35,229 nucleotides of DNA from an uncultured Pelagibacteraceae bacterium (GTDB lineage: Bacteria; Pseudomonadota; Alphaproteobacteria; Pelagibacterales; Pelagibacteraceae). A program made the translations under genes and the position numbers. A model generated the notes under the pieces. The model searched no databases and was not told the origin of the DNA. It saw only the letters and a list, made by a program, of their open reading frames with translations. Within the stretch, counting starts at the first letter, position 1. Each line of letters starts with the position of its first letter. Shown here in pieces: positions 1-35,229 of this stretch. The stretch spans positions 1 through 35,229 of the forward strand of contig CACOXX010000009.1 in NCBI GenBank assembly GCA_902631265.1, written 5' to 3'.

Positions 1-221
1 ACAACTGTTCCTGCAAAATCAATACCTGGAATATGTGGAAACTCTTTTACTAATCGTGCACCGTTTTTAAGTATTAATGCGTCTTTAAAATTTAATGTTG
101 AGTAATCTACTTTTACTAAAACATCTCCGTGTTTTAAAAAAGATTTATCAATTTTTTTTATTTCTCTTGAAAACTTTTCACCTTCTTGGTTTATGACCAA
201 TGCATTAAAATTATCAGACAT
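1..221 (-). CDS. AcuI/YhdH-type acrylyl-CoA reductase-like MDR oxidoreductase, N-terminal part
   Basis: Only the first 73 codons are in the window; the 3' part runs off base 1. The translation begins MSDNFNALVINQEG and contains DYSTLNFKDAL and HIPGIDFAGTV, which match the N-terminal GroES-like domain of the YhdH/AcuI branch of medium-chain dehydrogenase/reductases. Members reduce acryloyl-CoA to propionyl-CoA with NADPH, or act as quinone oxidoreductases. The start lies 15 bases downstream of the folE stop on the same strand, so the two are probably co-transcribed. In DMSP-using marine bacteria AcuI detoxifies acryloyl-CoA. That role is inference here, because the NADPH-binding and catalytic parts are not visible. 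Confidence 0.8.
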   Translation of the reverse strand, partial: MSDNFNALVINQEGEKFSREIKKIDKSFLKHGDVLVKVDYSTLNFKDALILKNGARLVKEFPHIPGIDFAGTV

Positions 222-236
222 TTTTAGTAGTAAATA

Positions 237-842
237 TTATTTCGCAATGAATCGCAAATATCTATTTTGATAGCTTAAGTCGTCTTTAAACTGACCTAGG
301 TAAAAATTTGTAACTGTAGTTGCTTGTTCTTTTTTAATTCCCCTCATTGTCATGCAATGGTGGGTTGAATCTATCGTAACAGCAACTCCTTTTGCGTCTA
401 AACTTTCCATTAAAGTTTTCGCAATTTGTACTGTTAGCCTTTCTTGAGTTTGTAATCTTTTTGAAAAAACTTCAACAACTCGAGCTATTTTACTTAATCC
501 AACTACCCTTTGATTTGGAATGTAAGCAACGTGAGCTTTGCCAATTATTGGAGCCATGTGATGCTCGCAATGACTTTGTATTGATATATTTTTTTGTACG
601 ACCATATCACTATAACCCTCAACATCACCAAAAGTTTTTTCTAATATAGTGCTTGGATTTTCTGAATATCCTTTGAAATATTCTTTAAAAGCTTTTACTA
701 CCCTTTTAGGAGTTTCTAATAAGCCCTCTCTGTTTGGATCTTCTCCCATCCATTCCAAAATTGTTTTAATAGCCTCTTCGGCCTCTTTGTCGCTAATTTT
801 TGAGGTAGTTTGTTGCTTTTGAATATCTTTAACAATTTTCAT
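237..842 (-). CDS. folE: GTP cyclohydrolase I
   Basis: This enzyme converts GTP to 7,8-dihydroneopterin triphosphate, the first step of tetrahydrofolate synthesis, in the cytoplasm. The protein is 201 residues, a normal length for the family. The zinc triad is intact: C92 and H95 in HCEHH (91-95), and C163 in HHCMTMRG. The GLLETPKRV segment (40-48) is also typical. AAGG lies just upstream of the start. The gene faces away from hisI across a 77-base gap, and the minus strand of that gap carries a perfect TATAAT. The downstream neighbour is the AcuI-like gene, 15 bases away. Folate supply fits the many THF-linked genes elsewhere in the window. Identity is secure. Confidence 0.97.
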   Translation of the reverse strand: MKIVKDIQKQQTTSKISDKEAEEAIKTILEWMGEDPNREGLLETPKRVVKAFKEYFKGYSENPSTILEKTFGDVEGYSDMVVQKNISIQSHCEHHMAPIIGKAHVAYIPNQRVVGLSKIARVVEVFSKRLQTQERLTVQIAKTLMESLDAKGVAVTIDSTHHCMTMRGIKKEQATTVTNFYLGQFKDDLSYQNRYLRFIAK

Positions 843-882
843 AGGGACCTTATACCTATTAATTAAGTTTTTTAAAATATTT

Positions 883-890
883 ATTATACT
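883..890. promoter_or_regulatory. Overlapping divergent -10 elements between folE and hisI
   Basis: The minus strand reads TATAAT at 883-888, about 40 bases upstream of the folE start. The plus strand reads TATACT at 885-890, 29 bases upstream of the hisI start. The two candidate -10 boxes overlap almost completely, so the two directions might compete for polymerase. No good TTGACA -35 was seen for either. In such AT-rich DNA, -10-like words occur by chance, so this is a tentative call. Confidence 0.35.
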
Positions 891-919
891 ATTTAATATG
901 TTAAATACTTAGAGAATAT

Positions 920-1387
920 ATGTTTAAAAAAAGAGAAAGTGTCACAGAGATTGAAGAAGGAAGCTTCTTATCACCAAAATTTGATAACGATGGTTTGATT
1001 CCAGTTATTACTACATGCATAAACACAAAAGAGATATTAATGCTAGGTTATATGAATGTTGAAGCATTCAAAAAAACAATTGAAACTAAGGAAGCTCATT
1101 ATTGGAGCAGATCTAGAAAGCAAGTTTGGCACAAAGGTAAAACGAGTGGTTTTATTCAAAAAGTTAAGGAAATAAGAATTGACGATGATCAAGACTCTGT
1201 TTGGTTAAGTGTTGATATTGGAAATGGTTCAAGCTGCCATGTTGGATACAGATCTTGTTTTTATAGATCTATACCTTTAGGAAAAATCGAAAATGCTAGA
1301 GAAATTAAAATGAAATTTGAAGAAAAAGAGAAGAAATTTGATCCTGAAAAGGTTTACAAAGATCAGCCAAATCCAACAAAAATTTAA
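920..1387 (+). CDS. hisI: Phosphoribosyl-AMP cyclohydrolase
   Basis: This enzyme opens the adenine ring of phosphoribosyl-AMP, the third step of histidine synthesis. The family core is visible: YWSRSRKQVWHKGKTSG (61-77), the DxDxD magnesium motif (D88, D90, D92) and the zinc cysteines in CHVGYRSC (C106, C113). At 155 residues it is longer than a usual stand-alone HisI of about 110-140. The extra part is a charged, lysine- and glutamate-rich C-terminal tail (about 125-155). No HisE domain is fused and no other his gene is nearby. Its stop overlaps the start of the DUF2237 gene by one base (TAATG), so the two are translationally coupled. The enzyme class is clear; no reason for the coupling is known to me. 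Confidence 0.93.
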   Translation: MFKKRESVTEIEEGSFLSPKFDNDGLIPVITTCINTKEILMLGYMNVEAFKKTIETKEAHYWSRSRKQVWHKGKTSGFIQKVKEIRIDDDQDSVWLSVDIGNGSSCHVGYRSCFYRSIPLGKIENAREIKMKFEEKEKKFDPEKVYKDQPNPTKI

Positions 1388-1761
1388 TGTCTAAAATTCA
1401 GAAAAATGTATTAGGTGGGGATTTAGAATTATGTTCATCAAATCCTTTAACAGGATGGTACAGAGACGGATGTTGCAATACAGATGAAAATGATAATGGG
1501 CTACATACTGTGTGTGCAAAAGTAAATAATGATTTTTTGGAATGGTGTAAATCCTCAGGAAATGATTTGATTACACCTCATCCTGAGTTTGGTTTTCCTG
1601 GTTTAAAAGATGGGGATAATTGGTGTGTATGTGCTACTTGGTTTGCAAGAGCTGTAGAAGCTGGAAAAGAATGTAAAATATATTTGAAAAAAACGAATGA
1701 GAAAACTTTAAAAATTATTCCATTAGAAATTTTAAAGAAACACGCAATAGATTTATCCTAA
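1387..1761 (+). CDS. DUF2237 family protein
   Basis: This 124-residue cytoplasmic protein matches the DUF2237 family by its pattern NVLGGDLELC, PLTGWYRDGCC, HTVCAKV and DGDNWCVCATWF. It is cysteine-rich for its size (C16, C29, C30, C43, C54, C80, C82, C96), which suggests metal binding or redox chemistry, but no function is established for the family as far as I know. There is no signal peptide or membrane segment. The start codon overlaps the hisI stop by one base. The stop directly abuts the stop of the convergent ETF-QO gene with no space for a terminator. Family assignment comes from recognised conserved segments; the role is unknown. Confidence 0.85.
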   Translation: MSKIQKNVLGGDLELCSSNPLTGWYRDGCCNTDENDNGLHTVCAKVNNDFLEWCKSSGNDLITPHPEFGFPGLKDGDNWCVCATWFARAVEAGKECKIYLKKTNEKTLKIIPLEILKKHAIDLS

Positions 1762-3381
1762 TTACATATTCCCGTATCTTGGACCACCGCTTCCTTCTGG
1801 TGTTACCCAGGTAATATTTTGAGAAGGTTCTTTGATATCACAAGTCTTACAATGAATGCAATTTTGAGAATTTATTACAAATTTAGGTACATCATTTTCG
1901 ACTTGCACTTCATATACACCAGCAGGACAATATCTTTGAGCAGGCTCATCAAATCTATCTAAGGTATATCTTATTGGTAAATCTTTATCTTTCAATTTTA
2001 AATGGACTGGTTGATTATCTGTATGATTGGTCCCTGTTAAATAAACTGAACTTGTTTTATCGAATGTAATCACATTATCAGGTTTCGGGTAATCTATTAC
2101 TGGCATCTCATTTGCTGGTTTTAAGGTTTCATGATCTGCGTGTTTATGTTTAAGTGTAAATGGTAATTTTCCCCTGAAAATTATTTGGTCTATACCTGTG
2201 AAAATAATTCCCAAGATTAATCCCCAACTAAAACTTGGTTTTACATTTCGTGCTTCGAATAATTCTTTATAAGCCCAGCTTTTTTTAAATTTTTCCTCAT
2301 AAATAGAGAGATCTTTAGACTCTTTAAGATGTTCATTTATAGTTTCCGCTGCAACTATTCCACTTTTCATTGCTGTATGAGAACCTTTAATTTTTGGCAT
2401 ATTAAGAGTACCTGCATCACATCCAATTAATAGTGCACCAGGCATAAACATTTTCGGTAAACTTTGAAAACCACCTTCGATTAAAGCTCGCGCTCCATAA
2501 GATATTCTTTTTCCTCCTTTCAGCATTTTACTAATTGCTGGATGAGTTTTAAATCTTTGAAATTCATCAAAAGGTGATAGATGAGGATTTTTATAATCTA
2601 GACCTATAACATAACCTAAATAAACTTCTTTATTTTCAGCATGATATACAAAGCTTCCTCCATAAGTATTTTTATCTAATGGCCAACCAGCTGTGTGCAT
2701 TACTAAACCCTCCTCATGGTTTTTTTCATCAATCTTCCAGATTTCTTTAAAACCAATCCCATATTGCTGTGGATCTTTTCCGTTATCTAATTCGAATTTT
2801 TTAATTAATTGTTTTCCTAAATGACCTCTACAGCCCTCTGCAAATACCGTCACCTTAGCATGTAATTCCATCCCAGGCTCATAACCATCTTTTTTGTTTC
2901 CCTCTTTATCTAAACCCATGTCCTGTGTTATTACACCTTTGACGGATCCATCTTCGTTGTATAAAATTTCTGAGGCTGGGAATCCCGGAAAAATTTCTAC
3001 ACCTAATACTTCTGCTTGTTCAGCGAGCCATCTGCATAAGTTAGCAAGACTTATTATATAATTTTTATGGTTTTGCTGGACTTTTGGTAGTAACCAAGTC
3101 GGCCAGCTAAATGAGCTTTTTTTTCCCAAGAAAAGAAATTTTTCTTTTGTTACTTTAGTCTTAATTGGTGCATTTAGATCTTTCCAGTTAGGAACTAGTT
3201 CATCTAATGCTCTAGTCTCAAAAACATTCCCTGACAAAATATGTGAACCAATTTCTGCACCTTTCTCTAGTACACATACATTAACGTCAGCGTTTAATTG
3301 TTTTAATTTAATTGCTGTTGCAAGGCCTGATGGTCCTCCACCCACAATAACAACATCATATTCCATAACTTCTCTAGTCAT
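1762..3381 (-). CDS. Electron transfer flavoprotein:ubiquinone oxidoreductase
   Basis: ETF-QO is an inner-membrane-associated FAD and 4Fe-4S enzyme that passes electrons from reduced ETF to ubiquinone. The 539-residue length is normal. The N-terminal dinucleotide fold is IVGGGPSGLATA (about 12-23). The C-terminal ferredoxin-like part has the four cluster cysteines C485, C508, C511 and C514 (QNCIHCKTCDIKEPSQN), and the family-typical ending GSGGPRYGNM. It is the last gene of a minus-strand run with the DMGDH-like gene, etfB and etfA; its start lies 3 bases after the etfA stop. That order puts a dehydrogenase, its electron carrier and the quinone exit in one transcript. Identity is very secure. 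Confidence 0.97.
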   Translation of the reverse strand: MTREVMEYDVVIVGGGPSGLATAIKLKQLNADVNVCVLEKGAEIGSHILSGNVFETRALDELVPNWKDLNAPIKTKVTKEKFLFLGKKSSFSWPTWLLPKVQQNHKNYIISLANLCRWLAEQAEVLGVEIFPGFPASEILYNEDGSVKGVITQDMGLDKEGNKKDGYEPGMELHAKVTVFAEGCRGHLGKQLIKKFELDNGKDPQQYGIGFKEIWKIDEKNHEEGLVMHTAGWPLDKNTYGGSFVYHAENKEVYLGYVIGLDYKNPHLSPFDEFQRFKTHPAISKMLKGGKRISYGARALIEGGFQSLPKMFMPGALLIGCDAGTLNMPKIKGSHTAMKSGIVAAETINEHLKESKDLSIYEEKFKKSWAYKELFEARNVKPSFSWGLILGIIFTGIDQIIFRGKLPFTLKHKHADHETLKPANEMPVIDYPKPDNVITFDKTSSVYLTGTNHTDNQPVHLKLKDKDLPIRYTLDRFDEPAQRYCPAGVYEVQVENDVPKFVINSQNCIHCKTCDIKEPSQNITWVTPEGSGGPRYGNM

Positions 3382-3384
3382 GAA

Positions 3385-4338
3385 TTATTTTTGAATACTA
3401 TTAAGTTTATTTAACTCTTCTAAAAATTGCGGGAGAGCTTCAAACAAGTCTGCTTCAAGCCCATAATCTGCTACGCTAAATATTGGTGCCTCACCATCTT
3501 TATTAATTGCAACAATAATTTTACTTTCTTTCATCCCAGCTAAATGTTGAATAGCGCCAGAAATACCAACTGCAATATACAAGTCAGGTACAACAACTTT
3601 TCCTGTTTGTCCAACTTGATGATCGTTAGTAATATAACCAGCATCTACTGCAGCTCTTGACGCTCCAATAGCTGCATTCAACTTATCCGCAATTGCCGAA
3701 ATTAATTTAAAGTTTTCTGAATTTTGCATACCTCTACCACCTGAAATTACAATTCTTGCTGTCCCTAACTCAGGTCTATCTGATTTTATTTCTTCTCTTT
3801 TTACAAACTTAGAATTTTTAAAGGACTCACCAGCTTCCGATTTTACGATCTCTGCAGAACCTCCAGTTGCTGGAGCAGGTTCAAAAGATGTTGGTCTAAT
3901 AGTTATACACTTTTTTTTATCATTACTTTTTACTGTAGCAAAAGCATTACCAGCATAAATTGGACGTAAAAAAGTATCGGCTGAAATAACTTTAATGATA
4001 TCACTTACCTGAGATGTGTCCAAAAGAGCTGCTATTCTAGGCATCAAATTTTTCCCAAAAGTATTTGCTGAGCAAACTATGTGTGAATATGCATCAGCAT
4101 GTTTTATTATTGCTGAGGTGTAATTTTCTGCAATGAAGTTTTCATAAATTTCGTTATCTATATGGATAACTTTTTTTACATTTGGTATTTCAGACGCAGA
4201 CTTAGCAACTGCCTCTGATTTATTACCCAAAACTAGAATATGTAAGTCCTCATCTATTTTGCTTGCAGCTGATACAGCATTATAAGTGAAGGGTCTTAAT
4301 TCTTTATTATTATGTTCTGCAATTAGTAAAACTGACAT
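3385..4338 (-). CDS. etfA: Electron transfer flavoprotein alpha subunit
   Basis: EtfA binds the FAD of the soluble EtfAB heterodimer that collects electrons from flavin dehydrogenases. The 317-residue protein has the C-terminal FAD domain signatures ISGGRGM, GASRAAVDAG, HQVGQTGK and YIAVGISGAIQHLAGM in the expected order. The N-terminal domain is the usual ETF Rossmann-like fold. The start overlaps the etfB stop by one base and the next gene is ETF-QO. In this operon the likely main electron donor is the DMGDH-like protein, although EtfAB normally also serves acyl-CoA dehydrogenases. Confidence 0.97.
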   Translation of the reverse strand: MSVLLIAEHNNKELRPFTYNAVSAASKIDEDLHILVLGNKSEAVAKSASEIPNVKKVIHIDNEIYENFIAENYTSAIIKHADAYSHIVCSANTFGKNLMPRIAALLDTSQVSDIIKVISADTFLRPIYAGNAFATVKSNDKKKCITIRPTSFEPAPATGGSAEIVKSEAGESFKNSKFVKREEIKSDRPELGTARIVISGGRGMQNSENFKLISAIADKLNAAIGASRAAVDAGYITNDHQVGQTGKVVVPDLYIAVGISGAIQHLAGMKESKIIVAINKDGEAPIFSVADYGLEADLFEALPQFLEELNKLNSIQK

Positions 4339-5087
4339 TATATTACTTTAGCCTCATTTTTTAATTTTTGAACCAGTTCTGATACATTTGCGACTTTAAT
4401 TCCAGCCTTTCTTTTTGGTGGTTCTTCTACCTTAATTTGCTCGATTCTTGCTTTAGTATCAACTCCTAAATCTGAAGCATTTATTTGTTCTAATGGTTTT
4501 TTCTTTGCTTTCATTATATTTGGTAATGAAGCATATCTAGGCTCGTTTAATCTTAGATCACAAGTAACGATTGCAGGTATATTTACCTCGATTGTCTCTA
4601 AACCTTCATCAACCTCTCGAGTAACTTCAAGTGACGATTCTTTAACATTAATTTGAGATGCAAAGGTCGCTTGTGGCCAATTGAGTAAAGCAGCCAACAT
4701 TTGACCTGTTTGATTACAATCATCATCTATTGCTTGTTTTCCCATAAAAACTAAATCAGGTTTTTCTTTATCTACTATTTTTTGCAAAATTTTCGAAACA
4801 GCCAAAGGTTCAACTACTCCATCAACCTTTACATGTATTCCTCTATCAGCACCAACCGCAAGAGCTTTTCTTACTGTTTCTTGAGCTTTTTCTTCACCAA
4901 TAGTTATTGCTACAATTTCTTTTGCTTTTCCAGACTCTTTAATTTTTACCGCTTCTTCAACAGCATTATCGTCGGGAGGATTGGTAGACATTTTAACATT
5001 ATCTGTGACTACTCCAGTTCCGTCTTCTTTTACTCTTACTTGGACGTTGTAATCTATTACTCTTTTGACTGCGACTAAGATTTTCAT
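4338..5087 (-). CDS. etfB: Electron transfer flavoprotein beta subunit
   Basis: EtfB pairs with EtfA and carries the loop that docks onto partner dehydrogenases. The 249-residue protein starts [14 protein letters not shown] and has [27 protein letters not shown] and the docking-loop region [13 protein letters not shown] near residue 190, all typical of group I EtfB. It overlaps both neighbours by one base (stop of the DMGDH-like gene at 5087, start of etfA at 4338), so translation is coupled and a fixed subunit ratio is likely. Confidence 0.97.
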
Positions 5088-7519
5088 TATGCCCTTAATA
5101 ACTCATTTTTTGGATCATAAGGACTTTCTTCAAGGATAGTTGCCTCATGAGTTTTTCCCAAAATATCAATTTTAAGTTTTTGACCAACATTTGCCAATTC
5201 TGGTTTAACCATTCCAAGAGCTATAGATTTTCCTAATCTAAAACCAAAATCTCCACCAGTGGCTCTTCCAATACAAGTTCCATTTTCATAAATTGGATTA
5301 TTTCCAAGCACATCAGCATCGGAAATATTATGAACTTCAAGTGTCACTAATTTATTATTAAATCCTTTTTCTCTCCATTTGTTTAAAGCATCTAGGCCAA
5401 TAAAATTTCCTTTATTTGGATGTATAAATCTATCTAAACCACTTTCGTATGGGGAGTATTCTATAGATAATTCTGTTCCAACTAATTTATACGATTTTTC
5501 AACTCTTAAACTATTCATTGCTCTAATGCCGTATGGTTTTAAATTTAAATCTTTGCCAGCATCCATTAATTTATCAAAAATGTGATTTTGATATTCGATT
5601 GGATGATGTAATTCCCAACCTAATTCCCCAACAAAGTTTACTCTCATTGCATTAACAGGAGCATAACCCACGTCAACATTTTTAGCACTTAGCCATTTAA
5701 AATTTTCGTTAGAAAAATCATCTTTTGATACTTTTGTCATTAAGTCTCTTGCTTTTGGTCCAGAGACAACCAACACACCCATGCTGTTAGTTAAATTTTC
5801 AAACTGAACAGATCCGTCATTTGGCATCCATCTTAAAATCCAATCATGATCAAGTCTTTGAAAAGCACCCGCAGATACTAAATAAAAACTGTCTTCAGCT
5901 TCTCTCATAATTGTAAATTCTGAATGAACGCCACCTTTAGTGTTTAGCGCGTGGCATAAATTTATCCTTCCAATTTTTTTCGGAAGTTTGTTTGCAACTA
6001 GTTTATCCAGAAACTCTTCTGCTTTTGGTCCTTTTATTCTACATTTGGCAAATGCACTCATGTCTAGTAAACCTACATTCTCTCTTACATTCTTGCATTC
6101 TTTCTCAATAGCTTGAAACCATTTTGATCTTCTAAATGACCAATCATCTTTTTGTTCCATTCCATCAGTTGCAAAAAAGTTTGGTCTTTCCCAACCAAAT
6201 TTTTGACCAAAAACTGCTCCAAGTTTTTTCATTCTGTCATAACATGGTGCTGTTCTTAGTGGTCTTGCTGCTGGTCTCTCTTCATCCGGAAAATGTGTTA
6301 TAAAAACATGGCTGTATGCCTCTTCATTTTTTTCTTTGAGATATGCTTTCGAACAATAATCTCCATATCTTCTTGGTTCTACACCAAGCATGTCAATTGT
6401 TGGTTCTCCATCTACTATCCATTCTGCCAACTGCCAACCAGCACCACCAGCTGCAGTTATTCCAAAACTATGTCCTTCATTTATCCAAAAATTTTTAAGC
6501 CCCCATGCTGGTCCTACAATTGGATTTCCATCTGGAGTATAACAAATTGCACCGTTGTATACTTTTTTTACTCCTACCTCACCAAAAGCTGGGACTCTAT
6601 GTATTGCGCCTTCTATGTGTGGGGCAAGTCTATCTAAATCTTCTTGAAATAATTCATATTCTGAATCTTTTGAAGGTCCATCAACATAACATGCTGGAGC
6701 TCCATCTTCATAAGGACCTAATATTAAACCTCCAGCTTCTTCTCTCATATACCATCGACTATCACTGTCTCTTAAAACTCCCATTTCAGGTAAACCCTCT
6801 TTTTTTCTTTTTTGAATTTCAGGATGTGGTTCAGTAACAATATATTGATGTTCTACAGGAATGACTGGAATGTCTAGACCAACCATTTTTCCTGTTTGTC
6901 TAGCAAAATTTCCTGAACAAGAAATAATATGTTCGCACTCAATTGAACCTTTGTCTGTTTCAACTACCCATCCATCTTTAGTTTGTTTCATACCAACTAC
7001 CGTGGTGTTTCTATAAATCTCTGCACCTCTATTCCTCGCCCCTGTAGCTAAAGCTTGTGTTAAATCAGCGGGCTGAATGTATCCATCCTCTGGGTGTTGA
7101 ATTGCACCAACTAAATCTGAAGTATTACATAAAGGCCAAATTTCTTTTACCTGATCTGGAGTCAAAAATTTTACATCAACGCCAATAGTTTTTGCAACTC
7201 CTGCATATTGAAAATACTCATCCATTCTATCTTTATTATTTGCAAGTCTAATATTTGAAACAACACTGAAGCCAACGTTCTTACCCGTTTCTTCCTCTAA
7301 TTTTTTATATAAATTGACTGCATATTTGTGGAGTTGTCCAACGGAATAACTCATATTAAAAAGTGGTAACAAACCTGCAGCATGCCATGTTGATCCAGAA
7401 GTAAGTTCTTTTCTTTCAACTAAAACAACGTCTGACCAGCCTTTTTTAGCAAGATGATAAAGGGCGCTAACTCCTACAACACCTCCACCGACTATTACGA
7501 CTTTTGCTTTAGATTTCAT
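5087..7519 (-). CDS. Dimethylglycine/sarcosine dehydrogenase-like FAD enzyme with GcvT domain
   Basis: This 810-residue protein has the DMGDH/SarDH layout. A DAO-type FAD domain (about 5-370, [15 protein letters not shown] near the N-terminus) is followed by a FAO linker (about 375-430), a GcvT tetrahydrofolate-binding domain (about 435-690) and a GcvT C-terminal barrel (about 700-795). STWHAAG places H46 where the mitochondrial enzymes attach FAD covalently. The enzyme would oxidatively remove a methyl group from dimethylglycine or sarcosine, hand the C1 unit to THF, and pass electrons to ETF. The downstream etfB, etfA and ETF-QO genes, overlapping or nearly so, strongly support ETF as acceptor rather than oxygen. 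Sequence alone does not let me choose the substrate. Confidence 0.9.
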
Positions 7520-7565
7520 TAATAGATTTCTACAAGATTTTTAAATCGAACGAAACAAAATTCTA

Positions 7566-7769
7566 TTAGTCGTCGTCCGGTTCTCTCCAATCTAATTGGA
7601 ACAACAAATAAGCTGCGACACTCACGCTAATTATGCCTACAACAATTCCACAGTTGAGACCAATCTCCTGACCAAAATAGTACCAAGTTATCTGGGTGGT
7701 CAAAATAGGTGGAACACAAAGTATAAGCATAAGAATAAGAATACGATTTTCATATTTAGGTTTTTTCAT
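7566..7769 (-). CDS. Small two-helix membrane protein, unknown
   Basis: This 67-residue protein has two predicted membrane helices, about 9-29 (ILMLILCVPPIL) and 37-58 (GIVVGIISVSVAAYLLF), and an acidic tail ending EPDDD. I do not recognise the family. It starts 3 bases after the stop of the exported protein gene upstream and ends 46 bases before the DMGDH-like gene, all on the same strand. The coding call rests on the two-helix pattern and tight packing. Cotranscription with the dehydrogenase operon is possible but not shown. Confidence 0.7.
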   Translation of the reverse strand: MKKPKYENRILILMLILCVPPILTTQITWYYFGQEIGLNCGIVVGIISVSVAAYLLFQLDWREPDDD

Positions 7770-7772
7770 AAT

Positions 7773-8234
7773 CTAAATTGATGCTCCTAGAGAAACTGGA
7801 TTAGAAACCGCAGTAGTCAACCAACAATTGTTAAGTGATCCCTTACCATCGTACCTTTCTACTTGCCACTTGAACTCATAGTAAAAATTATCTGATCCCA
7901 AAATGATTACATCATAAATTGCGATCTTCTTATTATTAAAGATCTCTTCAATTTTATGATCTTTATGATTTAACAAAATTGAGTAAATTTCGTTTTTTAA
8001 CATCTTTTTAAAATTATTTAATGGGCCAGTATTTATTTTATTTTCTGGATGAGCGAATTCCCATGTTTGTTCAATACCAAAATCTTTATCTGGTTTATCA
8101 TTATTCTTTAAACTGATTAGTTGAATTTCAACTACGTTATAAGGTTCAATTTTTGTGTTTGGCTTAATAATATCAGAATAAACGTTCGCTACATGAAGAT
8201 AAAAGAATAAAAAGAAAAATAAAAGTTTATTCAT
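7773..8234 (-). CDS. Exported DUF4864-like protein
   Basis: This 153-residue protein has an N-terminal signal peptide, a lysine then a phenylalanine/leucine-rich core (about 4-19) with likely cleavage after NVYS near residue 20. The mature part includes WEFAHPENKINTGPLNNFKK and a repeating strand pattern, which resembles the NTF2-like DUF4864 family (FA.P....G....F..M). That assignment is from memory of the family pattern and is moderate. The protein probably sits in the periplasm. It is the first gene of the minus-strand run ending at 1762, and faces the thioesterase gene across 48 bases. Confidence 0.65.
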   Translation of the reverse strand: MNKLLFFFLFFYLHVANVYSDIIKPNTKIEPYNVVEIQLISLKNNDKPDKDFGIEQTWEFAHPENKINTGPLNNFKKMLKNEIYSILLNHKDHKIEEIFNNKKIAIYDVIILGSDNFYYEFKWQVERYDGKGSLNNCWLTTAVSNPVSLGASI

Positions 8235-8282
8235 AATAGAACTTTAATTTTACAATATTATAATATAAATTTTATAAATAAA

Positions 8283-8753
8283 ATGTCGCTTTATTTAAAT
8301 TCTAAGAAAATAATCAAAGAATGGACCGATTATAATGGCCATATGAATGTGGCTTATTATGTCTTAATTTTTGATTTGTTTGGTGCTGAAATATTAATGG
8401 ACAAATTTAAAATGGGCGAAGAGTCAGCCAAGAAAACGAAAAAAAGTACCATGGTGGTTGAGTCACATATTACTTACAATCAAGAAGTAAAAGAGGGTGA
8501 CGAGGTAGATGTAAATTTACTATATTTTGATCATGACAAAAAAAGATTGCAATACAAGCTTGAGATGATTCATAAAGAAAAAAAATTTTTAGCATCCACC
8601 ATCGAAATTTTATCTCTTTATGTTGATTTAGATCAAAGAAAAGTTTCAGAATTTGAGAGTGAAAAAATAATAATTATGAAAGAATTTATTAAGAGTAACT
8701 CACAAAAATTTAAAAAAGATAATTTAATCTTTTCTAATAAATTAAAGAAATAA
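8283..8753 (+). CDS. Hotdog-fold acyl-CoA thioesterase
   Basis: This 156-residue protein has the 4HBT-type thioesterase start WTDYNGHMNVAYYV. D16 in that motif is the usual catalytic aspartate, and H20, M21 and N22 follow the family pattern. The rest fits one hotdog domain (about 8-130). The closest resemblance I recall is to thioesterases linked to carnitine breakdown, such as betainyl-CoA thioesterase. That would release glycine betaine and so feed toward dimethylglycine, the possible substrate of the enzyme encoded at 5087-7519, but this link is only inference. The stop abuts the stop of the convergent quinone reductase gene. Confidence 0.8.
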   Translation: MSLYLNSKKIIKEWTDYNGHMNVAYYVLIFDLFGAEILMDKFKMGEESAKKTKKSTMVVESHITYNQEVKEGDEVDVNLLYFDHDKKRLQYKLEMIHKEKKFLASTIEILSLYVDLDQRKVSEFESEKIIIMKEFIKSNSQKFKKDNLIFSNKLKK

Positions 8754-9323
8754 TTATATTTGGGAGGCTGTTCGTTTTACTTCCTCTAAAAATTTTTCTC
8801 TTTTTTCTTTTGATACAAATGGAACTGCAAAGAATCTTTTATAAACAATATCTGTTATCCCACAAATATTAAAAACTCCTCTCCTCAATCTTTTTGTTGG
8901 CATATTCAAAAAGAATGTTCTAATTGCAAATTGAGGTGATCCATAAGTACAAAATACTACTGCCTTTTTTCCTTTTAAATTTCCAATAGGATATCCATAA
9001 TTACCAAATAATTTTTTAAAACTAAAAGCCCATGGTGGAGAAAGAACTTTATCAATCCATCCCTCGACCATCGCTGGCATTCTGAAATTCCATATAGGAG
9101 CAACAAGAACAATTACATCGCTTTTCTCAATTCTTTTTCTGTGGTCCAAAACAGTACTATCTGGTTCTTCTCCAGCAAAAATTGGATTGAATTTTTCTTT
9201 ATAAAGATCAACACAATCAACTTTATTACCTTTATCCTCTGAAGATTTTATAAAAGTATCCCTTATTGCTGCATTAAATGATTTATCGTTATAGTGCCCG
9301 TATATTAAAAAAATTTGTTTCAT
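8754..9323 (-). CDS. NAD(P)H quinone reductase-like flavodoxin-fold protein
   Basis: This 189-residue cytoplasmic protein has the Flavodoxin_2 pattern. An N-terminal ILIYGHYNDKSFN-like phosphate loop region (IYGHYNDKSFNAA) is followed by VLVAPIWNFRMPA and GWIDKVLSPPWAFSF, the FMN/FAD and substrate contacts seen in MdaB/NQO-type enzymes. These reduce quinones by two electrons. The start overlaps the msrA stop by four bases (ATGA), so both proteins are made from one transcript. The substrate is not predictable. Confidence 0.82.
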   Translation of the reverse strand: MKQIFLIYGHYNDKSFNAAIRDTFIKSSEDKGNKVDCVDLYKEKFNPIFAGEEPDSTVLDHRKRIEKSDVIVLVAPIWNFRMPAMVEGWIDKVLSPPWAFSFKKLFGNYGYPIGNLKGKKAVVFCTYGSPQFAIRTFFLNMPTKRLRRGVFNICGITDIVYKRFFAVPFVSKEKREKFLEEVKRTASQI

Positions 9324-9898
9324 TGTTGCCAGATATTTTCTAACCTACTCTCTCTACCACACCCTTTTTTATAAAGTAAGTAATTTATAAAATTTGTTTG
9401 ATAATAATTTTGGTGATAATCCTCTGCTGGATAAAATTTTTCAAATTTTTTAACAAAAGTTACAACTTTATTATTAAAATCGTTTTCTATAGCTTTAATA
9501 CTTTTTTCTATTAGCTTCTTTTGATTGTCGTTCATATAGAATGCAGCAGATTTATAACTATAACCTTTGTCACAAAATTGACCTGCCGCATCAAAAGGAT
9601 CAATATTTTTCCAAAAAACATTTAACAATTCCTCAAAACCGATCTTCTTTGTGTCGTATGTTATTTCAATTACTTCAATATGACCGGTATCACCATATGT
9701 TACCTCTTTATAAGTTGGATTAGGTTTTGTTCCCCCTGAATAACCAGAAACAACATTAGTAACACCATCTACCTTATCAAAAGCCTCTTCCATGCACCAA
9801 AAACATCCACCACCAAAATATGTTTTTTTCAATTCTTTAGAATATGATTGGATATTAGCAAAAAAAATAAAAAGAAAAATTACAACAAAATTACGCAT
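9320..9898 (-). CDS. msrA: Peptide-methionine (S)-S-oxide reductase, exported form
   Basis: MsrA repairs S-methionine sulfoxide in proteins. The catalytic motif GGGCFWCMEEAF places the attacking cysteine at C32, with C35 next to it. GYSGGTKPNPTYKEV and the later HQNYYQ segment are family-typical, and a resolving cysteine is available in the C-terminal GCGRESR. The first 20 residues (VVIFLFIFFANIQSYS) form a signal peptide, so the enzyme probably works in the periplasm. It overlaps the downstream quinone reductase gene by four bases. A periplasmic MsrA needs a reductant source, and none is obvious here. Confidence 0.93.
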   Translation of the reverse strand: MRNFVVIFLFIFFANIQSYSKELKKTYFGGGCFWCMEEAFDKVDGVTNVVSGYSGGTKPNPTYKEVTYGDTGHIEVIEITYDTKKIGFEELLNVFWKNIDPFDAAGQFCDKGYSYKSAAFYMNDNQKKLIEKSIKAIENDFNNKVVTFVKKFEKFYPAEDYHQNYYQTNFINYLLYKKGCGRESRLENIWQQ

Positions 9899-9912
9899 TA
9901 ATTTTAAAATGT

Positions 9913-10377
9913 TTAGCTTTTTAAAGCTGGAAAAACAGGATTTACTTTTTGAAATATATTTTGATAGTCCTGTTTAATACAACGATTTGATATATATTTC
10001 ATTTTTGCATCTAAGGCTATTTTTTCCGCTGCGTCATTTTTAATTCCATATTGAAGCCACAAAACTTTTGCATTAATTTTTACTGCCTCATTTGCTAAAT
10101 CAGGAGTTTCATTTGAAGGTCTAAAAATATTAACAATATCTATAGGTATTTTTATATCTTCTAATTTTGAAAAAACTTTTTCACCATGGATAATTTCACC
10201 TTCTGCAAAAGGATTTACTGGAATTACCCTATAACCAAATTCCTGCATATATTTCATTACAATGGTTGATGGTTTTCTTTTTAAGTTTTTTGGATCCTCT
10301 TTTTTTTTAAGAGAGCTTACACCCACCATGGCAATAGTTTTAGAATTTTTTAAAATATCTTCAATTAATTTTGTCAT
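9913..10377 (-). CDS. CoA-binding domain protein, YccU type
   Basis: This 154-residue protein is a single CoA_binding Rossmann domain: TIAMVGVSS (14-22), VMKYMQEFGYRVIPVNPF, then DIVNIFRPSNETPDL and LWLQYGI. The family binds CoA or a nucleotide but has no settled reaction. The start overlaps the stop of the crotonase gene upstream by four bases (ATGA). Pairing a CoA-binding protein with a crotonase suggests acyl-CoA handling. That is inference from position only. Confidence 0.85.
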   Translation of the reverse strand: MTKLIEDILKNSKTIAMVGVSSLKKKEDPKNLKRKPSTIVMKYMQEFGYRVIPVNPFAEGEIIHGEKVFSKLEDIKIPIDIVNIFRPSNETPDLANEAVKINAKVLWLQYGIKNDAAEKIALDAKMKYISNRCIKQDYQNIFQKVNPVFPALKS

Positions 10378-11147
10378 TTATTTTTCCAATTAGGTTTCCT
10401 TTTTTCTAAAAATGCTGAAATTCCCTCTCTTGCATCCATTGACATCATATTCAATGTCATCATTTTACTTGTGTATGCGTAAGCTTTTTTTAGAGGCATT
10501 TCTAATTGTTTATAAAATGCTTTTTTTCCAATTTTGATTGATAAATTTGATTTTGCTGAAATTACTTTCGCGACTTCTAATACTTTTGAATTTAATTTAT
10601 TTTTTGGAAAACAGTCATTTATTAAACCAATCTCTTTTGCATATTTTGCATTAATGGGTTCACCTGTTAACAACATTTTCATCATTCTTTTTTTTCCAAT
10701 TTTTCTACTTACGGCAACCATTGGTGTGCTACAAAATAAACCTATATTTACTCCTGGGGTAGCGAATTTAGCATCTGTTGATGCATAAGCTAAGTCGCAA
10801 CTTGCTGCGAGTTGACATCCTGCTGCAAATGCAGAACCATGGACTTTAGCAATAACAGGTTTTCTTCCTTCAACAATGTTAAGCATTAATTTTGAACAAA
10901 GATTAAATAATTTTAAGTATTTAGATCTCACTTTTAAATTTTTTACTTCTTTAAGATTATGACCCGCGCTAAAGCCTTTGCCATTTCCACTTAAAATTAT
11001 TACTCGAGTCTTATTATCGTTTTCTAATCTTCTAAAAATATTTATTAAAATATTTAATGTTTTAAAGGACAAAGAATTATAAGTTTCGGGTTCGTTAATT
11101 ATTATGTTTTTGATACCGAAACCATTATCTTTAACAATAACTGTCAT
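10374..11147 (-). CDS. Enoyl-CoA hydratase/isomerase family protein, ECHDC3-like
   Basis: The crotonase fold is shown by SGNGKGFSAGHNLKEV (first oxyanion segment) and HGSAFAAGCQLAASCDLAYAS (second). The region where hydratases carry catalytic glutamates reads NIGLFCSTPMVAVSR, which matches the ECHDC3 branch and seems to lack them, so ordinary hydratase activity is doubtful. I place the start at 11147: that ATG has GGGGAG 10 bases upstream and lies one base past the upstream stop. A six-codon longer start at 11165 would overlap the nucleotidyltransferase gene and has no proper spacing for its ribosome site. The product is 257 residues from this start. Confidence 0.86.
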   Translation of the reverse strand: MTVIVKDNGFGIKNIIINEPETYNSLSFKTLNILINIFRRLENDNKTRVIILSGNGKGFSAGHNLKEVKNLKVRSKYLKLFNLCSKLMLNIVEGRKPVIAKVHGSAFAAGCQLAASCDLAYASTDAKFATPGVNIGLFCSTPMVAVSRKIGKKRMMKMLLTGEPINAKYAKEIGLINDCFPKNKLNSKVLEVAKVISAKSNLSIKIGKKAFYKQLEMPLKKAYAYTSKMMTLNMMSMDAREGISAFLEKRKPNWKNK

Positions 11148-11148
11148 T

Positions 11149-11520
11149 CTATTTAAGCTCCCCATCTTCTCGCATTTTTGCTCTTATTTTAGTTGCTGAT
11201 ATTTTTTGGGTTTCCTCGTCTAATACTATCTCTTCGATTTTATAGCCCACTCCTCTTCCATAACATATATTTGTAATATTGGGGACTAGCACTATTTTAA
11301 ACCTTCCCTCATATTTTGGATTTAATCTATCTTCAATTTTCTTTTTTACTGTTTCAAAATCAAATGGATTATCATCTACGCCCTGAACATCTCGTATTTG
11401 AATACAAACTTGACCAGTCTTTTTAATTATTTCCTCAAACAAAGCATAATGTCCGTCATGAAAAGGCTGCCATCTTCCTAACATTTGCGCTGTTGGTTTT
11501 TTATTATCCCACTTATACAT
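11149..11520 (-). CDS. HxGH-type nucleotidyltransferase
   Basis: This 123-residue protein is a compact member of the HxGH nucleotidyltransferase superfamily. LGRWQPFHDGHYALF contains the HDGH motif (21-24), and ISATKIR (107-113) is the ISxTxxR phosphate motif. The fold is like NadM and other adenylyl/cytidylyltransferases, which join a nucleotide to a phosphorylated acceptor. It is shorter than most NadM proteins (about 160-180). Its start overlaps the end of the CysC-like kinase gene by eight bases. A kinase making a phosphate ester and a transferase activating it would be a sensible pair. The substrate is unknown. Confidence 0.82.
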   Translation of the reverse strand: MYKWDNKKPTAQMLGRWQPFHDGHYALFEEIIKKTGQVCIQIRDVQGVDDNPFDFETVKKKIEDRLNPKYEGRFKIVLVPNITNICYGRGVGYKIEEIVLDEETQKISATKIRAKMREDGELK

Positions 11521-11935
11521 TTTTACTTAAATCTATTAAAATTTTCTCAGACCATTCCTTAGCATTTTGTGATGTAACATGAAAATCAAATTTTTCAGGT
11601 TTAACAAACATCTTATTTGTATCATCAAATCTTCCAGACTTAATTGTATCAACCCAAACTATATAGTCTGCAGGAAACAATTTACGTGCCTCAGGAGTAG
11701 GACATATAAAGTCAGCAATAACATTGTTGCCTTCATTCTTTAGTTTAAGTGCAAAATCTGACATTCTTTTTGCTTGCCTTTTTCTTCCTTCCTCGGAAAA
11801 ATCCCAATCGTTTGCTTCTTTTCTTACCTCATCAGCATTAAGTCTTTTTGCTTTAATTTTTTTGGCAAGTGCATCTGCAAGTGTTGTTTTGCCTGCTCCA
11901 GGTAAACCCATTATTAAAATTATTTTTAAATTCAT
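11513..11935 (-). CDS. Adenylylsulfate kinase-like P-loop kinase, short form
   Basis: This 140-residue protein has the P-loop GLPGAGKTT (10-18), NADEVRKEANDWDFS in place of the APS kinase DGDNxR region, and DFICPTPEARK resembling the FISPxxxxR segment. It lacks the C-terminal part that holds the KGLYxKAR and FTG elements of true CysC, and ends instead with DTNKMFVKPEKFDFHVT. I therefore read it as a CysC-like kinase of other specificity. SAR11 bacteria are known to lack assimilatory sulfate reduction, which also argues against classical APS kinase. It lies between the methyltransferase (5-base gap) and nucleotidyltransferase (8-base overlap) genes. Confidence 0.8.
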   Translation of the reverse strand: MNLKIILIMGLPGAGKTTLADALAKKIKAKRLNADEVRKEANDWDFSEEGRKRQAKRMSDFALKLKNEGNNVIADFICPTPEARKLFPADYIVWVDTIKSGRFDDTNKMFVKPEKFDFHVTSQNAKEWSEKILIDLSKNV

Positions 11936-11940
11936 ATTAA

Positions 11941-12570
11941 TTATTTTGTAACTTTATATATTCCGAGCCAAGCATTCACATCTTTGCTGGATAAATAGTT
12001 TGATTTAAAAAATTCAAGTTTTTTCCATTTATCATCATCTATTAAATTATTGATCTTTTTATCAAAACCATAATCCTTATAAACACCAACATTAATTGTA
12101 AAACAAATTAAACCGTTGTTTTTTGTAATTCTTATAAATTCATCTAAAGCATCAGGTTTGACATGCCCAAATGTAAATGTTCCAACGCAAAATACTGAAT
12201 CAAATTTATCATCTTCGTATATCAATTTTTTGTTTAAATCGATCCTTTCTAAAGATTTGTAAAGACCTTGCGGCGCTAAATCTAACAATTTTTGTGATAT
12301 ATCAGCGCCATAAAAATTTTGGTAACCCATTTTTTTTAGCTCAACTGCAACTAAACCAGTTCCACAACCGGCATCAAATATTTCAATGTTCTTATTCTTT
12401 TGATATTTATTGAATGTTTCGGAAGTTTCTTTCGGTCCAGTATAATTCCAAGCTTCCATATCTTTATCATACTTGTTATTTAGTGCCCACTCATCATAAT
12501 AAGCCGCTACATCCTCAACTTTCTTTAGAGTATGCAAAGGGACTTTATTTCCGATGTCTTTTTGGGCCAT
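11941..12570 (-). CDS. Class I SAM-dependent methyltransferase, METTL27-like
   Basis: This 209-residue protein has SAM motif I as IFDAGCGTGLVAVEL (about 64-78), then FYGADISQKLLDLA and FDSVFCVGTFTFGH. The segment before the SAM fold, YYDEWALNNKYDKDMEAWNYTGP (about 24-46), resembles METTL27/WBSCR27-type methyltransferases, whose substrates are unknown. It is the first gene of the seven-gene minus-strand run and so probably sits next to the promoter. Being beside a kinase and a nucleotidyltransferase suggests small-molecule rather than protein or RNA methylation, but this is inference. Confidence 0.85.
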   Translation of the reverse strand: MAQKDIGNKVPLHTLKKVEDVAAYYDEWALNNKYDKDMEAWNYTGPKETSETFNKYQKNKNIEIFDAGCGTGLVAVELKKMGYQNFYGADISQKLLDLAPQGLYKSLERIDLNKKLIYEDDKFDSVFCVGTFTFGHVKPDALDEFIRITKNNGLICFTINVGVYKDYGFDKKINNLIDDDKWKKLEFFKSNYLSSKDVNAWLGIYKVTK

Positions 12571-12610
12571 TTTTTAAATTAATAAATTTATTTTTGTTAA
12601 TTATATTTTA

Positions 12611-12637
12611 TAGACACACAAATTAAAAATAGATAAT
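12611..12637 (+). promoter_or_regulatory. Candidate promoter for the MTHFR-like/DmdA-like pair
   Basis: The divergent 77-base gap holds TAGACA at 12611-12616 (five of six to TTGACA) and GATAAT at 12632-12637 (five of six to TATAAT). The spacing is 15 bases, shorter than the usual 16-18, so the call is tentative. The gene starts at 12648, giving a very short leader. Confidence 0.3.
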
Positions 12638-12647
12638 AATTCGGTAA

Positions 12648-13376
12648 ATGAATTTTTCTATAGAAATTGGACCTAAAACAGATCTATCAACTCTGCCGGA
12701 ACTAAAAGATGTCTATATAACAATGTTGCCAGGTGGGGATTTTAAAGAGACAGCAAATCAAGCTGTCCAACTAGTAAAGAAAGGCTTCAACCCTATCCCC
12801 CATTTTCCAGCAAGATCAATGGAGAATGAGCGACAGTTAAAAGAGTATGTGAGCATCTGTAAAGATGGGGGGGTTAAACAGGCTTTAATTATTGGAGGGG
12901 GTCGTGAACCAGCTGGTAAATTTGATAGCTCATTTCAACTTTTAGAGACTGGTTATTTTGAGAAGATGAAGATAGGAATTGCTGGACATCCTGAGGGGAG
13001 TCCTGATATATCCGACTCAGATTTGGAAAAAGCTATGCAAGATAAAAAGCCTTATGCTGATTATATAGTAACTCAATGGTTACTTGATCCTCAGCCAATC
13101 ATAGATTTTATTTCTAAACAAACAGTGCCAGTGCATGTTGGAATTACTGGGCCTCTTAAGATATCAAGCTTAATAAAATTTGCTAATATTGTAGGTGCAA
13201 AAAATTCCATAAATTTCCTTAAATCTAATTTTAGTAAGGCTCTAGATTTATTGAAACCTAAAGACCCAAATGATCTAATTGATAAATTAAAAGATCATAC
13301 AGAATACTTTCATATTTATACATTTGGAGGACTTAAGGAAACAAACAAATGGTTAAAGGATAATAACTATGCCTAA
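12648..13376 (+). CDS. Divergent methylenetetrahydrofolate reductase-like protein
   Basis: This 242-residue protein looks like a short, divergent MTHFR-type TIM barrel. SIEIGPK (4-10) stands where MetF has its FEFFPPK motif with the catalytic glutamate, here E6. HFPARSM, KQALIIGGGREPAG and KIGIAGHPEGSPD follow the MetF order. Its C-terminus ends HIYTFGGLKETNKWL. MetF proteins interconvert methylene-THF and methyl-THF using FAD. The stop overlaps the start of the DmdA/GcvT-like gene by eight bases, so the two proteins probably act together: one moves a methyl group to THF, the other oxidises methyl-THF to methylene-THF. Canonical MetF is about 290 residues, so a different cofactor or direction is possible. 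Confidence 0.8.
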   Translation: MNFSIEIGPKTDLSTLPELKDVYITMLPGGDFKETANQAVQLVKKGFNPIPHFPARSMENERQLKEYVSICKDGGVKQALIIGGGREPAGKFDSSFQLLETGYFEKMKIGIAGHPEGSPDISDSDLEKAMQDKKPYADYIVTQWLLDPQPIIDFISKQTVPVHVGITGPLKISSLIKFANIVGAKNSINFLKSNFSKALDLLKPKDPNDLIDKLKDHTEYFHIYTFGGLKETNKWLKDNNYA

Positions 13377-14829
13377 AAAAAAGAAAAAAAAGAAAGTAAG
13401 TTCGAAAAAAAGAAAACCAAAAAAAGTAGTTAAAGTAAAATCTAAGAAAGTCAGTAAGCCAATGTCAAAAGGCAGAATAATTGAGAAAGTAGATTATTCA
13501 AAAGTTACTCATTCTACCGCTGTTGATCAATCTGATAGACATGTTCCATACAATTTAAGACAAAGTGGTCCAACTCAAGTTGAAATGTTAATTTCTACAA
13601 GAGTTAGAAAATCTCCTTACTGGCATTTATCTATGAAAGCTGGATGTTGGAGAGCAACTGTTTACAATAGAATTTATCATCCACGAGGTTATGTAAGACC
13701 AGAAAAAGGTGGAGCGATGGTTGAATATGAGGCTATTAAAAAACATGTAACAATGTGGAATGTAGCAGTTGAAAGACAAATAAGAGTAAAAGGTCCAGAT
13801 GCTGAAAAATTTACAGACTACGTTATTACAAGAGATGCAACGAAAATTTCTCCAATGCGTGCTAGATATGTAATTTTATGTAATTACAAAGGTGGTGTCT
13901 TAAATGATCCTATTCTATTAAGAATATCTGAAGATGAATTTTGGTTTAGTTTATCGGATAGTGACATTGGTCTTTATCTGCAAGGTGTTAACGCTGACAA
14001 AAGATTTAATGTAGAAATTGATGAGATAGATGCATGTCCAGTTCAAATTCAAGGTCCAAAATCTAAGGCTTTGATGAATGATTTAATAGGAAATCAAGTT
14101 GATTTAGACAACATGCCTTTTTATGGATTAGCTGAAGCTAAAGTTGGAGGGAGAAGTTGTGTGATTTCACAATCAGGTTTTTCAGGTGAAGCTGGATATG
14201 AAATTTATTTAAGAAATGCAACTTTATATGCAGAGGATATGTGGAATGCAGTTTTAAAAGCTGGAAAAAAACACAATCTAATGGTTATCGCTCCTGCCCA
14301 CCACAGAAGAATACAAGCAGGTATTTTATCTTGGGGTCAAGACATGGATAACGAGCATAATCCATTTCAATGTAACTTAGGTTACCAAGTTTCATTATCT
14401 GGAAAAGGCGTTTGGGAGAAACAAGGAGACTATGTTGGTAAAGAAGCCTTGGAAAAAATGAAAAGTGAAATATCTGCTGGAGGAAAACCTTACAAACTTC
14501 AGCTAGTAGGAATGGAACTTGGGGGAAAGCCAATTGAAGAATATGCGCCAGATTTTTGGTTAATCTCAGAGGATGGAAAAAATCCAGTAGGATTTATTAC
14601 ATCACCTTGGTACCATCCAGAAAAAGGAACTAATATTGCGATGGGGTATGTACCGTTCGATGGAACTTTAAATAAAAACGGTTTTCCGATGGGTAAAGTT
14701 GGAAGAAAATTCAAAATTCATCTTCCAAAGAAATACTGTGAAAAAGGAAGTGATCCAGTTGATGCTGTAGTTGTTGATATACCTTTTACAGAATCATACA
14801 ATCCAAATACAAGAGAAGTAGCTAAATAA
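13369..14829 (+). CDS. DmdA/GcvT-like THF-dependent methyltransferase with lysine-rich N-terminus
   Basis: Residues about 50-480 follow the aminomethyltransferase (GcvT) layout and resemble DMSP demethylase DmdA: LISTRVRKSPYW, TVYNRIYHP, KKHVTMWNVAVERQIRVKG, GGVLNDPILLRIS and DEFWFSLSDSDIGLYL. It differs from DmdA in length (486 versus about 370), so I do not assign DMSP as substrate. It would transfer a methyl group to THF; the MTHFR-like partner gene overlaps it by eight bases. The first 35 residues are mostly lysine. I keep the start at 13369 because AAAGGA lies 8 bases upstream; a second ATG at codon 32 has a weaker site and would remove the tail. A strong terminator follows. Confidence 0.85.
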   Translation: MPKKKKKKKVSSKKRKPKKVVKVKSKKVSKPMSKGRIIEKVDYSKVTHSTAVDQSDRHVPYNLRQSGPTQVEMLISTRVRKSPYWHLSMKAGCWRATVYNRIYHPRGYVRPEKGGAMVEYEAIKKHVTMWNVAVERQIRVKGPDAEKFTDYVITRDATKISPMRARYVILCNYKGGVLNDPILLRISEDEFWFSLSDSDIGLYLQGVNADKRFNVEIDEIDACPVQIQGPKSKALMNDLIGNQVDLDNMPFYGLAEAKVGGRSCVISQSGFSGEAGYEIYLRNATLYAEDMWNAVLKAGKKHNLMVIAPAHHRRIQAGILSWGQDMDNEHNPFQCNLGYQVSLSGKGVWEKQGDYVGKEALEKMKSEISAGGKPYKLQLVGMELGGKPIEEYAPDFWLISEDGKNPVGFITSPWYHPEKGTNIAMGYVPFDGTLNKNGFPMGKVGRKFKIHLPKKYCEKGSDPVDAVVVDIPFTESYNPNTREVAK

Positions 14830-14834
14830 ATTTT

Positions 14835-14861
14835 AAAAAGGGGGGTAATCCCCCTTTTTTT
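14835..14861 (+). terminator. Rho-independent terminator after the DmdA/GcvT-like gene
   Basis: AAAAA plus five of six G residues (14835-14844) pair with five C plus T residues (14850-14859) around a five-base GTAAT loop, and the run of seven T (14855-14861) ends the structure. It lies 6 bases past the stop codon. It is the only textbook intrinsic terminator I saw in the window. Confidence 0.92.
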
Positions 14862-14883
14862 CTTTCTCATTTAAACATATTGA

Positions 14884-14988
14884 ATGTCAAAATATTTTTT
14901 TTTAACAGCTTGTATTATTATAGGTATAATTTTAATCATTTTTCCTTTATTAATTTCCTATTATGCTCAAAAAAAAAATAAAAAATAG
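14884..14988 (+). CDS. 34-residue single-helix membrane peptide
   Basis: This short reading frame encodes 34 residues: MSKYFFLTACIIIGIILI, then IFPLLISYYAQ and a lysine-rich tail. One hydrophobic helix (about 4-27) with positive residues after it looks like a small inner-membrane protein. The TAG stop is followed immediately by the ATG of the YIP1-like gene, and that gene has no ribosome binding site of its own, so reinitiation from this peptide is likely. No ribosome site was seen for the peptide either. The call rests on this exact abutment and hydrophobic pattern. Confidence 0.5.
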   Translation: MSKYFFLTACIIIGIILIIFPLLISYYAQKKNKK

Positions 14989-15534
14989 ATGTTTGGATTT
15001 TTTTTAGAATTAGTTTTCAGATCAATAAAGCTTGACAAAAAACTTTATAGAGAAGTTAAAACTTTCTCTGAAGTTTCAATTTATTTTGCTGCTATTATAA
15101 TGATACTAGATGGTGTTGCGGGGGCAATTGCTACCAATAATTTTTACAAAACTTCATTAAGTCTCTCGGCATTAACTGCTATCTTGACTTGGTTTTTTTG
15201 GGCAGTTTTGATATTTACAATTGGTGCCAAAATTTTTCCTGATAAAGATACCAAGGTCACTTTTAAAAAAATTTTAATTGCAGTAGGTATTGCTCATGCC
15301 CCTGGATTACTAAGATTTATAGCATTGACACCTGACTTAGTAATGCCAATAATTTTTTTAACTCAATTTTGGATATTTGCCTCATTAATAATTTCAACTA
15401 AAGAGGTATTAAATTTTAAATCAAATATTAAAGCTTTTGGAATAGTCTTTTTATCTTTTTTAATATTAGCAATTCTATCTGTTTCTTTTGTGATGAGCAG
15501 ATTAAATAGTTTACCAATTAGTAATATTACTTAA
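14989..15534 (+). CDS. YIP1-like integral membrane protein
   Basis: This 181-residue protein has about five hydrophobic segments (about 28-50, 60-80, 98-112, 120-137 and 148-170) and an N-terminal amphipathic stretch. The layout matches small bacterial YIP1 domain proteins, which have no known biochemical role. Its start directly follows the stop of the 34-residue membrane peptide. Its end overlaps the stop of the convergent zinc-ribbon gene through a shared TTAA. Assignment to YIP1 is by topology and the IGIAHAPGLLRF-type segment (VGIAHAPGLLRF), so moderate. Confidence 0.72.
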   Translation: MFGFFLELVFRSIKLDKKLYREVKTFSEVSIYFAAIIMILDGVAGAIATNNFYKTSLSLSALTAILTWFFWAVLIFTIGAKIFPDKDTKVTFKKILIAVGIAHAPGLLRFIALTPDLVMPIIFLTQFWIFASLIISTKEVLNFKSNIKAFGIVFLSFLILAILSVSFVMSRLNSLPISNIT

Positions 15535-15680
15535 ATAGGAAATATAGTTTTAGAAATCTTACAAGAGGCACAAATTTTATATCCAAACATTAATAAATTT
15601 TGAGAAACACTTTCATCTTCGCAACCACATTCTTCACAATAGTCATCGAGATGATCTTTATCATTTTTAATCTCAGTCAT
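15531..15680 (-). CDS. 49-residue zinc-ribbon protein
   Basis: The minus strand encodes a 49-residue protein, MTEIKNDKDHLDDYCEECG, with cysteines in CEECGC (C15, C18, C20) and CASC (C37, C40). Two CxxC knuckles 18 residues apart are what a small zinc ribbon needs, similar to the finger of DksA/TraR proteins. AGGG lies about 10 bases before the ATG. The start overlaps the stop of the DUF3726 gene by eight bases, so it is the fourth member of a coupled cassette. Such small metal-binding proteins often act as regulators or as metal or protein adaptors. Its role here is unknown. Confidence 0.75.
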   Translation of the reverse strand: MTEIKNDKDHLDDYCEECGCEDESVSQNLLMFGYKICASCKISKTIFPI

Positions 15681-16281
15681 TATCAGTCAACCCTGCGCCA
15701 GCTGAAGTTTTTTTTGATCTTTCTGTTTCATCAACAAAAGTTTTTTGTGATATTTTATATAAAGAATCCCATGTTTTTTCATCAAAGCTATCCTCGTTTT
15801 GATTAAAACTAATTAAAAAGTTTGTTGTTTTTGAAATTAGTGAATTATCGAAATTTGAAATTATAGATTGGTTAAAATTAAATAAAAATTTGAAATTTTC
15901 TAAATTCAATAAAATTTTTTTACCAATTATCTCTGATGACCTTGATAAAAATGGGACAACCAAAAGAGGATAAGCAAGATTTGAAAAATTTATATTTTCA
16001 ATTTTTTCTAAGTTATAAGCTTGATCCAAGAAATTTACACCTACGCTGATTGGACAATAAGGAATGTTATTAGAAATGTTGTCAGGAGATATTATTGTTA
16101 TCTTTTGATAGTTATGATTATTAATTTTCTCTAAATAGTTTTTCAAGTGTAAGATGCCTGGCAGACCAAACATCTCTAACAATCTGACCGACTTTCCAAT
16201 TTCTTCTGAAACACCCCATGAGAAACCTGCTCCTCTAGACGCTCTCTTAGATATTGTCTCTATTTCACTAAAAGATCTCAT
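15673..16281 (-). CDS. DUF3726 family protein
   Basis: This 202-residue protein begins with SEIETISKRASRGAGFSWG and VSEEIGKSVRLLEMFGLPG, which matches the N-terminal pattern of the DUF3726 family (helix, RGxGxxWGxxEExG, then a second helix). No enzyme motif is evident and no function for the family is known to me. It lacks a signal peptide. The start overlaps the stop of the 553-residue gene by one base (TAATG), and the stop overlaps the start of the zinc-ribbon gene by eight. The C-terminus ends KKTSAGAGLTDND. Confidence 0.8.
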   Translation of the reverse strand: MRSFSEIETISKRASRGAGFSWGVSEEIGKSVRLLEMFGLPGILHLKNYLEKINNHNYQKITIISPDNISNNIPYCPISVGVNFLDQAYNLEKIENINFSNLAYPLLVVPFLSRSSEIIGKKILLNLENFKFLFNFNQSIISNFDNSLISKTTNFLISFNQNEDSFDEKTWDSLYKISQKTFVDETERSKKTSAGAGLTDND

Positions 16282-17942
16282 TAATTTAATGAATTATAAA
16301 TCCAATTGTCGTTAAATTGTTTTAGCTCATCAGGTAATGGAGCGCCTTGAAACATACAAATTCTAAGCCATTTGTCAGATCTTGGATCGAATTTACAAGC
16401 TCCAAAAAAAGAAAGTTTAAGTCTAAGCATGTCAATTGGCATTAACTCTGAGCCAATTATATTATCCTGAATTTCTGAATAAGGAAATTTTTCTACCATA
16501 AAAACTCGTCTCACAGCATGTCTTAGATCGTTATTGTCCGCAAGAAATCTACTTACTGTCATACTGTTCTTAAGATTTTTTATTCTTAGATAAAGAGATT
16601 TGACATCCCGAGCGATTGCTAACGGTTGTTCAAGTTCAGATCCTATTTCTTCAAACCTGTTAGCTACTCTTGGCTCTTCTTTATTTTTTGAAATGAACCA
16701 AAAGTTCTGAATATTTTTATCTTCATTAAAATCAATATTCAATATTTCTGTATAATTTTTTTCAATAATTGTACGTAAATCTTCAATCTTTCTTTCAACT
16801 GGAATATTAAAAAATTTTTCTTCGTCGGCGCTCATAGTGGGAGTTAATTGGTCAACAATTTCATCATAAGGTTCAAGGAACAAGCTGACTACATACTCAA
16901 TACTCTCTTCTGTAAGATTCGTATCTACCCAACTAAAAATTATATTAAATGAGTACTCTTTTTTTTTATCGAATTCTTGTTCTAAATATTTAATGAATTT
17001 AATGAGATCTATCTTTAGATTTTTTATTTTTTCTTTTTGATAATCACTATCTGTGTTCCAAGTATTTATATTATTTATAGAATTCTTTAGACATTCAAAA
17101 AAATAATTGAAATCTTCTTGTTTTACATCTTTAATCTCCCTTATTTTTTTTAAAGCAGTTTCTCTTGCTAATATCCAATTATTAAGAAGTATTGGATGAT
17201 TGACTATAAACGGTGCCATTCCTAATCCAGTAGAATTTCCAATACCTAGACTTCTTGCAATATTTTTATCCAGTTCAATAGCTTTTCTCGGATTTTTATT
17301 TTTTGAGATAAAATTTACTTGATCAATTGTAAATTGTCTTACAAAATATACCAACATCATTTCTAGTCTAAAGGGGCCATGAATCTCTGGTCTATTTTTT
17401 ATTCTAAACCTATCAGCTAAACCAAATTTACCAGATCCATATACTGCGGTAGTTCTGTATAGATATCCTATTTCAGATAACTTTTTAGTAGAGGGTTGGT
17501 TGCCATTCGATAAACATTCTACAACATAATTAAAAGCTCTCATTGATTTATTTGCTCTGGATAAAGTCAATTCCTTATAAGTCATTCTTCCTATTTCTTG
17601 TCGCGGAACATTTAATGATAATCTTTCAATATCTTTTTTTGTTGGAATACCATCAAACAAAGTAAATGACGCGTCCCATTTTGTTGCTATTACCCTATCT
17701 GATCTTTCATTATCATCTAATTTGTTTGCAAAACAAACTAGGGAATATTTTCTTTGTTCTTTTTTAAATGAGTAAACGGCAACACCATATCCATCATTAT
17801 CTAGTTCAAATAATTCTCTTTTATAATCCCAGGAATTGAACTCTCTCAAAAAAGATCTTAAAAATGAAAGTTTTGATTGGTGGAAAGAACCAAGACGTTT
17901 TAATTTCATTATTTTTTTTGGGTCTCTTAATTCAATTTGCAT
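16281..17942 (-). CDS. Conserved 553-residue protein, unknown function
   Basis: I do not recognise a named domain in this 553-residue protein. It is soluble, with no signal peptide or membrane segment. A glycine-rich segment, SLGIGNSTGLGMAPF (231-245), could bind a nucleotide or cofactor, and YLYRTTAVYGSGKFGLADR precedes it by about 50 residues. The C-terminal half is helical and charged (KNSMTVSRFLADNND, EKFPYSEIQDN) and ends near GACKFDPRSDKWLRICMFQG. It overlaps the dipeptidase-like gene before it and the DUF3726 gene after it by one base each. Its length and uninterrupted frame make it a real gene; its job is open. Confidence 0.85.
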   Translation of the reverse strand: MQIELRDPKKIMKLKRLGSFHQSKLSFLRSFLREFNSWDYKRELFELDNDGYGVAVYSFKKEQRKYSLVCFANKLDDNERSDRVIATKWDASFTLFDGIPTKKDIERLSLNVPRQEIGRMTYKELTLSRANKSMRAFNYVVECLSNGNQPSTKKLSEIGYLYRTTAVYGSGKFGLADRFRIKNRPEIHGPFRLEMMLVYFVRQFTIDQVNFISKNKNPRKAIELDKNIARSLGIGNSTGLGMAPFIVNHPILLNNWILARETALKKIREIKDVKQEDFNYFFECLKNSINNINTWNTDSDYQKEKIKNLKIDLIKFIKYLEQEFDKKKEYSFNIIFSWVDTNLTEESIEYVVSLFLEPYDEIVDQLTPTMSADEEKFFNIPVERKIEDLRTIIEKNYTEILNIDFNEDKNIQNFWFISKNKEEPRVANRFEEIGSELEQPLAIARDVKSLYLRIKNLKNSMTVSRFLADNNDLRHAVRRVFMVEKFPYSEIQDNIIGSELMPIDMLRLKLSFFGACKFDPRSDKWLRICMFQGAPLPDELKQFNDNWIYNSLN

Positions 17943-18910
17943 TAACTAATACCTTTGTAAAAATTATACCAGTTATTACCCAGTATTCCATTAATCTCAT
18001 CCAAATTAAATCCAATTTTTTTAAGTCCACTCTCAATATTTTTAAATCCTCTAGCATCTTTAAACCAACTGGGTTGGTCCGGAAAGCCTACATTATTCAC
18101 TGTTCCTTCTCCGTAAACCTTTTTTTTTGTCCAAGTTCCATTCCTCATCCATTCTACGATCTCATCTGGCTGGTTTAAACACAAGTCTGAACCAATACCT
18201 AGATTTTTTACATCCATTATTTCAGCAGTCCTTGCAACCATTTCACAAAAATTATCTAATTTACAATTTGAATTTTCATTAAGATGATGAGGGTAAAGAG
18301 AAAATCCTAACATGCCCCCACTTTGAGATAATGTTTTAAGCAAATCATCTGACTTATTTCTTTTTGCTTTATGCCAAAACTTTGGGTTAGAATGAGTTAT
18401 TGCAATTGGTTTTTGACTTAATTCAATTGCATCAAATGTGCTTTTTTCACCTGAATGGGACATATCAATAACGATACCAACCCTATTCATTTCTTTTATC
18501 GCTTCTTTGCCAAAGTTTGTGACACCACTATCAATTTTTTCATAGCAACCAGAGGCTAATAAGGATTGGTTGTTATAAGTAAGTTGCATAAATCTACAGC
18601 CAAGTTCATGAACCTTTTCAACAAGATTTATATCATCCTCAATTGGTGAACAATTTTGAAACCCAAAAAATATCGCAGTTTTGTTATTTTTCTTAGCTTT
18701 CTCAATGTCTCTAAAGTCTTTTCCCAAGAAAATTAAATCATCATGGTTTTTAAAGTGTTCTTTCCATTCTAAAATTCTTTTTTGTAATTCATCAAAATCT
18801 TCATGGTATACTATTGTGACGTGAACTGCGTCTAGTCCAGCCTCACGATTGATTTCAAAAACTGACCTATCCCATTTACAATATTGCAAGTTGTCAATTT
18901 TGAAATTCAT
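17942..18910 (-). CDS. Membrane dipeptidase (M19) homologue with altered metal site
   Basis: This 322-residue protein follows the M19 renal dipeptidase fold: LGCRFMQLTYNNQSLLASG, GIVIDMSHSGEKS, KPIAITHSNPKFWHKA and LGIGSDLCLNQPDE. The histidines of the second metal site are present (H152, H173), as is the GSD aspartate (D242). The N-terminal HxD motif is absent (the protein starts MNFKIDNLQYCKWDR), and the bridging glutamate position reads Q85 in GFQNCSP. Classical two-zinc chemistry is therefore unlikely. I chose the start at 18910; the longer frame to 19006 would run through the purE promoter and into purE. There is no signal peptide. It is first in the overlapping four-gene cassette. Confidence 0.85.
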   Translation of the reverse strand: MNFKIDNLQYCKWDRSVFEINREAGLDAVHVTIVYHEDFDELQKRILEWKEHFKNHDDLIFLGKDFRDIEKAKKNNKTAIFFGFQNCSPIEDDINLVEKVHELGCRFMQLTYNNQSLLASGCYEKIDSGVTNFGKEAIKEMNRVGIVIDMSHSGEKSTFDAIELSQKPIAITHSNPKFWHKAKRNKSDDLLKTLSQSGGMLGFSLYPHHLNENSNCKLDNFCEMVARTAEIMDVKNLGIGSDLCLNQPDEIVEWMRNGTWTKKKVYGEGTVNNVGFPDQPSWFKDARGFKNIESGLKKIGFNLDEINGILGNNWYNFYKGIS

Positions 18911-18958
18911 AAGTTTAGTTATATAATACTTGTTATATATCTGATAATAAATACATAA
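18911..18958. promoter_or_regulatory. Divergent promoter region between the M19-like cassette and purE
   Basis: This 48-base gap is entirely AT-rich. The plus strand has TATAAT at 18922-18927 and a second TATATA/ATAATAA cluster nearer purE. The minus strand has TATTATATAA in the same place. Both directions must start here, since no other gene-free DNA lies upstream of either gene. Exact -35 elements could not be chosen. Confidence 0.4.
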
Positions 18959-19447
18959 ATGAAACTTAAAAAACATCAAAAAATAGCAATTGTAATGGGT
19001 AGTCAATCAGATTATTCAACTATGAAAGATTGCGTAAAAATTTTCAAAATTTTAAAAATTAGTTTTGATTTGAAAATTGTATCAGCGCATAGAACGCCAA
19101 AAAGACTTTATGAGTTTGCGAAAAAATCAGAGACTAGTTATTCAGTGATAATCGCTGGAGCTGGTGGATCTGCACATTTGCCTGGCATGATAGCCTCTTT
19201 AACAACTGTCCCAGTTATTGGGGTCCCAGTTGAAAGTAAAAAACTAAAAGGTCTTGATAGTTTATTATCAATAGTTCAGATGCCAAAAGGTATTCCTGTT
19301 GGAACTGTAGCGATAGGAAGAGATGGTGCAATTAATGCTGCTCTATATGCTGCGTCTATTCTTGGGATAACTGATAAAAAAATAAAAAATTCCTTGCTGA
19401 AATTAAGAATTAAACAAACAAAATCAGTGAAAAAAAAACCAAAATAA
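18959..19447 (+). CDS. purE: N5-carboxyaminoimidazole ribonucleotide mutase
   Basis: PurE moves the carboxyl group of N5-CAIR to give CAIR in purine synthesis. The 162-residue protein has the class I signatures [13 protein letters not shown] (near residue 10), [22 protein letters not shown] and PVIGVPV. It ends with a short lysine-rich tail (about 148-162, VKKKPK) beyond the usual helix. purK follows after 3 bases, as in many bacteria, which confirms a class I PurE that needs PurK. Confidence 0.97.
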
Positions 19448-19450
19448 CTA

Positions 19451-20506
19451 ATGAAGAAAACTAATCTTGGTATTTTGGGTGGCGGTCAATTAGGTTGTAT
19501 GCTTTGTATGGCAGCAAAAAAATTGGATGTCTATACAATTGTATGGAGCGATGACCCAATGTCTCCTGCAAAAGAATTTTCTGATGAATTTATTTTGTCA
19601 AATTATAATGATAAAGAAAAAATTAATTATTTTGCTAAAAAGGTAGATAAAATTACTTTTGAATTTGAGAATATCCCTTTTGATATTTTGGATAAACTTA
19701 ATTCGATAAAAGAAGTTTTGCCAAAACCTCGAATAAATAAGATCATTCAAAATAGAATTTTAGAGAAGGATTTTGTAAACGATCAAAATATTAAAACTAC
19801 ACAATACAAAAAGATTAATAATAAAGATGATTTGATATCAAATGTCGATTTTTTACCTGCGATGCTGAAGACAGCTACTCTTGGTTATGACGGAAAGGGA
19901 CAATTTAAATTAAATAATCTTGAGGACTGTAAAAATATTAGCCTTTCTAAAAACAGCAACTATATATTAGAAAAAATGGTTAGTTTAAAAAAAGAAATCT
20001 CTGTAATAGTCACAAGATTTAAAAAAAATGAATACGAAATTTATGAGCCATTTGAAAATAAACATGAAGACCAAATATTAAAAGTCTCAAAAATTCCAGC
20101 TAGCATAAGCAAAGAACATTTTTCTCAATCTATCGAATATGCAAAAAAAATTAGTGAAAAGTTGGATTATGTAGGAACTTTATGTGTTGAATTTTTTATA
20201 GATGATAAAGACAATTTGTTAGTAAATGAAATCGCACCCAGAGTACATAATTCTGGTCACATGACAATCAACTCACACAATATCAGTCAATTCGAAAACC
20301 ATGTTCGCGCAGTTTGTGGTCTTAAAAAGGTAAAAACATTAAAACTTTACAATGCGAAAATGACAAATATTCTAGGTAATGAAATAACCAAATATAAAGG
20401 AAAAAAATTTCAAGATAACGAATTTTTTTTCGATTATTTAAAAAAGGAAATTAAAGAAAAAAGAAAAATGGGACATTTTACAGAAATCAATAAGATCAAT
20501 GATTAA
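19451..20506 (+). CDS. purK: N5-carboxyaminoimidazole ribonucleotide synthase
   Basis: PurK uses ATP and bicarbonate to make N5-CAIR from AIR, the substrate of PurE. The 351-residue ATP-grasp protein begins NLGILGGGQLGCML, where the usual R or K after QLG is a cysteine. It contains TFEFENIP, KTATLGYDGKGQ (ATP-grasp loop) and LVNEIAPRVHNSGHMTI (metal-binding end). It lies 3 bases after purE and its stop overlaps the next gene by eight bases. Confidence 0.97.
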   Translation: MKKTNLGILGGGQLGCMLCMAAKKLDVYTIVWSDDPMSPAKEFSDEFILSNYNDKEKINYFAKKVDKITFEFENIPFDILDKLNSIKEVLPKPRINKIIQNRILEKDFVNDQNIKTTQYKKINNKDDLISNVDFLPAMLKTATLGYDGKGQFKLNNLEDCKNISLSKNSNYILEKMVSLKKEISVIVTRFKKNEYEIYEPFENKHEDQILKVSKIPASISKEHFSQSIEYAKKISEKLDYVGTLCVEFFIDDKDNLLVNEIAPRVHNSGHMTINSHNISQFENHVRAVCGLKKVKTLKLYNAKMTNILGNEITKYKGKKFQDNEFFFDYLKKEIKEKRKMGHFTEINKIND

Positions 20507-21542
20507 AAATCTTGTAGTTTTAGTTTTCTGTTGTTTCATGTTTTCGAATATAAATTCTATGGATAAAAAGCCCTATCACCATTTGCCAGACAATACCTTT
20601 AGAAACCCTGAAGGCTCACCAATAAGAGGTGATAATATAAAATTTTCATACTCTACCTTTAATAAAGAGAAGAAAAAATTAGATATTTCAGTTCCAGAAG
20701 ACCATGTTTTGAAAAAAGAGGACGTTTTAGAAAGTTTAGCTTCGAAACAAGATGGTGATTATATTGGCTGGATTGGCCACGCAACCTTTTTAATTAAACT
20801 AGGTAAAAGAACTATTATAACAGATCCAGTTTTTTCGAAAAATGCAGGACCGCTAATTTTTGGACCTAAAAGATATGTTGAGCCGGCTTTGAATTTAAAT
20901 GAAATTCCAAAAATTGATTTATTTTTGCTGACACATAATCACTATGATCATCAAGACATGGGTACGATTAGAAAATTTCCCTACAAAGATGCAAAAGTAA
21001 TTGTTCCTCTTAAACTTGGAAAATATTTTACAAAAAATAATTATAAAGATGTAAACGAAATTGACTGGTATCAAACTATAGAAAAGAATGATTTGAAAAT
21101 AACCATGCTACCTGCCGTTCATTGGTCAAAAAGAAGTTTAACAGATACTAATAAAACTCTTTGGGGTAGTTTTTTAATTGAATATAGAGATAAGAAAATT
21201 TTGTTTGCTTGCGATACTGGTTATGGAAATATTTATAAAGAAATAGGTAAAATATTTGGACCAATTGATCTTACTATTATTAATATTGGTGCTTATAATT
21301 TTAAACCTATGTTTGAAAAGTCTATATATCACACAAATCCTGAAGAGGCACTGCAGATCGCCAAAGATTTGGGCAGTAAAAAAGTTATTGGAATGCATTG
21401 GGGAACTTTTGTTTTATCATTAGAGCCTATAATGGAGCCACGAAAAAGATTTTTAGAAAATGCAAAAAAATATGGTTTTAATAATAACGAAGCTATTATC
21501 TTTAAAATCGGAGAATTCAAAAATTTAGATGATATTTTATAA
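20499..21542 (+). CDS. Exported metallo-beta-lactamase-fold hydrolase, NAPE-PLD/UlaG-like
   Basis: This 347-residue protein has an N-terminal hydrophobic segment (4-17, cleavage near FSNINS) that would send it to the periplasm. The MBL motif THNHYDH gives metal ligands H146, H148, D150 and H151. WIGHATFLIKLG, LPAVHWSKR, FACDTGYG and GMHWGTF supply the rest of the fold in the order of the NAPE-phospholipase D/RomA-like group. Members cleave phosphodiesters or other esters; the substrate here is unknown. The start overlaps the end of purK by eight bases and the stop directly abuts the GNAT gene, so it is expressed with purine genes without obvious metabolic reason. Confidence 0.85.
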   Translation: MIKNLVVLVFCCFMFSNINSMDKKPYHHLPDNTFRNPEGSPIRGDNIKFSYSTFNKEKKKLDISVPEDHVLKKEDVLESLASKQDGDYIGWIGHATFLIKLGKRTIITDPVFSKNAGPLIFGPKRYVEPALNLNEIPKIDLFLLTHNHYDHQDMGTIRKFPYKDAKVIVPLKLGKYFTKNNYKDVNEIDWYQTIEKNDLKITMLPAVHWSKRSLTDTNKTLWGSFLIEYRDKKILFACDTGYGNIYKEIGKIFGPIDLTIINIGAYNFKPMFEKSIYHTNPEEALQIAKDLGSKKVIGMHWGTFVLSLEPIMEPRKRFLENAKKYGFNNNEAIIFKIGEFKNLDDIL

Positions 21543-22004
21543 ATGCCAATGAAAGCTATTGAAAATAATTTTGATGATTTGAAAGTAAATGAACTTTTAA
21601 AAAAACACTTTATTGAATTAAGATCCGTCTCTCCAGCTGGTAGTACTCATGTCCTCGATATAGATGGACTTAAAGATAAAACAATAAAATTCTGGAGCAT
21701 TTGGGATAATGAAGATCTCATTGGATGTGGAGCAATAAAAGTCCTTAGTCAAAATCATGGTGAGTTCAAATCTATAAGAGTGCATGATAAATTCAGAGAA
21801 AAAGGTTTTGGTCAAAAAATTATTTCTATTTTATTATCTAAATCTAGAGATATTGGATTAAAAAATATTTTTATTGAGACTGGATCAGGTAAATTTTTTG
21901 AGCCAGCAAGAAAATTATTCAAATCTTGTGGCTTTGAAGAATGTGATCCGTTTGGGCATTATAGGAAAGATCCAAATTCATGTTATATGAAAATAAGCGT
22001 TTGA
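21543..22004 (+). CDS. GNAT-family N-acetyltransferase
   Basis: This 153-residue protein has the GNAT acetyl-CoA motif A as KSIRVHDKFREKGFGQKI (RxxGxG), followed by GLKNIFIETGSGKFFEPARKLF and SCGFEECDPFGHY, which is the usual motif B. The resemblance is to the YjdJ/PanM-like group acting on small amines or amino groups. It starts directly after the stop of the MBL-fold gene. A second in-frame ATG at codon 3 is possible. The substrate is not predictable. Confidence 0.85.
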   Translation: MPMKAIENNFDDLKVNELLKKHFIELRSVSPAGSTHVLDIDGLKDKTIKFWSIWDNEDLIGCGAIKVLSQNHGEFKSIRVHDKFREKGFGQKIISILLSKSRDIGLKNIFIETGSGKFFEPARKLFKSCGFEECDPFGHYRKDPNSCYMKISV

Positions 22005-22014
22005 TTTTTGCTCT

Positions 22015-23127
22015 TTAAGTCTTTTTTTCTATGACAAATAACTCGTTTTTAAAGTGTAAACCTTTGTGCTTATTGACCACGTTTTGAACAACCTTTTGGT
22101 AATTCTTATGTTTTTCTGCTTTCATTATTTGTTCTTCAGATATTTGATTGACGTAAACAGCGGCATTCCACGCAGAAAATATTAATGATGTAGCTATTCC
22201 ACCACTAATTTCATTAGGCAGTGCTCTCAAAACATAGCTTATTTTTTTTAATTTATGAAATTTTAGAGATTTTAATAAAGATTTTTCTGTATTTAATTTA
22301 ATGTATTTTTCAATCGATGAGTACAAATATGGAAATGGATTTTCTTTAGGCCATATCTTTTTAATTATTTTGTTCGCTGGATCTTCACCACAAGCGTGTA
22401 CCACAACTAACTTTCCTTTTTTTGCTAAAGATTTAATCATTGGTTCAATTACATATTTTACCTTTTTTTCTGCAGTTACTCTTGATCTATAAGGTTGAGA
22501 GGCAATAATTAAATTATAATCAGTTTTTCCGTTATTTTTTTTTGGTATTACATCCTTGAGAACAAATTCTTGGTCTTTTCTATAAATAACAATCACAGAT
22601 GGCTCTTTATAAGTTGATGTTCCTGTTTTTGGATTAGTTTCAACTTGCCATTTTTTAGCTAAAAATTCTTGGTTAAGTTTTCTTAATTGATTTGAAAAAT
22701 CTAAGGAAGAGTTTCCTTTAAGCTTTACAACTTTCCAATTCATTTTTTTTTGTTTTTTAACATTCCTTGATTTTAAAAATGTTGATTCTACATAATTCAA
22801 GTTTGAAATAACAAAAACAGTATTTTTATGCTCGGCAAATCTGTCAGGAAGTTTCTCTAAACCTAATCTCACGTCTTCCATGCTTATCTCTTTAGTAGAA
22901 ACCAATAACGGTATATTAGGCATTTTTTGGTGACATTGTCTCATCACATTCATTAATAAAGAGCCGTCGCCCATTCCAGCGTCAAAAATTTTTAATGCCG
23001 GATTTTTAGGTTTCAAACTCTGGACAATTGGTTTTAAAGCATCAGCAATTTTATTTTTTTCATTAGTTGTAGTTACAAAAAGAAGATATTTTTGTCTATT
23101 ATCAAAAAACCTGAAATTTTTTTTCAT
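22015..23127 (-). CDS. SAM methyltransferase-like protein, unknown substrate
   Basis: This 370-residue protein has a class I SAM motif, KIFDAGMGDGSLLMNVM (about 46-62), and much later NLIIASQPYRSRVTAEK and GKLVVVHACGEDP, which sit where motifs IV and V would be. The roughly 100 residues between them are an insertion rich in lysine (NVKKQKKMNWK). The SQPYR segment recalls the NPPY-type active site of amino-group methyltransferases, but I do not recognise the family. There is no signal peptide. It faces fhs across 95 bases and ends 10 bases from the GNAT gene stop. Confidence 0.75.
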   Translation of the reverse strand: MKKNFRFFDNRQKYLLFVTTTNEKNKIADALKPIVQSLKPKNPALKIFDAGMGDGSLLMNVMRQCHQKMPNIPLLVSTKEISMEDVRLGLEKLPDRFAEHKNTVFVISNLNYVESTFLKSRNVKKQKKMNWKVVKLKGNSSLDFSNQLRKLNQEFLAKKWQVETNPKTGTSTYKEPSVIVIYRKDQEFVLKDVIPKKNNGKTDYNLIIASQPYRSRVTAEKKVKYVIEPMIKSLAKKGKLVVVHACGEDPANKIIKKIWPKENPFPYLYSSIEKYIKLNTEKSLLKSLKFHKLKKISYVLRALPNEISGGIATSLIFSAWNAAVYVNQISEEQIMKAEKHKNYQKVVQNVVNKHKGLHFKNELFVIEKKT

Positions 23128-23222
23128 GCCTCAAGATATGTATTTAACAATTAAATGTCCATTGTAATTTATTTCTTTTAAAGTGAACAAATAAAGTATA
23201 AACACCCTAAAAAACAACATAA
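23128..23222. promoter_or_regulatory. Divergent upstream region of fhs and the methyltransferase-like gene
   Basis: This 95-base gap is AT-rich. The plus strand contains GTATAAAC about 25 bases before the fhs start, a plausible -10. No convincing -35, riboswitch fold or long inverted repeat was seen. Both flanking genes must be transcribed from here. Confidence 0.3.
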
Positions 23223-24911
23223 ATGAAAAAATTTAAATCTGATATAGAGATAGCTAGAAATAGTAAACTTAAACCAATTTCAGAAATTTTAAAAAAAATT
23301 AATGTTCCTGATAATCCAAGTGCTTTTAGCCCTATGGGAAGACACATAGCAAAAATAAATTTTAATTTTTTAAATAAACTTAAAAAGAAAAAGAATGGTC
23401 ATCTTATACTTGTTACAGCTATCACACCAACACCAGCTGGGGAAGGTAAAACTACAACCTCTGTTGGTTTAAATGATGGCCTAAATAAAATTGGAAAGAA
23501 ATCAATTGTTTGTTTAAGAGAACCTAGTCTTGGACCCTCTTTTGGTATGAAAGGAGGAGCGGCTGGTGGCGGGTATGCTCAAGTTGTTCCTATGGAACAA
23601 ATAAATCTTCATTTCACTGGGGACTTTCATGCAATCACATCAGCACACAATTTGCTGTCCGCAATGATTGATAATCATATCTACTGGGGAAACAAACTTA
23701 ATATTGATGAAAAAAAAATAGTTTGGAAAAGAGTGATGGATATGAACGATCGTGCTCTTAGATTTATTGATATCAATACAAATGGTGTTGCAAAAGATTT
23801 CAAAAGAGTGGATGGTTTTGATATAACTGTCGCCTCTGAAGTCATGGCCATTTTTTGTTTGGCTAAAGACTTAAATGATTTAGAAAAAAAAATTGGAAAT
23901 ATAACTATAGCTTACAATAAAGAAGGCCAGCCAATTTTTGCAAAAGATTTAAATGCCCACGGACCAATGACTGTTCTTTTAAAAGAGGCAATAAGACCTA
24001 ATGTTACTCAAAGTTTGGAACATAACCCAGCTATTATTCACGGAGGTCCATTTGCTAATATTGCGCATGGCTGTAATTCTGTAATCGCTACAACGGCAGC
24101 TCTCAAGCTATCTGACTATGTTGTTACTGAAGCAGGATTTGGTGCAGATCTTGGTGCTGAAAAATTTTTAGATATAAAATGTAGAAAGGCTGGATTAAAA
24201 CCAAGCTGTGTTGTGATTGTTGCGACTATTAGAGCATTAAAGATGCATGGAGGTGTGGAAAAAGAAAATCTTAAAAAAGAGGACACCGACTCTTTAAAAA
24301 AAGGTTTAGTTAATTTAGAAAGGCATATTTTAAATATTAAAAAATTCGGATTAGAACCAATTGTAGCAATTAATCATTTTGCTTTAGATACAAAAAAAGA
24401 GATAGATGTTGTCCTTAATTTTTGTAAAAATATGAATGTCCAGGTTAGTGAATGTAAACACTGGGCAATGGGAGGAAAAGGCACAACTGACCTTGCTAAA
24501 AAGGTAGTCAAAACATGTAAAGATTCAAAAAAAAATAATTTCAAACTTTTGTACGAAGATGATTTAAATCTTTGGGATAAAATCGAAAAAATCGTCAAAG
24601 AAATTTATAGAGGTAATGGAATTACTTCAAACGAAGATGTAAAAGAACAACTAAAAATTTTTGAGAATAACGGCTACAAGAGTTTACCTGTTTGTATAGC
24701 TAAAACCCAATATAGTTTTTCAACAGATCCTAAGTTAAAAGGAGCTCCATCAAATCATGAAATTCCAATAAGAGAGGTGAAACTATCATCAGGGGCTGAG
24801 TTTATTGTAGTTGTTTGTGGATCTATTATGACTATGCCTGGTCTACCAAAAATTCCTGCTGCCAATAATATTAAGATTAACAAAAAAGGTGACGTTGAGG
24901 GACTATTTTAG
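23223..24911 (+). CDS. fhs: Formate-tetrahydrofolate ligase
   Basis: Fhs joins formate to THF using ATP, giving 10-formyl-THF; run backwards it makes ATP while releasing formate. The 562-residue length is normal. The P-loop is [16 protein letters not shown] (about 68-83), and [33 protein letters not shown] and [13 protein letters not shown] are family signatures. It ends with [14 protein letters not shown], also typical. It is monocistronic on the plus strand, stopping one base before the stop of convergent gpsA. In a genome rich in demethylases it would link methyl-group oxidation to formate and energy. That is known for SAR11-like C1 metabolism in general and inferred here. Confidence 0.97.
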
Positions 24912-24912
24912 T

Positions 24913-25929
24913 TTACCAATTAATACTTAATTTCTTATTATTACATATGGTCTCGAGTATGTTGAACATTAAAGGGAATTCATTTTTTTCAAGTTCCTTT
25001 AAAAGAATTGGACCAATTTCAAGTGCTAATTGTGCACCTTCAACTGTAATATCTTTCATAAATTTTTCTTTAGCATCTTTATATAAAGTTCCTTGTCCTA
25101 AATATTTTCCCATCTGACTATTTCTCCCACCTATTGCACTTACATAAAGATCTCCCAAACCAGCAAGTCCATAAACTGTTGTTTCGTCACCACCAAAGTA
25201 TTTGACAAATTTTACCATCTCAGAAATTGAGCGATGAATTAAAGATGCTGAGGTATTCAAAAAGTATTTTGATTTTATACTTTCAGGTGCACTTGGGTTA
25301 CTTAGACCTTCAGATGCACCGATTAACATAGAATAGATATTTTTAATTGCACCACAAAATTCTACTCCTTTTATATCTTCAGATGTCTCTGTCGAATAAT
25401 ATTCAGTTGTTATTATTTTCTGTATTAAATTTGCTGTATCTTTGTTTTCACTTGCAATTACTGTGCCTGTTCTAATCTTATTTGCTAGTCCAGCTGCAAG
25501 ACAAGGTCCTTTTATTGCTGATACGACCACATCATCAAAACCATTTTTTTTAAGTTCATTTTTAATCTTGTATGAAATGGTAATTAATTTCCCTGCTTCA
25601 ATACTCAAACCCTTTGTTAATAACACTATATTAAGTTTCTTGCTTTCCATTTGAGAAATTTGGTCAATAAACCAATCAACTCCTAGAGAGCTTACCGCGC
25701 ATACAATTAAATCAGCATCTGAATAATCCTTAATTTTTTCAAATTTTTCAAATTTGAGTTTTTTGGGCAAAGCTACTTTCAATGCAGGATGAGTTGATTT
25801 TGATATTTCATCAATTAAATTATTTTCGAGGTGAGTACCAATTAAGGTAACATCATTACCATTTTCAATACAAGGGATCGTGAAAGCCGAGCCCATTGCA
25901 CCAGCACCAATTATAATAATTTTAGACAT
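24913..25929 (-). CDS. gpsA: NAD(P)-dependent glycerol-3-phosphate dehydrogenase
   Basis: GpsA reduces dihydroxyacetone phosphate to glycerol-3-phosphate for phospholipid synthesis. The 338-residue protein has the N-terminal nucleotide loop IIGAGAMGSAF (5-15), VLLTKGLSIEAG, AIKGPCLAAGLANK and VEFCGAIKNIYSMLIG with the active-site lysine, then GLAGLGDLYVSAIGGRNSQMG. This is the family order. The end converges on fhs with one base between stops. The ATG is preceded by ATATATG-type DNA rather than a strong ribosome site. Confidence 0.93.
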   Translation of the reverse strand: MSKIIIIGAGAMGSAFTIPCIENGNDVTLIGTHLENNLIDEISKSTHPALKVALPKKLKFEKFEKIKDYSDADLIVCAVSSLGVDWFIDQISQMESKKLNIVLLTKGLSIEAGKLITISYKIKNELKKNGFDDVVVSAIKGPCLAAGLANKIRTGTVIASENKDTANLIQKIITTEYYSTETSEDIKGVEFCGAIKNIYSMLIGASEGLSNPSAPESIKSKYFLNTSASLIHRSISEMVKFVKYFGGDETTVYGLAGLGDLYVSAIGGRNSQMGKYLGQGTLYKDAKEKFMKDITVEGAQLALEIGPILLKELEKNEFPLMFNILETICNNKKLSINW

Positions 25930-26008
25930 ATATGATAATCTCTATGCACTAATTATTTGATTTAGTCTAGCCTAAGAGTTACCTTATAATTTCTTACTAT
26001 TTAAACAA

Positions 26009-27145
26009 ATGCAGAAAAAACTATACCTTAATCAAAAATTTACAAAGTTTATCAATAATGAAAATTTTGAATTTGACCGTTCAAAAATACTAAAAATCTT
26101 AAATGGTGATTTAATAGAAGATGCTTATAAAACAATATCAAACTGGCAAAAATATCAACCTACCCCGTTAGAAAGTTTAAATAAACTTTCCAAAGAATTA
26201 GAGTTAAAAAATATATTTTACAAAGATGAATCTAAAAGATTTGGACTCAAATCTTTTAAGGCCCTTGGTGGAGCCTATGCTGTGGAAAAAATAATTAAAG
26301 GGAGAAAAGATATTACAGTCTCAACAGCTACAGCAGGAAATCATGGAAAATCAGTCGCTTGGGGAGCAAAAAATTTGGGGTTAAATTGTAAAATTTTTAT
26401 TAGTGAAAATGTAAGCGAAACAAGAGCTGAAGAAATGAGAAATTTAAATGCTGAAGTAATTAGAGTTAAAGGGAATTATGATGACTCTCTTAATATATGT
26501 AAGAAAGAGTCAAAAAAAAATAATTGGGAGATTATTCAAGATGTAGCATGGCCAAATTATGAACTCGTTCCAAAACTTACAATGGCTGGATATTCGACGA
26601 TGATAAAAGAAATTTCAGTCCAAACTAATGAGTATATAACACACATTTTTTTACAAGCTGGTGTCGGAGGTATGGCGGCAGGTGTAGTTGCAGGTGTAGC
26701 TTATTATTTTAAAAAGGTGCCAAAAATTATTATTGTTGAACCTGAAAATGCAAATTGTGTAATGAAAAGTATTGAAAATAATACCCCCACAAGTGTTAAT
26801 ATTAAGAAAGAAAGTATAATGGGTGGTATGTCTTGTGGAGATGTGTCGTTAGTCCCATGGCAAATACTAAAAAATTCTGTAAATAATTGTATAACTGTTT
26901 CAGATAAATTCGTCCCGCAAACTGTAGCAATGTTAGCAGATAAGGTAGTAAGTGATATTTCAATAGTAGGAGGTGAGTGTTCAACACCAGGAATCACAAG
27001 TTTAATTTCATGTTGTAATAATGAAAAAAAAAGGATTACTTTAGAAATAAATGAAAATTCAAATATATTATTAATTGGTTGTGAAGGATCTGCAGATATG
27101 GAACTTTACGATAAGTTATTAACTGAGGGGAAAAAATTCATTTAA
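26009..27145 (+). CDS. Diaminopropionate ammonia-lyase-like PLP enzyme
   Basis: This 378-residue fold-type II PLP enzyme is closest in pattern to diaminopropionate ammonia-lyase (YgeX/DpaL). The PLP lysine is K84 in FGLKSFKALGGAYA. STATAGNHGKSVAWGA, WEIIQDVAWPNYE and FLQAGVGGMAAGVVAG match that branch. It would deaminate 2,3-diaminopropionate or a related amino acid to a keto acid and ammonia. The segment near the phosphate-binding end reads GGECSTPG, where I recall SGESGA in DpaL, so another beta-substituted amino acid is possible. A conserved unknown gene follows after 4 bases. Enzyme class is secure; exact substrate is not. Confidence 0.8.
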   Translation: MQKKLYLNQKFTKFINNENFEFDRSKILKILNGDLIEDAYKTISNWQKYQPTPLESLNKLSKELELKNIFYKDESKRFGLKSFKALGGAYAVEKIIKGRKDITVSTATAGNHGKSVAWGAKNLGLNCKIFISENVSETRAEEMRNLNAEVIRVKGNYDDSLNICKKESKKNNWEIIQDVAWPNYELVPKLTMAGYSTMIKEISVQTNEYITHIFLQAGVGGMAAGVVAGVAYYFKKVPKIIIVEPENANCVMKSIENNTPTSVNIKKESIMGGMSCGDVSLVPWQILKNSVNNCITVSDKFVPQTVAMLADKVVSDISIVGGECSTPGITSLISCCNNEKKRITLEINENSNILLIGCEGSADMELYDKLLTEGKKFI

Positions 27146-27149
27146 TTAT

Positions 27150-27596
27150 ATGAAAAATTTAAGTGACAAAGAAGTTTATAAATTATTTAAACCAGAGCTT
27201 TCCCCAAAAAAAATGCTTGAACTGGGAGTTTTTGGTGGATCTTACTTTGGAAATAACATTAAAGAATATCCAAAAAATTGGTTTGTAAAGGCTAAGCTGA
27301 GTAAAACTTTTGACGTAAATATTAATAGATTTAAAGTTAAAGCAGGGCTTTCTAGAGAACATTGGATTGAGAAAGGTTGGATATTCAAAGAAGATCCATT
27401 GGGCTGGTTCCAATGGTACTGTAGATACTCAATGGGAAGAAGAATACCAAAGGTAGATATAACTCAAATTAAAAGATGGAAGAATTTTAGAAGACATGTA
27501 ACGGCTATTGAAAAAAATTGTGAAAAAGGAAATTTAACTTGCAGAAGAAGACAGAGGCAAGCTATTTTACAATGGGCATACGATCCGCATATTTAA
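27150..27596 (+). CDS. Conserved protein of unknown function, WFQWYCRY family
   Basis: This 148-residue soluble protein has strongly patterned segments: MLELGVFGGSYFG (18-30), GLSREHWIEKGWIF, DPLGWFQWYCRYSMGRRIP and RRRQRQAILQWAYDP. I recall this set of motifs as conserved across diverse bacteria and some eukaryotes without an assigned function. It is rich in tryptophan, tyrosine and arginine, which could suit nucleic-acid or ligand binding, but nothing proves it. It lies 4 bases after the PLP lyase gene and its stop shares TTAA with the convergent yjbQ gene. Confidence 0.8.
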   Translation: MKNLSDKEVYKLFKPELSPKKMLELGVFGGSYFGNNIKEYPKNWFVKAKLSKTFDVNINRFKVKAGLSREHWIEKGWIFKEDPLGWFQWYCRYSMGRRIPKVDITQIKRWKNFRRHVTAIEKNCEKGNLTCRRRQRQAILQWAYDPHI

Positions 27597-28012
27597 TCGC
27601 CTATAAAGTGGTGAATAATTTTTCTCACTTGACTTTCAATTCTATGTTCAAACAGATAAATTCCTTGCCATGTACCTAATAATAATTCTTTTTTTTTTAC
27701 ACTTAAAGAAATTTGATTATTTGTAAGGGCAGACTTAATATGTGCTGGCATATCATCCTTGCCCTCTGATTTATGAATATAAGATTGTTCATCCATAGGA
27801 ACTAATCTATTAAAATAGTTTAATAAATCTGTTTGTACATCAGGGTCAGCATTTTCTTGAACAATTAAGGAAGCGCTTGTGTGTTGAACGCTTAAATTTA
27901 AAATTCCATCATTAAAAGAATTTTCATTGATCCAATTTATAGTTTGATTTGTAAAATTATATAGTTTTTGTCCGTTTGTTTTTAGCCTTAATTCAAAAAA
28001 CTTTTGCTTCAT
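27593..28012 (-). CDS. YjbQ/UPF0047 family protein
   Basis: This 139-residue protein matches the UPF0047 family by LSVQHTSASLIVQENADPDV and EGKDDMPAHIKSAL, then LGTWQGIYLFEHR near the end. The family forms trimers with a metal site, and some members have weak thiamine-phosphate synthase activity, which gave rise to one of its names. The physiological role is not settled. It overlaps the cupin gene upstream by four bases (ATGA) and is the last gene of the acnA run. Confidence 0.92.
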   Translation of the reverse strand: MKQKFFELRLKTNGQKLYNFTNQTINWINENSFNDGILNLSVQHTSASLIVQENADPDVQTDLLNYFNRLVPMDEQSYIHKSEGKDDMPAHIKSALTNNQISLSVKKKELLLGTWQGIYLFEHRIESQVRKIIHHFIGD

Positions 28013-28437
28013 TTTTTAGTTTTAAAGTCAATTCCGTACTCTGATCTTGGTCCTTTCCTTAATCCATATGGACCTGCTATAAATATGGTAAGAGGTTTTG
28101 TTCCAGGTTTAATATCAATTCTATGATGTGTATTTGCAGATCTAAAACCAATATATCCTACTGGTCTCCAAAATTTCCCGGTTTTTAAGGTTTCAAAATA
28201 TCCATCCCTAAGTATTATTGTCATAAATGGGAATGGATGATTATGAACGCCTTCCCCATGATCATCATCTAACATTTCGTGTATCAAAACATTAAAAGGA
28301 AACCACTTAGGTCTATGTCTAAAAATTAAATAATATCTATTCATCCAAGGTTTAGCTTTTTTATATTGAGGATGGGATGGCCCTCTATCTAATACAACTT
28401 TTTTTCTTCCGAGTTTCTCAAGAATTTTAAGTAGCAT
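28009..28437 (-). CDS. Cupin-fold protein
   Basis: This 142-residue protein looks like a single cupin barrel. HGEGVHNHPFPFMTIILRDG carries the first cupin motif (histidines about residues 76 and 78, with an acidic residue nearby) and FRSANTHHRIDIKPGTKPLT the second. These could hold a metal ion. No enzyme class can be chosen. It overlaps the bamB-like gene by one base and yjbQ by four, so it is part of the same transcript. Confidence 0.75.
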   Translation of the reverse strand: MLLKILEKLGRKKVVLDRGPSHPQYKKAKPWMNRYYLIFRHRPKWFPFNVLIHEMLDDDHGEGVHNHPFPFMTIILRDGYFETLKTGKFWRPVGYIGFRSANTHHRIDIKPGTKPLTIFIAGPYGLRKGPRSEYGIDFKTKK

Positions 28438-29732
28438 TAATTTAATCTAATAATTGAATTATCTTTTGCAATATATAAACTTTTATTAAAATAAACAGGT
28501 CTTTGAAGTTTGTCATTATCTAATTTGATCATTTTTTTAATTTTACCCTCTTTAAAATTTATTACCAAAATTCTTCCATTTTTTGTTGAAAGATAAATGT
28601 TTAATTTGCCAACCAAAAAACCTATTGGCTGATATTCTTTTTTTCTTCTTTTTTTAAAATCTTTTAATAAATCATTTATTCTTATTATCTGTCCGGTCTG
28701 TTTGTTCATTACTATTAGCAAACTGTTATCTGAAATGGTAACCAAGTACTCACCAATCAATGCAGGTCTCAGTTCTGAGCTGAAATCTTGTTTCCAATTT
28801 ATCGTGCCTGACAGTAAATCAATTGAAAAAAATTGGTTATTATTATTTGAGACGAAAATTGAATTTTCATCAGACACAATGTCCGATAATTTCAGAAAAT
28901 AAGTATTTCCAAAAGATACATTTGACTGAGTGGGTGTCTGCCAAATTATCTTTCCATTTAAAATATTTACGGCAGTAATATCTCCTATAGAGTTACTAAA
29001 ATAAACTTTATTATTATTTATTATCAGAGATTGTTTCTTCTGAGATCTTAATAAAGATTGTTGAGTCTTAACTGACCATAAGAGATCCCCTGTTTCCATA
29101 GAAAAACATCTCAATTGATTTTCCATGTCAATCACCAAAGCTTTATTTTCAAAAGTTTTTATTTGAGAGTTAAATGATGATGAGTGTTTTTTCTTCCACT
29201 TGATTTGTCCAGTATTTTTATTAATTACATAATAGTTAGCTATGCTATCGGCAACAAATAGATCTTCTCCACTTTTGCCGAAAAATAAAATTGGTTGTAA
29301 TTTTTTGTCTTGTTTCGAGTAATAATTTTGTCTCCATACTACATCTGAATTGTTATCAAATTTTATTATAGATCCATTGCTATCAAAATAAAATAATTGA
29401 TTTTTATCTAATAATATTTCAGGTTCAAAATTTGAAAAGGAGCTTATTGTCTTAAAACTATATTTAGACATTTTTTTAAGATTTGCTTCAAAATTTACAA
29501 ATCCATCATTATTTAACTGCAAATTATTTTCTGTTTTCAAATTTTTTGGAATAGATATTTTTAGGTTTTGATTAAATTCATTCAAAGATTGTTTTTTTTC
29601 TGTGAGCAAAACTGAATTTGAACTTTTATCTACAAATATTTTTTTTTCTTTAGTCCAAAACTTTGAATTAGGATTCAATGAACAACTGAGAATAAATAGA
29701 AATAAAACTAAATAAATATATTTTTTAACCAC
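28437..29732 (-). CDS. bamB: BamB-like outer-membrane assembly lipoprotein
   Basis: This 431-residue protein starts with a lipoprotein signal peptide; the lipobox LSC puts the lipidated cysteine at C17. The rest is a PQQ-type beta-propeller: repeated blades such as NKNTGQIKWKK, METGDLLWSVK, NILNGKIIWQTPT and LLSGTINWKQDF. BamB is an accessory of the BAM complex that inserts outer-membrane proteins. The gene upstream is yfgM-like, overlapping by eight bases, an order typical of proteobacteria (yfgM-bamB). Unlike most genomes, der does not follow; a cupin and yjbQ do. Confidence 0.88.
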   Translation of the reverse strand: MVKKYIYLVLFLFILSCSLNPNSKFWTKEKKIFVDKSSNSVLLTEKKQSLNEFNQNLKISIPKNLKTENNLQLNNDGFVNFEANLKKMSKYSFKTISSFSNFEPEILLDKNQLFYFDSNGSIIKFDNNSDVVWRQNYYSKQDKKLQPILFFGKSGEDLFVADSIANYYVINKNTGQIKWKKKHSSSFNSQIKTFENKALVIDMENQLRCFSMETGDLLWSVKTQQSLLRSQKKQSLIINNNKVYFSNSIGDITAVNILNGKIIWQTPTQSNVSFGNTYFLKLSDIVSDENSIFVSNNNNQFFSIDLLSGTINWKQDFSSELRPALIGEYLVTISDNSLLIVMNKQTGQIIRINDLLKDFKKRRKKEYQPIGFLVGKLNIYLSTKNGRILVINFKEGKIKKMIKLDNDKLQRPVYFNKSLYIAKDNSIIRLN

Positions 29733-30366
29733 TGAAGTTCCTTTTTAATCGTCTTTCAGCTTCAATTTTGATTTCATTGTTAGTTAATTCAGAATTAACT
29801 ATCTCCTCTAGAAAATCTTTTAACTTTATCAAATTATTATTGTGGTCAAAATAGTCTGCCATAAGGAGTAATGCGTGGGATTTCCATATACTTTCCGATT
29901 TGAGTATAGGATTTAACATTTCGAGCAGCTCATTCTCCGAAGCAATATCTGCATTGTATATAGCCTTTTTATATATGATAAGATTTTTAATCTCTTTTTC
30001 CTTTTGAGACTTTATTACTATGTCAAAAAAATTGTTAATTTCTTTTTGATCATTAACCAATTCATTTTCAATGATAAAATATAAGGACAAAGCAGAATAA
30101 ATTGGATCTTTTTGTTTTATAATTTTTACTAATTGTTCAATATCATTGATGTTTTCAATCGTTATTTTTTTCAAAGTGATTTGATTATAAATTTCAGCTA
30201 TCTCTAATTTTGCTCTTTTTTTGTATTCTTGATGTCCAAAATATATAAATAGCACCAACAATATTGATACTAATGAACCTATTAATTTTTTATAATTATT
30301 TGAAAAAAAATTTTTTATTTTTTCAATTCTAGTGTTTTGATTAATTATTTCTATATCTTCAGACAT
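29725..30366 (-). CDS. YfgM-like TPR membrane protein
   Basis: This 213-residue protein has a cytoplasmic lead, one membrane helix (about 29-46, SLVSILLVLFIYFG) and a helical periplasmic part with TPR-like repeats (SALSLYFIIENE, SHALLLMADYFDHN). The layout is that of YfgM, which E. coli work links to SecYEG and periplasmic chaperones. Its position just before the bamB-like gene, with an eight-base overlap, supports this. It starts 2 bases after the acnA stop. Confidence 0.82.
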   Translation of the reverse strand: MSEDIEIINQNTRIEKIKNFFSNNYKKLIGSLVSILLVLFIYFGHQEYKKRAKLEIAEIYNQITLKKITIENINDIEQLVKIIKQKDPIYSALSLYFIIENELVNDQKEINNFFDIVIKSQKEKEIKNLIIYKKAIYNADIASENELLEMLNPILKSESIWKSHALLLMADYFDHNNNLIKLKDFLEEIVNSELTNNEIKIEAERRLKRNFSG

Positions 30367-30368
30367 TG

Positions 30369-33038
30369 TTAAATTGTATTTCTTAAAACGTATTGAAGTA
30401 TCCCGCCGTGTTTATAGTATTCTAACTCATTGTTAGTATCTATTCTGCACAGCATTCTAATTTTTTTTATTTCTCCATTTTGGTATTTGAATTCTACAGA
30501 TAATTTATCCCCAGGACTTAATCCTTTTTCAATTCCATTAACTGTAATTATTTCTGATCCTATAAGTTTTAATTTTTTTCTGTCTATGCCATCTATGAAT
30601 TGTAATGGCAATATTCCCATCCCAATTAAATTCGATCTATGAATTCTCTCAAAACTTTCAGCAAAAACAGATTTTACTCCTAAAAGTTTTGTGCCCTTTG
30701 CAGCCCAGTCTCTTGAAGAGCCTGTTCCATATTCCTTGCCGCCGATAACTATTAAATCGGTTTTTCTTTTTTTATACTCCTCTACGGCTTCAAACACTGG
30801 CATAACTTTTTCCTCAGGGTACAATTTAGTATAACCACCCTCAGTTCCTGGTGCCATCTCGTTTTTAATTCTAATATTTGCAAAGGTTCCTCTCATCATT
30901 ACCTCATGATTTCCTCTTCTAGACCCATAAGAATTAAAATCTTTTTGTAACACTTGATTTTTCATGAAATAATCACCTGTAGGACTTTCTTTTTGAATTG
31001 AGCCAGCTGGTGATATATGATCTGTAGTAACCATATCTCCTAAAATTAATAAAGGTCTTGCGTTAACTATATCTTTAAATCCATCGGGGCTATCTTTTAG
31101 ATTATCAAAGAACGGAGGTTTTTTTACATAAGTTGAATTATCATCCCATTCATAAATACTACTTTCTTTTGTTTTAATATTTTGCCATTGTGAAGGTCCT
31201 TTGGATACATTTGAGTATCTATTTATAAACATTTCTGCATTCAGAGAGTCGCTTAATGTTTTTTCAATTTCTTTATTCGATGGCCAAATATCTTTTAAAA
31301 AAATGTCTTTTCCATCTTTAGATTTGCCTAACGAGTCTTTATAAAAATCAAACTTCATATGTCCAGCTAATGCATACGCCACTACTAAAGGGGGTGATGC
31401 CAAGTAATTTGCTTTAATCAAAGGTGAAATCCTTCCTTCAAAATTTCTATTACCTGAGAGAACTGAAACAGCGTAAATATTATTTTTTTGAATGGCTGAG
31501 GATATATTTTCTGGTAATGGACCAGAGTTACCGATACATGTTGTACAACCGTAACCAACAAGGTTGAAACCGAGCTTATCTAAGTAAACATTTAAACCAG
31601 CCTTTGCTAAATAATCTGTAACCACTTGGGACCCTGGCGCAAGAGAAGTTTTTACCCACGGCTTTGTTGTTAATCCAAGATCACAAGCTTTCTTTGCGAG
31701 CAAACCAGCGCCAATTAATACATTGGGATTTGATGTATTTGTGCATGAAGTTATTGCCGCTATTAAAATAGAACCATCTTTAATCTCATAATCTGTTCCG
31801 TCAACTTTTGAAATGGAGAAAGTTTCCCTTTTTGTAATACTTTTAAAATTAAAATCAAAATTTTTGGAAGCTTCTGTTAATAAAACTTTATCTTGAGGTC
31901 TTTTAGGACCAGAAATTGTTGGAACAACTGTAGACATATCTAATTTAAGAGTATCAGTAAAAACTATATTATCACTTACCCATAACCCTTGTTCTTGTGC
32001 ATATTTTTTAACTATATTAACTTGATTTTTATCTCTGCCAGAAAATTCTAAATATTTTAAGGTTTCTTCATCGATTGGAAAGAAGCCACAGGTTGCTCCG
32101 TACTCTGGTGCCATATTAGCTATTGTTGCTCTGTCAGCCAGAGTTAGATTTTTAAGTCCCTCTCCATAAAATTCAACAAACTTTCCAACAACACCTTTGT
32201 CCCTTAGCATTTTAACAACTGTCAAAACTAAGTCGGTAGCTGTTGTTCCTTCGGGAAGTTTATTTGTTACCTCAAAACCAATTACTTCAGGTATTAACAT
32301 AGAAATCGGTTGCCCCAGCATACCAGCCTCAGCTTCTATACCTCCTACTCCCCAACCAAGAACAGATAAACCATTTACCATAGTAGTATGGCTATCAGTT
32401 CCTACTAAAGTATCTGGGAAAATGTAGTCTTTATCCTCAAATTTTTCTTTCCATACTACTTTGGAAAGATACTCAAGATTAACTTGATGGCATATCCCAG
32501 TTCCTGGAGGAACTATTCTAAAATTATCAAAAGCTTGCTGTCCCCACTTCAAAAAAGAATATCTCTCAGCATTTCTTTGAAATTCAATTTCAACATTCTG
32601 TTTTAATGAGTCTGGTGTTGAAAACTTATCAACTTGCACTGAATGGTCGATTACCAAATCGACTGAGGACAATGGATTGATTATTTGTGGATCCTTATTT
32701 TTTTCTTTGACAGCTTCTCGCATGGCAGCTAAATCTGCAACTGCAGGTATTCCTGTGTAGTCTTGTAGGAGCACTCTAGCAGGTCTATACGCAATTTCTG
32801 TCTCGGACTTTTTATCTTTAAGCCATTTTTGCAAAGCAAGAATTTGATCTTTGGTGACTGTCTTACCATCTTCATACCGTAGTAAATTTTCTAATAAAAC
32901 TTTTAATGATTTCGGTAGTTTCTCTATATCTTTTAAACCATTCTTTTCTGCAATTTTCAAAGAAAAATAATTATATTCTTTTTGATTAATGTTGATCGAT
33001 GTAAGTGAATTAAAAGAATTTTTATTTCCTGGTTTCAT
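30369..33038 (-). CDS. acnA: Aconitate hydratase A
   Basis: Aconitase interconverts citrate and isocitrate in the TCA cycle. At 889 residues it is a normal AcnA/IRP1-type protein. The three 4Fe-4S cysteines are present: C432 in SCTNTSNP, and C498 and C501 in GCTTCIGNSGP. GTDSHTTMVNGLSVLGWGVGG (about 213-233) and the C-terminal GSSRDWAAKGTKLLGV are diagnostic. It is the first gene of a five-gene minus run with yfgM-like, bamB-like, cupin and yjbQ genes. The upstream gap to csaA (33039-33129) is where its promoter must lie. Confidence 0.97.
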   Translation of the reverse strand: MKPGNKNSFNSLTSININQKEYNYFSLKIAEKNGLKDIEKLPKSLKVLLENLLRYEDGKTVTKDQILALQKWLKDKKSETEIAYRPARVLLQDYTGIPAVADLAAMREAVKEKNKDPQIINPLSSVDLVIDHSVQVDKFSTPDSLKQNVEIEFQRNAERYSFLKWGQQAFDNFRIVPPGTGICHQVNLEYLSKVVWKEKFEDKDYIFPDTLVGTDSHTTMVNGLSVLGWGVGGIEAEAGMLGQPISMLIPEVIGFEVTNKLPEGTTATDLVLTVVKMLRDKGVVGKFVEFYGEGLKNLTLADRATIANMAPEYGATCGFFPIDEETLKYLEFSGRDKNQVNIVKKYAQEQGLWVSDNIVFTDTLKLDMSTVVPTISGPKRPQDKVLLTEASKNFDFNFKSITKRETFSISKVDGTDYEIKDGSILIAAITSCTNTSNPNVLIGAGLLAKKACDLGLTTKPWVKTSLAPGSQVVTDYLAKAGLNVYLDKLGFNLVGYGCTTCIGNSGPLPENISSAIQKNNIYAVSVLSGNRNFEGRISPLIKANYLASPPLVVAYALAGHMKFDFYKDSLGKSKDGKDIFLKDIWPSNKEIEKTLSDSLNAEMFINRYSNVSKGPSQWQNIKTKESSIYEWDDNSTYVKKPPFFDNLKDSPDGFKDIVNARPLLILGDMVTTDHISPAGSIQKESPTGDYFMKNQVLQKDFNSYGSRRGNHEVMMRGTFANIRIKNEMAPGTEGGYTKLYPEEKVMPVFEAVEEYKKRKTDLIVIGGKEYGTGSSRDWAAKGTKLLGVKSVFAESFERIHRSNLIGMGILPLQFIDGIDRKKLKLIGSEIITVNGIEKGLSPGDKLSVEFKYQNGEIKKIRMLCRIDTNNELEYYKHGGILQYVLRNTI

Positions 33039-33105
33039 ATCAAATTATTTTTTTGAGTAAAAAGTAAGCTGACATAACATAATAAAATAATTAAATAAAT
33101 TTATC

Positions 33106-33118
33106 ATTTGTCGCAAAT
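33106..33118. promoter_or_regulatory. Short inverted repeat upstream of acnA
   Basis: ATTTG-TCG-CAAAT forms a 5-3-5 inverted repeat about 68 bases upstream of the acnA start. On the acnA strand it overlaps TTGCGA, a fair -35. A second AAATTTGC copy lies next to it toward csaA. It could be an operator, but a five-base arm is common by chance in AT-rich DNA. Confidence 0.3.
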
Positions 33119-33129
33119 TTACTAGCAAA

Positions 33130-33471
33130 TTAAGCTACCGGTAACCCATCTTCAGTTTTTTGGGAAGGGTGAAGTAATACTACTTTTCCTTCTTGATCTA
33201 TTGCACCAAGTATTAAAACCTGGGAAACAATACCAGCAATATTTTTTTCTGCAAAATTACAGACACCAATAACTTGTTTGTTCTTCAAATTTTCCTCATT
33301 ATAATAATGTGTAATTTGGGCAGAAGATTGTTTAATGCCTATTTCTTTTCCAAAATCAACCCTTACAACTAGCGAAGGTTTTCGGGCTTTTTCATTTTTT
33401 TTGACTGAAATTACAGTACCGATTCTTAAGTCTATCTTGTCAAATTGATCATAGGATATTTGTTCTTTCAT
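33130..33471 (-). CDS. csaA: CsaA-like tRNA-binding domain protein
   Basis: This 113-residue protein is a stand-alone tRNA-binding (OB-fold) domain of the CsaA type: FDKIDLRIGTVISV (10-23), RKPSLVVRVDFG, GIKQSSAQITHYY and VIGVCNFAEKNIAGIVSQVLILG. CsaA homodimers have been described as protein-export chaperones and as tRNA binders. The length equals the usual CsaA (about 110). It faces argE across only 27 bases. Confidence 0.93.
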   Translation of the reverse strand: MKEQISYDQFDKIDLRIGTVISVKKNEKARKPSLVVRVDFGKEIGIKQSSAQITHYYNEENLKNKQVIGVCNFAEKNIAGIVSQVLILGAIDQEGKVVLLHPSQKTEDGLPVA

Positions 33472-33498
33472 GGAATTAATATATAATTCTTTTTACGA
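33472..33498. promoter_or_regulatory. 27-base divergent promoter between csaA and argE
   Basis: The plus strand has TATAAT at 33482-33487, 11 bases before the argE ATG. The minus strand has TATATT at 33478-33483, 6 bases before the csaA ATG. If used, both mRNAs would begin at or within a few bases of the start codon, and each -35 would lie inside the other gene. Confidence 0.4.
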
Positions 33499-34689
33499 AT
33501 GAGTACAGAAAATAATTCAGATAAATTATATAACGATTCAATTAAAATCCTCTCTGATTTAATAGGTTTTAAAACTATTTCAGGTGAAGATAATAACTCA
33601 ATAATAAATTACTGTGAAAAAATTTTAGGTGACGCCGGTGCATCATCATTTAAAGTATTCGATAATGATAAAAAAAGGGTAAACCTATTTTCAACCTTAA
33701 AATCAAAAAAAAAGAATGGAAAAAAATCTATAATTTTTTCAGGTCATACTGATGTGGTACCTGTAACAAAAAGTTGGTCAACTGATCCTTTTAAAGCAAC
33801 AATCAAGGATGATAAATTATTTGGAAGAGGATCGTGTGATATGAAGGGTTTTTTGGCTTGTGTGTTAGCCTATGCGCCAGTATTTTCCTCCGAAAAATTA
33901 GATCGAGATATCCATTTTTCTTTTACTTTTGATGAAGAAACAGCGTGCCAAGGAGCACCCCTTTTAATAGATGAATTAAAAAAAAGAAATATAAAAGATT
34001 CTTTGTGTATTGTTGGAGAGCCAACTAATATGAAAATAATTGATGCTCATAAAGGTTGTTACGAATACACGACACATTTTTATGGTCTTGCTGGTCATGG
34101 TTCACAGCCTGACAAAGGAGTTAATGCAGTAGAATATGCCTCGAAATTTATTCAAAAACTTATGCAATTAAGAGAAGTTTTAAAAAAAAGAAAACCTAAA
34201 AATTCTGTATTTAACCCACCATATACCACTTTACAAATTGGAGGTATTTCTGGGGGAATTGCGAGGAATGTAATAGCTGACAAATGTAAAGTTGATTGGG
34301 AATTAAGACCTGTTGTAAAAGAAGATGGGGTCTTTATTAATAACGAAATAGATAAATTTGTAAAAACAGAATTACTTCCAGAAATGCAAAAGATCTATCC
34401 AAAATCTGAGATACGAAAGGAAGTAATCGGAGAAATTATAGGGTTCAATAGAGAAAAAAATTCTGAGGCTTGTGAGTTAGTATCAAGCATTACTGGAGAT
34501 AATTCACGCGAAGTTGTGTCTTTTGGTACAGAGGCAGGGCTTTTTCAAGAAATTGGAATTAGCACAGTTGTTTGTGGACCTGGATCAATTGAACAAGCAC
34601 ATAAAGTTGATGAATTTATTCAGTTAGAAGAATTAAAAAAATGTCTTAAGTTTTTGGATGGTGTTAAAGAAAAATCAAAATTTAATTAG
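33499..34689 (+). CDS. argE: Acetylornithine deacetylase
   Basis: ArgE removes the acetyl group of N-acetylornithine in arginine synthesis. The 396-residue M20 peptidase-fold protein has the metal ligands in SGHTDVVPV (H83, with D85), GRGSCDMKGF (D114) and DEETACQGAP (E146 or E147), then GEPTNMKIIDAHKG and the dimer domain, and ends near GPGSIEQAHKVDEF. This spacing is typical of ArgE rather than DapE. No other arg gene is nearby. Its stop overlaps the stop of the convergent aldehyde dehydrogenase gene by eight bases. Confidence 0.9.
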   Translation: MSTENNSDKLYNDSIKILSDLIGFKTISGEDNNSIINYCEKILGDAGASSFKVFDNDKKRVNLFSTLKSKKKNGKKSIIFSGHTDVVPVTKSWSTDPFKATIKDDKLFGRGSCDMKGFLACVLAYAPVFSSEKLDRDIHFSFTFDEETACQGAPLLIDELKKRNIKDSLCIVGEPTNMKIIDAHKGCYEYTTHFYGLAGHGSQPDKGVNAVEYASKFIQKLMQLREVLKKRKPKNSVFNPPYTTLQIGGISGGIARNVIADKCKVDWELRPVVKEDGVFINNEIDKFVKTELLPEMQKIYPKSEIRKEVIGEIIGFNREKNSEACELVSSITGDNSREVVSFGTEAGLFQEIGISTVVCGPGSIEQAHKVDEFIQLEELKKCLKFLDGVKEKSKFN

Positions 34690-35229
34690 CCCAACCACCT
34701 ACTGATTTAACTTCTAAAAATTCCAATAAGCCTTCTTTTCCTGCTTCACGACCTATACCAGAGTGTTTGAACCCACCAAAAGGTGCATCAACCGCTATAC
34801 CAGCTCCGTTAACATCTACCATTCCAGATCTAAGTTTTCTTGCGACTCTATTGGCTTTTTCTTTATCTTTAGTTTGAATGTAATTAGTTAGACCGTAATC
34901 AGTATCATTTGCAATACTTATTGCCTCTTCCTCGTTTTCGAAAGGTATAATTGAAAGCACAGGACCAAAAATTTCAGTTCTTGCAATTTCCATTTGATTA
35001 TTAACATCAGCAAATGCCGTAGGTTTAACAAAGTAACCTTTATCTATTCCATCAGGTTTTCCCACTCCCCCTGCAACAAGTTTAGCACCTTCATCAATAC
35101 CTTTTTGAATAAGTGATTGTATTTTTTTGTATTGTACTTCAGATACTACTGGACCGATGTGCTCCCCTTCTTTTTTAGGATCTCCAACTTTCATAGTATT
35201 TGCAAATTTTTTTACTCTTTCAACCGCCT
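34682..35229 (-). CDS. Aldehyde dehydrogenase, C-terminal part
   Basis: The frame is open to the window edge, so the gene starts beyond base 35229 and only about 182 C-terminal residues are seen. EIARTEIFGPVLSIIPFENEEEAI, ANDTDYGLTNYI and DAPFGGFKHSGIGREAGKEG are the classic ALDH C-terminal motifs. The catalytic cysteine region lies outside the window. The substrate, whether succinate semialdehyde, betaine aldehyde or another, cannot be told from this part. An internal ATG at 35194 is not the start, because AVERVKKFANT is in frame upstream. Confidence 0.92.
   Translation of the reverse strand, partial: AVERVKKFANTMKVGDPKKEGEHIGPVVSEVQYKKIQSLIQKGIDEGAKLVAGGVGKPDGIDKGYFVKPTAFADVNNQMEIARTEIFGPVLSIIPFENEEEAISIANDTDYGLTNYIQTKDKEKANRVARKLRSGMVDVNGAGIAVDAPFGGFKHSGIGREAGKEGLLEFLEVKSVGGWAN

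Follow-up and report, generated by a model that had tools for sequence, protein, structure and literature searches.

Homarine (N-methylpicolinate) is reportedly broken down through a catabolic operon, homABCDER, of five genes and a regulator (Ferrer-Gonzalez et al., 2026, Nat Microbiol 11:1531), which is said to occur in SAR11 and to lead to N-methylglutamate/glutamate. Renal dipeptidase and its relatives in peptidase family M19 have a binuclear metal site that we take to be complete when an HxD motif, a bridging glutamate and two histidines are all present. The Ldh2 family of type-2 malate/lactate dehydrogenases comprises AllD, YiaK and Δ1-piperideine-2-carboxylate reductase. In Vibrio natriegens and P. 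aeruginosa, a predicted dipeptidase gene and a hypothetical gene precede the dimethylglycine dehydrogenase genes dgcAB; their partners are DgcA, DgcB and ETF, and the accessible part of the source names neither a 553-residue protein nor DUF3726 (PMC12093977). A homarine pathway in which Mgd takes part is cited in the available portion of PMC13390433.

Here we compare these systems with a four-gene cassette in a window of 35,229 nucleotides (the whole stretch of DNA analyzed) from an uncultured Pelagibacteraceae bacterium. We consider it somewhat probable (roughly 58%) that genes 1 to 3 are the core of a module that catabolizes a small, N-methylated, ring-shaped betaine, with homarine the likeliest; which compound is used, in what order the steps run and what each protein does are what we infer from the evidence below.

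Locus layout and linkage of the core genes

The cassette consists of four minus-strand open reading frames that overlap successively by 1, 1 and 8 bases (Table 1), as the preliminary description had stated. The program's longest frame for gene 1 extends to a TTG at 19006; because related proteins start close to the ATG at 18910, we place the start there, where the preliminary description had also put it. None of the four proteins reached the cut-off of any NCBIfam model, and a promoter and terminator scan gave counts little different from those of shuffled sequences (25 versus 20.9, s.d. 3.7, and 1 versus 1.1).

Table 1. Genes of the cassette, with positions in the window.
Feature	Position	Strand	Description
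Gene 1, M19-like amidohydrolase-fold protein	17942..18910	-	322 aa, ATG start; Pfam PF01244, related to 2i5g, altered metal site
Gene 2, 553-residue protein, core of the cassette	16281..17942	-	553 aa; has homologues, no Pfam/NCBIfam family
Gene 3, DUF3726 protein	15673..16281	-	202 aa; PF12525, predicted truncated Ldh2 fold
Gene 4, zinc ribbon-like protein, SAR11 add-on	15531..15680	-	49 aa; two CxxC pairs

We searched 240 genomes of the class Alphaproteobacteria and found homologues of the 553-residue protein in 33; across the 240, DUF3726 genes adjoined a 553 homologue in 27 of 27 cases. Of 27 stretches that surround a 553 gene, 24 held the M19-like gene, against none of 20 control stretches (Fisher p 1.8e-10); the controls were hand-chosen places in 19 of the same genomes. 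The 27 loci represent 26 of the 32 other 553-positive genomes, one of them with a second copy; G064, G071, G074, G077, G088 and G173 are not among them. Within SAR11, the order M19-553-DUF3726 was kept in 80 of 80 loci (the best 80 of 584 relatives), indicating that the arrangement is not due to chance; contig ends truncate a few of the copies, and the 553 frame of L098 is interrupted. The 553 and DUF3726 proteins are fused into a single protein in a Mesorhizobium plasmid, and no relative was found in the viral contigs scanned. In Phaeobacter inhibens DSM 17395, the same plasmid has a second 553-like site. Genes 1 to 3 are a real inherited unit, found together in many proteobacteria.

That these genes are merely neighbors, co-translated from one operon with no functional link, is thus highly improbable: gene overlap is frequent in small genomes such as this one, but linkage across classes of the phylum and the gene fusion refute this explanation for genes 1 to 3. 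The preliminary description would have been refuted by genes that occur separately in most genomes; the neighborhoods showed the opposite, in Alphaproteobacteria and in other classes.

The fourth gene behaves differently. Its 49-residue product gave a sub-threshold Pfam match only and is zinc ribbon-like by sequence, with two CxxC pairs whose four cysteines are invariant in 22 of 22 aligned sequences. The gene was present in 72 of the 80 SAR11 loci, again the best 80 of 584 relatives. In a set of 35 loci, the window and a same-genus relative were the only carriers; it was not found in the other 33, most of them searched with 1.5 kb flanks. The ribbon gene is a SAR11 addition and lies outside the conserved system. 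The earlier proposal that all four genes form one pathway or complex is therefore supported in part: linkage and fusion support genes 1 to 3 as one unit, but membership of the ribbon is not supported.

The three core proteins

Gene 1 encodes a member of the M19 family by profile (PF01244, E 2.7e-71), and the solved structure nearest to the M19-like family profile is 2i5g (E 2.5e-78). We take 2i5g to be the product of the dipeptidase-like gene from the P. aeruginosa dgcAB operon, and the dipeptidase gene of such operons to belong to the same M19 subfamily as gene 1. Residues Q85, H152, H173, R184 and D242 are invariant in an alignment of 27 M19-like sequences, and we presume that the family thereby keeps the two metal-binding histidines, the arginine and the late aspartate of M19. 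In contrast, Q85 aligns with the renal dipeptidase glutamate that is, we assume, the metal-bridging residue, and the N-terminal HxD is apparently replaced, in a by-eye alignment to the motif, by invariant leucine and tyrosine. A full binuclear site was not found in any of the 27: the two histidines are kept, the bridging glutamate is glutamine throughout and the HxD loss is as judged by eye. The alignment therefore indicates that the M19-like family has lost the metal-bridging glutamate, which is new here; the damaged metal site that had been suspected in gene 1 is a trait of the whole subfamily. Among the papers searched, none joined renal dipeptidase with SAR11.

Gene 3 encodes a DUF3726 protein (PF12525, E 1.1e-21; 77 bits against a cut-off of 22.1), a family mentioned in none of the papers searched. 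In a VIA-align search with its structure model (pLDDT 87.7), 15 Ldh2 entries scored Z 9.2-11.3 and the next row Z 3.9; the superpositions aligned 155-176 residues at an rmsd of 3.1-6.2, in agreement over the overall fold. In the top row, DUF3726 lacks about 110 residues that belong to the Ldh2 fold. Foldseek related the model to Ldh2 at an E value of only 2.7e-3. Profile comparison with hhalign set the N-termini of the two families in register and gave E values of 0.0076, of 0.15 with the SAR11 alignment and of 7.4e-4 with 14 Ldh rows (a comparison with only 11 non-self profiles), at probabilities of 0.4-26%, so that the link is weakly supported by sequence. No Ldh family match appeared in a Pfam scan of 23 DUF3726 members, and an SHG motif near the N-terminus was present in 0 of 23 DUF3726 proteins versus 6 of 6 operon Ldh proteins. 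DUF3726 is thus predicted, from its model, to have a truncated type-2 malate/lactate dehydrogenase fold that lacks the SHG motif; this assignment is new here and gives the family a concrete, testable fold.

The 553-residue protein had been described as lacking any recognized domain, and we found the same: Pfam gave no match for the window protein, family libraries searched with 30 members of the family gave only weak matches of single members, and no credible relative was found in the PDB by sequence. AlphaFold modeled it with middling confidence (pLDDT 74.4; below 50 in many of its most conserved loops), and fold searches with the model returned no credible match (best Foldseek E 0.87; best VIA-align Z 4.2). 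Because of this middling model and the lack of a credible match, we draw no conclusion on the fold or chemistry of the protein. The alignments behind the structure predictions (46 and 47 rows) were confined to the window and loci from SAR11. Of the 80 SAR11 loci, 46 are in alignment A4, from which L098 was left out for its interrupted 553 frame, and 45 are in A5; A6 includes 21 of the 72 ribbon-bearing loci.

The loss of the metal-bridging residue across the M19-like alignment, the missing SHG motif in all 23 DUF3726 proteins and the ribbon protein in SAR11 would each suit a non-catalytic accessory or maturation complex, in which the M19-like protein and DUF3726 would be pseudoenzymes serving to assemble, load or regulate some other methylamine enzyme. 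We regard such a complex as unlikely, as 76 residues of the 553 family are invariant in 30 diverse sequences, many of them charged or polar as in active sites, and the linkage is to catabolic operons with transporters. It is possible, although doubtful, that the 553 protein has a new fold and, together with an obligate partner derived from Ldh2 that has lost part of the fold and the SHG motif, constitutes a new ring-opening or ring-reducing enzyme for N-methylated heterocycles; the M19 scaffold, without its metal ligands, would then not be a peptide hydrolase, and SAR11 would carry the core alone with a dedicated ribbon subunit.

Operon partners and the homarine reading

Beyond SAR11, the trio often lies in an operon with genes for a LysR regulator, an aldehyde dehydrogenase (ALDH), a betaine transporter and a Δ1-piperideine-2-carboxylate-reductase-like enzyme. 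All eight annotated plasmids of the main type that we examined carry LysR-ALDH-M19-553-DUF3726, with Ldh in six, BCCT in four and adjoining betaine ABC genes in two; purU lies at the cassette operon in one annotated plasmid. Around the 553 gene, the operon-type Ldh2 was found in 12 of 27 stretches versus 0 of 20 controls (Fisher p 3.3e-4), a count that includes one opposite-strand gene (L116) and two genes at 36-38% identity (L134 and L136), and ALDH at no less than 50% identity in 7 of 27 versus 0 of 20 (Fisher p 0.014). N-methyl, betaine or C1 genes lay near the cassette in 12 of 27 stretches versus 4 of 20 controls, an excess that fell short of significance (p 0.074). In other classes, for which we analyzed six of nine positive genomes, ALDH, M19, BCCT and 553 were consecutive in all six, DUF3726 was detected in five and LysR in five; none of the six loci had Ldh. 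The complete locus, a set taken from these neighborhoods (ALDH, regulator and transporter), was found in roseobacters, rhizobia and other classes.

The closest solved structure to the operon Ldh is Δ1-piperideine-2-carboxylate reductase 1wtj (E 6.9e-56; the next, 5e-43), and the top-scoring models for the operon ALDH were those of 2,5-dioxovalerate (α-ketoglutaric semialdehyde) dehydrogenase, whose cut-offs it did not reach (478.6 of 750 bits). These partners (LysR, ALDH, betaine transporter and reductase-like Ldh2) therefore suggest degradation of a ring betaine, consistent with an earlier guess that the cassette handles a cyclic or amide-bonded small molecule. In the full operons, the betaine-type transporter would import the zwitterion, and the 553 and DUF3726 proteins may form one complex that attacks the ring. 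The N-acyl (N-formyl) or lactam intermediate so formed could be the substrate of the M19-like protein. The aldehyde dehydrogenase would then oxidize a product of the glutarate-semialdehyde type to N-methylglutamate, and one carbon would be released as formate. Sarcosine-oxidase-like enzymes would remove the methyl group.

Judged by fit, the full cassette operon is probably the hom operon published in 2026: the size matches LysR-ALDH-M19-BCCT-553-DUF3726, or the same set with Ldh replacing BCCT, and the partners have a suitable chemistry. The preliminary claim of an undescribed system is therefore doubtful. For R. pomeroyi, the accessible part of PMC8269262 reports weaker growth on homarine than on trigonelline, which counts against the homarine reading only if the operon is present there, and that of PMC12817926 reports rapid homarine drawdown.

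The reduced locus of SAR11

Unlike the hom operon, the SAR11 locus has only M19-553-DUF3726 and the ribbon gene, without the set of ALDH, regulator and transporter; for this reason we do not file the window cassette as a complete hom operon, and the substrate is less certain in SAR11 than for the full operons. No close operon-type ALDH was found in the window's own genome, which is 72% complete (30-39% identity), or in a complete SAR11 relative (30-35%), and a close ALDH was missing from 8 of 10 hand-chosen cassette-bearing genomes. In eight hand-chosen SAR11 genomes, BCCT was found in none (a search without a positive control) and Ldh2 searches gave only distant proteins (28-35%). These gaps in SAR11, the lack of Ldh in the six loci of other classes and the non-significant excess of N-methyl, betaine or C1 genes all count against the homarine reading. 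The SAR11 neighborhood does hold sarcosine-oxidase-like and DmdA-like genes, and the window a dimethylglycine-dehydrogenase-like gene with ETF genes. Six sarcosine-oxidase-like neighbors exceed the broad soxA/soxB subfamily cut-offs, which do not separate them from N-methylglutamate dehydrogenase.

These genes would also suit the same three-protein machine acting, at least in SAR11 and core-only genomes, on a different betaine or an amino acid with an N-methyl group (for example, proline betaine, an N-methylproline or a dimethylglycine-like compound), a minority reading that we find rather doubtful. It would account for SAR11 having the core with neither a close ALDH nor a close BCCT, and for the many other genomes in which no ALDH adjoins the core. 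It would also suit a divergent version of the cassette that adjoins an IclR regulator and a multi-gene ABC transporter, in one case with a Rid protein and an FAD oxidoreductase as well, and the dipeptidase gene within dimethylglycine operons, as given in the accessible part of PMC12093977. The operon Ldh and ALDH point instead to a six-membered ring 2-carboxylate and a glutarate semialdehyde, but SAR11 lacks those genes. Under the homarine reading, the module in SAR11 would be cut to the three core genes plus the ribbon, and unlinked general enzymes would perform the remaining steps.

Homarine is a major algal metabolite, and SAR11 are abundant ocean bacteria. Homarine made up as much as 3% of particulate carbon on one ocean transect, according to the available part of PMC8269262; a later author correction, likewise available in part, states that those concentrations were overstated (PMC10134881). 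Our analysis points to the large family of the 553-residue protein, which has no known fold, as the likely new catalyst. Furthermore, the genomes listed include 50 others from the window's SAR11 genus, and the cassette has a match in 45 of them (109 match-free genomes lie outside the listing), so SAR11 may be a sink for homarine or a related betaine.

Linkage of the first three cassette genes

The preliminary description reported four overlapping minus-strand genes and proposed that they form one pathway or complex. The layout was as described: successive genes overlap by 1, 1 and 8 bases, in a source genome of 828 kb and 43 contigs that is rated 72% complete.

Positions of the cassette genes and of other features discussed in the text
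Feature	Position	Strand	Remarks
M19-like gene	17942-18910	minus	Pfam M19 domain
553-residue gene	16281-17942	minus	Pfam: no match
DUF3726 gene	15673-16281	minus	Pfam DUF3726
Ribbon gene	15531-15680	minus	49 aa; two-Cys-pair ribbon
Dimethylglycine-dehydrogenase-like set	1762-7519	minus	Operon-like; with two ETF subunits and ETF-QO
MTHFR-like gene overlapping DmdA/GcvT-like gene	12648-14829	plus	MTHFR-like match sub-threshold; DmdA/GcvT-like N-terminus lysine-rich
370-aa gene	22015-23127	minus	Between GNAT gene and formate-THF ligase; no Pfam or NCBIfam match
553 reading frame, SAR11 single-cell assembly	L098:10001-11656		Internal stop

Among 240 genomes of the class, the 553-residue (553) protein matched 33 and the DUF3726 profile 27, with no DUF3726 match in 14 control genomes; when both tables were compared, all 27 DUF3726 matches lay roughly 100 bases or less from a 553 match. 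In the six genomes where 553 alone matched (survey genomes G057, G074, G077, G084, G088 and G122), the copies are fragmentary or divergent. Of 27 stretches spanning the 553 gene (20 kb at most), 24 contained an M19-like gene, compared with 0 of 20 control stretches. We also found an M19-like match somewhere in 10 of 11 genomes checked separately, including the three whose stretches lacked the gene (40-54% identical); the single exception is 68% complete. For the first three genes (the trio), a single pathway is thus well supported.

Operon partners and proposed substrate

Outside SAR11, eight annotated plasmids of the main type carry the trio together with a LysR gene and an aldehyde dehydrogenase (ALDH) gene; they come from Mesorhizobium, Sulfitobacter, Phaeobacter, Tritonibacter, Aliiroseovarius, Ruegeria, Shinella and Aminobacter. 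Six of them have an Ldh-family oxidoreductase gene after DUF3726, four a BCCT transporter gene, and two glycine-betaine-type ABC genes downstream; the Mesorhizobium plasmid encodes 553 and DUF3726 as a single fused protein of 814 aa. A scan of 398 genomes of the phylum placed the 553 family in nine genomes of other classes. In all six fetched, ALDH, M19, BCCT and 553 genes are consecutive, DUF3726 was detected in five and Ldh in none, and LysR was seen in five, one stretch starting within ALDH and so hiding any LysR. All three trio members were found by profile in Caballeronia (Betaproteobacteria). Within the class, 12 of 27 loci had operon-type Ldh and 7 of 27 had ALDH with an identity of 50% or more, each compared with 0 of 20 controls. 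For N-methyl, betaine-transport or C1 genes the counts were 12 of 27 loci and 4 of 20 controls, which is not a significant difference. One plasmid, NC_018291.1 of Phaeobacter inhibens DSM 17395, has two 553-like places, and its cassette adjoins a dimethylsulfoniopropionate demethylase gene.

The nearest solved structure to the operon Ldh is Δ1-piperideine-2-carboxylate reductase, which acts on a six-membered nitrogen ring bearing a 2-carboxylate. The operon ALDH scored highest with 2,5-dioxovalerate dehydrogenase models, below their cut-offs, which places it near enzymes for a glutarate semialdehyde; the transporters are betaine types by annotation or score, partly under curated cut-offs. We infer that these partners fit conversion of a ring 2-carboxylate betaine to a glutarate with nitrogen on its alpha carbon, as homarine to N-methylglutamate would need. 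Because the C6 carbon must leave in that conversion, a natural route would pass through an N-formyl intermediate, with ALDH oxidation and with deformylation.

A conserved homarine pathway was published in 2026, and PMC13390433, which cites it, states that Mgd takes part. The trio is probably the core of this recently described homarine-type pathway rather than a wholly undescribed system. Several points are new: the Ldh2-like fold predicted for DUF3726, the change in the M19 site, a stripped SAR11 version with the ribbon protein, and a divergent module. The 2026 study reportedly names the operon homABCDER, includes SAR11, and gives N-methylglutamate and glutamate as products.

Properties of the trio proteins

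The closest solved structure to the M19-like protein is 2i5g (E 2.5e-78). In renal dipeptidase, a Glu bridges the metals and two His bind metal. The alignment indicates an altered site kept across the aligned subfamily: the bridging Glu is replaced by a Gln that is invariant in 27 aligned sequences, and the two His stay in place, as do an Arg and a later Asp. By eye, invariant Leu and Tyr seem to stand where M19 peptidases have the N-terminal HxD motif. PMC12093977 reports a predicted dipeptidase gene, together with a hypothetical one, ahead of dgcAB in Vibrio natriegens and P. aeruginosa.

The DUF3726 model (pLDDT 87.7, pTM 0.79) is predicted to have an Ldh2-like fold. Fifteen type-2 malate/lactate dehydrogenase entries scored Z 9.2-11.3 against 3.9 for the next row, and the same family topped the Foldseek list, at an E of only 2.7e-3. 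In the top structural row, 159 residue pairs link model residues 1-162 to chain residues 2-270, and therefore about 110 residues of the Ldh2 fold are missing. Sequence profiles of DUF3726 and Ldh agree weakly in N-terminal register (E 0.0076, 0.15 and 7.4e-4, the last ranking first among 11 non-self profiles). None of 23 DUF3726 proteins has the SHG motif that the operon Ldh carries. Across 30 diverse sequences, the 553 protein keeps 76 residues invariant, and its model (pLDDT 74.4) gave no credible fold match.

The SAR11 version and divergent modules

Within the bacterial family, 68 of 197 genomes matched the 553 protein family; for the window's genus, 45 of the 50 other genomes listed did so. 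A scan of named genomes gave 584 relatives, of which the best 80 are 66-98% identical and nearly all titled Pelagibacteraceae, Pelagibacter or Pelagibacterales, which places the window in SAR11. All 80 of these loci keep the order M19-553-DUF3726, a few being cut by contig ends, and 58 share outer neighbours, with purE on one side and a 181-aa membrane-type protein and a DmdA-like gene on the other. The ribbon protein, with four Cys invariant in 22 aligned sequences, occurs in 72 of the 80. Of 35 loci, most with short flanks, just the window and a same-genus relative yielded its gene; it looks like a SAR11 addition outside the general system. The internal stop in the single-cell assembly is either an error of assembly or a sign that this copy is broken.

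No close copy of the operon-type ALDH was found in the window's own genome (72% complete; best 30-39% identity) or in a complete SAR11 relative (30-35%). A BCCT search, run without a positive control, matched none of eight SAR11 genomes, whose Ldh2 proteins are distant from the operon Ldh (28-35%). Because of these results, we regard the SAR11 cassette as a stripped core, which may serve homarine through unlinked enzymes or may serve another betaine.

C1 genes are plentiful around the SAR11 cassette. Of the best 80 loci, 57 have a sarcosine-oxidase-alpha-like gene there, and the window holds dimethylglycine-dehydrogenase-like with ETF, DmdA-like, MTHFR-like and formate-tetrahydrofolate ligase genes. 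DmdA-like and MTHFR-like genes lie near the cassette in 69 and 67 of the 80, respectively, and the overlapping pair may be linked to it in function. The dimethylglycine-dehydrogenase-like set is consistent with methylated-amine oxidation in the source genome. The 370-aa gene recurs in 7 of the 80 stretches.

Plasmids of Alloyangia, Bosea and S. meliloti (loci L150, L151 and L147, the last pSymB) carry an M19-like gene, a distant 553 protein (about 29-31% identical to that of Phaeobacter) and, at the DUF3726 position, a 231-251-aa protein that did not match the DUF3726 profile and whose start and tail resemble DUF3726 by eye. In the two annotated plasmids among these, the cassette has IclR upstream and ABC transporter genes downstream. 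The trio therefore probably acts as a reusable module that serves two or more substrates.
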